A DNA stretch of 64,000 nt from Streptomyces sp. Q6 (lineage in GTDB: Bacteria; Actinomycetota; Actinomycetes; Streptomycetales; Streptomycetaceae), in contig NZ_CP146022.1 of assembly GCF_036967205.1 (NCBI RefSeq), positions 2,914,001-2,978,000 on the forward strand, read 5' to 3'. The notes beneath the pieces are model-generated. The model did not search any database. It was not told the DNA's origin and saw only the letters and a program-made list of their open reading frames with translations. This document shows positions 1-64,000 of the stretch, piece by piece; positions within the stretch are counted from its first letter, which is position 1; each line of letters opens with the position of its first letter. Made by a program: the position numbers and the translations under genes.

Positions 1-6
1 CAGGTG

Positions 7-420
7 TTACGCGAGACCGGGGAAGAAGATCTTCAGCTCGCGCTCGGCGGACTCCTCGGAGTCCGAGGCGTGGATCAGGTTCTCGCGGACGATGACGCCG
101 AAGTCGCCACGGATGGAGCCCGGGGCCGCGGCGATCGGGTCGGTCGGACCCGCCAGCTGGCGGACGCCCTCGATGACGCGCTCACCCTCCACGACCAGGG
201 CGACGACCGGACCGGACGACATGAAGGCGACCAGCGGCTCGTAGAACGGCTTGCCCTGGTGCTCGCCGTAGTGCTGCTCCAGCGTCTCCTGGCTCAGGCT
301 GCGCAGTTCGAGCGCGCTGATCGTCCAGCCGGCCTTGCGCTCGATACGGCCGATGATCTCGCCGATCAGGCCACGGCGGACCGCGTCGGGCTTGAGCAGG
401 ACGAGCGTGCGCTGGGTCAT
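7..420 (-). CDS. ndk: Nucleoside diphosphate kinase
   Basis: 137 residues, the full length of bacterial NDK. The enzyme moves the gamma phosphate of ATP onto NDPs/dNDPs through a phosphohistidine to balance nucleotide pools in the cytoplasm. The N-terminus [20 protein letters not shown] carries the family's [14 protein letters not shown] signature. The active-site His lies in the [12 protein letters not shown] segment near residue 117, the NxxHASDS motif of the family. The ATG is preceded by a strong AAGGAG site. It is the last gene of a minus-strand run (folC, DUF4233, ndk), the same order as in Mycobacterium tuberculosis (Rv2447c, Rv2446c, Rv2445c). Confidence 0.97.
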
Positions 421-512
421 GTTGGCTGGACTCCTTGTACGGCCTGGATGTGCGGTGAGGCCCGAGATTACAGGGAGTCATGGCACGCCCGGCACCGGGG
501 TTTCCCCGAGCC

Positions 513-848
513 CTAGGCCGCCTGCTCCGCCCAGCGGGCCTTCGCCTCGTCGATCTTGCGGCCGAAGTGGATCGACGCCCACCACAGGCCCGCGAAGCAC
601 GCGCCGAGGAAGAACATCATCGGAACGACGAAACCGCTGAGGATCAGGGCGATCTGGAGCGCCCAGCCCAGCTGGACGCCGCCGGGGCGGGTCACCATGC
701 CGCACAGCAGCACGCTGAGGAACATCGCGACGCCGCACACCGTCCACACCACACCGGACGACAGATCGGGGTCCTTCATCGCCACCAGCCCGGCGAAGCC
801 GATGATGAAGAACTCACCGATCAGGGTCGAGGAACACAACGTACGCAC
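513..848 (-). CDS. DUF4233 family small membrane protein
   Basis: 111 residues starting with GTG six bases after the folC stop, so translation is probably coupled. Three to four hydrophobic segments are visible (about residues 8-25, 32-50, 62-78, 80-95), followed by a charged tail with the DEAKARWAEQ segment. The position between folC and ndk is the signature of the actinobacterial DUF4233 family (M. tuberculosis Rv2446c). The function is unknown. The operon placement suggests a link to folate or nucleotide metabolism, but that is inference only. Confidence 0.85.
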   Translation of the reverse strand: MRTLCSSTLIGEFFIIGFAGLVAMKDPDLSSGVVWTVCGVAMFLSVLLCGMVTRPGGVQLGWALQIALILSGFVVPMMFFLGACFAGLWWASIHFGRKIDEAKARWAEQAA

Positions 849-854
849 AGCGGA

Positions 855-3537
<2,683 letters not shown>

Positions 3538-3548
3538 GGCGGGCGCGC

Positions 3549-4751
3549 TCAGGGGGCCGTGCGCGCGGGGAGTTCCGCCCGGACCTCGTACCGGCCCGAC
3601 CGCTCCCCCGCGTCGAACGTGCCGCCCATCGCGTGGACCCGCTCCGCCATGCCCGCCGTGCCGGTGCCCGCCGAGACCGGGGCGGTGGCGGGCAGCGTGG
3701 TCGGGACGGGGTTGGTGACCGTCACGCGCAGGCGTTCGGGGGTCAGGGCGACCGTCACGTCCACCGGGAGGCCCGGCGCGTGCTTGGCCGCGTTCGTGAG
3801 GCACTCCTGCACGACGCGGTAGACCGCGGCCTGGCGCAGCGGCGACTGGCGGTACGCGGCGGCGTCGATGTCGATCCTCACCTCGTTGCCCGCGGTACGG
3901 CTCTCCCGGGCCAGGCGCGGCAGGGCTTCGAGACCGGGGGTGGGCGCGCCGCCGCCGCTCGCGCGGCGCACGACGATCTCGTTCAGGAGCAGGTGCGCGC
4001 GCCGCGCCGTCTCCGACAGCTCGTCGAAGTCCCGCTCCCAGGGTTCGCCGCGGGCCCGTCGCGACAGCACCTCCGCGCGCACCGCGAGCAGCGTCAGCTC
4101 GCGCCCCACGAAGTCGTGCACGTCGCCCGCGACACTGCTGCGCTCCCCCTGCACGGCCTGGAGCAGCGCGGTCTCGGCCCGCTGCCGCTCCAGGGCGAGG
4201 ACGAGATCGCGCCGGTTCGCGGCGATGCCGACCCCGGTCGCGAGCACCCCGACGGGCACGACGAGCGCCAGGAACTGACTCACCGTCTCGCCGCGGTGCG
4301 CGGGCCAGTTCGGCAGCGCGTACGAGACACAGGCCACGGCCAGATAGCCGCCGCAGGCCAGGATGCCCGCGGCCCTGCCCCGGTAGCGGCCGACCGAGTA
4401 CAGCGCGAACTGGATCAGCGTCAGCTCGTGCAGCCAGACGAGGAAGACCAGCGCGACGCCGTACGGGAGCCAGGGCCCCCACGGCACGCGGCGGCGCGGA
4501 AGCAGCGTCGCGGCGCCGAGCGCGAGGGCGACCGTGGCGGTCGTGCCGGTCAGCGCGTTGTCGGCGCGGGCCAGGCCGGGGATGTCCAGGCTCATCAGCG
4601 CGAAGCAGCCGCCGGCGGTGAGCAGGTCGACCGCGTGCGGGGTGCCCCGCCAGCGCTCCAGGCGCGGCCACAGGCCGTCCGGACGACGCCCCGCGGCAGC
4701 CGCCCGGCGCATCGTGGAGGTGGCGGCCCGGTCGTGCATGAGCCCCATCAT
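3549..4751 (-). CDS. Orphan membrane sensor histidine kinase (HisKA_3 / NarL type)
   Basis: 400 residues. About five hydrophobic segments fill residues 40-185. The dimerisation helix holds the phospho-His in GDVHDFVGRELTLL (near residue 220), then the N box VQECLTNAAKHAPG and the G box GTGTAGMAERVHAMGG, in the usual HisKA_3 plus HATPase_c order. The first ATG (MM) has an AGGA site seven bases upstream. No NarL-type response regulator lies next to it. The nearest regulator, 700 bp away on the other strand, is OmpR-type with a degenerate receiver, so pairing with it is unlikely. It converges on the mreB-like gene with an 11-base gap. Confidence 0.85.
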   Translation of the reverse strand: MMGLMHDRAATSTMRRAAAAGRRPDGLWPRLERWRGTPHAVDLLTAGGCFALMSLDIPGLARADNALTGTTATVALALGAATLLPRRRVPWGPWLPYGVALVFLVWLHELTLIQFALYSVGRYRGRAAGILACGGYLAVACVSYALPNWPAHRGETVSQFLALVVPVGVLATGVGIAANRRDLVLALERQRAETALLQAVQGERSSVAGDVHDFVGRELTLLAVRAEVLSRRARGEPWERDFDELSETARRAHLLLNEIVVRRASGGGAPTPGLEALPRLARESRTAGNEVRIDIDAAAYRQSPLRQAAVYRVVQECLTNAAKHAPGLPVDVTVALTPERLRVTVTNPVPTTLPATAPVSAGTGTAGMAERVHAMGGTFDAGERSGRYEVRAELPARTAP

Positions 4752-4922
4752 CCAAGGTCCTGGCCGGTGCCGCAGCGCCGCCGCCGGGCCCCCGCGCGCC
4801 CGGCGCCGTCAACGGGGCACCCCTCCCGGCCAGTTCGCGGGGCGCGTCCATCCGCCGTAAACCGCCCCTGCGCTGCGGCGCGGTGACCGCCCGGCTCCGA
4901 CGGCCGGGGGTCCAATCGGACC

Positions 4923-5481
4923 ATGTGGTACGCACATCAACCCGCCCGCAGGACACGGCAGATCATCGGGGACGGCGCGGCCCTCCTGTGGACCGCCGGG
5001 TGGGCGACGACCGCGGTCGTCGCCCACCGCCTCCTCACGCTCGCGGCCCCGCACCCCCGGCCCCGGATCCCGCTGCTCGGTCCCCGGATGAACGGCACCC
5101 TGCACGACGTCGCCCGAGCCGGCGACCGGCTCACGGATGCCGCCCCGCGGGCGCGGGCCCCGCGCAGCTGCTCGCGCTGGTCGCCGCCGTCGCCCTGTTC
5201 GCCGTACCCGTGGGGCTGCTGTTCGTGCTGTGGCTGCCGCGCCGGCTGCGCTGGGTGCGGCAGGCCGCCGCCGCCCGGGACCTCGCGGCCACCGAGGACG
5301 GCCGCGAGCTGCTCGCCCTGCGTGCCCTGCTCCGCCCCTCGACGAGGTCGGGCGCACCGCCGACGCGCTCCCCGACAGCACCCCCGGCAGCCTCGCCGAG
5401 GGCTGGCGCGAGGGCGACCCGGCGACCCTGGACGCGCTGGCCGAGGCGGAACTCGTACGGCTCGGGCTCCGCGCGGCATGA
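4923..5481 (+). pseudogene. Small two-TM membrane protein gene, broken by two frameshifts
   Basis: Three overlapping frames read as one protein. From ATG 4923 the frame gives an N-terminal TM segment (GAALLWTAGWATTAVVAHRL) and a linker ending DRLTDAA near 5145. The second frame supplies AGAGPAQLLALVAAVALFAV and a second TM up to LRALLRP near 5338. The third frame supplies DEVGRTADALPDSTPGSLAE to the stop at 5481. The first switch lies in a GC-rich CCGCCCCGCGG run and the second in a CCCC run, where one missing C would restore the frame. The final TGA overlaps the ATG of the next gene (ATGA). I do not recognise the family; the pieces look like a small Streptomyces membrane protein. It could be a real pseudogene or two sequence errors. 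Confidence 0.6.
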
Positions 5482-6194
5482 CGCGGGGCCGGTCCGGGGA
5501 GCGGGCGCTGCCCATGCTGCTGGTCGCGGTGACGCCGTCGCAGCAGCGGTTGGTCATCGACCACCTCCGCGACGCCCGGTTCACGTACCACCTGGTCGAC
5601 ACCGGCCGGGAGGCCCTCCAGGACCTGTACCGGTACCGGCCGGACATGCTGCTGCTGGGGGCGCGGCTGCGCGAGCCCGACGTGTGGGAGGTGCTGCGGC
5701 ACGTCAGGAACATGACCGACGACCTGCACGTCATGCTGCTCGACCACCGGTACCGCGAGTCGGTCGCCCTGCGCGCCCTGGACGAGGGCGCCGACGACTA
5801 CCTGTGGAACGACCTCCCGGTGTCGTACATCCGGGCCGTGGGGATCGCCCGCCTGCGCCGCGCCCGCCCCGCCGACCCCGACGCCCAGCTGATCGAGGAC
5901 GGCTGCCTCAGCCTCGACATCGTCACGCACGAGGCCTCGGTCGCCGGAGTGTTCCTGCCGCTGACCCCGCTGGAGTTCGACGTGCTGCGGATCCTGGCCC
6001 GCAACCCCGGTCAGGTGCTCAGCCCCCTCCAGCTCCTGGAGCGGGCCTGGAAGAACCCGGCCGAGGGCGACCCCGCCAAGGTCCGCTACGTCGTCCTGCG
6101 GCTGCGCCGCGTCTTCCAGGAGGCCACCGGGCGGCCCGCGCCCATCGAGACGGTCCGCGGCGTCGGCTACCGCTACCGGATCCCGCGGCAGTGA
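5478..6194 (+). CDS. OmpR/PhoB-type regulator with degenerate receiver domain
   Basis: 238 residues from the ATG at 5478, which overlaps the upstream stop; a second ATG at 5514 (MLLVAV) is an alternative start. The C-terminal winged helix (residues about 140-236) is intact, with LTPLEFDVLRILARNPGQVL, the recognition region RYVVLRLRRVF and the terminal GVGYRYR. The N-terminal receiver fold is present, but the acidic pair after beta-1 is replaced (LLVAVTPSQQ). The phospho-acceptor Asp position in PDMLLLGARLREPDV is Gly (about residue 61), and the conserved Lys is also not evident. It therefore probably cannot be phosphorylated normally and may act constitutively or through a ligand or partner. 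No cognate kinase is adjacent in the same operon. Confidence 0.85.
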   Translation: MTRGRSGERALPMLLVAVTPSQQRLVIDHLRDARFTYHLVDTGREALQDLYRYRPDMLLLGARLREPDVWEVLRHVRNMTDDLHVMLLDHRYRESVALRALDEGADDYLWNDLPVSYIRAVGIARLRRARPADPDAQLIEDGCLSLDIVTHEASVAGVFLPLTPLEFDVLRILARNPGQVLSPLQLLERAWKNPAEGDPAKVRYVVLRLRRVFQEATGRPAPIETVRGVGYRYRIPRQ

Positions 6195-6303
6195 CCTAGG
6201 ACCCGGGACCAACGACCCGAAACGCTCCTGGACTCGCCCCTGCCACATTCGTGCAACCTTGAACCAACACGGCTGCCACGTCACCGGCCCACCGTCGACA
6301 GGT

Positions 6304-6322
6304 CGTACGAATTCCTCGTACG
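6304..6322. promoter_or_regulatory. Inverted repeat upstream of the glycosyltransferase
   Basis: CGTACGA, five bases, TCGTACG: a perfect 7-bp inverted repeat ending 35 bp before the glycosyltransferase ATG. It is a candidate operator, possibly for the adjacent OmpR-like regulator. It is not a match to any operator I can name. Confidence 0.35.
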
Positions 6323-6357
6323 GCGCGTACTCGACTGGGCGAAGGGGCGGCTCGGCC

Positions 6358-7401
6358 ATGGCACTGGTCGCGGTGATCCCCGCGCACGACGAGCAGGACC
6401 GCATCGGCATCGCGCTCGCGGGCTTGCGACAGCAGACCGTGCGCCCCGACCGGATCGTGGTCGTCGCCGACAACTGCACGGACGCGACGGAGGAGTTGGC
6501 GCGCTCCGCCGGCGCCGAGGTGTTCGTGACCGACGGCAACCGGCACAAGAAGGCCGGCGCCCTCAACCAGGCCCTCGCGACCCTGCTGCCCTCCCTCGCC
6601 GACGACGACGCGGTCCTCGTCACCGATGCCGACTGCGCGCTCGACCCCGAGTTCCTCGCGGTCGCCCTGGACCATGTCGCTCTCGGCTACGGCGGCGTCG
6701 GCGGGGTCTTCCGCGGCGACGAGGGCGGCGGCTTCGTCGGCCATCTCCAGCGCAACGAGTTCGCCCGCTACGCCCGCGACGTGGCCCGTCTGAAGGGCCG
6801 GTGCCTGGTCCTGACCGGCACGGCCGCCGTCTTCCCGGTCCGCGTCCTGCGCGAGATATCCACCGCCCGGCTCGCCGGGACCCTGCCCGCGGGCGACGGC
6901 GCGGGCGGCGTCTACGACACCACGGTCCTCACCGAGGACAACGAACTCACCTTCGCCATCAAGCACCTGGGCCACGACGTCGTCTCGCCGGCCGCCTGCA
7001 CCCTGGTCACCGAGGTGATGCCGACCTGGCGCGACCTGTGGCGCCAGCGGCTGCGCTGGAAGCGCGGCGCCGTCGAGAACTGCTTCCAGTACGGCCTGAC
7101 CCGCGTCACCTGGCGCTACTGGGGCCGCCAGCTCCTGACGTTCCTCGGCGTGCTGGTGACCTTCGTCTACCTCTCCACCCTCGCGTGGGCGCTCGGTACC
7201 GGCGGCCTGCACCTGCAGCCGTTCTGGCTGGCGATCACCGGCGTCTTCGTCGTCGAACGCGTCGTGACGGTACGGCTGCGCGGCTGGCGGCAGATGCTCG
7301 CCGCGGCCTCGATGTACGAGCTGGTCCTCGACTTCTTCCTCCAGGCCTGCCACGGCAAGGCGTACGCGGACGCGCTGCTGCGCCGCAGGAAGACCTGGTG
7401 A
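6358..7401 (+). CDS. Family 2 glycosyltransferase, membrane-bound
   Basis: 347 residues from the ATG at 6358, preceded by GAAGGGG; the frame stays open further upstream, but that region shows no GT2 sequence. The GT-A fold begins AVIPAHDEQDRIGIALAGLR. The nucleotide-binding Asp is in VVADNCTDATEE, the DxD is in VTDADCALD near residue 90, and the processive-type motif QRLRWKRG follows near residue 230. Two to three C-terminal TM segments (about 255-330) anchor it. The layout resembles chitin/hyaluronan/poly-GlcNAc synthase-like enzymes, but the sugar and acceptor cannot be read from sequence. It lies downstream of the OmpR-like regulator and is followed by a sortase-signal-like micro-peptide. 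Confidence 0.85.
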   Translation: MALVAVIPAHDEQDRIGIALAGLRQQTVRPDRIVVVADNCTDATEELARSAGAEVFVTDGNRHKKAGALNQALATLLPSLADDDAVLVTDADCALDPEFLAVALDHVALGYGGVGGVFRGDEGGGFVGHLQRNEFARYARDVARLKGRCLVLTGTAAVFPVRVLREISTARLAGTLPAGDGAGGVYDTTVLTEDNELTFAIKHLGHDVVSPAACTLVTEVMPTWRDLWRQRLRWKRGAVENCFQYGLTRVTWRYWGRQLLTFLGVLVTFVYLSTLAWALGTGGLHLQPFWLAITGVFVVERVVTVRLRGWRQMLAAASMYELVLDFFLQACHGKAYADALLRRRKTW

Positions 7402-7488
7402 CCGCGCCCCTCCCCCGGCGCCCCTCTCCCCCGATCCCCTTCCCTGATCCCTTCCCCGATTCCCTTCCCCCGCAAAGGATCTGCCCTC

Positions 7489-7650
7489 ATGTACGACAAC
7501 GTCTCCTCCGCCGCCGCCGCGGGCACCGTCGCGTCGGGCGGCACCCTGGCCGCGACCGGCGCCCAGGTCATGTGGCTGTTCCTCGCCGCGTTCGCGCTGA
7601 TCGCGGTCGGCACGGCGATAGCCCGCATCGTCCCGCGCGGCCGGAAGTAG
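7489..7650 (+). CDS. 53-residue peptide with LAATG sorting-like signal
   Basis: Small ORF with an AAAGGAT sequence nine bases before the ATG. The layout is a short Ser/Ala/Gly-rich head, then GGTLAATGAQ, a hydrophobic stretch of about 20 residues (VMWLFLAAFALIAVGTAIA) and a basic tail RIVPRGRK. This is the order of a sortase cell-wall sorting signal (LAxTG, membrane segment, positive tail), here almost without any exported body and without an obvious N-terminal signal peptide. It is 87 bp downstream of the glycosyltransferase and followed by a strong terminator. The function is unknown; it may be a membrane micro-protein accompanying the glycosyltransferase. Confidence 0.65.
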   Translation: MYDNVSSAAAAGTVASGGTLAATGAQVMWLFLAAFALIAVGTAIARIVPRGRK

Positions 7651-7661
7651 CCCGCGCACGC

Positions 7662-7698
7662 GAAGGCCCCCAGAACCGTGCGGTTCCGGGGGCCTTCG
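7662..7698. terminator. Bidirectional rho-independent-like terminator
   Basis: Near-perfect stem GAAGGCCCCCAGAACCG / CGGTTCCGGGGGCCTTC with a short loop, between the converging peptide gene and valS. It can serve both. Confidence 0.85.
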
Positions 7699-7705
7699 TC
7701 CTGCG

Positions 7706-10336
7706 TCACGCCTGCGGCAGTCGCTCCAGCTGCGCCTGGATGCGGGCGATGTCCTCGTCCGCCTTCGCCAGCCGCGCCCGGATGCCCTCGACGACCTTCT
7801 CGGGGGCCTTGCCCAGGAACTTCTCGTTGCCCAGCTTGCCCTCGGCCTGCGCCTTGTCCTTCTCGGCGGCGGCGAGGTCCTTGGCGAGGCGCTTGCGCTC
7901 CGCGGCCACGTCGATCGCGCCGGACAGGTCGAGCGCCACCTCGGCGCCGGCCACCGGCAGGGTGGCGGTGGCGGCGAAGCCCTCGCCCTCCTCCTGCAAC
8001 TTCAGGAGCTGCCGGATCGCCGGCTCGTGCGCGGCGAGCGCCGTGCCGTCCAGGGTGAGGCGGGCCGGGACGCGCTGGCCCGGCTTCAGACCCTGCTCGC
8101 CCTTGAAGCGTCGGACCTCGGTGACGACCTGCTGGAGCGTCGCGATCTCCTTCTCGGCCGCCTCGTCGCGGAAGCCGCTGTCGCTCGGCCAGTCGGCGAC
8201 GACCAGGGACTCACCGCCGGTCAGCGTCGTCCACAGCGTCTCCGTGACGAACGGGACGACCGGGTGCAGCAGCCGCAGCGTGACGTCGAGGACCTCGCCG
8301 AGCACGCGGCCCGACACCTTGGCCGGCTCGCCGCCCGCCATGAACGTCGTCTTCGACAGCTCGACGTACCAGTCGAAGACCTCGTCCCACGCGAAGTGGT
8401 AGAGGGAGTCGCTGAGCTTGGCGAACTGGTAGTCGTCGTAGAAGGCGTCGACCTCGGCGACCGTCTTGTTGAGCCGCGACAGGATCCAGCGGTCCGTCGC
8501 CGTCATCTCGGACGGCTCGGGCAGCGGGCCCTCGATCGTCGCGCCGTTCATCAGCGCGAAGCGGGTCGCGTTCCAGATCTTGTTGGCGAAGTTGCGGGAC
8601 GCCTGGACCCAGTCCTCGCCGATCGGCACGTCCGCGCCCGGGTTGGCGCCGCGGGCGAGCGTGAACCGGACGGCGTCCGAGCCGTACGCGTCCATCCAGT
8701 CGATCGGGTCGACCGCGTTCGGGTTCGACTTCGACATCTTCTTGCCGAACTCGTCGCGCACCAGGCCGGTCAGGGCGACCGTCTTGAACGGGATCTGCCC
8801 GTCCATCGAGTAGAGCCCGAACATCATCATCCGGACGACCCAGAAGAAGATGATGTCGTGCCCGGTCAGGAGCACGGACGTCGGATAGAACTTCGCGAGG
8901 TCCTCGGTCTGCTCCGGCCAGCCCAGCGTGGAGAACGGCCACAGGCCGGACGAGAACCAGGTGTCGAGGACGTCCTCGTCCTGGGTCCAGCCCTCGGCCT
9001 CGGTGCCCGGCGGCTGCTCGTCGGGACCGACGCAGACGACCTCGCCGTTCGGCCCGTACCAGACGGGGATGCGGTGGCCCCACCACAACTGCCGCGAGAT
9101 GCACCAGTCGTTGAGGTTGTCGACCCAGTCGAAGTAGCGCTTCTCCATGTCCTTCGGGTGCAGGGCGACGCGCCCGTCACGGACCGCGTCACCGGCGGCC
9201 GCGGCGAGCGTCTCGACCTTGACCCACCACTGCAGCGACAGGCGCGGCTCGATCGTGGTCTTGCAGCGCGAGCAGTGGCCGACGCTGTGCACGTACGGGC
9301 GCTTCTCGGCGACGATGCGGCCCTGCTCGCGCAGCGCGGCGACGATCGCGGAACGCGCCTCGAACCGGTCGAGCCCCTCGAACGGACCGGGCACGGTGAT
9401 GACCGCCCGCTCGTCCATGATCGTCAGGGTCTCCAGGTCGTGCCGCTGACCGATCGCGAAGTCGTTCGGGTCGTGGGCCGGCGTCACCTTGACGGCACCG
9501 GTGCCGAACTCCGGATCGACGTGCGTGTCGGCGACGACGGGGATCGTCCGGTCGGTCAGCGGCAGCTTGATCCGCTTGCCGATGAGGTGCGCGTACCGCT
9601 CGTCGTCCGGGTGGACGGCGACGGCCGTGTCACCGAGCATCGTCTCGACGCGGGTCGTGGCGACGACCACGGTCTCGTCGCCCTCGCCGTACTTCAGCGA
9701 GACGAGCTCGCCGTCGTCGTCCTGGTAGTCGACCTCGATGTCCGAGATGGCCGTCAGACAGCGCGGGCACCAGTTGATGATGCGCTCGGCGCGGTAGATC
9801 AGCCCGTCCTCGAACAGGTCCTTGAAGATCTTCTGGACGGCGCGGGACAGGCCCTCGTCCATCGTGAACCGCTCGCGCGACCAGTCGAGACCGGCGCCGA
9901 GACGCTTCAGCTGGCCGAGGATCCGGCCGCCGTACTCGTTCTTCCACTGCCAGGTCTTCTCGACGAAGGCCTCACGGCCGACGTCGTGCCGCGACTTGCC
10001 CTCCTCGGCGAGCTGCTGCTCCACCTTGTTCTGCGTCGCGATACCGGCGTGGTCCATGCCCGGCAGCCAGAGCGTCTCGTACCCCTGCATGCGCTTGCGG
10101 CGCGTGAGGGCGTCCATGAGCGTGACCTGGTACGCGTGGCCCAGGTGGAGCGCGCCCGTGACGTTCGGCGGCGGGATGACGATCGTGTACGGCTCCTTCT
10201 CGCTCTTCGCGTCAGCGGTGAAGTAGCCCCGGTCCACCCAGCGCGCATACAGCGCCCCCTCTACCTCGGCCGGCGCGTACTGGGTCGGCAGTTCGGAGGT
10301 GGGCACTGGAGTCTGCTGCTGAGAGTTCTCGGTCAC
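7706..10336 (-). CDS. valS: Valyl-tRNA synthetase
   Basis: 876 residues from a GTG start. Class I synthetase that charges tRNA-Val in the cytoplasm. Signatures: [16 protein letters not shown] (HIGH motif, near residue 54), [14 protein letters not shown], an editing (CP1) domain with [19 protein letters not shown], and [14 protein letters not shown] (KMSKS, near residue 535). The anticodon-binding domain follows, and the C-terminal coiled-coil arm is rich in Lys/Glu/Ala ([20 protein letters not shown]). The Gln/Thr-rich N-terminal extension is short. It keeps the folC-valS proximity seen across actinobacteria, although several genes are inserted between them here. Confidence 0.98.
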
Positions 10337-10451
10337 GGACTCAGTTTAGAGGGGTCACAAGCTCGTACTGAAACCGAATCCGATGGACGGAACCGCACGC
10401 CCGTACGCAAGGATGTCGGGAGCAGATAAACAGCGGGAGGGAACCCCAGTA

Positions 10452-11393
10452 ATGAGCTACAACCAGCCGGGCCCGTACGGAGGCCAGCAGCCGCAGCAGC
10501 CCGGACCGTACGGCCAGCAGCCGCAGCAAGGTCCGTACGGCCAGCAGCCCCAGGCCCCGCAGCCCGGCTACGGGTACCCGCAGCAGGCTCCGCAGGGCGT
10601 TCCGCCGCAGCAGCCGGGCGGCTACAGCCAGCCCCAGCAGCCCGGCCCGTACGGCCAGCAGCAGGCCCCGTACGGCCAGTACCCGGCGGCTCCTCCGGCG
10701 GGTGGCGGCAAGAAGAAGACCGGCATCATCATCGCGGCGGTCGCCGTGGTGGCGGCGCTGGGCGTGGGCGCGTACTTCGTGTTCGGCGGGGGCGGGGGCG
10801 CCTCGGTCGCCGACGACGGGGCCCACAAGCTGACGGCCCCCTCGACGGTCCTCACGGAGTACAAGAAGGACGAGAGCTCGTCGTCGGACGGCTTCACCGA
10901 CGAGGACATGAAGGACGCCGAGAAGGACGGCCTGAAGAACGGCAAGCCCGTCAACGGCGCCTACTCGGTCAAGGACACCTCGAACCCGCTGGCCGGCAAG
11001 GTCCTTCAGTTCCAGGGCGCCTACGGCGAGATCGACGACCCGGAGAAGCTCGTCGACGGCATGTTCGAGAAGGGTGCCCTGGAGATCGCGAAGGGCAGCA
11101 GCGGCGACGACGACACCAAGGCGACGCTCGTCGGCGACCCGACCGACTACAGCACGGACGACTTCATCCTGAAGTGCCAGGAAATGAAGATGGAGAACAC
11201 CGGCGCCTCGGCCGGCAGTTCCACGACGCCCAAGGAGATGCACATGCCGGTGTGCATCTGGGGCGACCACAGCACGGTCTCGATGGTCATCTCGGCCGAG
11301 ATCGCGGACATGATGGCCGGCAAGGTGCCCGACCTGAAGTCGGCGTCGGACATCGCCGCCAAGCTCCGCAAGGAGATCCGCGTCCCGGCATGA
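10452..11393 (+). CDS. Pro/Gln/Tyr-rich single-pass membrane protein
   Basis: 313 residues, with a GGGAGGG ribosome-binding site before the ATG. Residues 1-80 are a low-complexity cytoplasmic segment of PYGQQPQQ-like repeats (about seven copies of GPYGQQ or close variants). A Lys-Lys-Lys stop, then TM helix TGIIIAAVAVVAALGVGAYF (about 92-112) and an extracytoplasmic domain of about 200 residues follow. That domain contains two Cys (in ILKCQEM and PVCIWGD) that could form a disulfide. The architecture is common in Streptomyces membrane proteins of unknown role. Divergent from valS. Confidence 0.8.
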   Translation: MSYNQPGPYGGQQPQQPGPYGQQPQQGPYGQQPQAPQPGYGYPQQAPQGVPPQQPGGYSQPQQPGPYGQQQAPYGQYPAAPPAGGGKKKTGIIIAAVAVVAALGVGAYFVFGGGGGASVADDGAHKLTAPSTVLTEYKKDESSSSDGFTDEDMKDAEKDGLKNGKPVNGAYSVKDTSNPLAGKVLQFQGAYGEIDDPEKLVDGMFEKGALEIAKGSSGDDDTKATLVGDPTDYSTDDFILKCQEMKMENTGASAGSSTTPKEMHMPVCIWGDHSTVSMVISAEIADMMAGKVPDLKSASDIAAKLRKEIRVPA

Positions 11394-11412
11394 CCGCCAC
11401 GCAGACGTGACG

Positions 11413-11445
11413 AGGGCCCCGGTCGGATGTCCGACCGGGGCCCCT
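11413..11445. terminator. Terminator between convergent genes
   Basis: Stem AGGGGCCCCGGTCGG-like: AGGGCCCCGGTCGG pairs with CCGACCGGGGCCCCT across a four-base loop. It sits between the repeat-rich membrane protein gene and clpX, which converge here. Confidence 0.85.
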
Positions 11446-11477
11446 CTCGTGTGTCAGCTACGGCGACAGCGCAGCGG

Positions 11478-12764
11478 CTACGCCGACTTCTGCTCGCCGC
11501 CGCCCGTGCCGCGCGCATCCCGCGGAATCAGCGTCGGGTTCACGTTCGAGTGAACGGCCTCCGCTGTGATGACGACGCGGGCGACGTCCTTGCGGGACGG
11601 GACCTCGTACATCACCGACTGGAGGACTTCCTCCATGATGGCGCGCAGGCCGCGGGCGCCGGTGCGGCGCAGGATCGCCTGGTCGGCGATGGCCTCCAGG
11701 GCCTCGCGCTCGAAGTCCAGCTCCACGCCGTCGAGTTCGAAGAGGCGCTGGTACTGCTTCACCAGGGCGTTGCGCGGCTCGACGAGGATCTGGAGGAGGG
11801 CTTCGCGGTCCAGGTTGTGGACCGAGGTGATGACGGGGAGACGGCCGATGAACTCCGGGATCATCCCGAACTTCACCAGGTCCTCCGGCATGACCTCCTG
11901 GAACTGGTCCTTCTCCTCCAGCTCGCGCTTGGAGTGGATCGTCGCGCCGAAGCCGATGCCCTTGGCGCCGGACCGCGACTCGATGATCTTCTCCAGACCG
12001 GCGAAGGCTCCGCCCACGATGAACAGCACGTTCGTCGTGTCGATCTGGATGAACTCCTGGTGCGGGTGCTTGCGTCCGCCCTGCGGCGGGACGGAGGCGG
12101 TGGTGCCCTCGAGGATCTTCAGGAGGGCCTGCTGGACACCCTCGCCGCTGACATCGCGGGTGATCGACGGGTTCTCGGACTTCCGAGCCACCTTGTCGAT
12201 CTCGTCGATGTAGATGATCCCGGTCTCGGCCTTCTTGACGTCGTAGTCGGCCGCCTGGATCAGCTTCAGGAGGATGTTCTCGACGTCCTCGCCGACGTAG
12301 CCCGCCTCGGTGAGCGCCGTCGCGTCCGCGATCGCGAACGGGACGTTCAGCATCCGGGCGAGCGTCTGGGCGAGCAGCGTCTTGCCCGAGCCCGTGGGGC
12401 CGAGCAGCAGGATGTTGGACTTCGCGAGTTCGATCGCGTCCTCGCGGCTCGCCGCTCCGCCGTTCTCGCCGGCCTGGACGCGCTTGTAGTGGTTGTAGAC
12501 CGCCACGGAGAGCGCCTTCTTGGCGGCCTCCTGGCCCACGACGTAACCCTCGAGGAATTCATAGATCTCGCGCGGCTTCGGGAGTTCCTCCCACCGCACT
12601 TCGCTCGTCTCGGCGAGCTCTTCCTCGATGATCTCGTTGCAGAGGTCGATGCACTCGTCGCAGATGTATACACCGGGACCTGCGATGAGCTTCTTGACCT
12701 GCTTCTGGCTCTTGCCACAGAACGAGCACTTGAGCAGATCGCCGCCGTCACCGATGCGTGCCAC
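11478..12764 (-). CDS. clpX: ATP-dependent Clp protease ATP-binding subunit ClpX
   Basis: 428 residues from the GTG at 12764, preceded by GGGGAAG; this matches the usual Streptomyces ClpX length. N-terminal zinc-binding domain CSFCGKSQ...[10 protein letters not shown] (residues 14-40). Walker [15 protein letters not shown] near residue 123, Walker [15 protein letters not shown], sensor/arginine-finger region [13 protein letters not shown]-like, and the ClpP-docking IGF loop as KGIGFGA near residue 265. ClpX is the AAA+ unfoldase that recognises tagged substrates and feeds them to ClpP1P2. It has the same orientation as clpP2/clpP1 but is separated from them by 156 bp carrying a palindrome, so it may have its own promoter. 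Confidence 0.98.
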
Positions 12765-12865
12765 GAGGTGCTTCCCCTTCGCCTGGGAGACGCCACGTTC
12801 AGCGGCTCCTGGTGCCTGTATCCGACGGTACCTTGCCGGGCCCCCCGTTCGGGCCCCCCTTGGCA

Positions 12866-12887
12866 CGGTTCACTTTGACGTGAACCG
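12866..12887. promoter_or_regulatory. 8-bp palindrome between clpP2 and clpX
   Basis: CGGTTCAC-TTTGAC-GTGAACCG, perfect 8-bp arms, about 100 bp upstream of the clpX start. It could be an operator for clpX or an attenuating hairpin after clpP2. The core GTTCAC-N6-GTGAAC recurs at 11538 inside clpX. Confidence 0.5.
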
Positions 12888-12920
12888 CGCCATGGGGATG
12901 GCAGACGATACAGCCCGTGC

Positions 12921-13580
12921 TTACGCGATCGCCTCGTTGTTCATCTTGCGGGTCGAGATGATCTGGTCGACCAGGCCGTACGCGAGCGCGTCCTCGGCCG
13001 TCAGGATCTTGTCACGCTCGATGTCGTCACGGATCTTCTCGATCGGCGTCGTCGAGTGCTTGGCCAGCATCTCTTCCAGCTGCGTACGCATCCGGATGAT
13101 CTCGTTGGCCGCGATCTCCAGGTCGGAGAGCTGCTCACGACCGGTGCCGCCGGAGGGCTGGTGGATCAGCACGCGGGCGTTCGGCAGGGCCATGCGCTTG
13201 CCCGGCGTACCGGCGGCGAGCAGGACGGCGGCCGCGGAGGACGCCTGGCCCATGCAGACCGTCTGGATGTCCGGCTTCACGAACTGCATCGTGTCGTAGA
13301 TGGCCGTGAGGGCCGTGAACGAGCCACCGGGGCTGTTGATGTAGATGGAGATGTCGCGGTCCGGGTCCATCGACTCCAGGCACAGCAGCTGCGCCATGAC
13401 GTCGTTGGCGGACGCGTCGTCGATCTGCACGCCGAGGAAGATCACGCGCTCCTCGAAGAGCTTCGCGTACGGGTCGTACTCACGCACGCCCTGCGAGGTG
13501 CGCTCGACGAAGCGCGGGATCACGTAGCGGTTGTCGACCTGCGGGCCCTGGTACAGGCCGCTGCCGGGGAGGTTGTTCAT
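12921..13580 (-). CDS. clpP2: ATP-dependent Clp protease proteolytic subunit ClpP2
   Basis: 219 residues from the ATG at 13580 ([13 protein letters not shown]). Serine peptidase of the ClpP family: oxyanion strand [19 protein letters not shown], nucleophile Ser in [14 protein letters not shown], catalytic His in [10 protein letters not shown], and Asp near DDIERDK. The N-terminal extension before [11 protein letters not shown] is typical of ClpP2 in actinobacteria and is probably processed. It pairs with ClpP1 in a two-ring barrel. The gene starts 62 bases after clpP1 and is likely co-transcribed with it. Confidence 0.97.
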
Positions 13581-13642
13581 GGTCGGTGTTCCGTCCTGGT
13601 GAGGGTGGGCTGGGTGGCTGTGCCGGGGGGTGATCGTGACGA

Positions 13643-14260
13643 TCAGGCCCCGGTACCGCCGCCGCCCGGAACGCCCGTAGCGGCAGTGATGATCTCGTCG
13701 ATGAGGCCGTATTCCTTGGCTTCCTCGGCCGTGTACCAACGGTCGCGGTCACCGTCACGGATGATCGTCTCGATGGTCTGGCCGGAGTGCTCGGCCGTGA
13801 TCCTCGCCATGCGCTGCTTCGTACGGAGCAGGTACTCGGCCTGGATCTTGACGTCGGAGGCGGTACCGCCGATGCCGGCGGAGCCCTGGTGCATCAGGAT
13901 GTCGGTGTTCGGGAGCGCGAAGCGCTTGCCCGCGGAGCCGCCGGTCAGCAGGAACTGGCCCATCGAGGCGGCCATGCCCATGCCGATGGTGACGACGTCG
14001 TTCGGGATGTACTGCATGGTGTCGTAGATCGCCATGCCGGCCGTCACCGAGCCACCGGGGCTGTTGATGTAGAGGAAGATGTCCTTGTCCGGGTCGGCGG
14101 CCAGGAGCAGCATCTGCGCGGTGATCTTGTTGGCGATGTCGTCGTCGACCTGCTGGCCGAGGAAGATGATCCGCTCGCCGAGCAGCCGGTTGTAGACATG
14201 GTCGCCGAGGCCACCGCCGATGGACGGCTCTCCGGCGGCGGAAGGCATCTGAATCGTCAC
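13643..14260 (-). CDS. clpP1: ATP-dependent Clp protease proteolytic subunit ClpP1
   Basis: 205 residues from the ATG at 14260. ClpP motifs: [20 protein letters not shown], nucleophile in [13 protein letters not shown], His in [17 protein letters not shown], Asp in [16 protein letters not shown]. The Gly-rich tail ([10 protein letters not shown]) is unusual but has been seen in actinobacterial ClpP1. First gene of the clpP1-clpP2 operon, 143 bp downstream of a ClgR-type site, which is consistent with the known ClgR control of this operon in Streptomyces. Confidence 0.97.
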
Positions 14261-14402
14261 GTATCCACCTGCTCGTCTCTGACGGCTACGCGCCGTCTCG
14301 CGTCTCTAACTGAGGCCGGGGCCCTCGCTCGGGGACTCCCCTGCCCTCGTATTCATGGACCCTAACGCGCGGGTCCCTCAGGAGAATCCCGCAGAAGGAA
14401 CT

Positions 14403-14416
14403 GTTCGCTGTGAGCG
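14403..14416 (-). promoter_or_regulatory. ClgR-type operator upstream of clpP1
   Basis: GTTCGC-TGTGA-GCG is an exact match to the GTTCGC-N5-GCG motif described for the Streptomyces activator ClgR. It lies in the clpP1 promoter region, 143 bp before the start codon. The motif identity rests on established knowledge; actual use here is inferred. Confidence 0.7.
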
Positions 14417-14468
14417 CAGGGTGCGCGGCACGGGGCGCGCACAGCGGCGCGAGCGGCCAGGACGGCGC

Positions 14469-14504
14469 GAAGGCCCCCGGGACCGGGGTCCCGGGGGCCT
14501 TCGC
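14469..14504. terminator. tig terminator
   Basis: Stem GAAGGCCCCCGGGACC / GGTCCCGGGGGCCTTC with a short loop, immediately after the tig stop codon on the minus strand. Confidence 0.9.
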
Positions 14505-14519
14505 GAGGCGCTACGGAGA

Positions 14520-15902
14520 TCAGGCCTCCGTCGACTCCTCGGTCTCCGCGGACTTCTCCGCCTGCTCCTCAGCGGCAGGGGTCTCGTCCTCGTCGTCCTC
14601 GAGGTCGACGATCTCGCCGTTGGTGTCCTTGACGGTGGCGGCCTCGACGACCACGGCAAGGGCCTTGCCGCGGGCGACCTCGCCGACCAGCATCGGGACC
14701 TGGCCGCCCTCGACGACCGCCTGGGCGAACTGGTCGGGGGACATGCCGGAGGAAGCGGCGCGACGCATGAGGTGCTCGGTGAGCTCCTCCTGGTTCACGT
14801 TCAGCTTCTCCTTGTTGACGAGCTCGTCGAGGACGAACTGCGTCTTGATGCCCTTGACGGCCTGCTCGCGCGTCTCGGCGTCGAACTCCTCGACCGTCTT
14901 GCCCTGGATCTCGAGGTACTTCTCGATGTCCAGGCCCATCTGGCCGAGCTGGTGGTGCTCCAGGTTGTGCTTGCGGGTCTGGACCTCGTCCTCGAGCAGC
15001 TTCTCGGGAACGGGGACCTCGACCAGCTCGAGCAGCTTCTCCAGGACGCGCTCCTGGGCCTGCGTGGCCTGGTCGTACTGCTTCATGTTCTCGAGGCGCT
15101 TGCGGCTGTCGGCCTTCAGCTCGTCGAGGGTGTCGAACTCGGAGGCGAGCTGGGCGAACTCGTCGTCCAGGGCCGGGAGTTCACGGGCGGCGACCTGGGT
15201 GACCTTGACGGTGACCTCGGCCTCCTTGCCCTCGGCCGAGCCGCCCTTCAGCTCGGAGGTGAAGGTGGCCTCGCCACCGGCCTCCAGGCCCTTCACGGCC
15301 TCGTCGATGCCGTCGAGGAGCTCACCGGAGCCGATGGTGTAGGAGACGCCGGACGCGACGCCGTCCTCCAGGACCTCGCCCTCGACCTTGGCCTCCAGGT
15401 CGATCGTCACGACGTCGCCGTCCTCGGCGGCACGCTCGACGGGGGAGGTCGAGGCGAAGCGGTCGCGCAGCTGCTCGACCGACTTCTCGACGTCCTCGTC
15501 GCTGACCTCGACGGCGTCCACCTCGACCTCGATGCCGGAGTAGTCCGGGATCTCGATGGCCGGGCGGATGTCGACCTCGGCGGTGAAGTTCAGCGTCTCG
15601 CCGTCCTTCAGCTCCGTGATGTCGACCTCGGGCTGGCCGAGGACGTTGAGCTCCGCCTCGTTGACGGCCTCGGTGTAGAACTTCGGAAGCGCGTCGTTGA
15701 CGGCCTCTTCCAGCACCGCACCGCGGCCGAAGCGCTGGTCGATGACGCGGGCCGGGATCTTGCCCTTGCGGAAGCCCTTCACCGTGACCTGCTGGTTGAT
15801 CTTCTTGTACGCCGCGTCGAGGCTGTCCTTGAGCTCCTCGAAGGGCACCTCGATGCTGAGCCGAACCCGGGTCGGGTTCAGGGTCTCCACGGCGCTCTTC
15901 AC
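14520..15902 (-). CDS. tig: Trigger factor (ribosome-associated chaperone, PPIase)
   Basis: 460 residues from the GTG at 15902, placed ten bases after AAGGAG; the open frame continues upstream but overlaps the tRNA-Pro and is not coding. Domains: N-terminal ribosome-binding domain with the signature [11 protein letters not shown] (residues 43-53), FKBP-type PPIase domain (about 155-240, [13 protein letters not shown] to TFTSELKGG), and a C-terminal chaperone helix region ending in an acidic Glu/Asp-rich tail ([13 protein letters not shown]). It folds nascent chains at the ribosome exit. Located just upstream of clpP1P2 as in most bacteria. Confidence 0.97.
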
Positions 15903-16074
15903 GGTTCGGTCTCCTTGGGGGCTGACTTCTTGGGTTCTGCCCGGCAGAGAGACACACGGGCATGCAGCTTGCATAGTAACGGCACGCCGCAGCACACCCA
16001 CAATGCGATCTTGGTTCCCGGTTCGGTGAAGAGGCCCGGAGGCGGTCGGCGGCTGCTCGCCGCGACGACAACGC

Positions 16075-16151
16075 TGGTCGGGGTGGCGGGATTTGAACCC
16101 ACGGCCTTCCGCTCCCAAAGCGGACGCGCTACCAAGCTGCGCCACACCCCG
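16075..16151 (-). tRNA. tRNA-Pro(UGG), CCA encoded
   Basis: Read on the minus strand: acceptor CGGGGTG pairs with CACCCCG, D arm GCGCAGCTTGGTAGCGC, anticodon stem TCCGC/GCGGA with loop TTTGGGA (anticodon TGG), T arm GTGGGTTCAAATCCCGC, discriminator A, then genomic CCA. The acceptor, anticodon and T stems are fully paired. Confidence 0.97.
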
Positions 16152-16302
16152 TCGGTGCGACACGTAGGGTACATGCCCGCAGGCGGTGCGGCCCCCGCAT
16201 TGCGGGGCCCTCGACGGGGCGCGGCAATGGGGTGTGCGAAGCGGCCCCGGGACCGGCTACGATGCCTGCGTGCCGTGGTCCCCGAGCTGCGGCGCGGTAC
16301 GT

Positions 16303-16376
16303 GCGGGCGTAGCTCAATGGTAGAGCCCTAGTCTTCCAAACTAGCTACGCGGGTTCGATTCCCGTCGCCCGCTCCA
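16303..16376 (+). tRNA. tRNA-Gly(UCC), CCA encoded
   Basis: Acceptor GCGGGCG pairs with CGCCCGC, D arm AGCTCAATGGTAGAGC, anticodon stem CTAGT/ACTAG with loop CTTCCAA (anticodon TCC), T arm CGGGTTCGATTCCCG, discriminator T, then CCA. Short variable loop. It is divergent from tRNA-Pro, 151 bp away. Confidence 0.97.
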
Positions 16377-16380
16377 TAGA

Positions 16381-16424
16381 GCTCAGGGCCAGGTCAGAGG
16401 AAGTTTCCTCGATCTGGCCCTGAG
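16381..16424 (+). terminator. Long hairpin after tRNA-Gly
   Basis: CTCAGGGCCAG pairs with CTGGCCCTGAG around an inner GAGGAA-GT-TTCCTC stem, followed by TGTTTTCC. It fits a terminator for the tRNA and, in reverse, for the converging GAF-ANTAR gene. Confidence 0.8.
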
Positions 16425-16451
16425 TGTTTTCCGGGGCGGACGGCGATGCCG

Positions 16452-17225
16452 TCAGTGCTGGTCCGTGAGGACGGCGTGGGGGTCGATGCTGCGGCCGACC
16501 AGAGCGTGGGCGGTGTCCAGGAGACGCCCGCCGTTGTGGCGGCTGTAGACGCGCAGGGCGGCGAGGGCGTCGGCGAGCGGCAGGTCGCCGTACTCGGCCA
16601 GCATGCCCTGGGCGATCTCCACCGTGGACTTGGCCGCGAGGGCGGCCTCGACCTGGCGCAGGACGTCGGTGGGCCGCGCGGACTCGGGGCTCCACTGGTA
16701 CAGGGCGATGGCCCCGACGTCCGCGAGGGCCTGCGCCACCCGGAGCTCGGCGGGCGAGCGGCCGCCGGGCCGGGCGCAGAGCAGGTTGATCGCGCCGATC
16801 GTCTGGTGGTTGACGCGCAGCGGCAGGGCGTGGGTCGCGCGGAAGCCGGACCGCACGGCGAGCGGTGCCATCCGGGGCCAGCGCCCCTCGCTGGACGTGA
16901 GGTCGGGGACGTCGACGGCGGTGTCGCTGCGGTAGCAGTCGAGGCAGGGGCCCTCGCCGGCCTGGAGCTCGAACAGCTCGTGCAGGCCCGTGCCCTCGTC
17001 GGTGACGGCGACGGTGCGCAGGGTGCCGCGGAGGGTGGCCACCATCACCCCGGCCGCGTCCGCGCCACTGAACTCCAGGACCCGGCCGACCAGCCGGTCG
17101 AGGAGGACCACGGGATCGACGTCTCTGGCGAGGCTGTCGGCAAGCTCGACGAATGCCTCGGCGAGCTGCTCATCGCGGTCCATGCCTGTCACCGTCTCTC
17201 GTCCTGAGTGCTGCGCGTGCTCCAT
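16452..17225 (-). CDS. GAF-ANTAR domain antiterminator protein (second of pair)
   Basis: 257 residues from ATG 17225 (nine bases after the upstream stop, probably coupled) or 243 from ATG 17183. GAF sensor domain about residues 30-180 (VLLDRLVGRVLEFSGADAAG to HQTIGAINLLCA), with one Cys pair CLDC. ANTAR RNA-binding three-helix module about 190-250 (STVEIAQGMLAEYGDLPLAD...HNGGRLLDTAHALV). ANTAR proteins bind dual-hairpin RNA and prevent termination; the GAF ligand is unknown. It follows another GAF-ANTAR gene directly, so the two may form a heteromeric regulator. Confidence 0.85.
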   Translation of the reverse strand: MEHAQHSGRETVTGMDRDEQLAEAFVELADSLARDVDPVVLLDRLVGRVLEFSGADAAGVMVATLRGTLRTVAVTDEGTGLHELFELQAGEGPCLDCYRSDTAVDVPDLTSSEGRWPRMAPLAVRSGFRATHALPLRVNHQTIGAINLLCARPGGRSPAELRVAQALADVGAIALYQWSPESARPTDVLRQVEAALAAKSTVEIAQGMLAEYGDLPLADALAALRVYSRHNGGRLLDTAHALVGRSIDPHAVLTDQH

Positions 17226-17233
17226 ACGTCCGG

Positions 17234-18013
17234 TCACTGTTCCTGATCGTCCTCGGGGCGAAAGCGCAGCGAACGTGCCACGACGTCGCGCGCCACTTCC
17301 GTCACGCTGCGGCCCTGGGCGAAGGCCCGCGCCCGCAGTCTGTCCAGCGCCTGCTCCGCACTGCCGGAGAGCTGGATCATCACCATGCCCACAGCCTGGT
17401 GGACTTCCGCATGATCGGCTTCGGCCGCCTCCACCCATGACGCTACGCCCTCGTCGCCCTCACCCCAGGGGATGCCGTTCCGGGTCGGCAGCTTGAGGAC
17501 GGCGAAGGTGATCGCGTCCCGCAGCAGCAGCGCGGCGTGCGTGTCCCGCTCGGACAGCGGTCCGGCGTTCCTGCTGTACAGGTCGAGGGTGCCGATCGTG
17601 AGGCCGCCGGCGCCGAGCGGCAGCGAGAAGACGGCCCGCACGCCGAGGTCCACGGCCTGGTGGGCGAAGACCGGCCAGCGCCGGGCGTCCGGGCCGCCGG
17701 CCAGGTCGTCGGCCAGCACCGGCGCGGCCAGGATCGACGCGATCCGGCACGGCCCGTCGCCGAGGGTGTACTGGGCCTCCGCCAGGCGTGCCGCGATGTC
17801 GTCGCTGGCGTACCACAGGGCGTGGGTCATCCCGCCCGTGGACAGGGAGACGGAGGCGCCGCTCACGGGCAGCAGCTCGGTGCAGGCCCGGCACAGGGCC
17901 GCGGGTGCCTCCTCGGCGCTCACCGCCTGCTGGGTCACCGCCCTCAGCGCGTCCGCGAGGTGGCGGATGCGCGCCTCTTCGGGCCCTCCGTCCGGGGACT
18001 GCTCGGCCTGCAT
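17234..18013 (-). CDS. GAF-ANTAR domain antiterminator protein (first of pair)
   Basis: 259 residues from ATG 18013, with GGGAGG upstream; the frame stays open further upstream without conserved sequence. GAF domain about residues 35-170 (CRACTELLPVSGASVSLSTG to GGLTIGTLDLYS). ANTAR about 195-250 with HQAVGMVMIQLSGSAEQALD and GRSVTEVARDVVARSLRF. It shares architecture but limited sequence with the downstream gene, so it is an old duplication. Such proteins regulate at the level of nascent RNA. Its targets are not visible here. Confidence 0.85.
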   Translation of the reverse strand: MQAEQSPDGGPEEARIRHLADALRAVTQQAVSAEEAPAALCRACTELLPVSGASVSLSTGGMTHALWYASDDIAARLAEAQYTLGDGPCRIASILAAPVLADDLAGGPDARRWPVFAHQAVDLGVRAVFSLPLGAGGLTIGTLDLYSRNAGPLSERDTHAALLLRDAITFAVLKLPTRNGIPWGEGDEGVASWVEAAEADHAEVHQAVGMVMIQLSGSAEQALDRLRARAFAQGRSVTEVARDVVARSLRFRPEDDQEQ

Positions 18014-18410
18014 CGCTGCCACCTCCCGCCGGTCCCGCGCCGCCGTTCCACATGATCCACGGTCGTCCCGCGCACGGCGCACGGCGCCGCGTCCGCGGCG
18101 CCGGAACACGTCCCGGGGTGGCGAGAACGTCTCGCTCCGCCGGATCGGGTGAAGTCGGCAGAAGTCGCGAGAACCGGTGGGCAAACTACCGACGCGCCAC
18201 GAAGCGGCCTCTTCTCCGATCGAGTTGACCGGGATCGTGGTCGGTGTCGACATCGAGGACTGGATACGCGGCGCTCCCGGGCTTCCCGCGCTCTGCTCAC
18301 GGATGGCCGCGGCGGTCAGGGAAGCGGTGACATCCGGTCCGGCGTCGTGACGGACCGCGGGCATGGTCGGCCGGGCCGGGGGCTTTCCGCTGTCCCCCCG
18401 GCCTCGGATC

Positions 18411-18614
18411 TCAGAATTTGATCGCGCTGATGCTGTCCGCGACAGAGTTGAGGAAGTTGTTGATCGCGGGCGCCATTCCGGTCGAGGCCAGGAAGAAGCC
18501 GAAGAGCACCGCCACTATGGCGGGCCCCGCCTTGATCGATCCGCCGCGCATCAGCACCACGAGGACGATCGCCAACAACAGCACCACTGACAGCGAAATG
18601 GCCACACTGATCAC
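18411..18614 (-). CDS. 67-residue two-TM membrane micro-protein
   Basis: GTG start at 18614; a second GTG at 18605 has better spacing from AGGG. Two hydrophobic helices: VAISLSVVLLLAIVLVVLMR (residues 4-23) and GPAIVAVLFGFFLASTG (30-46), then an amphipathic tail APAINNFLNSVADSISAIKF. The pattern resembles small membrane proteins found next to transfer genes in actinomycete integrative elements, but no transfer gene is present here. The function is unknown. The 646-bp gene-free stretch begins directly upstream of it. Confidence 0.6.
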   Translation of the reverse strand: MISVAISLSVVLLLAIVLVVLMRGGSIKAGPAIVAVLFGFFLASTGMAPAINNFLNSVADSISAIKF

Positions 18615-19260
18615 ACCCTAGGTCGGTCCGCTCTCCCGGCCCGGGGGGCACAGCCCCGCACACCCCCCGCCAGAACCATCGTGCCACCAACACGGCCTCC
18701 GTATGCGGTCGGTGACGCATCGTCGGCCACGCGTGCGCGAGGGCGCGAGGCCCGCGCACCCTTGGGGCGCATGAGCCGCGCACGTCGGCGGGGGCGCGGG
18801 GGCGTCCGGGACCGCACGGAATTCGGCTTGATCGTTTCTATCGGCGCACATGCGGCCCACACGTGCCCCTCGCATGCCCCACGCATGCCACCCGCGGTTT
18901 TCCCGCGGTTTCTCCTTGAGTGCGACACAGCGAATTCACGAGAATTCGGCGGCTTATTCACGCCGCCCACGATCGCGACCAATCGGGCATCTCTCCGTAG
19001 TCGACTGAGGGTGTTATGCGGCGTTTAAGAGGGATTAGAGGTGCGATAACGGACAGATCGCCAATGAAGGGGCGTCATACGAACCCATGTCAACTTTTTC
19101 GAATCCGGGGTACACGAGGGGCCTAAGGAGGAATCGAGTTGAGGGTTTTACGAAATCCCACAGGCCCCGCTAGGGTGCCTCAGATGTTCCACACTGCCTT
19201 GATCCCCGCCGGCGCAGTGCGGTCCTGGATCGTCCCCCCTTGTTCCTGGTGGGAGGGCCT
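18615..19260. other. 646-bp stretch without a convincing gene
   Basis: The open frames here are low-complexity Arg/Pro-rich shadows. GC content drops visibly from about 18810 onward (GAATTCACGAGAATTC at 18932, TTTAAGAGGGATTAGAGG near 19024). The stretch probably contains the promoters for the acyltransferase gene and for the micro-protein. I see no tRNA, hairpin terminator or repeat unit that explains its length. Confidence 0.6.
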
Positions 19261-20448
19261 GTGACCAACTCGCTGTACCCGCATGGCTCGCACCGCAGCC
19301 CGCTGCCCCCGGCGGCGCGGCCCGCGGACGGAGTCCCCGCCCCCCGAACTCTCCACCCCACCGCTCCCCCGACCCCCGCTCCCGCGTCGGCCCCCGCTCG
19401 GACCGACGCCCCGAAGCCCAAGCAGCGGGACGCGTTCTTCGACAACGCCAAGTACCTGGCCATCGTCTTCGTCGCGATGGGCCACTGCTGGGAGCCCCTG
19501 ACGGACGGCAGTCGTACCGCCGAAGCGCTGTACATGACCGTCTACACGTTCCACATGCCGGCGTTCATCCTCATCTCCGGCTACTTCTCGCGCAGCTTCG
19601 ACATGCGGCCCGACCGGCTGCGGAGGCTGATCACCGGTGTCGCCGTCCCGTACGTCCTGTTCGAGATCGCGTACACCCTCTTCAAGCGGACCGCAGGGGG
19701 CGACCCCTCGTACCCGATCAGCCTGCTCGACCCCTGGTACCTGACCTGGTTCCTGGTCGCGCTGTTCGTGTGGCGGCTGACCACACCGCTGTGGAAGATC
19801 ATCCGCTGGCCGATCCCGGTCGCCGTCGCCGTCGCCGTGCTCGCGTCGGTCTCGCCGGAGCTCGGCGACGACCTGGACCTCCAGCGCGTGCTGCAGTTCC
19901 TGCCCTTCTTCGTGCTCGGTCTGTTCATGAAGCCGGAGCACTTCCAGCTGGTGCGGCGGCGCGAGGTGCGGATCCTGTCCGTGCCGATCGTCCTCGGCGC
20001 GCTCGCCCTCGCGTACTGGGCCGGGCCCCGGATGACGTCCGCGTGGTTCTACCACCGCGACAGCGCGCAGGAGCTCGGTGCCCCGTGGTGGGCCGGTGTC
20101 GTCATGACGCTCGCCCTGTTCGGCTGCTCGATCGTGCTCACCGCGTGCTTCTTCGCATGGGTGCCGCGGCGCAAGATGTGGTTCACGGTGCTCGGCGCCG
20201 GCACCCTGTACGGCTACCTGCTGCACGGGTTCCTGGCGAAGGGCTCGCGCTTCTGGAACTGGTTCGACGCGGACTGGGTCCACACGCCGGCCGGTCAGAT
20301 CGCCGTCACCGTCGTCGCGGCGGCGGTCATCACCGTGCTGTGCACGCCGCCGGTCCAGCGGATCTTCCGGTTCGCCATGGAGCCGAAGATGGAGTGGGCC
20401 TTCAAGAAGGACGCCACCGCGGTGGCACGGGCCCGCGCGCGCACCTAG
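19261..20448 (+). CDS. Membrane acyltransferase (acyltransferase 3 family)
   Basis: 395 residues from the GTG at 19261 with GGGAGGG upstream. A Pro/Ala-rich cytoplasmic head of about 55 residues, then the family start RDAFFDNAKYLAIVFVAMGHCWEPL with the conserved His in the first TM helix, and about ten TM helices to residue 375. Conserved motif TFHMPAFILISGYFSR. The family O-acylates sugars, lipids or antibiotics using acyl-CoA at the membrane. The substrate is not predictable. Tail-to-tail overlap of four bases with the HD-domain gene. Confidence 0.85.
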   Translation: MTNSLYPHGSHRSPLPPAARPADGVPAPRTLHPTAPPTPAPASAPARTDAPKPKQRDAFFDNAKYLAIVFVAMGHCWEPLTDGSRTAEALYMTVYTFHMPAFILISGYFSRSFDMRPDRLRRLITGVAVPYVLFEIAYTLFKRTAGGDPSYPISLLDPWYLTWFLVALFVWRLTTPLWKIIRWPIPVAVAVAVLASVSPELGDDLDLQRVLQFLPFFVLGLFMKPEHFQLVRRREVRILSVPIVLGALALAYWAGPRMTSAWFYHRDSAQELGAPWWAGVVMTLALFGCSIVLTACFFAWVPRRKMWFTVLGAGTLYGYLLHGFLAKGSRFWNWFDADWVHTPAGQIAVTVVAAAVITVLCTPPVQRIFRFAMEPKMEWAFKKDATAVARARART

Positions 20449-20885
20449 GGATCGAGGCCCAGGAGTGTGCGCATCGTCGCGTACTTCTGGGTCAGGCGGG
20501 CCCGGGTCGGTGCGTCGAGCACCGCGAGGCGGGCCGGGTCCGCGTTGTGCGCCAGGTCCGACTCCTTCACCAGGCGGGCCCCCGGGGTGGCGAGGATGCG
20601 CTCTGCGTATGCCGCCGGGGGCTCGCCCTGTCGTTTCGTCAGGGCCAGCACGATCGCCTTGGTGTCGGCGGGGAGCGCGGCCGCGGCCAGCCAGTCCGGG
20701 GTCAGGGCGTCGTCCTCGATCGCGTCGTGCAGCCAGGCCGCCGCGATCTGCGCCGGCGAGCCGCCCCTGGCCCGCACCCCGTGGGCCACGGCCGCGAGGT
20801 GCTCGGCGTAGGGGCGGCCCGCCTTGTCGGTCCGGCCCTCGTGGGCCCGTCGCGCCAGGGCCTCGACTTCCGTCAGCGTGAGCAT
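20445..20885 (-). CDS. HD-domain phosphohydrolase-like protein
   Basis: 146 residues from ATG 20885. Its metal-binding HD pattern is RPYAEHLAAVAHGV (first His), AAAWLHDAIED (HD pair, near residue 50) and SDLAHNADPARL (Asp), the arrangement of the stringent-response hydrolase half of RelA/SpoT-like small alarmone hydrolases (MESH1-like). It may hydrolyse (p)ppGpp or another nucleotide, but the short length allows other HD substrates. Convergent with the acyltransferase. Confidence 0.75.
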   Translation of the reverse strand: MLTLTEVEALARRAHEGRTDKAGRPYAEHLAAVAHGVRARGGSPAQIAAAWLHDAIEDDALTPDWLAAAALPADTKAIVLALTKRQGEPPAAYAERILATPGARLVKESDLAHNADPARLAVLDAPTRARLTQKYATMRTLLGLDP

Positions 20886-20914
20886 GGCCCGAGGGTAGTC
20901 GCGCGTGGTCGCGC

Positions 20915-21529
20915 CTAGCGGGACGGCTTCAGTGCCCACCGGGCCGAGAAGCCCGTCGCCGCGAGGCCGAGGCCCAGCGCGGAGCCCGCGAACGCCCCGT
21001 ACAGGAACGGCGGGACGTACGGGCCCTGGCCGGTGAGGCCGTTCGTCATCGGGATCAGGGTCGCGAGGGCGATCACCGTGCCGAGCGCCACTCCCGCGCC
21101 CGCGACCAGCAGCGCCTCCCAGCGGATCATGCGCAGGACCTGCCGGCGGGTCGAGCCGATCAGGCGGAGCGTGCCGAGTTCGCGGCGGCGGTCGAGGACC
21201 GTCATCACGAGGGTGTTGACCGCGGCGATCGCAGCGAAGCCGCCGAGGACCGCGGCCATCGTGGTGTTGGCCCAGGCGTTCATCTCCCGGTCCAGGGACC
21301 GCGCGGTGGTGTAGTCGTCCCGCGCCAGCGGGGTGCCCAGGGACGCGAGGTCCCGGCCCGTGCCGCCCTTGGTCCACACCTCGGTGTCGTACGGGTTGGT
21401 GACGTGGCCCGTCAGCGCCGCGCGCGGGAGCGTGACCTGGGGCATGCCGAGGCCGCGTTCGTACGTCGCCGAGACCGTCGCGGTCGTCCTCGTGCCGTCG
21501 GGGAGGCGGAGGGTGAGCCGGTCGCCTCC
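20915..21529 (-). pseudogene. Truncated FtsX-like ABC permease (C-terminal remnant)
   Basis: Only the last ~205 residues of a MacB/FtsX-type permease remain. They are a periplasmic strand segment (GDRLTLRLPDGTRTTATVSA), the linker EMNAWANTTMAAVLGGFAAI with a TM helix, the family motif RRRELGTLRLIGSTRRQVLRMI, and two final TM helices. A full protein has about 800 residues with four or eight N-terminal TMs and usually an adjacent ATPase gene; neither is present. Upstream of 21529 the frame gives unrelated Arg-rich sequence, so the break is a deletion junction. A strain-specific relic. Confidence 0.75.
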
Positions 21530-21745
21530 TGCGCAGGCCCATGGTCGCCCTCTCGTACGTACGTGGTCGGACGCCCGGTGGCGTCGATGTCTCGAACGTA
21601 CGGATTCGGGGGTGGTCGCGACCATGAGGGCGGCTGGCGGATCACGGGTGGGGATAACCCCCAGCCCGGGGTGTCCGGGACAGGGGGCCCGGCCCTTCGG
21701 CCTGGCCGTTCGGCCCGCCCTTTCAGTCCTTTGGTAAGCTAACTA

Positions 21746-21777
21746 TTGACGCTTTCTTGACGCTCCCTTTACCAAGG
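21746..21777 (+). promoter_or_regulatory. Direct repeats and inverted repeat before the antiporter gene
   Basis: TTGACGCT occurs twice, 11 bp apart (21746 and 21757). The pair is flanked by TTGGTAA at 21731 and TTACCAA near 21769, which form an inverted repeat. A -35-like TTGAC and two-helical-turn symmetry suggest a regulated promoter. The regulator is unknown. Confidence 0.4.
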
Positions 21778-21807
21778 GAGCTCCCCAGACCAAGGAGGAA
21801 CGGGCCC

Positions 21808-23013
21808 ATCGGACACGCAGACACCTTGATAGCCATGGGTGGCGCCTTTCTCGCCGCCGCCGTCCTCGCCCGTGTCGGCGGACGGATCGGACTCCCCACC
21901 ATCCCGCTGTTCATCCTGGCCGGCATCCTGCTCGGCCCGCACACACCGGGCGTCGTCCTCGTCTCGGACCCGCACGACCTGGAGATGCTCTCCGCGCTCG
22001 GCCTGGTGCTGCTGCTCTTCTACCTCGGCCTCGAGTTCCACATGGACGACCTCAAGGCGGGCGGCCGCAAGATGGCCGTGGCCGGCGGTACGTACCTCGC
22101 CCTGAACGTCGGCGCCGGCCTCGGTTTCGGATTCGCCCTCGGCTGGGGCACCTCCGAAGCTCTGGTCCTCGCCGGGGTGCTCGGCATCTCGTCGTCCGCG
22201 ATCGTGACGAAGGTCCTGGTCGACACCGGGCGGCTCGGCAACCCGGAGACCAAGCCGATCCTCGGCATCATCGTGGTCGAGGACATCTTCCTCGCGCTGT
22301 ACCTGGCGGCGCTCCAGCCCATCCTGTCGGGCGCGGACTCGCTCGCCGCCGCGGTGGTGGACGGCGGGAAGGCGTTCGGGTTCCTGCTGCTGCTCGCGCT
22401 CGCGGCACGGTTCGGTACGCGGGTCGTGGGACGCCTCTTCGACGTGAAGGACGACGAGCTGCTCGTGATCTCGTTCCTCGGCGCGGCGGTCTTCGTCGCC
22501 GGGGTCTCGGAGTGGTTCGGGGTCGCCGACGCGATCGGGGCGTTCATGGTCGGGCTCATGCTCGGGTCGACCGCGTCCGGGGAGCGGATCCGCACCCTGG
22601 TGCATCCGCTGCGGGACGCGTTCGGGGCGATCTTCTTCTTCGCGTTCGGGCTGTCGATCGACCCGGGGGATCTGCCGACCGTGGTGTGGCCGGTGCTGGC
22701 CGCTGTCGCGGTGACGCTGGTGATGAACGTGCTGGCGGGGCTCGGAGCGGCCCGGGTGTACGGGTTCGGGGCCGGGCCCGCGGCGAACATCTCCACGACG
22801 CTGCTGGCCCGGGGGGAGTTCGCGCTGATCCTGGCGACGATGGCGGCCGGGGCCGGGCTGGACGCGCGGCTGTCTCCGTTCATCGCGGGGTATGTGCTGG
22901 TCCTGGCCGTTCTGGGGCCGCTCGCGGCGGGGCGGTCGTCGTGGCTGGCCAGCGTTCTGCCGGGGGGACGGTCGTCGGGGGCGGTCGAGGAGCGGGTCCG
23001 GGCGGGCGTCTAG
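21808..23013 (+). CDS. Cation/H+ antiporter (CPA2 / Kef-NhaS type)
   Basis: About 400 residues, 12-13 TM helices. Helix motifs: IPLFILAGILLGPHTPG, LLLFYLGLEFHMDDL, GISSSAIVTKVLVD, the conserved VVEDIFLALYLAAL, ADAIGAFMVGLMLGST, and the late motif TTLLARGEFALILATMAAGAGL. It exchanges Na+ or K+ for H+ across the cytoplasmic membrane. The start is uncertain: the only good Shine-Dalgarno (AGGAGG at 21793) lies nine bases before an in-frame ATC at 21808. In-frame TTG 21757 and ATG 21835 are alternatives with no good site. The usual partner, a TrkA-C regulatory subunit gene upstream, is missing. Confidence 0.85.
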   Translation: MGHADTLIAMGGAFLAAAVLARVGGRIGLPTIPLFILAGILLGPHTPGVVLVSDPHDLEMLSALGLVLLLFYLGLEFHMDDLKAGGRKMAVAGGTYLALNVGAGLGFGFALGWGTSEALVLAGVLGISSSAIVTKVLVDTGRLGNPETKPILGIIVVEDIFLALYLAALQPILSGADSLAAAVVDGGKAFGFLLLLALAARFGTRVVGRLFDVKDDELLVISFLGAAVFVAGVSEWFGVADAIGAFMVGLMLGSTASGERIRTLVHPLRDAFGAIFFFAFGLSIDPGDLPTVVWPVLAAVAVTLVMNVLAGLGAARVYGFGAGPAANISTTLLARGEFALILATMAAGAGLDARLSPFIAGYVLVLAVLGPLAAGRSSWLASVLPGGRSSGAVEERVRAGV

Positions 23014-23071
23014 GGCCAGCTCGCCGTGGGTGGACCGGTTCGTCGCCGGGTGCGCCTCCGGTGGGGCTGAT

Positions 23072-23092
23072 CGCGCGGTTCCCCGCGCCCCT
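23072..23092. repeat. Streptomyces-type GCGCGGTTCCCCGCGCCCCT intergenic repeat
   Basis: Copy of a short GC-rich imperfect palindrome that I know as abundant between Streptomyces genes, here between the antiporter and the converging phosphatase gene. Probably acts as a hairpin. Seen directly; abundance elsewhere is general knowledge. Confidence 0.6.
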
Positions 23093-23127
23093 GAGATGCG
23101 CACTGCGTGCGCCCTCTCGGGGGCGCG

Positions 23128-24300
23128 CTACGCGTCGCGGCAGATCAGCAGCAGCGCCCTGTCGTCGTTGACGTCCTTGGCGACCGCCTCGATGAGGTGC
23201 CAGGCCGCGCCGTGGAAGCCTCCCGTGACGTAGCGGTCGGCCTCGCCGGTGAGGCGGTCCATGCCCTCGGAGATGTCGCGTTCCGACGTCTCCACCAGGC
23301 CGTCCGTGAAGAGCATCAGCACGTCGCCGGGGCGCAGCGTGCCCTTCGTCGCGTCGAACTCGGCGCCGTCGTAGACCCCGAGCAGCGGGCCCTCCGCGGC
23401 CTTCTCCTCCCAGCGGCCGGTGCCCGCGCTGAGCTGGAGGCCCGGCGGGTGGCCCGCGGAGTAGAGCTCGTAGTCGCCGGATTCGAGGTCGAGGACGAGG
23501 TGGATCGAGGTCGCGAAGCCCTCGTCCCAGTCCTGGCGGAGCAGGTAGCCGTTGGCGGCGGGCAGGAAGGCGTGCGGCGGCAGGGAGCCGAGGAGGCCGC
23601 TGAAGGCGCCCGCGAGGAGCAGCGCACGCGACGCCGCGTCCATGCCCTTGCCGGAGACGTCCGTGAGGACGACCTCCAGCGTCCGGCCGTTGTTCGTGCG
23701 GGCCGCGACGACGAAGTCGCCCGAGAAGGACTGGCCGCCGGCCGGGCGCAGCGCCATCTCGCGGTGCCAGCCGGGCGGGAGTTTCGGCAGGCGCGACTGG
23801 GTGCGGATCCGTTCGCGCAGGTCGAAGAGCATCGTGCCGCCGCGCCGCCAGGGCACGCCGACGCGGCTGCGGAACTGCGCGATCAGGAGGCCGAAGAAGC
23901 CGCAGGCCGCGACCGTGAGGACGGTGCCGGGGGTGACCGCGGCCGCGGTCCGCGCGTACGGGCCGAGCTGGACCGACTCGACGATCAGGGCCGTGGCGGA
24001 CGCCGCGTACAGGCCGAGCAGGCTCGCGGGGCGCAGCAGCAGGCCGCCCGCGACGATCGGCAGGACGAGGGCGGACGGCGAGCACCAGACCGGGTTGAGG
24101 ATCGTGCCGAACGCGATCAGCGGAACCGTGATCAGCAGACCGGCGAGCGCGATCCAGTCCGAGCCGTCGCCGCGGAAGTAGTCGACACCCGATCTGCGCA
24201 CGGCGGTGCGGACCCGGTGGATGCGCATCTTCAACCGGGCCGGAAACGTCTCGGCCTCCGCGCGCTGCTCGCGCCCGCGCCGTTCTCGTCGTAGGGCCAT
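23128..24300 (-). CDS. Membrane PP2C-type (SpoIIE) serine phosphatase
   Basis: 390 residues. A basic N-terminal head, five to six TM helices in residues 45-155, then a SpoIIE/PP2C phosphatase domain (about 175-388). It carries the metal-binding Asp motifs SGDFVVAARTNNGRTLEVVLTDVSGKGMDAA, SAGHPPGLQL, and PGDVLMLFTDGLVETSERDIS. No PAS, GAF or kinase domain is attached, so input may come from the membrane part. Streptomyces encode dozens of these, usually acting on anti-sigma antagonist or kinase partners. No such partner is adjacent. Confidence 0.88.
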   Translation of the reverse strand: MALRRERRGREQRAEAETFPARLKMRIHRVRTAVRRSGVDYFRGDGSDWIALAGLLITVPLIAFGTILNPVWCSPSALVLPIVAGGLLLRPASLLGLYAASATALIVESVQLGPYARTAAAVTPGTVLTVAACGFFGLLIAQFRSRVGVPWRRGGTMLFDLRERIRTQSRLPKLPPGWHREMALRPAGGQSFSGDFVVAARTNNGRTLEVVLTDVSGKGMDAASRALLLAGAFSGLLGSLPPHAFLPAANGYLLRQDWDEGFATSIHLVLDLESGDYELYSAGHPPGLQLSAGTGRWEEKAAEGPLLGVYDGAEFDATKGTLRPGDVLMLFTDGLVETSERDISEGMDRLTGEADRYVTGGFHGAAWHLIEAVAKDVNDDRALLLICRDA

Positions 24301-24415
24301 TGCTCGTGGACCTTATCCATGGAGCCTCCGACTGTGCACGGGAGGTCCCACTTGTCCCCCTTTCCGGGCATCAAAATGCCTCGCCCCTCGCCGGTCCCCC
24401 TGGTAGGGATGGCAT

Positions 24416-25645
24416 ATGACGACGGACCTGCGCACGCTGCGCCGAGACGAGTGGGACCGCTGGTACGCCAGGCTGGAGTTGGCCTTCGGCGGGGTGGCGG
24501 AGTCGCCGCAGGAGCGGCGGTTGTGGGACGACCTGACGGAGCTCGACCGCTCGTACGGGGTGTGGGACGGCGACGAGTGCGTGGGCACCGCGGGCGCCTT
24601 CTCGTTCCGGGTCTCGGTGCCCGGCGGCGCCTTCGTGGCCGCCGCGGGCGTGACCATGGTCAGCGTCGCGGCGACGCACCGGCGGCGCGGCATCCTGACC
24701 TCGATGATGCGCCGCCAGCTCGACGACGTACGGGCCTGGGGCGAGCCCCTCGCCGTGCTGACGGCGTCCGAGCCCGCGATCTACGGCCGGTTCGGGTACG
24801 GCGTCGGGACCCGGCAGGCGGCGCTGACCATCGACTCGACGCGGGTACGGATCGACGCCCCGGCCGGTACGGACGACGTGCGGCTGCGGTTCGTGGACGC
24901 GGCCGAGGCCGCCGAGCGGTGCGAGGCCGTGTATCTGCGCACGGTCGGCACCCGGCCCGGGATGCTCGCCCGGGGGGCCGGCTGGGAGCGGCTGCCGCTG
25001 CTCGACGCGGAGCAGGACCGCGGCGGGGCGTCCCCGCTGCTGTGCGTGGTCGCGGAGCGGGACGGGGAGACCGTGGGGTTCGCCCGCTTCCACAACAAGC
25101 CGGAGTCGGAGTTCGCGGTGGCGCGCGGCCGGATCCAGGCGCGGGACGTGACGGCGCTCGACCCGGCGGCGTACGCGGCGCTGTGGCGGTTCCTGTGCGA
25201 CATCGATCTGACGGAGACGGTGGAGGCCCGCAACCGGCCGGTCGACGACCCGATCCTCTCCCTGGTCTCCGACATCCGGCGCTGCGGCGTACGGGTGCGG
25301 GACTCGATGCACGTACGGCTGGTGGAGGTGGGCGTCGCGCTCGAGGCGCGGACGTATCTCGCGCCGGTGGACGTGGTGTTCGAGGTCGAGGACGCCTTCT
25401 GCCCCTGGAACCAGGGGCGTTGGCGGCTGACCGGGGACACCAAGGGCGCGTCCTGCGAGCGGACCGACGACCGGGCCGATCTCGCCCTGTCCGTACGGGA
25501 GTTGGGCGCGGCCTATCTCGGCGACGTGTCGCTCGTCGAGCTGGCCGGGGCGGGGCGGGTGCGCGAGCTGCGCCAGGGGGCGCTCGCGGAGGCGGCGGTG
25601 GCGTTCGGGTCAACCGTCGCGCCGTGGCTGCCGCACGGCTTCTAG
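24416..25645 (+). CDS. Eis-like GNAT N-acetyltransferase
   Basis: 409 residues, the length of the Eis family. N-terminal GNAT fold with the acetyl-CoA-binding loop VSVAATHRRRGILTSMMRRQL (V/IxxxxRxxG/A), a second noncatalytic GNAT lobe, and a C-terminal sterol-carrier-protein-like domain ending in Phe (WLPHGF), whose terminal carboxylate is the catalytic base in Mycobacterium Eis. The conserved EPAIYGRFGYGVGTRQAAL motif is typical. Eis proteins acetylate aminoglycosides at several amines; in Streptomyces homologues the native substrate is unknown. Tail-to-tail overlap of four bases with nei. Confidence 0.85.
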   Translation: MTTDLRTLRRDEWDRWYARLELAFGGVAESPQERRLWDDLTELDRSYGVWDGDECVGTAGAFSFRVSVPGGAFVAAAGVTMVSVAATHRRRGILTSMMRRQLDDVRAWGEPLAVLTASEPAIYGRFGYGVGTRQAALTIDSTRVRIDAPAGTDDVRLRFVDAAEAAERCEAVYLRTVGTRPGMLARGAGWERLPLLDAEQDRGGASPLLCVVAERDGETVGFARFHNKPESEFAVARGRIQARDVTALDPAAYAALWRFLCDIDLTETVEARNRPVDDPILSLVSDIRRCGVRVRDSMHVRLVEVGVALEARTYLAPVDVVFEVEDAFCPWNQGRWRLTGDTKGASCERTDDRADLALSVRELGAAYLGDVSLVELAGAGRVRELRQGALAEAAVAFGSTVAPWLPHGF

Positions 25646-26463
25646 CGGGTGGCCGCCGGGGGCTGGCAGGTCGGGCACCAGAAGAGGTTGCGGGCCGCCA
25701 GTTCCGCCGTGCGGATCCGCGTGCCGCACAGCAGGCAGGGCTGCGGTGCGCGGCGGTACACGTAGACCTCGCCGCCGTGGTCGTCGACGCGGGGCGGGCG
25801 GTTCATCGCCTCGGGGGTGTGCTCGGGGCGGACCGTGTCGATGCGGTTCGCCCGGACGCCGTCGCGCATGAGGGCCACGAGGTCGTCCCAGACCGCGGTG
25901 AACAGCGGCTCGGTGACGGCCAGGCCCGGGGTGTACGGGTCGATGCCGTGGCGGAAGAGGACCTCGGCCCGGTAGACGTTGCCGACGCCCGCGATGACCT
26001 TCTGGTCCATGAGGAGCGCGGCGATCGTCGTGCGGCTGCGGGAGATCCGGGCGTACGCCTTGGCCGGGGTGTCCGCGGCGCGCAGCGGGTCGGGGCCGAG
26101 GCGCTCGTGTATCGCCTGCTTCTCGGCGTCCGTGATCAGGGCGCAGGTGGTGGGGCCGCGCAGGTCCGCGTAGTGCGTGGGACCGGCCAGGCGCAGCCGG
26201 ACGGTGTCCGTGGGCGGCGGGGCGGGGGTCTCGCCGAAGGTGTACTTGCCGAAGAGGCCGAGGTGGATGTGGACCCAGCCGACCGCGGCGAAGCCGAGGA
26301 AGAGGTGCTTGCCGTGGGCCTCGGTGCGGGTCAGCTCCTGGCCGGTCAGGAGTGCGGCCGCGTCGGAGAACTTGCCCTGGGGGCTGGTCACCGTCACCGT
26401 GCGGCCCGCGAAGCGTTCGGCGTGGTCCTGGGCCAGCCGGTGGATCGTATGCCCTTCGGGCAC
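25642..26463 (-). CDS. Fpg/Nei family DNA glycosylase
   Basis: 273 residues from GTG 26463. Starts (V)PEGHTIHRLAQDH, where the Pro and Glu after the start are the catalytic pair of Nei/Fpg bifunctional glycosylases; the PEGHT form indicates the Nei2-like branch. Helix-two-turn-helix VIAGVGNVYRAEVLFRHGIDP, and a C-terminal zinc finger CLLCGTRIRTAELAARNLFWCPTCQ. It excises oxidised bases and cleaves the AP site. It lies upstream of rpiB's relatives, as in M. tuberculosis (Rv2464c next to Rv2465c), on the same strand. Confidence 0.92.
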   Translation of the reverse strand: MPEGHTIHRLAQDHAERFAGRTVTVTSPQGKFSDAAALLTGQELTRTEAHGKHLFLGFAAVGWVHIHLGLFGKYTFGETPAPPPTDTVRLRLAGPTHYADLRGPTTCALITDAEKQAIHERLGPDPLRAADTPAKAYARISRSRTTIAALLMDQKVIAGVGNVYRAEVLFRHGIDPYTPGLAVTEPLFTAVWDDLVALMRDGVRANRIDTVRPEHTPEAMNRPPRVDDHGGEVYVYRRAPQPCLLCGTRIRTAELAARNLFWCPTCQPPAATR

Positions 26464-26500
26464 GGCCGTCGTTCTCCTCGGGTCGGTGGGGGTCGCTGTC

Positions 26501-26578
26501 CCGGGGCTCCGCCCCCGGGGCCCCGCTCCTCGAGCGCCGGTGGGGCCGGGACGGTGCCCGGCCCGCGCTCGAGGAGCT
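26501..26578. repeat. GC-rich inverted repeats between nei and rpiB
   Basis: A short palindrome CCGGGGCTCCGCCCCCGG (26501) is followed by a long stem GCTCCTCGAGCG (26525-26536) / CGCTCGAGGAGC (26567-26578). Both are typical Streptomyces intergenic hairpins. The second can terminate rpiB transcription. Confidence 0.65.
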
Positions 26579-26589
26579 GAGGCGAGGGC

Positions 26590-27075
26590 TCAGCCCTGCG
26601 GGTGGTGCGGCGGGATCGCCGGGAGCTCGCCGGTCCGCTCGTACGCCGACAGCATGTCGATGCGGCGCTGGTGGCGCTCCTCGTTCGAGTACGGCGTCGA
26701 CAGGAAGATCTCGACGAACTTCGTCGCCTCCTCCTGCGTGTGCATGCGGCCGCCGATGGAGATCACGTTCGCGTCGTTGTGCTCGCGGCCGAGGGCGGCC
26801 GTCTGCTCGCTCCAGGCGAGGGCCGCACGGACGCCCTTGACCTTGTTCGCGGCGATCTGCTCACCGTTGCCGGAGCCGCCGATCACGATGCCGAGCGACT
26901 CCGGGTCCGCCGCCGTCCGCTCCGCGGCGCGGAGGCAGAACGGGGGGTAGTCGTCGAGGGCGTCGTAGATGTGGGGCCCGCAGTCGACGGGCTCGTGGCC
27001 GTGGGCCGTGAGCCATTCGACGAGGTGGTTCTTGAGTTCGTAGCCGGCATGATCCGAGCCGAGGTACACGCGCAT
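26590..27075 (-). CDS. rpiB: Ribose-5-phosphate isomerase B
   Basis: 161 residues. Interconverts ribose-5-phosphate and ribulose-5-phosphate in the pentose phosphate pathway. The N-terminus MRVYLGSDHAGYELK is the family signature. The active-site loop reads GGSGNGEQIAANKVKGVRAAL: this is the actinobacterial type, in which Glu in GNGE replaces the catalytic Cys of the E. coli enzyme (established for the M. tuberculosis protein). The anion-binding region RMHTQEEATKFVEIFL is present. The Rpi-nei neighbourhood is conserved with M. tuberculosis. Confidence 0.95.
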   Translation of the reverse strand: MRVYLGSDHAGYELKNHLVEWLTAHGHEPVDCGPHIYDALDDYPPFCLRAAERTAADPESLGIVIGGSGNGEQIAANKVKGVRAALAWSEQTAALGREHNDANVISIGGRMHTQEEATKFVEIFLSTPYSNEERHQRRIDMLSAYERTGELPAIPPHHPQG

Positions 27076-27259
27076 GGGTCCGAGTGTGGCACGCCGGGGG
27101 CCGGGTAGCAGCGTCCGGGTGCGGCGTCGGAGGAGGACGCGGGCCGGTGACGGGGTCGACGTGCCGTTGACAACAATCCGGACTCAAGGCTTCCGATTGC
27201 GTCGCCCACGTGCTTTCAATGCGACCCGCACGTTTGACACCAGACGTAAGGACCCGTGC

Positions 27260-28690
27260 ATGACCACGCAGTCATCCCCCACCACGGACGCCGCCCCGGG
27301 CACCCCTCCGGACCACGGCAACGACGGCGGAGACGGCCTCAAGGCAGGGCTGAAGAACCGGCACCTGTCGATGATCGCCATCGGCGGAGTGATCGGCGCC
27401 GGCCTCTTCGTGGGCTCCGGCTCCGGCATCGCGGCCGCGGGGCCCGCCATCCTCGTCTCGTACGCACTCGTCGGCGCCATGGTCGTCTTCGTGATGCGGA
27501 TGCTCGGCGAGATGGCCGCCGCCCGGCCGACGTCCGGCTCCTTCTCCGCCTACGCCGACCAGGCCCTCGGCCGCTGGGCCGGCTTCTCGATCGGCTGGCT
27601 GTACTGGTTCTTCTGGGTCGTCGTGCTCGCCGTGGAGGCCACGGCCGGAGCCAAGATCCTCAACGGGTGGATACCCGGGGTCCCGCAGTGGGGCTGGGCG
27701 CTGATCGTGATGGTCGTGCTGACCATCGTGAACCTGGCGGCCGTCGGCAGCTACGGCGAGTTCGAGTTCTGGTTCGCCGGGATCAAGGTCGTCGCCATCG
27801 GCGCGTTCGTGGTCGTCGGTCTGCTCGCCGCCTTCGGTGTGCTGCCGGGCTCGGACAACCCGGGCAGCGGGCTCGCGCATCTGACGGACGCGGGCGGGTT
27901 CTTCCCCAAGGGGCCCGGCGCGATCCTCACCGGTGTGCTGATGGTCGTCTTCTCCTTCATGGGCTCCGAGATCGTGACGCTCGCGGCCGGTGAGTCGGAG
28001 GACCCGCAGAAGGCCGTCACCAAGGCCACGAACTCCGTGATCTGGCGGATCGGCATCTTCTACCTGGGTTCGATCTTCGTCGTCCTCACGCTGCTGCCGT
28101 GGAACGACAAGTCGATCGTCGACGAGGGGTCGTACGTCGCCGCCCTGAACTCCATCGGCATCCCGCACGCCGGTCAGGTCATGGACGTCATCGTGCTGAC
28201 GGCCGTGCTCTCCTGCCTCAACTCGGGCCTCTACACCGCCTCCCGCATGGCGTTCTCGCTCGGGCAGCGCGGTGACGCGCCGAAGGCGTTCGCGCGGACC
28301 ACCTCGCGCGGTGTGCCGCGGACCGCGATCCTCGGCTCCGTCGTCTTCGGCTTCCTGGCCGTGTGGTTCAACTACCAGTGGCCGGACACCGTCTTCAACT
28401 TCCTGCTGAACTCCTCCGGCGCCGTCGCCCTGTTCGTGTGGCTCGTCATCTGCTTCACGCAGCTGAAGATGCGCGGCATCATCCTGCGCGAGTCGCCGGA
28501 GAAGCTCGTCGTGAAGATGTGGCTGTTCCCGTACCTGACGTGGGCGACGATCGCCGCGATCTCGTTCGTGCTCGTGTACATGCTCACCGACGACGCCGGG
28601 CGCGAGCAGGTGCTCCTCTCGCTCCTCGTGGCCGCGTTCGTGGTCGGGTTCTCGCTCGTACGGGAGCGGACGCGGCGCGCCAAGAGCTGA
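27260..28690 (+). CDS. Amino-acid permease, APC family (GABA/AnsP-like), copy 1
   Basis: 476 residues with 12 TM helices. Soluble N-terminal head of about 32 residues, then the family entry KNRHLSMIAIGGVIGAGLFVGSG at TM1 with the unwound GVIGAGLF substrate loop, RMLGEMAAARPTSGSFSAYA, and SRMAFSLGQRGDAPKAF in TM8/9. H+-coupled uptake of an amino acid or gamma-aminobutyrate. GTAAGGA lies 9 bases before the ATG. One of three close paralogues in 9.2 kb (the others at 33541 and 35048); the specificity cannot be assigned. Confidence 0.9.
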   Translation: MTTQSSPTTDAAPGTPPDHGNDGGDGLKAGLKNRHLSMIAIGGVIGAGLFVGSGSGIAAAGPAILVSYALVGAMVVFVMRMLGEMAAARPTSGSFSAYADQALGRWAGFSIGWLYWFFWVVVLAVEATAGAKILNGWIPGVPQWGWALIVMVVLTIVNLAAVGSYGEFEFWFAGIKVVAIGAFVVVGLLAAFGVLPGSDNPGSGLAHLTDAGGFFPKGPGAILTGVLMVVFSFMGSEIVTLAAGESEDPQKAVTKATNSVIWRIGIFYLGSIFVVLTLLPWNDKSIVDEGSYVAALNSIGIPHAGQVMDVIVLTAVLSCLNSGLYTASRMAFSLGQRGDAPKAFARTTSRGVPRTAILGSVVFGFLAVWFNYQWPDTVFNFLLNSSGAVALFVWLVICFTQLKMRGIILRESPEKLVVKMWLFPYLTWATIAAISFVLVYMLTDDAGREQVLLSLLVAAFVVGFSLVRERTRRAKS

Positions 28691-28718
28691 GCGCACCCCC
28701 GCCCCTGGTTTCGCCCCC

Positions 28719-30295
28719 TCAGTCGCTGGACGCGACCGTGGGGGCGAACGTCTTCTTGACCCCCGCGTACGTGCGCCGCGCCTGGCTCTCCCCCGCCCCC
28801 ACCTCGTACCAGGTACTGATCTGGTACGACTGCGAGCCCTGCTCGAACGCGAGCTGTTCGGCGTGCCAGCGCCTGCCGTCGAGGGTGAAGAGGTACTCCC
28901 AGATCACGGCCGGGTGGCCGCGGAACGTCGTGCGGCCGAGGCGGATCTTCGCGTAGTCCTGGCCCTGGTGGGCGTCGCGTTCGGACTTCCGCCAGGTCGC
29001 CAGGAGGTCGTCCTTGGCCAGGGCCGACTGGGCGGCGAGTTCCTGGGAGCCGTCGGGGGACGTGTAGTGGACCTCCGCCGCCGTCCTCACCGAGCGCTTC
29101 CAGTCCTTCGGCGGCACCCAGGCGAAGCCCACCTCCTGCCGCGCGCCCGGCGGCAGGGTCGTCGACGGCGCGCGGGAGGTGCCCGCGACGGTCGGCTGCC
29201 GTGACGTGGGCGTCGGGTCGCCGGACGCCCCGGTGCCGCCGCCGGGCAGCGTGAGGGCCAGGGCCAGCGCGGCGCCCGCGGCGAGCACTCCCCGGCCGCG
29301 AGGAAGGTGATCCGGCGGCGGCGCGTGCCCGGCGCGCGCGCCGGGGCGGGCGGGCCGAGGAGGTCGCCGGACGGCACGGGCTTCGCGCACTCCGTGGGGA
29401 GCGCGGGCAGCGGGGCCTCGACCGGGCGGCGCAGGCCGATGTCCAGCGTGCGGGTACGGGGGTGCCACTCGGGCGACGGCGGCGGCGTCAGCTCCCGCGC
29501 GACCTCGTCGAGGCCGGGCCGGTCCTGCGGCTCCTTCGCCAGCAGCCGGGTCAGGAGCGGGCCCAGCCGCCCCGCCTCGTCCGGCAGCCGGGGCTCCTCG
29601 TACAGGACGGCGTGCAGCGTCGCGAGGGTCGTGTCGCGGGAGAACGGCGAGCGGCCGCCGAGCGCCGCGCAGAGCGTCGCGCCGAGGGACCAGAGGTCGG
29701 ACGGCGGGCCCTGCGGGCGGCCGGAGACCCGCTCGGGGGCCATGTAGTCGGGCGAGCCGACGAGCATCCCGACGATGGTGAGCGCCTTGGTGTCCTGGAT
29801 CGCGGCGATCCCGAAGTCGGTGAGCATGACGCGGCGCCGTCCGGCCCGCTCCATCAGGACGTTGCCCGGCTTGATGTCCCGGTGCAGCACACCGCCCGCG
29901 TGCACCTCCCGCAGCGCCTGGGTCAGGCCGAGGCCGATCTCCGCGACCTGCTCCACGCCCAGCGGTCCTTCGTCGACGAGGACCTGCTCCAGCGAGCGGC
30001 CGTCGACCAGTTCCATGACGATCCACAGGCGCTCGCCCTGGTCCACGACGTCGTACACGCGCACCACGTTGGGATGGTCGATACGGGCCGTCGCGCGGGC
30101 CTCGCGCAGGGTGCGCTCACGGCGGGTGCGGGCGTCCTCGGGGTCGAGGCCGTCGATGCGCATCTCCTTGACGGCGACGGGCCGGTCGAGCATCTCGTCG
30201 ACCGCGCGCCACACGCGCCCCATTCCACCCTGTCCTATGTGCGCGTCGAGGCGGTAGCGGTCCGCCACCATCAATCCCCTGACGCCTCCGCTCAT
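28719..30295 (-). pseudogene. PknB-type Ser/Thr kinase, frameshifted before its TM segment
   Basis: N-terminal kinase domain (about residues 10-270) is complete: IGQGGMGRVWRA glycine loop, VAVKEMR Lys, catalytic loop GVLHRDIKPGNVLM, TDFGIAAI, and APE as YMAPERVSG. A linker then reads GTRRRRITFLAAG. Near 29290 the frame changes: the TM helix (VLAAGAALALALTLPGGG) and the extracellular domain of about 170 residues (EVGFAWVPPKDWKRSVRTAA to the stop at 28719) are in the -1 frame. The indel lies at GCCGGGGAGTGCTC. It may be a real mutation giving a soluble kinase, or a sequence error. Start ATG 30295 or, with AGGGG upstream, ATG 30271. Confidence 0.7.
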
Positions 30296-30470
30296 ATTCC
30301 CTGGCAATCGACTGCACCCCCGTATCCGACGATTCCCCGGTCACACATAGGTGACACTTCGCGCCGTCCCAGCATAGTGCGGAGAAATCTTGTGGTACCT
30401 CTTCAAGTACTGCGAATTCGGACGCAGTTGGGGGAACGCGAAAGACCATGAAAGACCAAGGGGGACGAAC

Positions 30471-31256
30471 ATGAGTGCACGGCGTCAGGTCAAGACGGCG
30501 GGGTCACTGCTGGCGGCGACGGCCACGGTGGTGCTGTTCCTGCCGGGTGCGGCCGGGGCGAACGGCGAGCCCGGACCCGGCAGCAGCGAGGGCGGGAAGG
30601 CGATGGACGCGGCACCGTCCGGCGTCAAACTGACCACGGGTCTGCCCAAGAAGATCACCGTCGACAATTCGACCAAGGAAACGCAGAACCTTGTCGCGAC
30701 CGTGAACAACGAGGGCACCAAGGACAGCGGAAAGATCCATCTCGCCGTGGTCGGTTTCGACGGGCTCGTGATCAAAGACGTGCCCGGCTGCGCGATGATT
30801 CCCGAGAACAAATTGCCGAAGGGATCGAACAGCGGATTCGCATGCTCGATCGATAATCTCGCGGCCGGAAAGTTCAGGTCGTACAAGGTCGACGCGACCT
30901 TCGATCTCGCCAAGACCGGAAAGATCTGCCTGCCGGTGCAGAGCGGCGACACGAAGAAGACCTTCTGGCAGCAGGGTCCCGTGCCGTTCGGCACGACCAG
31001 CCCCTCGCCGAACGCGCCGGTGACACCGCTGCTGCTCAACACGGAGAACAAGCCGGCCGCCCCGGCCGGTGACAAGGGCGGTGGCGACAGCGGGGAGAAG
31101 CCGGGCGACAAGGGCGGCGACAAGCGCGAGCTGCCCTCCACCGGTCCCCGTGAGGACGTGCTGCCGCTGGGCGCCTTCGGCGCGAGCCTGCTCGCCGCCG
31201 GCGCGGCCGGTCTGTGGTGGACCCGCCGCCGGTCCGAGGAGAGCCGGGAAAGCTGA
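30471..31256 (+). CDS. Sortase-anchored (LPxTG) surface protein
   Basis: 261 residues. Signal peptide RRQVKTAGSLLAATATVVLFLPGAAGANG (cleavage near residue 30), a beta-rich domain with two Cys pairs (GCAMIP, ACSIDN, ICLPV), a Pro/Gly/Lys-rich wall-spanning stalk (PAGDKGGGDSGEKPGDKGGDK), then LPSTGPRED, TM segment and RRRSEESRES tail. Exported and covalently linked to peptidoglycan by a class E/F-type sortase elsewhere. The head has no recognisable enzyme motif. Divergent from the Ser/Thr kinase, but the only shared regulatory site I see is the 175-bp gap. Confidence 0.85.
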   Translation: MSARRQVKTAGSLLAATATVVLFLPGAAGANGEPGPGSSEGGKAMDAAPSGVKLTTGLPKKITVDNSTKETQNLVATVNNEGTKDSGKIHLAVVGFDGLVIKDVPGCAMIPENKLPKGSNSGFACSIDNLAAGKFRSYKVDATFDLAKTGKICLPVQSGDTKKTFWQQGPVPFGTTSPSPNAPVTPLLLNTENKPAAPAGDKGGGDSGEKPGDKGGDKRELPSTGPREDVLPLGAFGASLLAAGAAGLWWTRRRSEESRES

Positions 31257-31292
31257 CGGAACCTGTCAGGTTATGCGGGCACAGTACGTGCC

Positions 31293-32645
31293 ATGACGAC
31301 CACGCAGGACACGCACGACAGCAGGAGCGCACCGCTCACCTTCCGCGCGGGCGAGGCCGGTTACGACGACGAACTCGCCGGATTCCAGACCGGTTTCGCC
31401 CAGCGGCCCGAGGTGATCCACGCGGCGGCCACCGCGGACGACGTGGTGGCCGCCGTGCGGTACGCCGCCGCGGGGAACCTCCCGGTCGGCGTCCAGGCCA
31501 CCGGTCACGGTGTGCCCGGCGCCGCCGACGGCGGGGTGCTCGTCAGCACCCGGCGGATGGACGCGGTCACCGTGGACCCGGCCGCCCGCACGGCGCGCGT
31601 CGGCGCGGGCGCCCGCTGGGGCGCGGTCGTGGCGGCCGCCGCCGAGCACGGCCTCGCCCCGCTGAACGGTTCGGCGCCGAGCGTGGGCGCCGTCGGCTAC
31701 ACGCTGGGCGGTGGACTCGGCATCCTGGCACGGGAGTTCGGCTACACCGCCGACCACGTGCGCTCCGTGGACGTCGTGACGGCGGACGCCGTACCGCGTC
31801 ACGTCACCGCCGACAGCGACCCCGAGCTGTTCTGGGGCCTGCTCGGCGGCGGCGCGAACCTCGGTGTCGTGACCGGCCTGGAGGTCGGCCTGGTGCCGGT
31901 GACCCGCCTGTACGGGGGCTCGCTCGCCCACGACGGGCGCGTGACGGACCCGGCGGACGTCCTGCGCGCGTACGCGGAGTGGACGGCGACGCTCCCCGAC
32001 ACCCTCACCTCGTCGCTCGCCGCGCTCGTCCACCCGGACCTGCCCATGCTGCCGCCGCACCTGCGCGGCTCGTACGTGGTCTCGGTGCGGATCGCCTTCA
32101 CCGGCTCGGCGGCGGAGGGCGAGCGGCTCGTGGCCCCGCTGCGCGCCGCACTGGGGCCGGGCGTCGGCGACACCGTGCGCGAGATGCCGTACGGCGAGAG
32201 CCACACCATCCACAGCGACCCGGACTTCCCGCACGCGTACTACGGGGACAGCGTGTTCCTGGACGAGTTGGACGTCGCGGGGGTCGCCGAGTTGTTCGCC
32301 CTGTCGGGACCGGCGGCCGACACCATGCACGTCGTGCAGCTCAACCACCTGGGCGGCGCCCTGTCGCGGCCCGCGCCGAACGCGGTGCCGTACCGGGACG
32401 CGGGATGGCTGGTGCGGATCCTGTCGCCGCTGGACGGGAGTGCGCGGGAGGCGGCGCGGGCCCATCACGCGCGGGCGTTCGGGGCGGTGGCGGAGCACGT
32501 CGTGGGCCGCTCGCTCAACTTCGCCTTCGGCGGCAACGACCGTACGCAGGGGCTGTACGACGCCGATACGCGAAAGAGGCTCGCCGCTGTGAAGGCCGCG
32601 TACGACCCGGCGAACCTCTTCCGGAGGAACTACAACCTGCGATGA
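31293..32645 (+). CDS. FAD-linked oxidase of the BBE (berberine bridge) family
   Basis: 450 residues. FAD-binding PCMH domain from residue 38 (VIHAAATADDVVAAVRYAAA), covalent-flavin His in QATGHGVPGAADGG near residue 69, and NGSAPSVGAVGYTLGGGLGIL. The Cys of the bicovalent (6-S-cysteinyl) type is replaced by Ala/Pro here, so only the 8-alpha-histidyl link is likely. C-terminal BBE motif FRRNYNLR. These enzymes oxidise sugars or secondary metabolites. No signal peptide and no adjacent biosynthetic cluster; the substrate is unknown. Confidence 0.85.
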   Translation: MTTTQDTHDSRSAPLTFRAGEAGYDDELAGFQTGFAQRPEVIHAAATADDVVAAVRYAAAGNLPVGVQATGHGVPGAADGGVLVSTRRMDAVTVDPAARTARVGAGARWGAVVAAAAEHGLAPLNGSAPSVGAVGYTLGGGLGILAREFGYTADHVRSVDVVTADAVPRHVTADSDPELFWGLLGGGANLGVVTGLEVGLVPVTRLYGGSLAHDGRVTDPADVLRAYAEWTATLPDTLTSSLAALVHPDLPMLPPHLRGSYVVSVRIAFTGSAAEGERLVAPLRAALGPGVGDTVREMPYGESHTIHSDPDFPHAYYGDSVFLDELDVAGVAELFALSGPAADTMHVVQLNHLGGALSRPAPNAVPYRDAGWLVRILSPLDGSAREAARAHHARAFGAVAEHVVGRSLNFAFGGNDRTQGLYDADTRKRLAAVKAAYDPANLFRRNYNLR

Positions 32646-32661
32646 GCGCTCGCTCGACCGC

Positions 32662-33264
32662 TTACTTGTCGGCGAGCTTCCAGGCGGTGGGCAGCGCGCC
32701 CATCGCCAGGGCCGCCTTCAGGACGTCACCGAGCAGGAACGGGGTCAGGCCCGCGGCGATGGCGGCCGACGCGCTCATGCCGGTGGACAGCGCCAGGTAC
32801 GGGACGCCGACCGCGTAGACGATCGCCTCACCGATCAGGAACGTGACCGCGGTCCGCAGCACCGTGCGGTCGGCGCCGCGCCGGGCCAGGGCGCCGACGG
32901 CCGCGGAGGCGAGCATCAGGCCGATGACGTAACCGAACGACGGCATCGAGAAGCCCGAGCCGCCCTCGGCGAACCACGGCATGCCGGCCATGCCCGCGAG
33001 CGCGTACACCGCGAGCGCGAGGAAGCCGCGCCGGGCGCCGAGCGCGGTGCCGACGAGCAGCGCGGCGAAGGTCTGCCCGGTGACCGGCACCGGCGAGCCC
33101 GGCACGGGCACGGCGATCTGCGCGGCGAGGCCGGTGAGGGCGGCGCCGCCGACGACCAGCGCCACGTTCCTCGCACCGACGGCGGACTGGGTGCGGGAGC
33201 CGGGCAGGAGGTCGGCGAGGACCTTGCCCGGACGGGCGGCGACAGCAGCGGTGGCGGTACTCAT
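32662..33264 (-). CDS. bioY: Biotin transporter substrate-binding subunit BioY
   Basis: 200 residues, six TM helices, S component of ECF-type biotin uptake. Signatures are IAVPVPGSPVPVTGQTFAALLVGTALG and YALAGMAGMPWFAEGGSGF, both typical of BioY (VPxTxQ and G-x-PVF-like). No ecfA/ecfT genes are adjacent; BioY can work alone or with a shared ECF module. Convergent with the BBE-type oxidase and about 275 bp from the divergent permease gene. Confidence 0.92.
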   Translation of the reverse strand: MSTATAAVAARPGKVLADLLPGSRTQSAVGARNVALVVGGAALTGLAAQIAVPVPGSPVPVTGQTFAALLVGTALGARRGFLALAVYALAGMAGMPWFAEGGSGFSMPSFGYVIGLMLASAAVGALARRGADRTVLRTAVTFLIGEAIVYAVGVPYLALSTGMSASAAIAAGLTPFLLGDVLKAALAMGALPTAWKLADK

Positions 33265-33396
33265 GGGGACTCCACATGTCTACGGGCAGGGTGGGACTCC
33301 GTGACGCTATCCCAGGGGAGTTGGGCCGATCACGGTCGCCGATCGACAAAGGGCGGGGCACCGCCTTGGTGGGCTCCGTACAAAGGGGCTCCTGTA

Positions 33397-33412
33397 CACC
33401 TCGTACGAGGTG
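33397..33412. promoter_or_regulatory. 16-bp perfect palindrome CACCTCGTACGAGGTG
   Basis: Perfect 8+8 palindrome, in the gap between bioY and the permease gene, 129 bp before the permease start. A dimeric regulator site is likely; the binding protein is unknown. Confidence 0.45.
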
Positions 33413-33540
33413 ATGCTCGTCACTGAGGCCAGGGGTGGGCGGCCCGGTTTTGCGCGCGGGCCCGCCCGACGGGAAGACTGTAGGTTCCTGCCAAACCGCG
33501 TACGTCCCCCCGCACCGCCAGAGATCGGCCGAAGCCCCCC

Positions 33541-34914
33541 ATGCACGACAGCCCCACGCCCGACGAACCCCTCTCCGCCGGGCTGAAGCAGCGGCATCTC
33601 ACGATGCTCGGTCTCGGCGGCGTCATCGGCGCCGGCCTGTTCGTCGGCTCGGGCGCCGGGATCGAGGTGGCCGGTCCCGGGATCGTCGTCTCGTATCTGA
33701 TCGCGGGCGCGCTCGCGATGTGCGTGATGCGGATGCTCGGCGAGATGTCGGCGGCGATGCCCGCGTCGGGGTCGTTCTCCGTGCACGCCGAGCGGGCGCT
33801 CGGGCGGTGGGCCGGGTTCAGCGTCGGCTGGCTCTACTGGTTCCTGCTCGTGGTCGTCCTCGCCGTCGAGGCGACGGGCGCCGCGCAGATCGCGAACGGA
33901 TGGGTGCCGGGGGTCCCGCAGTGGGCGTGGGTCCTCCTCTTCATGGTGGTGTTCACCGTGACGAACCTGGCGTCCGTGAAGAACTTCGGCGAGTTCGAGT
34001 TCTGGTTCGCGACCCTGAAGGTCTTCGCGATCATCGCGTTCCTGGTCCTCGGCACACTCGCGATCTTCGGGCTGCTGCCGGACACGGACCCCGTCGGCCT
34101 GACCCACCTCACCGGTGACGGCGGTTTCCTGCCGCACGGCTGGCAGGGCGTCATCTCCGGCGTGCTCGCGGTGATCTTCGCGTTCGGCGGTCTCGAGGTC
34201 GTCACCATCGCGGCGGCCGAGTCCGCCGACCCGGTGCGCTCGGTGGCGCGGGCCGTGCGCAGCGCGGTCTTCCGGATCCTCTTCTTCTACGTGGGGTCGA
34301 TGCTGGTCATCGTCACCGTCCTGCCCTGGACCGCGCAGCACGCGGGCATCAGCCCGTACGTGACGGTCCTGGACTCGATCGGGGTCCCCTCGGCGGGGCA
34401 GATCATGAACGTCGTCGTCTTCGTGGCGCTGCTGTCCGCCCTGAACGCCAACCTCTACGGCTCGTCCCGCATGGTCTTCTCGCTGGCCGAGCGCGGCGAG
34501 GCCCCGAAGGCGCTGCTGAAGGTGAGCGGGGGCGGGGTGCCGCGCCGGGCGGTACTGGCCTCGGTGGCCTTCGGCTTCGTCTCCGTCCTGCTCAATCTGG
34601 AGTGGCCGGACACCGTCTTCCTCTACATGCTCAACTCGGTCGGCGCGGTGCTGCTGTTCGTGTGGGCGCTGATCGCCGCGTCGCAGCTGCGCCTGCGCCG
34701 CCGGATCGAGGCCGAGGCGCCGGAGCGGCTCGTGCTGCGGATGTGGGGGTTCCCGTGGCTGACCTGGGCGGCCCTCGCGGCGATGGCGGCAGTGTTCGGA
34801 CTGATGCTGACGGACGACACCGCGCGGCCGCAGCTGCTGTGGTCGACAGGTGCCACCGCGGTCGTGCTGCTGACAGCGGGTGTGCGCGAGTGGCGCGATC
34901 GTCACCGTGCGTGA
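33541..34914 (+). CDS. Amino-acid permease, APC family, copy 2
   Basis: 457 residues, 12 TM helices, with the same landmarks as copy 1: LKQRHLTMLGLGGVIGAGLFVGSG, RMLGEMSAAMPASGSFSVHAE and SSRMVFSLAERGEAPKALL. No Shine-Dalgarno sequence is visible right before the ATG (CCGAAGCCCCCC), so translation may rely on a leader or start differently. It ends 133 bp before copy 3 on the same strand, so the pair may be a tandem duplication. Confidence 0.9.
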   Translation: MHDSPTPDEPLSAGLKQRHLTMLGLGGVIGAGLFVGSGAGIEVAGPGIVVSYLIAGALAMCVMRMLGEMSAAMPASGSFSVHAERALGRWAGFSVGWLYWFLLVVVLAVEATGAAQIANGWVPGVPQWAWVLLFMVVFTVTNLASVKNFGEFEFWFATLKVFAIIAFLVLGTLAIFGLLPDTDPVGLTHLTGDGGFLPHGWQGVISGVLAVIFAFGGLEVVTIAAAESADPVRSVARAVRSAVFRILFFYVGSMLVIVTVLPWTAQHAGISPYVTVLDSIGVPSAGQIMNVVVFVALLSALNANLYGSSRMVFSLAERGEAPKALLKVSGGGVPRRAVLASVAFGFVSVLLNLEWPDTVFLYMLNSVGAVLLFVWALIAASQLRLRRRIEAEAPERLVLRMWGFPWLTWAALAAMAAVFGLMLTDDTARPQLLWSTGATAVVLLTAGVREWRDRHRA

Positions 34915-35047
34915 GCCAGGTGTCCGCATAGCGGTCGTCCACTTCTCCTGAGCGGATGACACCCGCACACTTCCGGGATCGCCCCCGTCTCACCAGGTGA
35001 ACGCACGGGGGCTGTCCCCGTCTCACGTACTGAACAGGCGTGCCCCC

Positions 35048-36457
35048 ATGACCAGCACCACCGCTCCGGAGAAGTCGCAGGCGCAGTCGCCTGCCGACGG
35101 CGCTTCCGGCTCCCAGTTGACGCACGGCCTCAAGCGCCGCCACCTGTCGATGATCGCCCTCGGTGGCGTCATCGGCGCCGGGCTCTTCGTAGGGTCGGGC
35201 GCGGGCATCGCCGCTTCGGGCCCGGCCGTCGTCCTGCTCTTCGCGGGCGCCGGCGCGGTCGTCATGCTCATCATGCGCATGCTCGGCGAGATGTCCGCGG
35301 CCCGTCCGGCCACCGGCTCGTTCTCGGTGCACGCCGAGAAGGAGATCGGCGTCTGGGCCGGCGTCACCTCGGGCTGGATGTACTGGGTGATGCTCTGCTG
35401 CGGTGTCGCGGCCGAGGCCACCGCGGCCGGCACGATCATGCACGGCTGGGTCGGGTTCGTCCCGGCGTACGGCTGGGTCGCGATCTTCATGGCGTTCTTC
35501 TGCTTCACGAACCTGGCCGCGGTGAAGAACTTCGGCGAGTTCGAGTTCGTCTTCTCCGGCATCAAGGTCCTGGCCATCACGGCCTTCCTGGTCCTCGGCG
35601 TGCTCGGCATCTGCGGTGTCTTCGGCGACGCGCCGGGCACCTCGAACCTCACCGGTGACGGCGGCTTCCTCCCCACCGGCTCGGCCGGTCTGATCGCCGG
35701 TCTGCTGACGGCCGTGTTCGCGTACGGCGGTCTGGAGACGGTGACCATCGCGGCCGCCGAGTCCGACGACCCGCGCAAGAACGTGGCGCGTGCCGTGCGC
35801 ACCGCCGTGTGGCGCATCGCGATCTTCTACATCGGCTCGATGGCCGTCATCGTCACCCTGGTCCCGTGGAACGACCCGCAGGTCGTCAGCGACGGCCCGT
35901 ACGTCACCGTCCTCGACGAGCTGGGTGTCCCCGCCGCGGGCACGATCATGCAGGTCGTCGTCCTCATCGCCCTGCTGTCCGCGATGAACGCCAACATCTA
36001 CGGCGCCTCGCGCATGGCCTACTCGCTCGTGCAGCGCGGCCAGGGTCCCCGCTTCCTCGGCACGGTCGTCAAGGGCGTCCCGATGCCGGCCGTCATCGGC
36101 TCCTGCGTCTTCGGCTTCCTCGCCGTGCTGGCCGGGATCTACTGGCCCGACACCGTCTTCACGTGGCTGATGAACACCACGGGCTGTGCCGTCCTGGTCG
36201 TCTGGTCCTTCATCTGCCTGACCCAGCTGAAGATGCGCCGCCGCCTGGACCGCGAGGCGCCCGAGCTGCTGACCGTGAAGATGTGGGGCTTCCCGTACCT
36301 GACCTGGGTCGCGTTCGTCGCCATCATCGGTGTCTTCGTGGCGATGGGCACGACCGACTCCGGCCGTGACCAGCTGTACGTGTCGGCGATCCTGGTCGCC
36401 GCGCTGGCCGCCGCCGGTTACGCCAGCCAGCGCCGCCGCCCGGCGCCGCAGGACTGA
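35048..36457 (+). CDS. Amino-acid permease, APC family, copy 3
   Basis: 469 residues, 12 TM helices. Head of about 30 residues, then LKRRHLSMIALGGVIGAGLFVGSG, RMLGEMSAARPATGSFSVHAEKEIG, and ASRMAYSLVQRGQGP. Compared with copies 1 and 2, TM3 is different (GWMYWVMLCCGVAAEATAAG), which suggests another substrate. A GC-rich leader (ACGGGGGCTGTCCCCGT hairpin, 35005-35022) precedes the ATG. A hairpin terminator follows. Confidence 0.9.
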   Translation: MTSTTAPEKSQAQSPADGASGSQLTHGLKRRHLSMIALGGVIGAGLFVGSGAGIAASGPAVVLLFAGAGAVVMLIMRMLGEMSAARPATGSFSVHAEKEIGVWAGVTSGWMYWVMLCCGVAAEATAAGTIMHGWVGFVPAYGWVAIFMAFFCFTNLAAVKNFGEFEFVFSGIKVLAITAFLVLGVLGICGVFGDAPGTSNLTGDGGFLPTGSAGLIAGLLTAVFAYGGLETVTIAAAESDDPRKNVARAVRTAVWRIAIFYIGSMAVIVTLVPWNDPQVVSDGPYVTVLDELGVPAAGTIMQVVVLIALLSAMNANIYGASRMAYSLVQRGQGPRFLGTVVKGVPMPAVIGSCVFGFLAVLAGIYWPDTVFTWLMNTTGCAVLVVWSFICLTQLKMRRRLDREAPELLTVKMWGFPYLTWVAFVAIIGVFVAMGTTDSGRDQLYVSAILVAALAAAGYASQRRRPAPQD

Positions 36458-36474
36458 CCTCCCCCCACTCCACC

Positions 36475-36518
36475 GAAGGACCCCCGGACCGGCTCGACCG
36501 GCCCGGGGGTCCTTCGCG
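36475..36518 (+). terminator. Terminator after permease copy 3
   Basis: GAAGGACCCCCGGACCGG pairs imperfectly with CCGGCCCGGGGGTCCTTC across a short loop, 18 bp after the stop. Confidence 0.85.
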
Positions 36519-36550
36519 TTGCACCCGACACTGTTGCTGCTAGCCTGCAC

Positions 36551-36567
36551 TTGCGAATAGGTTGCAA
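36551..36567 (+). promoter_or_regulatory. Nur-type operator upstream of sodF
   Basis: TTGCGA-ATAGG-TTGCAA. It fits the inverted TTGCAA-N5-TTGCAA-like Nur box reported for the nickel-responsive repressor Nur of Streptomyces, 30 bp before the sodF start. One mismatch in the left half-site. Confidence 0.65.
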
Positions 36568-36597
36568 TAAGCAGAGCGGTCGGAGGGCACGACGGAC

Positions 36598-37239
36598 ATG
36601 GCCACCTACACACTCCCGGAACTTCCGTACGACTACGCGGCACTTGAGCCGGTCATCGATCCGCAGATCGTGGAGCTGCACCACGACAAGCACCACGCGG
36701 CGTACGTGAAGGGCGCGAACGACACCCTGGAGCAGCTGGCCGAGGCCCGCGACAAGGAACAGTGGGGCTCCCTCAACGGCCTGGAGAAGAACCTGGCCTT
36801 CCACCTGTCGGGCCACATCCTGCACAGCATCTACTGGCACAACATGACCGGCGACGGCGGCGGCGAGCCGCTCGCGGCGGACGGGGTCGGCGAACTGGCC
36901 GACGCGCTGGCCGAGTCGTTCGGCTCCTTCGCGGGCTTCAAGGCCCAGCTGACGAAGGCCGCGGCGACGACCCAGGGCTCCGGGTGGGGCGTGCTCGCGT
37001 ACGAGCCGGTGAGCGGGCGGCTCATCGTCGAGCAGATCTACGACCACCAGGGGAACGTGGGCCAGGGCTCCACGCCGATCCTGGTCTTCGACGCGTGGGA
37101 GCACGCGTTCTATCTCCAGTACAAGAACCAGAAGGTCGACTTCATCGAGGCGATGTGGCGGGTCGTCAACTGGCAGGACGTGGCGAAGCGGTACGCGGCG
37201 GCGAAGGCCCGCGCCCATGACCTGCTGCTGGTCCCCTGA
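36598..37239 (+). CDS. sodF: Superoxide dismutase, Fe-type
   Basis: 213 residues, GGAGGG upstream. The four metal ligands are visible: His in [12 protein letters not shown], His in [13 protein letters not shown], and Asp and His in [15 protein letters not shown]. The protein has the Streptomyces SodF shape and the GQGSTP segment of that family. It detoxifies superoxide in the cytoplasm. In Streptomyces, sodF is repressed by Nur-Ni while sodN is induced; the Nur-type box upstream fits. Confidence 0.95.
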
Positions 37240-37306
37240 CCGGGACCCATCGGAACGTCCCGCCTCGTGATCGTCTTCTCACCCTTCACGGCGGCGGGCG
37301 CGAAAA

Positions 37307-37345
37307 GGCGGAGCCCCGCGAGGACGTGACTCGCGGGGCTCCGCC
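37307..37345. terminator. Terminator after sodF
   Basis: GGCGGAGCCCCGCGAG pairs with CTCGCGGGGCTCCGCC across a seven-base loop, 68 bp after the sodF stop. Confidence 0.85.
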
Positions 37346-37448
37346 GTACCGTGGCCCGTTCCGCCTCTGCTCGGAGGGACATCGTCCGGCATACACTCAC
37401 GCCGCGCGCCGCCCCGCGACGGGGCGCCACCGACGAGCCGGGGGGACC

Positions 37449-37679
37449 ATGCCGAACGGAATGCGCACGCTCTACTGCATCACCTGCAAGGGCGATCATC
37501 CGCACCGCCCGCTCGACGCCGACGAACGCACACGCCTGCGCAAGGGGATCGGCCGCAAGTACGTCGACGACGTCTGGGTCTGCGAGCGCCACCGGGGCGA
37601 CGGCGGCCCCTGCGGCACGCTGCGCACGGGACTCAACAAGAACCCGTTCGACGGCCCGAAGAAGCTGCCCGACTACTGA
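37449..37679 (+). CDS. Small Cys-rich protein, unknown
   Basis: 76 residues, GGGGGG seven bases before the ATG. Four Cys in two clusters, CITC (residues 10-13) and CERHRGDGGPC (near 49-59), could bind one zinc. Basic body, terminal KKLPDY. I do not recognise the family. The gene stands alone between the sodF terminator and the converging thioredoxin-fold gene. Confidence 0.65.
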   Translation: MPNGMRTLYCITCKGDHPHRPLDADERTRLRKGIGRKYVDDVWVCERHRGDGGPCGTLRTGLNKNPFDGPKKLPDY

Positions 37680-37702
37680 GCCGCCGCGCCCTCACGACCC
37701 GG

Positions 37703-38353
37703 TCAGTCGAAGATCGGCCCCTGCGTGCGCGTGCGCTTGATCTCGTAGAAGCCGGGGACCGAGGCGACGAGCAGCGTGCCGTCCCAGAGCTTGGCGGCCT
37801 CCTCGCCCTTGGGGGCGGGGGTGACGACCGGGCCGAAGAAGGCGATCTGCTCGCCGTCGGCGCCGGGGACGGCGATGACCGGGGTGCCGACGTCCTGGCC
37901 GACCTTGTCGATGCCTTCCTTGTGGGAGGCGCGCAGTTCGGCCTCGTACGGCGTCTTGTCCCAGTGGTCGAGGAGCGAGGCGGGCAGGCCGACCTCTTCG
38001 AGCGCGCCGGCGACGGCCTCCTTCGTGGGGCCCTCGCCGCGGTTGTGGATCCGGGTGCCCAGCGCGGTGTACAGGTCGCCGAGCACCTGCGCGCCGTGCT
38101 CCTGCTGCGCGGCGATGACGACGCGGACCGGGCCCCAGGCCTGGGTGCGCATCATCTCCTGGTACTGCTCGGGCAGCTCGTCCAGGCGCGGCTCGTTCAG
38201 GACCGCGAGGCTCATCAGGTGCCAGCGGACCTCGATGTCGCGGACCTTCTCGACCTCGAGGACCCAGCGGGACGTCATCCAGGCCCAGGGGCACAGGGGG
38301 TCGAACCAGAAGTCGACGGGAGTCTTCGCGGACGCTTCGGCCGTAGCGGACAT
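37703..38353 (-). CDS. DsbA-fold oxidoreductase, mycothiol-dependent nitroreductase-like
   Basis: 216 residues from the ATG at 38353. Thioredoxin fold with a DsbA-type helical insertion; the active-site region is FDPLCPWAWMTSRW (residues 17-30), where Cys-Pro-Trp matches the CPWC motif of M. tuberculosis Rv2466c but the second Cys is Ala. The conserved cis-Pro region is GTPVIAVPG. Rv2466c reduces nitro compounds using mycothiol. The gene lies next to pepN, as Rv2466c lies next to Rv2467, which supports the assignment. Loss of the second Cys suggests a monothiol mechanism. Confidence 0.82.
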   Translation of the reverse strand: MSATAEASAKTPVDFWFDPLCPWAWMTSRWVLEVEKVRDIEVRWHLMSLAVLNEPRLDELPEQYQEMMRTQAWGPVRVVIAAQQEHGAQVLGDLYTALGTRIHNRGEGPTKEAVAGALEEVGLPASLLDHWDKTPYEAELRASHKEGIDKVGQDVGTPVIAVPGADGEQIAFFGPVVTPAPKGEEAAKLWDGTLLVASVPGFYEIKRTRTQGPIFD

Positions 38354-38519
38354 GGGTCTCCTCAGGAAGTCACCAAGTGGTCTTGCCTGCGGCAACGCGA
38401 CCCGCACCGCACGCATTCCCGGATGCCCGCCGCCGACGCCGCGTGCGAGGATCGTAGGCGTTCGAACAGAGCCGCCGTCCCACAAGGACGCGTTCACACG
38501 TCACGAAGGAGTGCCGCCC

Positions 38520-41123
38520 GTGCCCGGAGAGAATCTGTCCCGCGACGAGGCCCGCGAGCGGGCGGGCCTGCTGTCCGTCGACGGGTACGAGGTCGCCCTC
38601 GACCTGCGGTCGGCCGTGGGCGAGGCGGGCGGCAGCTCGGCCGACGGAGGTCCGCGCACCTTCCGGTCCGTGACCACGATCCGGTTCCGGGCGAACGAGC
38701 CGGGGTCGAGCACCTTCGTCGACCTGATCGCCCCGTCGGTGACCGCGCTGTCGCTGAACGGCGAGGACCTCGACCCGGCCGCCGTGTTCGACGGCAACCG
38801 CATCCACCTGGAAGGTCTCGCGGAGGACAACGAGCTGGTCGTCGACGCCCAGTGCGCCTACTCGCGCACCGGCGAGGGCATGCACCGCTTCGTCGACCCC
38901 GAGGACGGCGAGGTGTACCTGTACACCCAGTACGAGCCGGCCGACGCGCGGCGCGTCTTCGCCAACTTCGAGCAGCCGGACCTCAAGGCCCCCTACCGGT
39001 TCAGCGTCCAGGCCCCGCAGGGGTGGACCGTCTGGTCGAACGGGGTCGGTGAACTCGTCGACGGAATCTGGCGGTTCGCGGAGACCAAGCCGATCTCGAC
39101 GTACATCACGGCGGTCGTCGCGGGCCCGTACCACTACGTGACGGACTCCTACGAGCGCGTCCTCGACGACGGGTCGAAGCTCGTCGTGCCGCTGGGCGCG
39201 ATGTGCCGCAAGGGCCTCGCCCCCTACTTCGACGCCGACGACGTGTTCCTGGTGACCAAGCAGGGGCTCGACTTCTTCCACGACAACTTCGACTACCCGT
39301 ACCCCTTCGGGAAGTACGACCAGGCGTTCGTGCCCGAGTACAACCTCGGCGCCATGGAGAACCCGGGCATGGTCACCTTCCGCGAGGAGTTCATCTTCCG
39401 CGGCAAGGTCACGCAGGCGTCGTACGAGCGGCGCGCGAACGTGATCCTGCACGAGATGGCCCACATGTGGTTCGGCGACCTCGTCACCATGCAGTGGTGG
39501 GACGACCTGTGGCTGAAGGAGTCCTTCGCGGACTTCATGGGCTCGTTCTCGATGGTGGAGGCGACCCGGTTCACGAACGCCTGGATCACCTTCGCCAACA
39601 ACCGCAAGTCGTGGGCGTACCGCGCGGACCAGCTGCCGAGCACGCACCCGGTGACGGCCGACATCCGTGACCTGGAGGACGCGAAGCTCAACTTCGACGG
39701 CATCACGTACGCCAAGGGCGCCTCGGTCCTCAAGCAGCTCGTCGCGTACGTGGGCCGGGACGCGTTCCTGGAGGGCGCGCGCCGCTACTTCAAGCGGCAC
39801 GCGTACGGGAACACCCAGCTCGGCGATCTGCTGTCGGTCCTGGAGGAGACCAGCGGCCGTGACATGGCGAGCTGGTCGCGCTCCTGGTTGCAGACCGCCG
39901 GGGTCAACTCCCTGACCCCGGCGGTGATCCTGAGCGCCGAGGGCCGGGTCGCCGAGCTGTCGGTGCTCCAGGAGGCCGCCCCTGCCGCCCCGGCGGACCA
40001 CCCCGAGCTGCGCCCGCACCGGGTCGCCGTGGGCCTGTACCGGCGTACGGCCGAGGGCGCGCTGGAGCGGTACGCGCGCGCCGAGGTCGACGTGGACGGG
40101 CCGCGGACCGTGGTCGGCGAGCTGGCCGGGGCCGAGGCGCCGGAGCTCGTCCTCGTCAACGACGACGACCTGACGTACTGCAAGATCCGCTTCGACGAGA
40201 CCTCGCTGGCCACGCTGCGCGAGCACCTCGGCGACCTCACGGACCCGCTGGCGCGGGCGCTGTGCTGGAGCGCGCTGTGGAACCTGACGCGGGACGCGCT
40301 CATGCCCGCGCGGGACTTCATCGGGCTCGTGCTGCGGTTCGCCGGGCGGGAGACCGACATCGGGGTCCTTCAGATGCTGCACGCGTGGGCGCGCTCGGCG
40401 CTCACGCACTACGCGGCGCCCGCGTGGCGCGAGGAGGGCGCGGCGCTGCTCGCCGAGGGCGCGCTGAGCGAGCTGCGCACGGCAGGGCCGGGCAGCCAGC
40501 ACCAGCTGACCTGGGCGCGGTTCTTCACGTCCGTCGCGTCGCGCGCGTCCGATCTCCAGCTGCTGCGGGGCCTGTGGGAGGGCACCGCGAAGATCGACGG
40601 CCTCGAGGTCGACCAGGAGCTGCGCTGGGCGCTGCTCGACACGCTCACCACGTACGGCGTCACCGACGAGGCGGCCCTCGCGGCGGAACTGGCGCGCGAC
40701 GACACGGCGTCCGGCAAGCGGCACCAGGTGCGCTGCCTCGCGTCGCGGCCCTCGGCGGCCGTGAAGGCGCAGGCGTGGGCGCAGGTCGTCGAGTCGGACG
40801 CGCTGTCCAACGCGCTGGTGGAGGCGACGATCGCCGGGTTCCAGCAGCCGTCGCAGCGGGAGCTCACGGCGCCGTACACCCAGAAGTACTTCGAGGTGAT
40901 CGAGCGGGTGTGGGACCAGCGGTCGATCCAGATCGGGATGGACGTGGTGCGGGGGCTGTTCCCCGGACTCCAGGACTCCCAGGGGACGTTGGACGCCACC
41001 GACGCGTGGCTGTCCGCGCACGAGGGGGCCGCGCCCGCCCTGCGACGGCTCGTCCTGGAGGCCCGGGACGATCTCGCCCGCGGGCTGCGGGGACAGGCCT
41101 GTGACGTGAGCGCCGCGGGCTGA
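38520..41123 (+). CDS. pepN: Aminopeptidase N, M1 family (copy 1)
   Basis: 867 residues from the GTG at 38520. Exopeptidase recognition loop LGAMENPGMVTFREE, zinc site HEMAHMWFGDL (His311, Glu312, His315) with the third ligand Glu about 19 residues later in WLKESFAD, then the C-terminal ERAP1-like alpha-helical domain. It releases N-terminal residues from cytosolic peptides. GGCGAGACCAGCGG-type active-site Tyr region is intact. Divergent from the DsbA-fold gene, as in M. tuberculosis. A second PepN lies at 52307. Confidence 0.93.
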   Translation: MPGENLSRDEARERAGLLSVDGYEVALDLRSAVGEAGGSSADGGPRTFRSVTTIRFRANEPGSSTFVDLIAPSVTALSLNGEDLDPAAVFDGNRIHLEGLAEDNELVVDAQCAYSRTGEGMHRFVDPEDGEVYLYTQYEPADARRVFANFEQPDLKAPYRFSVQAPQGWTVWSNGVGELVDGIWRFAETKPISTYITAVVAGPYHYVTDSYERVLDDGSKLVVPLGAMCRKGLAPYFDADDVFLVTKQGLDFFHDNFDYPYPFGKYDQAFVPEYNLGAMENPGMVTFREEFIFRGKVTQASYERRANVILHEMAHMWFGDLVTMQWWDDLWLKESFADFMGSFSMVEATRFTNAWITFANNRKSWAYRADQLPSTHPVTADIRDLEDAKLNFDGITYAKGASVLKQLVAYVGRDAFLEGARRYFKRHAYGNTQLGDLLSVLEETSGRDMASWSRSWLQTAGVNSLTPAVILSAEGRVAELSVLQEAAPAAPADHPELRPHRVAVGLYRRTAEGALERYARAEVDVDGPRTVVGELAGAEAPELVLVNDDDLTYCKIRFDETSLATLREHLGDLTDPLARALCWSALWNLTRDALMPARDFIGLVLRFAGRETDIGVLQMLHAWARSALTHYAAPAWREEGAALLAEGALSELRTAGPGSQHQLTWARFFTSVASRASDLQLLRGLWEGTAKIDGLEVDQELRWALLDTLTTYGVTDEAALAAELARDDTASGKRHQVRCLASRPSAAVKAQAWAQVVESDALSNALVEATIAGFQQPSQRELTAPYTQKYFEVIERVWDQRSIQIGMDVVRGLFPGLQDSQGTLDATDAWLSAHEGAAPALRRLVLEARDDLARGLRGQACDVSAAG

Positions 41124-41133
41124 CCGCCGGGCC

Positions 41134-41172
41134 GCACGGGGTGAGCGCTCGGTCGCGCGCTCACCCCGTGCC
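41134..41172 (+). terminator. pepN copy 1 terminator
   Basis: GCACGGGGTGAGCG pairs with CGCTCACCCCGTGC, loop of 11 bases, 10 bp after the stop. Confidence 0.85.
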
Positions 41173-41333
41173 CGCCGGTGTTACCGAACCTGGGCATCCG
41201 CGGCCGTAACCCCCGGTGCCGCCTGGGCTTTTCGGCAGGTGGGACGGCAGACTTTAGGGCGAGCTTGTCCTGTTTTGTCGACGGGACTGTAACAGCGGTT
41301 AGCGGAGCGGATCCGGGCGGGAATGTCCGGGTC

Positions 41334-42413
41334 ATGAACCACAACACCCCCGCTCCCCTGTCCCCCCGGCCCCTGCGGCACCTGATCCAGACCCAGCGGC
41401 GCGTCATGAGCGGCGCGCAGCTCAAGGCGCACGGGGTCTCCACCGCGTCGGCGCACGAGCAGTGCCGGGCCGGCGGGCCCTGGCAGCAGGTGCTGCCAGG
41501 GGTCTATCTGCTCCACCCCGGCCCGCCGAGCAGCGAGGAGCGGCTGCACGCGACGCTGCTGTACGCGGGCCGGACCCAGGAGCGGCGGGGGCCGCTGGAC
41601 GCCGTGCCCGTGCAGCCGGCCGCCGGTGACGCCCCTCCCACGCCCGCCGCCGTGTACACCGACGCCCTGATCACCGGTCTCGCCGCGCTGACCCTGCACG
41701 GCTTCTCGTCCACTCCCCCGCTGCTCTCGCTGGACCACATCGACGTGATCGTGCCGCGCACCCGGCGCCTGCGGTCCACGGAGTTCGCCCGGCTCGTACG
41801 GGCGACGGGGCTGCCGACTCCCGTACAGATCGAGGGAGTTCCGGTGGCGCCGGTACCGCGGGCGGTGGCCGACGCCGTGGCGCAGCTGTCCGACGCGGGG
41901 GCGGTGCGGCGGCTGCTGACCGAGGCGGTGCGCGGCGGGCACTGCGAACCGGCCGCCGTCGTACGGGAGTTGACGCAGGCCCGGCTGCTGACGCGGCCGC
42001 ACGTCGTCGACGCCGTGGACTCGCTGCTCGCCGAGGGGCGGGCGATCGCCGAGGACCGGCTGTACACGATGGTGCGCGAGTACGGCCTGCCCGACCCGGT
42101 GTGGAACGTGGACCTGCGGCTGCCCGGCGGCCCGCACCTGGGCGGCCTCGACGCGTACTGGCCGGACCAGGCCGTGGCCGTCGAGCTGGACACGCGGGCG
42201 ACACGGCACGGCGTGCGACAGGAGGGCGACGAGCTGTGGAACGAGTACGCGCGCAAGCGCGAGCACCTGGAGCGGCTGGGTATCACCGTCGTGCACATCA
42301 CGCCCCGCAAACTGCGTGAGTCCATCGAGCAGCAGGCCACCGTCGTGCGGACCGCCCTGATGGCGTCCGGCGACCGGGATCCGGCCGCGTATGTCGTGGT
42401 GCTGCCCCGGTAG
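41334..42413 (+). CDS. AbiEi-like wHTH protein fused to DUF559-like nuclease fold
   Basis: 359 residues from the ATG at 41334 (longer starts are possible). The N-terminal 70 residues resemble the AbiEi antitoxin-type winged helix (LIQTQRRVMSGAQLKAHGVS, WQQVLPGVYLLHPG); the middle is a helical AbiEi-like C-domain (PVPRAVADAVAQLSDAGAVR). The last 100 residues carry a very-short-patch-repair/DUF559-like core: GLDAYWPDQAVAVELDTRATRHG, then YARKREHLERLGITVVHIT. The Asp and Glu-x-Asp of a PD-(D/E)xK-type site are present. Possibly a DNA-binding regulator that kept a nuclease fold; activity is unproven. Confidence 0.75.
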   Translation: MNHNTPAPLSPRPLRHLIQTQRRVMSGAQLKAHGVSTASAHEQCRAGGPWQQVLPGVYLLHPGPPSSEERLHATLLYAGRTQERRGPLDAVPVQPAAGDAPPTPAAVYTDALITGLAALTLHGFSSTPPLLSLDHIDVIVPRTRRLRSTEFARLVRATGLPTPVQIEGVPVAPVPRAVADAVAQLSDAGAVRRLLTEAVRGGHCEPAAVVRELTQARLLTRPHVVDAVDSLLAEGRAIAEDRLYTMVREYGLPDPVWNVDLRLPGGPHLGGLDAYWPDQAVAVELDTRATRHGVRQEGDELWNEYARKREHLERLGITVVHITPRKLRESIEQQATVVRTALMASGDRDPAAYVVVLPR

Positions 42414-42442
42414 GTGACGGACGGGTGGCATCAGGAGGGGAG

Positions 42443-42476
42443 CGGAGGGGCCGCCGGGAAACCGGGGGCCCCTCCG
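42443..42476. terminator. Terminator between convergent genes
   Basis: CGGAGGGGCC and GGCCCCTCCG form a 10-bp stem around an internal CCGGG-AAA-CCGGG-like hairpin, between the AbiEi-like gene and the metallophosphoesterase gene. Confidence 0.8.
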
Positions 42477-42490
42477 CGTGTGTGCCGGGG

Positions 42491-44257
42491 TCAGCCCTTG
42501 CGCAGGACGAGTTCGGTGTTGCGGTCGCCCGCCGTGCCGGAGAGCGTCGCCCGTGATCCCGGTGCGTTGAAGGAGAGTTCGCGGTAGAGGGCGGCCAGGC
42601 CGGTCTGGGTCAGGTCCGTGAAGTCGGTGCGGTGCGGGGCCGAGGACTCGATGAGGGTGGTGAAGAGGGAGAGCGTGCCGTCGTGGTTGTCGGCGATCTC
42701 GATGATGCGGGCGAGCTGCGGGAAGTCGACGTGGGAGGCGGTGGAGATCTCCCAGTAGCCGCCGCTGCCGCCGGTCCCGGCGTGCGGGGTGATGTCGTTC
42801 TTGTGGCTGTGGCCGTTGACCCAGGCGAGGACCGGGCGGTGCGCGGCGAGCAGGGCCGCGAGTTCCTCGCCGCCGTGGCGCTGCTCGCCGGGGTGGTGCG
42901 GGTCCGCGCGGAGGTTGCGCATCGTCTTGCTGGTGTGGTGGGAGAAGACGACGACGTGGTCGCCGGCCGTCTCGGCCGCCGCGAGCCGCCGCTTGAGCCA
43001 GGCCAGTTGGGCGGCGCCGATCGAGCCCTCGTAGTGGCCGCCGGGGTCCGTCGTGTCGAGGCTGATGCCCTGGACGTCGTCGGAGATCCGGAAGGCGTAG
43101 TACTGCGTGCCCGCCGCGACGTTGGCCTGGGTGTAGCCGTGGCCGACGGGTCCCGGTCCGGTGCGGGCCGGGTCGAGGTGGGCGGCGAGGTACTCGGCCG
43201 GGGTGAAGGGGGCGCGGGACGCGTCGGGGGTGACGGAGCGCATGTGGCGGGTCTGGGACCGCAGGAGTTCCTTGAACGCCGCGCCCTTCGGGTCGCCGCC
43301 GTTCTTCACGTTGTCCCAGATCGCCTTGCCCGCGGACGTCGGGAGGTCCATCAACTTCCGCCCGCCGACGGCGAATTCGGCGAGGAAGGAGTCGCCGGGC
43401 GCGTAGCAGCCGCCGGGCAGCGCGTCGTGGTTGCCGACCGTGGAGTACCAGGGGAGGTTCAGCCCCGGGCTGCGCAGTTCCGAGATCGCGGCGGCGAGGA
43501 AGCCGTCGACGCGCGGGAAGCGGTGGTCGCGCTTGTCCGTGTCGCGCAGGGCGGCGTCCGGGTGCCAGTAGAGCGGGACGCCGCTGTTCTGGACGCCTTC
43601 GTAGTGGCGCGGGTCGCCCGTGTTCGGCGTGATCCGGCCGCCGCTCATCGCCGTGAGGAACCAGTCGAGTTCCGCGTGGGCGTTGTTGTCGGTGTTGTCG
43701 CCGGTCGTCATCACGAAGTGCAGGGGCGAGGCGGTGACGGGTGCGCCGCGCAGGGCGTTGACGCGTTCGACGAGCGCCACGGCCCCGGCGACCGACAGGG
43801 CTTCCTGGGGGCGCCAGGCGCTGGCGGTCTGCGACCGCAGGTACTCGTAGCGCAGGGGGTGCTGGACGTCGACCAGGTGCAGGTCGGTGAACTGGACGAA
43901 GGCGGCGAGCGCGGTGCGGCGGGCCTCGCGGCCGGAGCGCGGGGACCTGAGGTCGGAGCGGACGACCCGCCGCCAGGCCGGGCCGTCGCCGAGGCGGCGG
44001 AATCCGCTGCCGCCGGGCGCCGTCGCGACGGAGGCGAGGGTGGTGCCGCGCGTGTACGGGGCGAGGGGCGCGGCCGGCGCCCGGCGGGAGACGGCCCGCA
44101 CGGTGGTGGCCTGTCCCTGGCCGGTGGCGGCGGCCGAGTCGCCCGGCCGCAGGGCGTAGCCGATCCCGGCGCTCAGCGTCACCGCGCCGGTCGCGGCCAG
44201 GAACGTACGGCGGTCGAAGTCTGCGGCGGCTTTGGTGACAGAGCGTGTGCGCGACAT
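42491..44257 (-). CDS. Tat-exported metallophosphoesterase (TIGR03767-like)
   Basis: 588 residues. Twin-arginine signal DFDRRTFLAATGAVTLSAGIG at residues 14-34. Calcineurin-like metal motifs: FTDLHLVDVQHP (D-x-H), TTGDNTDN (GDxxD), STVGNHDALPGG (GNHD), VFSHHT and NGHSHKNDI (GHxH). The family is found in actinomycete envelopes; some members are annotated as phosphoesterases of unknown substrate. The protein is secreted folded. No partner genes nearby. Confidence 0.87.
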   Translation of the reverse strand: MSRTRSVTKAAADFDRRTFLAATGAVTLSAGIGYALRPGDSAAATGQGQATTVRAVSRRAPAAPLAPYTRGTTLASVATAPGGSGFRRLGDGPAWRRVVRSDLRSPRSGREARRTALAAFVQFTDLHLVDVQHPLRYEYLRSQTASAWRPQEALSVAGAVALVERVNALRGAPVTASPLHFVMTTGDNTDNNAHAELDWFLTAMSGGRITPNTGDPRHYEGVQNSGVPLYWHPDAALRDTDKRDHRFPRVDGFLAAAISELRSPGLNLPWYSTVGNHDALPGGCYAPGDSFLAEFAVGGRKLMDLPTSAGKAIWDNVKNGGDPKGAAFKELLRSQTRHMRSVTPDASRAPFTPAEYLAAHLDPARTGPGPVGHGYTQANVAAGTQYYAFRISDDVQGISLDTTDPGGHYEGSIGAAQLAWLKRRLAAAETAGDHVVVFSHHTSKTMRNLRADPHHPGEQRHGGEELAALLAAHRPVLAWVNGHSHKNDITPHAGTGGSGGYWEISTASHVDFPQLARIIEIADNHDGTLSLFTTLIESSAPHRTDFTDLTQTGLAALYRELSFNAPGSRATLSGTAGDRNTELVLRKG

Positions 44258-44466
44258 GGCGCGGTCTCCCCGAGTGCGAACGCATCGACAGTGACGGCCA
44301 GGCGGCGGTGCTCGAACCGCCCGTCCTCACTGGATCGTTGGCATCGGGGGTGGCCTGCGCGTTAACGGTGACGCAACGCGCGACGCCGATCACGGTACGT
44401 GGATCTCCGGGGGGAGGGGCCGGGTCCGCATCGTCACGCGCACGTAGGTGACCGGCGTTCCGGCTG

Positions 44467-44934
44467 TCACTCCGCGTTCATCTTCCGGGGAAGGATGTGG
44501 CCCGTCGGCGGGCGGTCGCGCCACATGTCGAGTCCCACGTCGACGAGTTCGACGCGCGGCAGGGCGTCGACGGCGTCGAGGTCGTGCCAGGCGGCCATGT
44601 CCGTCGAGCCGTTCTCCTCGTGGCGCAGGGCGCCGCCGGTGATCTCGCCCTCGTAGACCAGCCGCAGGCCGTGGAAGTCGGCGACGGTGCCGAGCTTGCG
44701 GGGGTAGCGGCGCAGGATGGAGTGGACGCCGAGCAGGGCGGCCGGGGTGACGGCGTAGCCGGTCTCCTCGTCGACCTCGCGGATCACGGTGTCGTACGGG
44801 TCCTCGCCGTGGTCCATGCCTCCGCCGGGCAGCGTCCAGCGCTTGGTCCCGTCGCCGGCGACCCAGCGCGCGAGGAGTACCTGTCCGTCGCGCACGCACA
44901 CGGCGTACGCCGCCACCCTCAGCTCTTTGTGCAT
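44467..44934 (-). CDS. NUDIX hydrolase
   Basis: 155 residues. The Nudix box is GGGMDHGEDPYDTVIREVDEETGY (residues 37-60), satisfying Gx5Ex7REUxEExGU. The preceding RWTLPGG strand is canonical. It cleaves a nucleoside diphosphate linked to another moiety; the substrate is not predictable. It lies 113 bp from the divergent CGNR gene. Confidence 0.85.
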   Translation of the reverse strand: MHKELRVAAYAVCVRDGQVLLARWVAGDGTKRWTLPGGGMDHGEDPYDTVIREVDEETGYAVTPAALLGVHSILRRYPRKLGTVADFHGLRLVYEGEITGGALRHEENGSTDMAAWHDLDAVDALPRVELVDVGLDMWRDRPPTGHILPRKMNAE

Positions 44935-45047
44935 CCCCCGACGCTAGAGGGATCCGGCCGGTCGCGCAGCGGATACGCCGGGAGCGCCACCCGGCGCACA
45001 ACCGGTCACGTAGGCTTGAGCGGTTAGCTCTGGGAGGGAGTTCCGCC

Positions 45048-45575
45048 ATGGCCGCCGATCCGAGGCCGCTCACCGGTGAGCCGCTCGCGCTCGACCTGCT
45101 CAACACGCGCTGGCACCAGGACGGCGAGCTCCACGACCTGCTGGCCGACGAGGCCGGGCTCGGCGTGTGGCTGCGGGCGAACGGGCTGGACTTCGCGGCC
45201 GACGCCACGACCCTGCGGCACACCCTGGGCGCACGGGACGCGCTGCTCGCCGCCGTCGACGGGGTGGACGGCGCCGCCGCACAGGTGGACGCCACGCTCC
45301 GGCACGGCCGGATCAGGGCGACGCTCACGGCGCGGGGGCCCGGCGAGGTGCCCGAGTTCCGCGATCCGGCACGGGGACCGGGCTGGCTGGCCGCGCGGAA
45401 CTATCTGGAGCTGCTGAGCACCGCCCCGGACCGGATTCGGGCCTGCGCGCACGAGGCGTGCCTGCTGCACTTCTTCGACACCTCGCGCAACGGCACCCGG
45501 CGCTGGTGCTCCATGGCCCTGTGCGGCAACCGCGCCAAGGCGTCGCGGCACTACGCCCGCGCACGCGGGAACTGA
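45048..45575 (+). CDS. CGNR zinc-finger / ABATE-domain regulator
   Basis: 175 residues, GGGAGGGAG upstream. N-terminal ABATE domain (TGEPLALDLLNTRWHQDGEL, stress-induced regulator type), C-terminal zinc finger with CAHEACLLHFFDTSRNGTRRWCSMALCGNRAKASRHY, containing the CGNR motif. A putative DNA-binding stress transcription factor. Targets unknown; no co-oriented neighbour within 200 bp except the subtilase 232 bp away. Confidence 0.88.
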   Translation: MAADPRPLTGEPLALDLLNTRWHQDGELHDLLADEAGLGVWLRANGLDFAADATTLRHTLGARDALLAAVDGVDGAAAQVDATLRHGRIRATLTARGPGEVPEFRDPARGPGWLAARNYLELLSTAPDRIRACAHEACLLHFFDTSRNGTRRWCSMALCGNRAKASRHYARARGN

Positions 45576-45706
45576 CGAGCACCGGAAGGGACCGGACACC
45601 CGGCCCGCTAAGAGCTGTTAGGGACGGTTTGGCCTGGATGGCGTATGGCGGAAGTACGCCATGGCCTCATCCCACCTCGGGCAACTCTCCCCAAACTATG
45701 GTCACT

Positions 45707-45795
45707 TACGTAAAGCTGAGCGGTCATCCGGCACCGAATTCCGGATTGTTTTCGAACCACTCTGCACCTCTCCCATGGTGTCTCACCTTTACGTA
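45707..45795 (+). promoter_or_regulatory. Separated inverted repeat in the subtilase leader
   Basis: TACGTAAAG (45707-45715) and CTTTACGTA (45787-45795) are exact reverse complements 71 bp apart; the second ends one base before the AGGG ribosome-binding site. It can hide the start region by RNA pairing or be a two-site operator. No known motif is claimed. Confidence 0.35.
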
Positions 45796-45806
45796 CAGGG
45801 ATGCTG

Positions 45807-48800
45807 ATGACCCTCGATCCCCAGCGCGCACCGATATCCGGCGCGAGACGCGCGGCCCGGCTCGCGGCCGCCGCCGGCCTGGTGGCCGCCCTCACCGCGG
45901 CCGGGCCGATACCCATGGCCATGGCCGCGGACTCCGACTCCGCCCCGGCCGCCGACCCGGCCGTCAAGTCCGCCAGCGACAAGCTCGGTTCGCACGACGC
46001 CGAACTGCTGGCCGACGCCAAGGCCGACGGCAAGAAGAACGTGACCCTCATGGTCGCGACCGCCCCCGGCAGGACGGAGGAGGTCGCCAAGCAGCTCGAC
46101 TCCGTCAAGGGCGGCTCCGTCGGCCGGACCTACGACAAGCTCGGCTACGTACGGGCCACCGTGCCGACCGGCCGGGCCGACGCCGCCATCAAGTCCGCCG
46201 AGAAGCTCGCCTCCGTGCACGGCATCGACCTGCGCCAGGAGATCGAGCTCGACGACCCGACCCCGACCGCCGACAGGGCGAAGGGCGCGTCGGGCGCGGA
46301 CACCGGCTCGTACAGCGGGCCCGGCGCGAGCACCCCCGCCAAGAACCCGTACAACCCGTCCTTCGAGACGGGCGCCGTCGACTTCGTCAAGGACAACCCG
46401 AAGGCCGACGGCCGCGGCGTCACCATCGGCATCCTCGACTCCGGTGTGGACCTCGGGCACCCCGCCCTCCAGAAGACCACCACCGGCGAGCGCAAGATCG
46501 TCGACTGGGTCACCGCGACCGACCCGATCGTCGACGGCGACGCCACCTGGCGCCCGATGGTCACGCAGGTCACCGGCCCGACGTTCACGTACAGCGGCCG
46601 CACCTGGAAGGCCGGTTCGGGCTCGTACGGCGTCAGCGTCTTCTCCGAGGCCGCCACCACGGGCGGCGACGCCAAGGGCGACCTGAACCGCGACGGCGAC
46701 ACCACGGACAAGTGGGGCGTGCTCTACGACGCCGCCGCCGGGACGGTCACCGTCGACCTGAACGACAACGGTGACTTCACCGACGACACCCCGATGAAGC
46801 CGTACAAGGACGGCTACCAGATCGGGTACTTCGGCAAGGACGACCCGGCCACCGACGTCGTCGAGCGCGTGCCGTTCGTCGTCGAGGTGCGCAAGGACGT
46901 ACCGATGGATCCGTACGGCGGCGACTGGGTCGGCAAGAAGGTCGACTTCGTCAACATCGGCGTGATCGAGTCCGAGCACGGCACGCACGTCGCGGGCATC
47001 ACCGCGGCCAACTCGCTGTTCGGCAACAAGAACATGAACGGTGCCGCCCCCGGCGCCAAGCTCGTCTCGTCCCGGGCCTGCACCTGGTCCGGCGGCTGCA
47101 CGAACGTCGCGCTCACCGAGGGCATGATCGACCTCGTCACCAAGCGCGGCGTCGACATCGTCAACATGTCGATCGGCGGCCTGCCGGCCCTCAACGACGG
47201 CAACAACGCCCGCTCCGAGCTGTACACGCGGCTCATCGACACGTACGGCGTCCAGCTGGTCATCTCGGCGGGCAACTCCGGCCCCGGTGCCAACACCATC
47301 GGTGACCCCGGCCTCGCCGACAAGGTCCTCTCCGTCGGCGCCTCGATCTCGAAGGCCACGTGGGCCTCCAACTACGGCTCCCAGGTCGAGAAGTCGTACG
47401 CGATGATGCCGTTCTCCTCGCGCGGTCCGCGTGAGGACGGCGGCTTCGCGCCGGTCATCACCGCGCCGGGCGCGGCGATCAACACCACCCAGACCTGGCT
47501 GCCCGGTTCGCCGGTCGCCGAGGCCGGGTACTCCCTGCCCGCCGGCTACTCGATGCTCCAGGGCACGTCGATGGCGTCGCCGCAGGCCGCCGGCGCCTCC
47601 GCGCTGCTGCTGTCCGCCGCCAAGCGCGCGCACATCGACCTGACCCCGGCGAAGCTGCGCACCGCGCTCACCTCGACCGCGCACCACATCCCGGGCGAGC
47701 AGGCGTACGCGGAGGGCTCCGGCCTCATCGACATCGTCGACGCCTGGGACTCCATCGAGGACGGGGCGAGCGCGCACACGTACACCGTGAAGGCGCCCGT
47801 CGACACCGCGATCGACTACGCGCTCAAGACGCCGGGCTTCGGCACCGGCATCTACGACCGCGAGGGTGGCCTGAAGGCCGGGCAGAAGAAGACGTACGAC
47901 GTGACGATCACGCGCACGTCCGGTTCGCCGAAGCCGGTCCTGCACAACCTGTCGCTGAAGAACAACTCCGGTGACACGTTCGTGATCGCCGGGCCCACCA
48001 AGGTCTGGCTGCCGCTGAACAAGGCCGTCACCGTGAAGGTGCAGGCCCGTCCCGAGTCGGCCGGTCTGCGCAGCGCGATCCTGAACGTCGACGACCCGAA
48101 GACCGAGGGCGTCGACCAGCAGGTCATGGCGACCGTCGTCGTCTCGACGCCGCTGGCCAAGCCGTCGTACACGTTCACCGCCAAGAGCTCCGTGCAGCGC
48201 AACAGCACGAAGTCGTACTTCCTGACGGTGCCTGAGGGAGCCACGTCGCTCCAGGTGCGGATGAGCGGTCTCGCCGACAAGAGCCAGACCCGCTTCATCT
48301 CCATCCACCCGTACGGGGTGCCGGTCGACGACACGTCGACGCCGAGCTGCTACCCGAACTACAACCCGGCCAACACCTGCCGCCCGGACCTGCGTTCGTA
48401 CGCGGACCCGCAGGCCGGTGTCTGGGAGATCGAGGTCGAGTCGCGCCGTACGTCGCCGCTGCTCGACAACCCGTACACGCTGGACGTCGCCGTGCTCGGC
48501 GCGGCGTTCGACCCGGCCGTGCAGACGCTGCCCGAGGCGAAGGTCGGTACCCCGGCCGCCGTCTCGTGGAAGGTCACGAACAACTTCGCGGCCATCACCG
48601 GCGGCAAGCTCCAGGGCGGTGCGCTCGGTTCGTCGAAGACGGCCAGGCCGACCATCGCCGACGGCGCCGCGCAGACGACCACGGTCGACGTGCCCGCGGG
48701 CACGGAGAAGCTCGACGTCTCCATCGGCAACGTCTCCGACCAGGCCGCCGACCTGGACCTCACGGTCTACGACGCGGCCGGCAAGGTCGTCGCCCAGTCC

Positions 48801-49130
48801 GCCGACGGTGACTCCGAGGAGTCGGTGAGCATCGCGAAGCCGGCCGCCGGCACGTACACGGTGGAGGTCGCCGGTTACTCGGTGCCGTCCGGTTCGACCG
48901 CGTACGACTACGTCGACGTCTTCTTCTCGCCGTCGCTCGGCACGGTGAAGGTCGACGAGACGAAGGCGGTCTCGCTGGCCAACGGGGCGTCCACGGATGT
49001 CTCGGCCGAGGTCACGGCCGCGGCCGCGGCGCCGGCGGGCCGGGAGTTCTTCGGCCAGGTCCAGCTGCTGAACGAGCGCGGTGTCGCCGCGGGCGTCGGC
49101 AGCGTGAAGATCGAGAAGGTCACCTCGTAA
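45807..49130 (+). CDS. Secreted S8 subtilisin-like protease, large
   Basis: 1107 residues. Of two in-frame ATGs (45801, 45807) the second has CAGGG at 6-base spacing. A secretion signal (basic RRAARLAAAAGLVAALTAAG, cleavage near residue 40), a propeptide, then the triad: Asp211 in IGILDSGVDLGHP, His391 in EHGTHVAGI, Ser588 in GTSMASPQAAG. The Asp-His spacing of 180 residues is far above the usual ~40; the insert holds two Asp-rich EF-hand-like loops (DLNRDGDTTDK, DLNDNGDFTDD). After Ser588 come ~500 residues of beta-rich domains. An extracellular protease, possibly calcium-dependent. Confidence 0.92.
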   Translation: MTLDPQRAPISGARRAARLAAAAGLVAALTAAGPIPMAMAADSDSAPAADPAVKSASDKLGSHDAELLADAKADGKKNVTLMVATAPGRTEEVAKQLDSVKGGSVGRTYDKLGYVRATVPTGRADAAIKSAEKLASVHGIDLRQEIELDDPTPTADRAKGASGADTGSYSGPGASTPAKNPYNPSFETGAVDFVKDNPKADGRGVTIGILDSGVDLGHPALQKTTTGERKIVDWVTATDPIVDGDATWRPMVTQVTGPTFTYSGRTWKAGSGSYGVSVFSEAATTGGDAKGDLNRDGDTTDKWGVLYDAAAGTVTVDLNDNGDFTDDTPMKPYKDGYQIGYFGKDDPATDVVERVPFVVEVRKDVPMDPYGGDWVGKKVDFVNIGVIESEHGTHVAGITAANSLFGNKNMNGAAPGAKLVSSRACTWSGGCTNVALTEGMIDLVTKRGVDIVNMSIGGLPALNDGNNARSELYTRLIDTYGVQLVISAGNSGPGANTIGDPGLADKVLSVGASISKATWASNYGSQVEKSYAMMPFSSRGPREDGGFAPVITAPGAAINTTQTWLPGSPVAEAGYSLPAGYSMLQGTSMASPQAAGASALLLSAAKRAHIDLTPAKLRTALTSTAHHIPGEQAYAEGSGLIDIVDAWDSIEDGASAHTYTVKAPVDTAIDYALKTPGFGTGIYDREGGLKAGQKKTYDVTITRTSGSPKPVLHNLSLKNNSGDTFVIAGPTKVWLPLNKAVTVKVQARPESAGLRSAILNVDDPKTEGVDQQVMATVVVSTPLAKPSYTFTAKSSVQRNSTKSYFLTVPEGATSLQVRMSGLADKSQTRFISIHPYGVPVDDTSTPSCYPNYNPANTCRPDLRSYADPQAGVWEIEVESRRTSPLLDNPYTLDVAVLGAAFDPAVQTLPEAKVGTPAAVSWKVTNNFAAITGGKLQGGALGSSKTARPTIADGAAQTTTVDVPAGTEKLDVSIGNVSDQAADLDLTVYDAAGKVVAQSADGDSEESVSIAKPAAGTYTVEVAGYSVPSGSTAYDYVDVFFSPSLGTVKVDETKAVSLANGASTDVSAEVTAAAAAPAGREFFGQVQLLNERGVAAGVGSVKIEKVTS

Positions 49131-49150
49131 CGCGTGACCCGAAGTGAACG

Positions 49151-49183
49151 GGAGGGGCGGGCGCCGGTGGCGTCCGCCCCTCC
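49151..49183. terminator. Terminator between subtilase and membrane protein genes
   Basis: GGAGGGGCGG pairs with CCGCCCCTCC across a 13-base loop; both genes converge here. Confidence 0.85.
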
Positions 49184-49189
49184 TGCCGT

Positions 49190-49900
49190 TCAGCCGTGCG
49201 GCCCCGAGCAGGCCAGCCCCTCGGCGCCCGGAAGCCCCCTCAGGATGTCCTCGCGGACGTCGTCGACGCCCCGGCCCGTCTCCCAGTCCTGCCGGTCCCC
49301 GGGACGCACCGGCGTGCGGATCAGGGTGTACGTGCCGGGCTTCAGGTCCTCCCCGGCCGGGCCGTCGAGGGTGACCGCGAGCGTGGGGTGCTCGCGGACC
49401 GAGCGCTCGGGGCGGTAGTAGCGCTTGACCTTCAGCACGACCCGTACGTCACCGTCCGCGCGCGGCGTGACGCCGACGACCCTGCCCTCCACCAGCACCC
49501 GCGAGCAGGCGATGTACATCTCGGGCGAGGAGCGGGACTTGCCGTTGTCCTCGGCCGCCGCCTTGTCGGACCCCTTGGAGTCGGCGCTCATGCCTCCGCC
49601 GGGCGCCTGAGCACCGAGCCAGAACAGTCCGCCGAAGAACGACACGACGCAGGCCGCGGCCAGCGCGCCGAGGGCGAGCCGGAACGGACGGCGCCGGTGG
49701 ACCGGTACGGGTGCGGGGGCACGGGCGGGCGCCGGTGCCGGTGCCGGGCGGGACGCCAGCGCGTCGCCGAGGCCGCGCACCTGCTCCCGCAGCAGGGCCA
49801 CGTCCTCCGCCACGGCCGCCGCGTCCTGATCGTCGTCCGGCAGCGGCTCCCCGGTCACGGCGAGCATCAGGAGCCGGTCCTCGCGGGCATCGCGTGACAC
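49190..49900 (-). CDS. Single-pass membrane protein, putative anti-sigma partner
   Basis: 236 residues from GTG 49900, which overlaps the sigma gene stop region; AGGAGG lies 9 bases before. N-terminal cytoplasmic part (residues 1-95) with a heptad-like segment DVALLREQVRGLGDAL and a Pro/Ala-rich linker, TM LALGALAAACVVSFFGGLFWLG (about 100-121), extracytoplasmic C-domain with two Cys (IACSRV, LACSGPHG). Coupled to the sigma factor gene, as anti-sigma factors usually are, but no zinc-binding HxxxCxxC motif is visible, so it would be a non-zinc type. Function inferred from context. Confidence 0.7.
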   Translation of the reverse strand: MSRDAREDRLLMLAVTGEPLPDDDQDAAAVAEDVALLREQVRGLGDALASRPAPAPAPARAPAPVPVHRRRPFRLALGALAAACVVSFFGGLFWLGAQAPGGGMSADSKGSDKAAAEDNGKSRSSPEMYIACSRVLVEGRVVGVTPRADGDVRVVLKVKRYYRPERSVREHPTLAVTLDGPAGEDLKPGTYTLIRTPVRPGDRQDWETGRGVDDVREDILRGLPGAEGLACSGPHG

Positions 49901-49901
49901 G

Positions 49902-51646
<1,745 letters not shown>

Positions 51647-51662
51647 CCGCCGGAGCAGCGCC

Positions 51663-52184
51663 TCAGGGAGCCGTCGGCCGCCGCACCTCGAAGTGCAGGC
51701 AGCCGTACTCCAGCGCCCTGACGTGTACGAGCACCACGGCCGGGTCGGCGAACGCCTCATCGAAGGCGGCGTCGAACCCGGCCGTCGCGCTGTCCGGGAT
51801 CTCCAGGAGCGCGCCCCCGGCGATGTGCCCGCGCGCGTCGTAGCGCCGCACGGTGCGCCGGGCGCCGGGCCGGTCGAAGGGGTAGCGGTCCTCGTCAGGG
51901 ACGTGTCCCGGGCAGTCGTCGGGCGTGGCGTGGACGAAGACCGGCCCCTGCTCGTCGTACGCCCCGGGGTGCGCGCCCGTCTCCGCCGCCCAGCGGCGCA
52001 GCGGCGCGTACGAGACGAGGGCGATCCGCTCGCCCTCCTCGACGGGCTTGAGGCAGCAGCGCAGCGGGGAGCCCGCGTCGGCGTCGGTCGCGGTGTACGG
52101 GACGCAGGCGCGGCCCGCGTCGTCGGTGGTGCGCAGCTCCTTGAGGGCCACGGCGTCGATGGGGCGTGCGGTGTATCTGGTCAT
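51663..52184 (-). CDS. DUF1203 family protein
   Basis: 173 residues from ATG 52184. The family pattern is present: N-terminal DDAGRACVPYTATDADAGSPLRCCLKPVEEGERI, a GPVFVHATPDDCPGHVP segment, and C-terminal VHVRALEYGCLHFEVRRP. The function is unknown; several conserved Cys/His suggest metal binding. Convergent with asd, 16 bp apart. Confidence 0.8.
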   Translation of the reverse strand: MTRYTARPIDAVALKELRTTDDAGRACVPYTATDADAGSPLRCCLKPVEEGERIALVSYAPLRRWAAETGAHPGAYDEQGPVFVHATPDDCPGHVPDEDRYPFDRPGARRTVRRYDARGHIAGGALLEIPDSATAGFDAAFDEAFADPAVVLVHVRALEYGCLHFEVRRPTAP

Positions 52185-52306
52185 GCGTCCAGGCTGGTCC
52201 CGGGCGCCCGCGTTCACCGGCGGAAAACGGACATCGCGTTCACTCATCGCGCGTGGAAGGATGACCGAAAACGTCATGAACGTAGACCGCACTAGGAGAT
52301 GACCGC

Positions 52307-54877
52307 GTGCCTGGCACCAATCTGACCCGTGAAGAGGCGCAGCAGCGTGCGAAGCTGCTCACCGTTGACTCTTACGAGATCGATCTCGACCTCTCCGGCG
52401 CGCAGGAGGGCGGCACGTTCCGCTCCGCGACCACCGTGCGCTTCGACAGCGCCGAGGCGGGCGCGGAGACCTTCATCGACCTCATCGCGGACGGCGTGCA
52501 CGAGGTGGTCCTCAACGGCCGCTCCCTCGATGTCGCCGCCGTCTTCCGTGACTCGCGGATCGCGCTGACGCACCTGGAGGCGGGCCCGAACGAACTGCGG
52601 GTCGTGGCCGACTGCGCGTACACGAACACCGGTGAGGGCCTGCACCGCTTCGTCGACCCGGTCGACCAACAGGCCTATCTGTACACGCAGTTCGAGGTGC
52701 CGGACGCCCGCCGCGTGTTCGCCTCCTTCGAGCAGCCGGACCTGAAGGCCACCTTCCAGTTCACCGTGAAGGCGCCGACCGGCTGGACCGTGATCTCCAA
52801 CTCCCGCACGCCGGAGCCCAAGGACGACCTCTGGGTCTTCGAGCCGACGCAGCGCATGTCGACGTACATCACGGCGCTCATCGTCGGCCCGTACCACAGC
52901 GTCCACTCCTCGTACGAGGGTCCGGACGGCCAGAGCGTGCCGCTCGGCATCTACTGCCGTCCCTCGCTCGCCGAGCACCTCGACTCGGACGCGATCTTCG
53001 AGGTGACGCGGCAGGGCTTCGACTGGTTCCAGGAGAAGTTCGACTACCAGTACCCCTTCCCCAAGTACGACCAGCTGTTCGTGCCGGAGTTCAACGCGGG
53101 CGCGATGGAGAACGCGGGCGCGGTCACCATCCGCGACCAGTACGTGTTCCGCTCGAAGGTCACGGACGCCGCGTACGAGGTGCGGGCGGCGACGATCCTG
53201 CACGAGCTGGCGCACATGTGGTTCGGCGACCTCGTCACCATGGAGTGGTGGAACGACCTGTGGCTGAACGAGTCGTTCGCCACCTTCGCCGAGGCCGCCT
53301 GCCAGGCGTACGCGCCGGACTCGAAGTGGCCGCACTCGTGGACGACGTTCGCCAACTCCATGAAGACGTGGGCGTACCGGCAGGACCAGCTGCCGTCGAC
53401 GCACCCGATCATGGCGGAGATCAACGACCTCGACGACGTCCTCGTCAACTTCGACGGCATCACGTACGCGAAGGGCGCCTCGGTCCTCAAGCAGCTCGTC
53501 GCCTACGTCGGCATGGACGAGTTCTTCCAGGGCGTGCAGGCGTACTTCAAGCGGCACGCGTTCGGGAACACGCGCCTGTCGGACCTGCTCGGCGCGCTGG
53601 AGGAGACCAGCGGCCGCGACCTGAAGGCCTGGTCGAAGGCGTGGCTGGAGACGGCGGGCATCAACGTCCTGCGTCCCGAGATCGAGACGGACGAGCACGG
53701 CGTCATCACGTCGTTCGCGATCCGCCAGGAGGCCCCGGCGCTGCCCGAGGGCGCGAAGGGCACGTCGACGCTGCGCCCGCACCGGATCGCGATCGGCTTC
53801 TACGACCTCGACGACGACAGCGGCAAGCTGCTGCGCGGCGAGCGCGTCGAACTCGACGTCACCGCCACGGAGTCGACGCAGGTCCCCGACCTCGTCGGCA
53901 AGCACCGTCCGGACGTGATCCTGCTCAACGACGACGACCTGTCGTACGCGAAGGTCCGCCTCGACGAGCAGTCGCTGGCCTTCGTCACCGAGCACCTCGG
54001 CGACTTCGAGTCGTCGCTGCCGCGCGCGCTGTGCTGGGCGTCGGCCTGGGACATGACGCGGGACGCCGAGCTGTCGGCCGGCGCGTACCTGGACCTGGTC
54101 CTGTCGGGCATCGCCAAGGAGTCCGACATCGGCGTGGTCCAGTCGCTGCACCGTCAGGTCAAGCTGGCCATCGACCTGTACGCGGCGCCGGCCCACCGGG
54201 ACGCGCTCCTGTCCCGCTGGACGGAGGCCACCCTCACGCACCTGCGGACCGCGGAGGCGGGCGGCGACCACCAGTTGGCGTGGGCCCGCGCCTTCGCGGC
54301 GACGGCCCGCACCCCGCAGCAACTCGACCTGCTCGTCGCCCTGTTGGAGGGCCGCGAGACCATCGAGGGCCTGGCCGTCGACACGGAGCTGCGCTGGGCG
54401 TTCGTGGAGCGCCTCGCCGCGACCGGGCGCTACGACGAGTCGGAGATCGGCGCCGAGTACGACCGCGACAAGACCGCCGCCGGTGAGCGCCACGCGGCGA
54501 CCGCGCGGGCCGCGCGTCCGACGCCGGAGGCCAAGGCGGAGGCGTGGGCGTCGGTCGTCGACTCCGACCAGCTGCCGAACGCGGTGCAGGAGGCGGTGAT
54601 CGGCGGCTTCGTCCAGACCGACCAGCGCGAGCTGCTCGCGCCGTACACCGGGAAGTACTTCGCGGCGCTCAAGGACGTGTGGGACTCCCGCTCGCACGAG
54701 ATGGCGCAGCAGATCGTGGTGGGCCTGTACCCGTCGATCCAGGTCTCGCAGGACACGCTCGCGCTGACGGACGAGTGGCTGGCCTCGGCGGCCCCGACCG
54801 CGGCCCTGCGCCGTCTCGTCTCGGAGTCCCGCTCGGGAGTCGACCGCGCGCTCAAGGCGCAGGCCGCGGACGCGTAA
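52307..54877 (+). CDS. pepN: Aminopeptidase N, M1 family (copy 2)
   Basis: 856 residues from GTG 52307 with AGGAG nine bases upstream. GAMEN loop as NAGAMENAGAVTIRDQ, zinc site HELAHMWFGDL (His299, Glu300, His303), Glu ligand in WLNESFAT. Closely similar in layout to copy 1 (HRFVDPVDQQAYLYTQFE versus the corresponding region there), but less so than recent duplicates would be. Cytosolic peptide degradation. Both copies have all catalytic residues. Confidence 0.94.
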   Translation: MPGTNLTREEAQQRAKLLTVDSYEIDLDLSGAQEGGTFRSATTVRFDSAEAGAETFIDLIADGVHEVVLNGRSLDVAAVFRDSRIALTHLEAGPNELRVVADCAYTNTGEGLHRFVDPVDQQAYLYTQFEVPDARRVFASFEQPDLKATFQFTVKAPTGWTVISNSRTPEPKDDLWVFEPTQRMSTYITALIVGPYHSVHSSYEGPDGQSVPLGIYCRPSLAEHLDSDAIFEVTRQGFDWFQEKFDYQYPFPKYDQLFVPEFNAGAMENAGAVTIRDQYVFRSKVTDAAYEVRAATILHELAHMWFGDLVTMEWWNDLWLNESFATFAEAACQAYAPDSKWPHSWTTFANSMKTWAYRQDQLPSTHPIMAEINDLDDVLVNFDGITYAKGASVLKQLVAYVGMDEFFQGVQAYFKRHAFGNTRLSDLLGALEETSGRDLKAWSKAWLETAGINVLRPEIETDEHGVITSFAIRQEAPALPEGAKGTSTLRPHRIAIGFYDLDDDSGKLLRGERVELDVTATESTQVPDLVGKHRPDVILLNDDDLSYAKVRLDEQSLAFVTEHLGDFESSLPRALCWASAWDMTRDAELSAGAYLDLVLSGIAKESDIGVVQSLHRQVKLAIDLYAAPAHRDALLSRWTEATLTHLRTAEAGGDHQLAWARAFAATARTPQQLDLLVALLEGRETIEGLAVDTELRWAFVERLAATGRYDESEIGAEYDRDKTAAGERHAATARAARPTPEAKAEAWASVVDSDQLPNAVQEAVIGGFVQTDQRELLAPYTGKYFAALKDVWDSRSHEMAQQIVVGLYPSIQVSQDTLALTDEWLASAAPTAALRRLVSESRSGVDRALKAQAADA

Positions 54878-54975
54878 CCGGATCCCGGTGGCCTTCTGCC
54901 GGGTCGCGGTCCCTTGCGGGCTGCGGCCCGGTGGGGGCTGGTCACGACGCAACCCGCAGCCCGCGACGAACCGCA

Positions 54976-56103
54976 TCACCCCCGACGGAAGCGCTCCTCC
55001 AGCGCCGAGCGACCCGCCTCCGTCAACGCCCCGTGCACCCGCATCCGCGCCACGCCCCCGTCAGGGAACGCGTCCAGCCGCACATGCGTGGCGACCGCCT
55101 CCGCGGCCAGCGGGAAGCGGTGCAGCGTATCCGGCTGCAACCGGGTCCGCGGGATGATCTCGAACCACTCCCCCGTCTCCCCGTCGCGCCCGCTCAGCGC
55201 GATCCACCCCGCCGCGTTCCCCTTCAGACAGGCCGTGTCGATCTCGACGGCCCGGATCGTCCCCTGCGCCGCGAGGCGGAAGCGCACCCAGTCGTTCGTG
55301 CCGTGCACGCGGCGCCGCCGGTTCTCCCAGCCGTCGTCCATCTTCCGTGACGTGCCCGGCAGGATGATCTGCGTCGGCGACGAGTAGAACCTGTCCGACG
55401 CGTCCTCGTACACACCCCCGTGGAGTACGGAGACCAGGTCGAACGTGCCGAGCAGGTCGAGCCACTCCGGGTCCGGGACGACCTCGCCGTGCACCCGCAG
55501 CCGCGCGATCCCGCCGTCGGGGTGCTGGCAGACCCGGACGTGCGTGAAGCGGCGTTCGGAGGTGACGGCGAAGGCGTTGGCGGCGTGGCCGCGCACCTGG
55601 CTCGGCGCGACGATCTCCTCCCACTTCACGTCGTCGCCGAGCAGCTCGTCCGGGCCGGGCGCGCCCGGTACCGAGGCGGCCTGGAGGCTGACGCGCTGCG
55701 GGTAGTTGCCGCGGAAGTGGGCGGTGTCGACGATCACGCCGCGGATGACACCGGCCGCGCCGAGCCGCACGATCGCCCAGTCGTGCTCGCCCGGCGCGGG
55801 GAACGGCTCGTCCTGGGTGCCGCGGCGGCGCCGGGTCTCCCAGCCGTCCATGACCTTGCCCTTGTGCCCGAAGTGCTCCGGGTCGAAGACGGCCCGCTCG
55901 CGGACGAGGAGGTTCTCGCGCATCGCGAAGAACTCGTCGTTGGCGGCGATGACCCCGGCGCCGAGCCGCCGGTCGGCGAGGTCGACGAGGTCGGTGAAGG
56001 CGTCGGCGTCACCGAAGGTGCGGTAGTCGGCGTACGGGTCACCGCCGCCGTAGGGGGCGGCGTCGTTGGCGTGCGGGTCCTGGTGGTTCGGGGTCGTGGT
56101 CAT
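54976..56103 (-). CDS. alc: Allantoicase
   Basis: 375 residues, two tandem allantoicase domains (about 20-190 and 200-365), each with the pattern GxxxDGWE: KGKVMDGWETRRRR and SRKMDDGWENRRRR, VRLGAAGVIRGVIVDTAHFRGN and FRLAAQGTIRAVEIDTACLKGN, plus DGGIARLRVHG and DGGVARMRVHG at the ends. The enzyme splits allantoate into ureidoglycolate and urea in purine degradation. No other allantoin pathway gene is near; in S. coelicolor these genes form a separate cluster. It lies downstream of a LysR gene on the same strand. Confidence 0.93.
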   Translation of the reverse strand: MTTTPNHQDPHANDAAPYGGGDPYADYRTFGDADAFTDLVDLADRRLGAGVIAANDEFFAMRENLLVRERAVFDPEHFGHKGKVMDGWETRRRRGTQDEPFPAPGEHDWAIVRLGAAGVIRGVIVDTAHFRGNYPQRVSLQAASVPGAPGPDELLGDDVKWEEIVAPSQVRGHAANAFAVTSERRFTHVRVCQHPDGGIARLRVHGEVVPDPEWLDLLGTFDLVSVLHGGVYEDASDRFYSSPTQIILPGTSRKMDDGWENRRRRVHGTNDWVRFRLAAQGTIRAVEIDTACLKGNAAGWIALSGRDGETGEWFEIIPRTRLQPDTLHRFPLAAEAVATHVRLDAFPDGGVARMRVHGALTEAGRSALEERFRRG

Positions 56104-56139
56104 GGCTCCACCATCGGCCCCGGCAATCCCTCAGGTCCA

Positions 56140-56177
56140 TCGAAAGTTTTCGACGTACTTGTTCAGCAGAACTGAAC
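56140..56177. promoter_or_regulatory. Two palindromes upstream of alc
   Basis: TCGAAAGTTTTCGA (perfect, 56140-56153) and GTTCAG-CAGAA-CTGAAC (56161-56177) lie in the 80-bp gap between alc and the LysR gene. One may be an operator for alc; the second overlaps the LysR 3' end region and could terminate it. Confidence 0.45.
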
Positions 56178-56183
56178 GTTCGG

Positions 56184-57104
56184 CTAGGCGGGCGCCGGCG
56201 CCTCCCGCAGCGCGTCGAGCACCCGCCGCACCGCGCCGCCCTCCTCCGCCCCCTTCCGCACGGCCGCCACCACATGCCGTACGGGACGGTCGGCGCCCAG
56301 CGCGCACATCGCGACGCCGTCCCGCCGCGCCGCCGCCATCCGCGGCACCAGCGCGACGCCCATCCCCGCCTCGACCATGGCGAGGATCGCCGTCCACCCG
56401 GCCGCGCTGTGTGCCTGCTCGGGCACGAACCCGGCGGCCTCGCAGGCGGCGGTGGTGATCTCCGACCAGGGCCCCGACCCGCCGAAGATCCACGGTTCTC
56501 CGGCGAGATCGGCGAGCCGCAGCCCCGGCCGCCCGGCGCGCGGATGCCCGGCGGGCAGGGCCACGTCCAGCGGGTCGGCGAGCAGCGGCACCCGCGTGAA
56601 CTTCGGGTCGCGGGCGGTCGGCGCGTGCGCCGCGAGGGAGAGGGCGAGGTCCACGTCACCGGCGGCGAGCAGCTCGTACGCCTCCCCGGCCTCGGCCTCG
56701 CGCACCCGCACGGTGACCCCGGGGTGCGCGGCGCGCAGCGCCCGTACGGCGGGCACCACGAGGGCGGGCACGGCGGTGGAGAACGCGGCGACCCGCACCT
56801 CACCCACCTCGCCGTGCGTGTACGCCGCCAACTCGGCGTCTGCGCGCTCCAGTTGGGCGAAGACGGCTTCCGCGTGGCGCAGCACGAGGTGCGCGGCGTC
56901 GGTGAGCCGCACCCGCCGCCCCTGCGCTTCGAGGAGCGTCACGCCGAGCTGTTTCGCGAGGTTGGTGAGCTGCTGCGAGACGGCGGACGGGGTCATGAGG
57001 AGGGCCTGGGCGGTGGCCGTCACGGTGTCCCGCTCGCGCAGGGTCCGCAGGATGACCAGCTTCTTCACGTCCCACCGGTCGGGCCCCGGCACTCGTTCGC
57101 TCAT
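56184..57104 (-). CDS. LysR-family transcriptional regulator
   Basis: 306 residues from ATG 57104. N-terminal HTH WDVKKLVILRTLRERDTVTATAQALLMTPSAVSQQLTNLAKQLG, then the periplasmic-binding-like effector domain starting GEVGEVRVAAFSTAVPALVV. Activates or represses genes in response to a small ligand. It lies upstream of alc on the same strand (80 bp), and divergent from the GNAT gene with 33 bp between starts, so either may be its target. Confidence 0.9.
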   Translation of the reverse strand: MSERVPGPDRWDVKKLVILRTLRERDTVTATAQALLMTPSAVSQQLTNLAKQLGVTLLEAQGRRVRLTDAAHLVLRHAEAVFAQLERADAELAAYTHGEVGEVRVAAFSTAVPALVVPAVRALRAAHPGVTVRVREAEAGEAYELLAAGDVDLALSLAAHAPTARDPKFTRVPLLADPLDVALPAGHPRAGRPGLRLADLAGEPWIFGGSGPWSEITTAACEAAGFVPEQAHSAAGWTAILAMVEAGMGVALVPRMAAARRDGVAMCALGADRPVRHVVAAVRKGAEEGGAVRRVLDALREAPAPA

Positions 57105-57137
57105 ACGGCACAACGTAACGCGGCCTACGCTGGGCCC

Positions 57138-57638
57138 ATGACGCGTACGCGGACGGTACGGATCCGGCGGGCCCGCCCCGACGAGGCGGCGGAACTCACG
57201 GCGCTCGCCCTGCGCTCGAAGGCGCACTGGGGCTACGACGAGGCGTTCATGGCGGCGTGCGTGGCCGAGCTGACGCTCGCGGCGGACGAGATCGCGGCGC
57301 GCCGCACGGCCGTGGCGGAATCCGACGACGGCCGGGTCCTCGGCCTCGCGACGCTCGAAGGAGCGCCGCCGCACGGCGAGTTGGGGCTGATGTTCGTGGA
57401 CCCGGAGGCGATGGGGCTCGGCGTGGGCCGCCTTCTGTTCGCGCATGTGCGCGCGACGGCCGCCGCCACGGGGTTCACGACGGTCCGCTGGGCGGCGGAC
57501 CCGAACGCGGTGCCGTTCTACGAGGCGATGGGCGGCCGGCGCACGGGGGCGATCCCGTCGGGCTCGGTCCCCGGCCGCACCCTCCCGCTCATGGAGCTGA
57601 CCGTGCGACCGCGAGCCACTCCACCAGAAGCCGGTTGA
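57138..57638 (+). CDS. GNAT acetyltransferase
   Basis: 166 residues from ATG 57138. Compact GNAT fold: beta-4 LGLATLEGAPPHGELGLMFV, acetyl-CoA loop DPEAMGLGVGRLLFAHV, then VRWAADPNAVPFYEAMGGRR. Substrate unknown. Its last 50 bases overlap the 3' end of the converging hydrolase gene, a true antisense overlap of two coding regions. Confidence 0.82.
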   Translation: MTRTRTVRIRRARPDEAAELTALALRSKAHWGYDEAFMAACVAELTLAADEIAARRTAVAESDDGRVLGLATLEGAPPHGELGLMFVDPEAMGLGVGRLLFAHVRATAAATGFTTVRWAADPNAVPFYEAMGGRRTGAIPSGSVPGRTLPLMELTVRPRATPPEAG

Positions 57639-58578
57639 CCTCGTCGGCGCGCTCCTGCTGGATCCAGTGCCCGGCGCCGTCGAGCAGGTGCGAGCCGACG
57701 AGCCCGGGGAGCGTCTTCGGGAACGCGTCGATGGCGTCGGAGAGCCACATGGTGGAGGCGTCCCTCGTCCCGCCGACGAACAGCGACGGCTGCGCGAGGG
57801 CGGCCCCGTCGAAGCCGGCCAGATCCTCCCAGTCCCGGTCCATGTTCCGGTAGCGGTTCAGCGCGCCGCGCATCCCCGTACGCTCGAACTCCCCCGCGTA
57901 CACGTCGAGTTCGCTCTCGCTCAGCCAGTGCGGGAGCCCGGCAGGGAACCGGTCCCGCAGCCGTCCGCCGCGCGTGACGAGGTGCGGGTCGGGGGCGTCG
58001 GGTCCGGGCATGGTGTCGGCGGACAGCGCGGCGTAGAACCCGGCGAGCCAGCCGCGCACGTCCGGCTCGATCTCCGCCTCGGCCCGCCCGGCCTCCTGGA
58101 AGTACGAGACGTAGAACTCCTCGGGCCCGCCGCCCGTCCCGGCGAACACCTCGCTGGGCCGGGGTCCGCCGCGCGGGGCGTAGGGCACGCTCAGCATCGC
58201 CACGGCGCGGAACACGTCGGGCCGCACCAGCGCGGAGTGCGCGGCGATCCCGGCGCCCCAGTCGTGGCCGACGACCATGGCGTGGTCCGCCCCCAGCGCC
58301 TCGACCACGGCGACGCCGTCCTCGACGAGCTCCAGCATCCGGTACGCGTCGACCCGGTCGGGCCGCGACGAGCGCCCGTATCCGCGGACGTCGACGGCGA
58401 CGGCCCGGTACCCGGCGTCGGCGAGGACGGGCAGCTGCCGCCGCCATGAGTACCAGGACTCCGGGAAGCCGTGGATCAGCAGGACGAGGGGCCCTTCCCC
58501 CTGCTCCACGAGGTGGACGCGCCCGGCGGGCGAGGGGACGAGACGGTGGACGGGGGCGAGGGCGGACGGCTGCGCCAT
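57589..58578 (-). CDS. Alpha/beta hydrolase, epoxide-hydrolase-like
   Basis: 329 residues from ATG 58578. HGFPESWYSWRRQL oxyanion motif (HGxP), nucleophile Asp in VVGHDWGAGIAA (near residue 107), C-terminal catalytic His in DGAGHWIQQE; Tyr residues of the lid (RYRNMDRDWE) fit an epoxide hydrolase. It opens epoxides or cleaves C-halide bonds. It is the gene following arr on the same strand, 116 bp downstream, and may be co-transcribed with the detoxification run. Confidence 0.85.
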   Translation of the reverse strand: MAQPSALAPVHRLVPSPAGRVHLVEQGEGPLVLLIHGFPESWYSWRRQLPVLADAGYRAVAVDVRGYGRSSRPDRVDAYRMLELVEDGVAVVEALGADHAMVVGHDWGAGIAAHSALVRPDVFRAVAMLSVPYAPRGGPRPSEVFAGTGGGPEEFYVSYFQEAGRAEAEIEPDVRGWLAGFYAALSADTMPGPDAPDPHLVTRGGRLRDRFPAGLPHWLSESELDVYAGEFERTGMRGALNRYRNMDRDWEDLAGFDGAALAQPSLFVGGTRDASTMWLSDAIDAFPKTLPGLVGSHLLDGAGHWIQQERADEVNRLLVEWLAVARSAP

Positions 58579-58694
58579 GGGGACCTCCGGGTCGCGCGGT
58601 GCGGCTGCTGCGATACGTCGATCATGCCTCCGCGCGGTCGCCGCCCCCGGCCGGTGTTGCCGGTTCGGCAAATCGGGGCGGGCCGTCCGTCGCG

Positions 58695-59105
58695 TCAGTT
58701 GATGATCTCGGCGCCGTCGTCCTCGCGGATCGCGGCCAGCCGGTCCCGCCACATCCGGAGGGCCTCGGGCGTCTGCCGCACCCAGTCGGTGACCTCGCCG
58801 AGGATGCGCAGCGGCTGCTCGCTGCGGTAGGAGCGGGTGGGGTTGCCGGGGAACTTCTTGTCGGTGACGTTGGGGTCGTTCTCGAACTCCCCGGTCGGCT
58901 CGACGAGGTACACGCGCGGTTCCCCGTCCCCGGCGGCCAGCTCGGCGGCGAGCCCCGCGCCGTCGCGCAGCGCGGTGAAGTAGATGTGGTTCATCACGAT
59001 CTCGGGCCGGTAGTTGGACCGGAACCCGGCGGTGAGGTGGTCCCCGACCCGCAGTGCGGCCTTCGTCCCGTGGAAGAACGGCCCCTCGTCCAACGCCTCG
59101 CTCAT
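58695..59105 (-). CDS. arr: NAD-dependent rifampin ADP-ribosyltransferase
   Basis: 136 residues, the length of Arr from Mycobacterium smegmatis. Motifs FFHGTKAALRVGDHLTAGFRSNYRP and NHIYFTALRDGA carry the conserved His and Tyr; PRVYLVEPTGEFENDPNVTDKKFPGNP follows. Arr moves ADP-ribose from NAD onto the C23 hydroxyl of rifamycins. Thirty bases downstream of the response-regulator gene, so probably in one transcript with it. Confidence 0.9.
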   Translation of the reverse strand: MSEALDEGPFFHGTKAALRVGDHLTAGFRSNYRPEIVMNHIYFTALRDGAGLAAELAAGDGEPRVYLVEPTGEFENDPNVTDKKFPGNPTRSYRSEQPLRILGEVTDWVRQTPEALRMWRDRLAAIREDDGAEIIN

Positions 59106-59135
59106 CGCGGCAGGCTACCAACCACGAGACGCCGC

Positions 59136-59780
59136 TCACGCCTCCAGGTACGCGAGCACCGCGAGGACCCGGCGGTTGTCGCTCTCCCCCGGGTAGAGGC
59201 CGAGCTTCGTGAAGATGTTGCCGATGTGCTTGGCCACGGCCTTCTCGGTGACGACGAGCGCCTCCGCCACGCCCGCGTTCGAGCGTCCCTGCGCGAGCAG
59301 TCCGAGGACCTCGTGCTCGCGTGCGGTGAGGGATCCGACGCGCCGGTCACGGACCTTGCGGGCCAGCAGCTTGGACACCACCTCGGGGTCCATCACGGTC
59401 CCGCCGTCGGCGACCTGCCCGATGGTCCGCAGGAACTCGGCGCCGTTCGTGACCCGGTCCTTGAGGACGTAGCCGGTGCCCCCGGCGCCGTCGGCCAGCA
59501 ACTCCCGCGCGTACAGCGGCTCCACGTACTGCGAGAGCAGCAGCACCGGGAGCCCCGGCACCTGTGCGCGGGCCGCGAGCGCCGCCCGCAGGCCCTCGTC
59601 GGAGAAGTCCGGCGGCAGGCGTACGTCGACGATCGCGACGTCGGGTTTCTCGGTGACGAGGGCGCCCAGCAGCTCCGGGCCGTTGTCCACGGCGGCGACG
59701 ACCTCGTGGCCGTACGCGCCGAGGAGCCGTACGAGACCGTCCCTCAGCAGGAAGTGGTCTTCGGCGACGACAACACGCAC
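59136..59780 (-). CDS. NarL/FixJ-family response regulator
   Basis: 214 residues from GTG 59780. Receiver VRVVVAEDHFLLRDGLVRLL with phospho-acceptor Asp52 in VAIVDVRLPP and Lys in YVLKDR; DNA-binding domain LTAREHEVLGLLAQGRSNAGVAEALVVTEKAVAKHIGNIFTKLGL. Its start codon lies 37 bases inside the kinase gene, so the two are translated together and form one two-component system. Confidence 0.93.
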   Translation of the reverse strand: MRVVVAEDHFLLRDGLVRLLGAYGHEVVAAVDNGPELLGALVTEKPDVAIVDVRLPPDFSDEGLRAALAARAQVPGLPVLLLSQYVEPLYARELLADGAGGTGYVLKDRVTNGAEFLRTIGQVADGGTVMDPEVVSKLLARKVRDRRVGSLTAREHEVLGLLAQGRSNAGVAEALVVTEKAVAKHIGNIFTKLGLYPGESDNRRVLAVLAYLEA

Positions 59781-61006
59781 GGCACCTCCATCGAGATCTG
59801 GGTCGGGCCGCCGACCGGGCTGTGCACGGCGAGGACGCCGTCGAAGGTGGCCAGGCGGCGCTCGACACCGGCCAGTCCGGTGCCGCGGGACGGATCGGCG
59901 CCGCCGCGGCCGTCGTCGCCCACGCCGACCCGCAGGGCGGTGCGCTCGGGATCGTAGGCGATGTCGATCCACAGCCGCTCGGCGTCGGCGTGCTTCGCCG
60001 CGTTCGTCACGGTCTCGGCGATCGCGAAGTAGACGGCGGACTCGACCGGCGGCTCGGGGCGCGCGGGGAGGTCGATCGTGACCTCCGCGGAGAGCGGGCT
60101 CAGGAGCGCCAACGACCGTACGGCGTCGGCGAGTCCACGGTCGGCGAGGACCGGCGGATGGATGCCGCGGACGAGGTCGCGCAGTTCCTGGAGCGCGGCG
60201 ACGGACGAGGCGCGGGCCTCGGCGAGCAGCGCCCGCACGGCCTCCGGGTCCTCGGAGAGGCGGTGCTCGGCGGCGTCCAGCGTCATGCCCATCGCGACCA
60301 GGCGGGCCTGGGCCCCGTCGTGCAGATCACGCTCGATGCGCCGGAGTTCGGCGGCGGAGGAGTCGGCGGCGTCGGAGCGGGTCGCGGCGAGGTGCGCGAT
60401 GCGGGCCGCCATCAGCTCCTGCTCGCTGGGCGCCAGTGCCGCCTTCACGAAGCGGGCGTGCCGGGTCACGGCGCGGGGCGCGAGCCACAGGCCGGTCCTC
60501 GCGATGCCGAGGCCGAGCAGCCCCGCCATGAGCCCGGTCGGCACGTTCTGGACGTGCACGAACATGTACCAGAGGCCCTCCCAGCCGGCGTCCCGCGCCA
60601 GGTACGGGCCGAACGCGGCGAGGAACACGCCCCACAGGCCGTATCCGACGAGACCGACCGGCACGCTGACGATCAGGCCGGCCACGAACCCGTACACCGT
60701 CACCCAGCGCCACTCGCGCAGCCGCTGCGGGTCCTCCAGGAGCCAGCGGTAGCGGGCGACCAGGCCCCGGCGCTCCTTCTCGTGCCCGAGCGGGACCGCG
60801 GGCGAGGCCTCGACCGTGATCCCCGACCATGTGCCGGCGAGCGCCCGCTCGCGGTCCACGTGGCGGCGCATGCCGGCCGTGGCCCACGGCAGGAACCCGG
60901 GGACGGGCGTCCACACCGCGATCCCCACCGTCGCCGACCAGTGCATGGACACCACCGACAGCCACCACAGTCGGTGGCTGCGCTTCAGCGCCTCGACCCT
61001 CTTCAT
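59744..61006 (-). CDS. Sensor histidine kinase (HisKA_3)
   Basis: 420 residues. About five TM segments with cytoplasmic loops between residues 12 and 175 (for example GFVAGLIVSVPVGLVGYGLW). Dimerisation domain LRRIERDLHDGAQARLVAMGM with phospho-His229, followed by the N box ETVTNAAKHADAERLW and the ATP lid region GVGDDGRGGADPSRGTGLAGVERR. Partner of the NarL regulator, with which its 3' end overlaps. It lies 25 bp downstream of the FAD monooxygenase gene on the same strand. Confidence 0.92.
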   Translation of the reverse strand: MKRVEALKRSHRLWWLSVVSMHWSATVGIAVWTPVPGFLPWATAGMRRHVDRERALAGTWSGITVEASPAVPLGHEKERRGLVARYRWLLEDPQRLREWRWVTVYGFVAGLIVSVPVGLVGYGLWGVFLAAFGPYLARDAGWEGLWYMFVHVQNVPTGLMAGLLGLGIARTGLWLAPRAVTRHARFVKAALAPSEQELMAARIAHLAATRSDAADSSAAELRRIERDLHDGAQARLVAMGMTLDAAEHRLSEDPEAVRALLAEARASSVAALQELRDLVRGIHPPVLADRGLADAVRSLALLSPLSAEVTIDLPARPEPPVESAVYFAIAETVTNAAKHADAERLWIDIAYDPERTALRVGVGDDGRGGADPSRGTGLAGVERRLATFDGVLAVHSPVGGPTQISMEVPCVLSSPKTTSC

Positions 61007-61031
61007 CCCCCGGCTCCCCTGCTCGACCCGT

Positions 61032-62510
61032 CTACTGCAAGGAGTATCCGGCGAACTCCTCGGGCACGTCGGTGGAGATAACTCCCCTCTTCCCCGGCTC
61101 GCTCGCCCACGCCGCGTATCCGTCGGGGCGTACGAGCAGCGCCGTCCGCCGGTCGCTCGCCCAGTGCTCGACGCGGACCGGGCCGCCCTTGTGCTCGGCC
61201 TCCTCGGGCAGGATCAGCACGAACTCGCCGTCGCGCAAGGCCTCGTAGAGCCGGGTGCCGCCGCGCAGGGCGACATCGGGGACGCGCCTGCCGACGAGCG
61301 CGTGGGCGCCCTTGGCGGCCGGATAGCGGAAGCCGATGCCGGTGATCTGCCCGAGGGCGCGGTCCCGGGCGGGGTGGACCCGGTCGACGAGGCCGGTGAG
61401 GACGGCGCGGGCGGCGAGCGTCCAGGGGCGCCTGGCCATCGCCATCCGCACGATGCCGCCGCTGCTGCGCAGGACCGCCCGGCCGACGGGGTGCCGCTCG
61501 GCCTGGTACGTGTCCAACAGGGCCTTGTCCGCACGGCCGTTGAGGACCGCCGCCAGCTTCCAGCCGAGGTTCGCGGCGTCCTGGAGGCCGGTGTTCATGC
61601 CCTGGCCGCCGGCCGGGGTGTGCACGTGCGCGGCGTCCCCGGCGAGCAGGACGCGGCCCACGCGGTAGGCGGGCGCCTGGCGTTCGTCGCTGTGGAAGCG
61701 GGACATCCAGCGGGCGTCGTGCATGCCGAAGTCGCGGCCGAGGGCGAGCCGGGCGATCTCCTTGATCTCGTCGAGGTCGAGCGGGGTGGAGTCCGGCACG
61801 TCGTGGGCGCGGTTCCAGCCGATGACGCGGTAGTAGCCGTCGCCGAACGGCGCGATGAAGGCGAAGGCGTCGCCGACGGCGTTCACGGTGAGCAGGTTCT
61901 CGGGCCGCTCGGCGAGCCGCACGTCGGCGAGGACGACGGAGCGGATCACGGACCTGCCGGGGAAGGGCAGCCCCACGGCCTCCCGCACCGCGCTGCGCAT
62001 GCCGTCGGTCCCGACGACGTACGCGGCGCTCATCTCCTTCGACTCCCCGTCCGCCGTGCGGACTTGAAGGGTGACGCCGTCCGTGCCCTGCGTCAGGCCC
62101 GTCACCTCGGTCTCGTACGCGAAGGAGACCCCGGCCTCGACGGCACGCCGCGCCAGCGCCTTCTCGACCTCGTACTGCGGGACGACGAGGAGGTGGTTGA
62201 ACCGGGAGGGCAGGTCGCCGAGGTCGACGGTGAGGCGCCCGAACAGCCGCAGCCGGTCGAGGACCTGGCCCCTCTCCTCGATCTCGTCGGCCAGACCCCG
62301 CGCGTCGAGCTGCTCCAGGGTGCGGGCGTGGACGACGAAGGCGCGGGAGAGGTTGCTGATCGTGCGGGCGCGCTTCTCGACGAGGGTGACGGGCACACCG
62401 GCGGCGGCGAGGTCCCCGGCGAGCAGCAGGCCGGTGGGCCCGGAGCCGACGACGAGGACGGAGCCGACGCCCGTGCGGTCGTTCGTGGTGCCGTTCGTGG
62501 TGCCGTTCAT
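61032..62510 (-). CDS. FAD-dependent aromatic monooxygenase (Rox/UbiH-like)
   Basis: 492 residues, AGGAGG upstream of the ATG. Flavoprotein hydroxylase fold: VLVVGSGPTGLLLAGDLAAAGVPVTLVEK (FAD binding), VVGTDGMRSAVREAVGLPF (DG motif), GRVLLAGDAAHVHTPAGGQGMN (GD motif, near residue 285), C-terminal thioredoxin-like tail. It uses NAD(P)H and O2 to hydroxylate an aromatic or polyketide; related enzymes inactivate rifamycins (Rox). Divergent from a TetR gene, with an operator array between them. Confidence 0.88.
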   Translation of the reverse strand: MNGTTNGTTNDRTGVGSVLVVGSGPTGLLLAGDLAAAGVPVTLVEKRARTISNLSRAFVVHARTLEQLDARGLADEIEERGQVLDRLRLFGRLTVDLGDLPSRFNHLLVVPQYEVEKALARRAVEAGVSFAYETEVTGLTQGTDGVTLQVRTADGESKEMSAAYVVGTDGMRSAVREAVGLPFPGRSVIRSVVLADVRLAERPENLLTVNAVGDAFAFIAPFGDGYYRVIGWNRAHDVPDSTPLDLDEIKEIARLALGRDFGMHDARWMSRFHSDERQAPAYRVGRVLLAGDAAHVHTPAGGQGMNTGLQDAANLGWKLAAVLNGRADKALLDTYQAERHPVGRAVLRSSGGIVRMAMARRPWTLAARAVLTGLVDRVHPARDRALGQITGIGFRYPAAKGAHALVGRRVPDVALRGGTRLYEALRDGEFVLILPEEAEHKGGPVRVEHWASDRRTALLVRPDGYAAWASEPGKRGVISTDVPEEFAGYSLQ

Positions 62511-62564
62511 GGTGGCCTCCTACGACTGCGCTGCGAAAGCGACTGCGACTGCGACTGCGGTGCG

Positions 62565-62661
62565 CCAACACCTGTTGGTCAACACCTGTTGGTCAACGCT
62601 TGTTGGCAAACGTAGAGCCGCACGTCTGGACTGTCAACACGTGTTGGCCTACGTTTGTTGG
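62565..62661. promoter_or_regulatory. Five-copy 14-bp operator array
   Basis: Consensus TCAACACCTGTTGG (near-palindromic, CAACA...TGTTG). Copies at 62565, 62579, 62593 (back to back) and 62634, 62648 (back to back), the last ending one base before the TetR start codon. The palindrome at 62565 (CCAACA-CC-TGTTGG) is perfect. A 27-bp gap separates the two groups. Very likely binding sites of the divergent TetR protein. Confidence 0.8.
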
Positions 62662-62662
62662 C

Positions 62663-63244
62663 ATGAGTGAGAAGCAGCAGGCGACGCAGGTGGCCCGGCG
62701 GTCCGACGCCACCCGCGCCGCGATCCTCGGCGCGGCCCGTGAACGGTTCGCCGCGGACGGGTACGAGCGGGCGACGATCCGCGCCATCGCGCGTGACGCC
62801 CGGATCGACCCGTCCATGGTGATGCGCTATTTCGGGAACAAGGAAGGTCTCTTCGCGTCGGCCGTCACCCTCGACCTGAAGCTGCCGGACCCGGCGGGCA
62901 TCGCGCGTGAGGAGATCGGCCGCACGCTGGTGGGCCACTTCCTGGCGCTGTGGGAGGAGAACGAGGTGCTCACCGCGCTGCTGCGGGTCGGCACCACGAA
63001 CCAGGCCGCCGCCGAGCGGATGCAGGGTGTGCTGCGCGACCAGCTGATCCCGGTGGCCAGGAAGGTCTGCCCCGACCCCGAGCAGGCCCCGGCGCGGGCG
63101 GCGCTGGGCGCGTCACAGGTGCTCGGGCTCGCGCTGACGCGGTACGTGCTGCGCTTCCCGGCGAGCGTGGCGATGAGCCGCGAGGAGATCGTGGACTGGC
63201 TTGGCCCGACGGTGCAGCGCTATCTGACGGCCGAGACGCCCTGA
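62663..63244 (+). CDS. TetR-family transcriptional repressor
   Basis: 193 residues from ATG 62663. HTH region RAAILGAARERFAADGYERATIRAIARDARIDPSMVMRYFGNKEGLF; C-terminal all-helical ligand domain with one Cys. No Shine-Dalgarno sequence fits before the ATG because the operator array abuts it; the transcript may be leaderless or nearly so. Divergent from the monooxygenase gene, which is its probable target. Confidence 0.9.
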   Translation: MSEKQQATQVARRSDATRAAILGAARERFAADGYERATIRAIARDARIDPSMVMRYFGNKEGLFASAVTLDLKLPDPAGIAREEIGRTLVGHFLALWEENEVLTALLRVGTTNQAAAERMQGVLRDQLIPVARKVCPDPEQAPARAALGASQVLGLALTRYVLRFPASVAMSREEIVDWLGPTVQRYLTAETP

Positions 63245-63300
63245 GCGGGACGGGAAGCGGACGCGGACCGGGACGGGCAGGACCCGCAGGGGTGAACGCG

Positions 63301-63344
63301 TCGAGGGCATCCACGGCGCGGGTGCGCGCCGTGGATGCCCTCGA
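63301..63344. terminator. Very strong hairpin after tetR
   Basis: TCGAGGGCATCCACGGCGCG pairs with CGCGCCGTGGATGCCCTCGA over 20 bp with a four-base loop, between the tetR gene and the converging small membrane protein gene. Confidence 0.92.
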
Positions 63345-63360
63345 CGGGAAAGCGTGCGGG

Positions 63361-63603
63361 TCAGCCCTGCTTCTGCTGCTTGCGGGACTTGTCGCCGAGC
63401 ACCACCAGACCGGCGATGACCAGGAACAGCACGATCGGAGCGGCCACGTAGAGGCCGAGCGTCTCGATCACGCTCAGGCCGTTGGTGCCCGGGTCGTCAC
63501 CGTCGTCGCGCGTCAGCGCGAGCGCGGGGGACGACATGAGCAGCATCATCAGCGTCGTACCGGAGGCCAGGGCGCCGGCGCGCAGGGCGTTCTTCTTGTC
63601 CAC
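63361..63603 (-). CDS. Small exported membrane protein, unknown
   Basis: 80 residues from GTG 63603. A basic start (VDKKNALRAG) and hydrophobic LASGTTLMMLLMSSPALALT look like a signal peptide, then an acidic loop DDGDDPGTNGLSVIETLG, a TM helix LYVAAPIVLFLVIAGLVVLG and a basic KSRKQQKQG tail. The order resembles a membrane-anchored exported peptide. The function is unknown. Downstream of malQ on the same strand, 20 bp away. Confidence 0.75.
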   Translation of the reverse strand: MDKKNALRAGALASGTTLMMLLMSSPALALTRDDGDDPGTNGLSVIETLGLYVAAPIVLFLVIAGLVVLGDKSRKQQKQG

Positions 63604-63623
63604 GGTGCCAACGTAGCGAACGC

Positions 63624-64000
63624 CTAAGCGCGCCGCGCGCCCGGGGGGCCTGTAAGGGGCACGGAGCCGTCCCAGAGCTCCCGGAGAAGGGCGTGCGCGC
63701 GGGGCGAGGCGGCCAGCTCCTCCAGGGTGACGGGGCGCCCGGTCGGGTCGGCGACGGGCAGCCGCCAGTTGGGGTACTCGGTCCAGGTCCCCGGCAGGTT
63801 CTGCGGCCGCCGGTCGCCCACGAGGTCGGGCAGCCAGACGCCGATCATGCGGGCCGGGGTGCGCAGCAGGAACCGGTGCACGGCCCGGATCTCCTCCTCC
63901 TCGTCGTGCCCGTCGCGCAGCAGCCCGAGCCGGGCGAAGAGGGTGAGCCACTCCCCCACCTCCGCCGCGGCCTCGTCCGGTGAGGCCGTGGACAGGCCGA
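63624..64000 (-). CDS. malQ: 4-alpha-glucanotransferase, C-terminal part (runs off the window)
   Basis: Only the last ~125 residues lie in the window; the frame is open to 64000. The sequence IRAVHRFLLRTPARMIGVWLPDLVGDRRPQNLPGTWTEYPNW is the conserved C-terminal end of GH77 amylomaltase, where the tail GTxxEYPNWR follows the catalytic barrel. The enzyme transfers maltosyl segments between alpha-glucans in glycogen/trehalose metabolism. Catalytic residues are outside the window. Confidence 0.88.
   Translation of the reverse strand, partial: GLSTASPDEAAAEVGEWLTLFARLGLLRDGHDEEEEIRAVHRFLLRTPARMIGVWLPDLVGDRRPQNLPGTWTEYPNWRLPVADPTGRPVTLEELAASPRAHALLRELWDGSVPLTGPPGARRA

Follow-up and report, generated by a model that had tools for sequence, protein, structure and literature searches.

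The window analysed here, a stretch of 64,000 nucleotides of Streptomyces sp. Q6 DNA, contains a gene for an FAD-dependent monooxygenase of 492 amino acids (61032..62510, minus strand) and, divergent from it, a gene for a TetR-family regulator of 193 amino acids (62663..63244, plus strand). The gap between them holds five 14-bp palindromes with the consensus YCAACRnnYGTTGR. The regulator is proposed as the protein that binds these palindromes and as an autorepressor, with the monooxygenase gene as its divergent target.

The divergent genes and the repeat array

The monooxygenase matches PF01494 (4e-88) and Rng_hyd_C, and its best PDB relatives are the rifampin monooxygenase 5vqb and polyketide oxygenases. 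Judged by these similarities, it is a Rox/PgaE-like flavin hydroxylase. Assignment as a rifampin monooxygenase (Rox) proper was rejected, since the NCBIfam model rif_monoox scored 341 bits against a cut-off of 800, which makes the enzyme a relative only. Its ribosome-binding site, AGGAGG, is read as CCTCCT on the plus strand at 62516-62521. Tandem Repeats Finder also reported a short CGACTG-type tandem repeat at 62523-62559, in the oxygenase leader between the array and the start codon.

The regulator matches PF00440 with 46.3 bits (cut-off 24) and PF17920 (TetR_C_16); the TetR_N helix-turn-helix, by which membership of the TetR family is judged, was found. Its AlphaFold2 model is all-helical, with a mean pLDDT of 93.1 and a helix at residues 50-57, and an alignment of 32 homologues shows no variation at residues 48-56.

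The array occupies 62565-62661, with three abutting units at 62565-62606, then 27 bp, then two abutting units at 62634-62661. The left block consists of the predicted operator units 1 (62565-62578, CCAACACCTGTTGG, with a unit score of 10 of 10), 2 (62579-62592, TCAACACCTGTTGG) and 3 (62593-62606, TCAACGCTTGTTGG), the latter two called from sequence and unit scoring. Unit 3 is followed by a lone left half-site, CAAACG (62607-62612), recognised by sequence and column conservation, which extends the lattice into the oxygenase −10. The right block consists of predicted units 4 (62634-62647, TCAACACGTGTTGG; sequence and unit scoring), which holds the perfect 12-bp palindrome CAACACGTGTTG, and 5 (62648-62661, CCTACGTTTGTTGG; sequence, scoring and conservation). 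Unit 5 has TA where AA is expected, and we read this TA as part of the tetR −10. The starts of the two blocks lie 41 bp apart, which is three 14-bp steps minus one base.

Reading of the sequence confirmed the original prediction of five 14-bp copies, three of them back to back and two more after 27 bp, and this grouping is indeed unlike the ordinary two-site TetR layout. The predicted span, 62510-62663, proved to be that of the entire intergenic region rather than of the array proper. The last copy had been said to abut the TetR start; this is nearly so, a single base (C) separating unit 5 from the ATG at 62663.

Across the genome (8,951,745 bases, two contigs) the sequence CAACNNNTGTTGG is matched five times, always inside the array, and the left block was reported with period 14 by Tandem Repeats Finder. 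The longest 14-spaced chain is three units here, and for all 20 Markov sequences of the window it is one. A loose motif search allowing two mismatches gave 24 matches across the whole window against 24.0 expected, and loose matches are therefore not enriched; what is exceptional is the exact step together with the quality of the units.

Association of the array with the TetR regulator

The association of the array with the regulator was assessed on loci found by TetR similarity alone. A locus was scored as positive if it held a chain of at least two units, each scoring at least 8 of 10 and exactly 14 bp apart, between 250 bp upstream and 80 bp downstream of the estimated tetR start. From 242 loci with a TetR match, 146 were used; 79 brought in by another search, 15 that were redundant, one that was too short and one partial locus were set aside. 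At a TetR identity of 60% or more, a chain was present in 116 of 120 loci, the window counted (the misses were L038, L057, L071 and L078), and at 47–60% in seven of seven. At 42–47% it was present in two of four (L249 and L250 being the misses), and below 42% in one of 15. Control stretches 920–1250 bp upstream gave a chain in none of 184 cases, in a set that includes pattern-found loci. Array-bearing genera include Streptomyces, Kitasatospora, Catenulispora, Actinomadura, Sphaerisporangium and Jiangella. Relatives that retain the gene pair had been named at the outset as the place where the repeats might prove to be missing; nearly all of them carry the repeats.

A strict two-unit pattern, GTTGGYCAACNNNNGTTGG, was also searched for in 295 genomes of the genus. 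It was found in 118 of the 165 genomes with the TetR, being absent from the other 47, versus four of the 130 without it; a reversed pattern, used as a control, matched once, in G164. Among the four TetR-less genomes, G024 and G237 have coding matches, and the others are G062 and G220. In G220 (L272) the array is followed by an ATG (GGCATG) and is then cut by a contig end; this candidate for an oxygenase locus without tetR was dropped, since the contig ends soon after GGCATG.

Changes of neighbouring genes provide natural dissections of the locus. In 12 of 103 loci (L025, L029, L037, L046, L052, L057, L059, L060, L067, L080, L082 and L083) the divergent partner is an ABM monooxygenase, recognised by similarity to the gene of L083. 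Pfam confirmed ABM in L025, L080 and L083, with an additional glyoxalase match in L025 and L083 and a DUF4267 match in L025. These loci retain arrays beside the TetR, and in three related ones (L057, L059 and L067) some of the units are 13 bp long, having lost a central base, with a step of 13 there. On a tree of 102 TetR rows, the fewest changes that account for the partner gene is one, rows with neither partner excluded.

Neither partner was detected in seven loci. Of these, L070, L071 and L085 have tetR-side units only, L078 has an eroded tetR-side unit, L075 keeps both blocks, L038 is degenerate and L053 lies at a contig edge. The reverse loss is seen in six oxygenase loci without tetR (L116, L121, L151, L152, L156 and L157), which have units on both sides; L116 contains a TetR remnant, and L121 has two units on one side and one on the other, the right. 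All six of these genomes carry the TetR elsewhere. L152 (G059:C8) is the window's own locus with tetR deleted: the 630 bases corresponding to 62664-63293 are replaced by 64, the sequence beyond resumes at 87% identity, and the array is 84% identical. This comparative evidence across loci supports the predicted role of the repeats as operators of the adjacent TetR.

Putative promoter elements and variation in unit number

The promoter elements described here were placed by conservation. The putative oxygenase −10 is TACGTT (62609-62614, minus strand), and its −35 is TTGACA (62632-62637, minus strand), with a 17-bp spacer between them. The promoter alignment comprised 92 of the 103 loci, 11 without a pair of GTCAA/GTCAG type being left out. 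In this alignment TAnnnT stands at the oxygenase −10 place in 84 of 92 loci, and the spacer is 17 bp in 63, 18 in 24, 16 in three and 19 in two. GTCAA is found at the −35 place in 89 of 94 loci when block pairs were chosen without regard to GTCAA; a count of TTGAC from pairs chosen by GTCAA/GTCAG was discarded as evidence for the −35, because the selection had used those letters. The 27/28-bp gap between the blocks thus looks like the spacer of an oxygenase promoter of the form TTGACn-17/18-TAnnnT. A transcription start derived from this −10 would fall at ∼62602, within unit 3.

For tetR, the candidate −35 is TGGACT (62627-62632, plus strand), which overlaps the oxygenase −35 by one base and lies 17 bp before a putative −10, TACGTT (62650-62655, plus strand), within unit 5 and 7-8 bases before the ATG. 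This short distance indicates that the tetR transcript is probably leaderless, starting at the ATG. In 92 of 92 loci TAnnnT occupies the third to eighth base of the right unit nearest tetR; 11 of these last units had been recognised by a CCTA/CATA start and are not independent for TAnnnT, and where the unit was not chosen by its first letters the count is 81 of 81. Elsewhere TAnnnT is rare (three of 273 left units and two of 141 other right units), and it is found in the last right unit of none of the six tetR-less oxygenase loci.

The tetR −35 appears to differ with the size of the right block. Where the right block has two units, GGAC is present near the −35 place in 26 of 35 loci, versus seven of 57 where it has three or more; in the latter group the −35 place is TTGTTG-like and lies within the first right unit, the central bases of which are TT in 54 of 57 loci versus five of 35 with two units. 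The Fisher p-values for this swap ignore kinship, which inflates the contrasts. A kinship-aware contrast for TT gave four independent supported pairs, with a mean of 2.7 for and 0.0 against, which is not significant by the sign test.

A generic sigma-70 consensus scan found neither promoter, because the −10 elements are only TAnnnT, and the promoter calls rest on conservation. Comparison across loci, in which promoter elements prove to be built into the array, supports the earlier suggestion that both promoters could be covered by bound protein.

The step between units is nearly constant. Among 463 neighbour distances of 2–26 bp, 460 are 14, two are 13 and one is 22, although the 14-bp scoring template undercounts units and steps of 13 bp; besides these there is one unit overlap of 1. 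The number of units varies. Block statistics could be drawn from 94 of the 103 loci, the other nine having no such block pair. Left, oxygenase-side blocks have 1–7 units and right, tetR-side blocks have two or three in 87 of the 94, while the distance between block starts is 41 bp in 63 loci, 42 in 26, 40 in three and 43 in two. When changes were counted on the TetR tree over 92 rows, the fewest changes required were 35 for left unit number (five or more pooled), 23 for gap length and eight for right unit number (two or fewer versus three or more). Variation is seen even among near relatives of the window, since L087 has three left units as the window does, L007 and L011 have two and L006 has four. 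These different unit numbers at 14-base steps suggest a switch that bacteria can tune through gain or loss of entire sites. A variable number of short tandem palindromes, as in the array, is also found in the met boxes bound by MetJ, which differs in being a ribbon-helix-helix protein with an 8-bp step.

Possible modes of binding and known systems

We consider it probable that the array is an operator array of the TetR, with dimers, one per unit, coating and repressing both promoters. This is by far the best reading because the unit is palindromic, the link to the TetR persists despite change or loss of the partner gene, and the promoters are overlaid on the units. In this arrangement, the autorepressor would bind YCAACRnnYGTTGR units whose two blocks lie around, and extend into, a pair of back-to-back promoters. 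The left block would lie just downstream of the oxygenase −10, across the start and leader, and the right block would cover the oxygenase −35 plus the tetR spacer, −10 and start; in the alignment, the main unit-free stretch corresponds to the 17/18-bp oxygenase promoter spacer. Bound dimers would shut RNA polymerase out of both promoters. The dimers would be freed by a ligand, which might be an aromatic or quinone-like substrate of the oxygenase or, in one clade, of the ABM/glyoxalase enzymes. Gain or loss of whole units, mostly in the left block, may tune how strong and how steep repression is.

With 10.5 bp to a turn, a 14-bp step corresponds to 1.33 turns, and three units (42 bp) to four. 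Neighbouring dimers would thus sit 120 degrees apart and return to the same face every three units, so that a continuous winding coat is possible. A rough geometry, which assumes reading heads 37 Å apart in the dimer and radii of 18 and 48 Å, places the nearest reading heads of neighbouring dimers ∼33 Å apart at a 14-bp step, and their ligand domains ∼96 Å apart. By this model neighbouring dimers would pack without large contacts, and steps of 10–12 bp would probably produce clashes. The nearly invariant step led us to give about even chances to the idea that the dimers feel each other, directly or via the DNA, and cooperative or chain-like binding is plausible. More than one dimer per operator is described for QacR, CprB and CgmR, with cooperativity in QacR and CprB and no dimer-dimer interactions in CprB (PMC4150764), which makes a DNA-mediated effect plausible here.

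A reading with somewhat less than an even chance is that the same operators are filled by independent dimers, extra copies simply raising occupancy or sensitivity and the 14-bp step being a by-product of duplication of whole units. The little contact left by the geometry at 14 bp fits this reading, as does the change of left-block number by whole units, with at least 35 changes on the tree. However, if the step were only a by-product of duplication, the rarity of steps other than 14 is harder to accommodate, as the promoter gap, unlike the step, does show indels (40–43 bp, at least 23 changes). A more ambitious picture, which we hold tentatively and think rather doubtful, is that the TetR clade forms a modular nucleoprotein coat in which dimers are added singly on a 14-bp lattice, the number of units, altered by duplication or loss of whole units, serves as an evolvable dial that sets how strong and how steep induction is, and the lattice has spread in some species to further genes as targets or titration sites.

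It is improbable that dimers also occupy the everted palindromes at the junctions (GTTGGYCAAC), one every 7 bp, as QacR/CprB pairs. The junctions of abutting units are indeed palindromic, the rough geometry leaves room for dimers offset by 7 bp, and paired dimers at 130–145 degrees are known (PMC4150764). But the centres of the half-sites lie 8 bp apart inside a unit and 6 bp apart across a junction, which would be hard for one dimer to span, and single units without a well-matching neighbour exist (L071 and the right side of L121).

Arrays are also found away from the locus. Close inspection of 20 genomes, 15 of them chosen for prior pattern matches, turned up chains of up to 15 units that share this consensus and step but sit in unrelated intergenic regions of G014, G169 and G212. 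These arrays away from tetR and the oxygenase (L149, G014:C267; L150, G169:C12; L146, G212:C8; L160, G014:C190; L269, G014:C46; L270, G014:C90) have 4–15 units. Their neighbours are TP-methylase and ZIP transporter genes on either side, a gene for an Asp/Glu racemase, a PHO4 phosphate transporter gene that the array precedes, and penicillin amidase genes that the array follows, the position after what is apparently the same penicillin amidase gene being common to two species (L146 and L270). An imperfect array of seven units, with some steps of 15–16 bp, is flanked in L271 (G196:C7) by a flavin-oxygenase-like frame and a glycosyltransferase-like frame. The off-locus arrays may serve as additional targets or as titration sites, or represent a repeat that is drifting. 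They mean that the array is not always beside tetR or the oxygenase, which counts against the best reading. So do the 13-bp units of L057, L059 and L067, the retention of both blocks in L075, the two of four TetR homologues at 42–47% identity that have no array, and the 47 TetR-bearing genomes without the strict pattern. Off-locus arrays would also be expected if the units were sites of another regulator, or a dispersed repeat merely located here. We nevertheless regard that explanation as very improbable, since the presence of the array tracks this TetR, it is kept beside a different partner operon, promoter elements are built into its units, and a search of the window's own genome found no further copy. 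That the repeats act as RNA structures is scarcely credible: the left block would be in the oxygenase transcript, but folding of the leader is no better than that of shuffles (z +0.42), two-base loops preclude a full hairpin within a unit, and the right block is outside that transcript.

For an operator array of the TetR, the closest known systems are SCO7222 and EthR, and multi-site TetR operators as such are already known from them. SCO7222 of S. coelicolor is a TetR-family repressor gene divergent from a monooxygenase gene, SCO7223, across a 146-bp intergenic region; the protein gave three EMSA shifts with three palindromic operators and acted negatively on its neighbour in a lux reporter (PMC3511530). 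The 15-bp operators, TGGAACGNCGTTCCA, form three discrete protected regions, of which two lie towards the regulator gene and one towards the enzyme gene (PMC3511530). The likeness lies in the divergent TetR-family and monooxygenase genes with several palindromes in the gap; the difference is that the available text describes no abutting lattice (PMC3511530), and the TGGAACGNCGTTCCA type of operator was not encountered here, where the consensus is YCAACRnnYGTTGR.

EthR dimers bind cooperatively as an octamer in the intergenic region shared with ethA, repressing both genes (PMC5403819, PMC4418694). A TetR-family repressor, a divergent monooxygenase gene and the layout are alike, but EthA is an enzyme of the Baeyer-Villiger type and no lattice of 14-bp palindromes is described in the accessible sections (PMC5403819, PMC4418694). 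As to a relationship of the proteins, none of the 33 PDB sequences matching our TetR (phmmer, E up to 0.01) is named EthR. Tn10 TetR likewise represses both genes from divergent promoters through palindromic tetO operators of ∼15 bp, but its two operators are 11 bp apart rather than abutting (PMC3511530, PMC9736018). QacR, CprB and CgmR differ in having one operator of 22–32 bp for two dimers rather than a chain of palindromes (PMC4150764). BldC, a Streptomyces regulator, forms cooperative multimers on variable numbers of direct repeats, but it is MerR-like and assembles as an asymmetric head-to-tail oligomer, not as symmetric dimers on palindromes (PMC5859096).

In the literature examined, TetR-family operators consist of one palindrome, a few spaced ones or a longer site for a pair of dimers. 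An abutting, copy-variable 14-bp lattice marking a TetR clade was not found among the matches listed in searches of open-licence literature. Since nature provides blocks of anywhere from 1 to 7 units at this one promoter, as well as losses of either gene, the effect of operator number and phase on repression and induction becomes directly testable. The consensus YCAACRnnYGTTGR at 14-bp steps also provides a searchable operator code for a widespread actinobacterial TetR clade whose genes adjoin those of FAD- or ABM-type monooxygenases. Matches to GTTGGCCAACACCTGTTGG in L147 (G212), L153 (G237), L154 (G255), L155 (G024), L158 (G146) and L159 (G267) were rejected as operators, being coding matches. 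All six are read in one frame, HRLQQVLANL(L/S)ANAR(L/V)HTPVGT, which we take to be a histidine-kinase motif. The stretch resembling two units within this conserved coding motif, LQQVLANLLANAR, is a false friend for operator searches.
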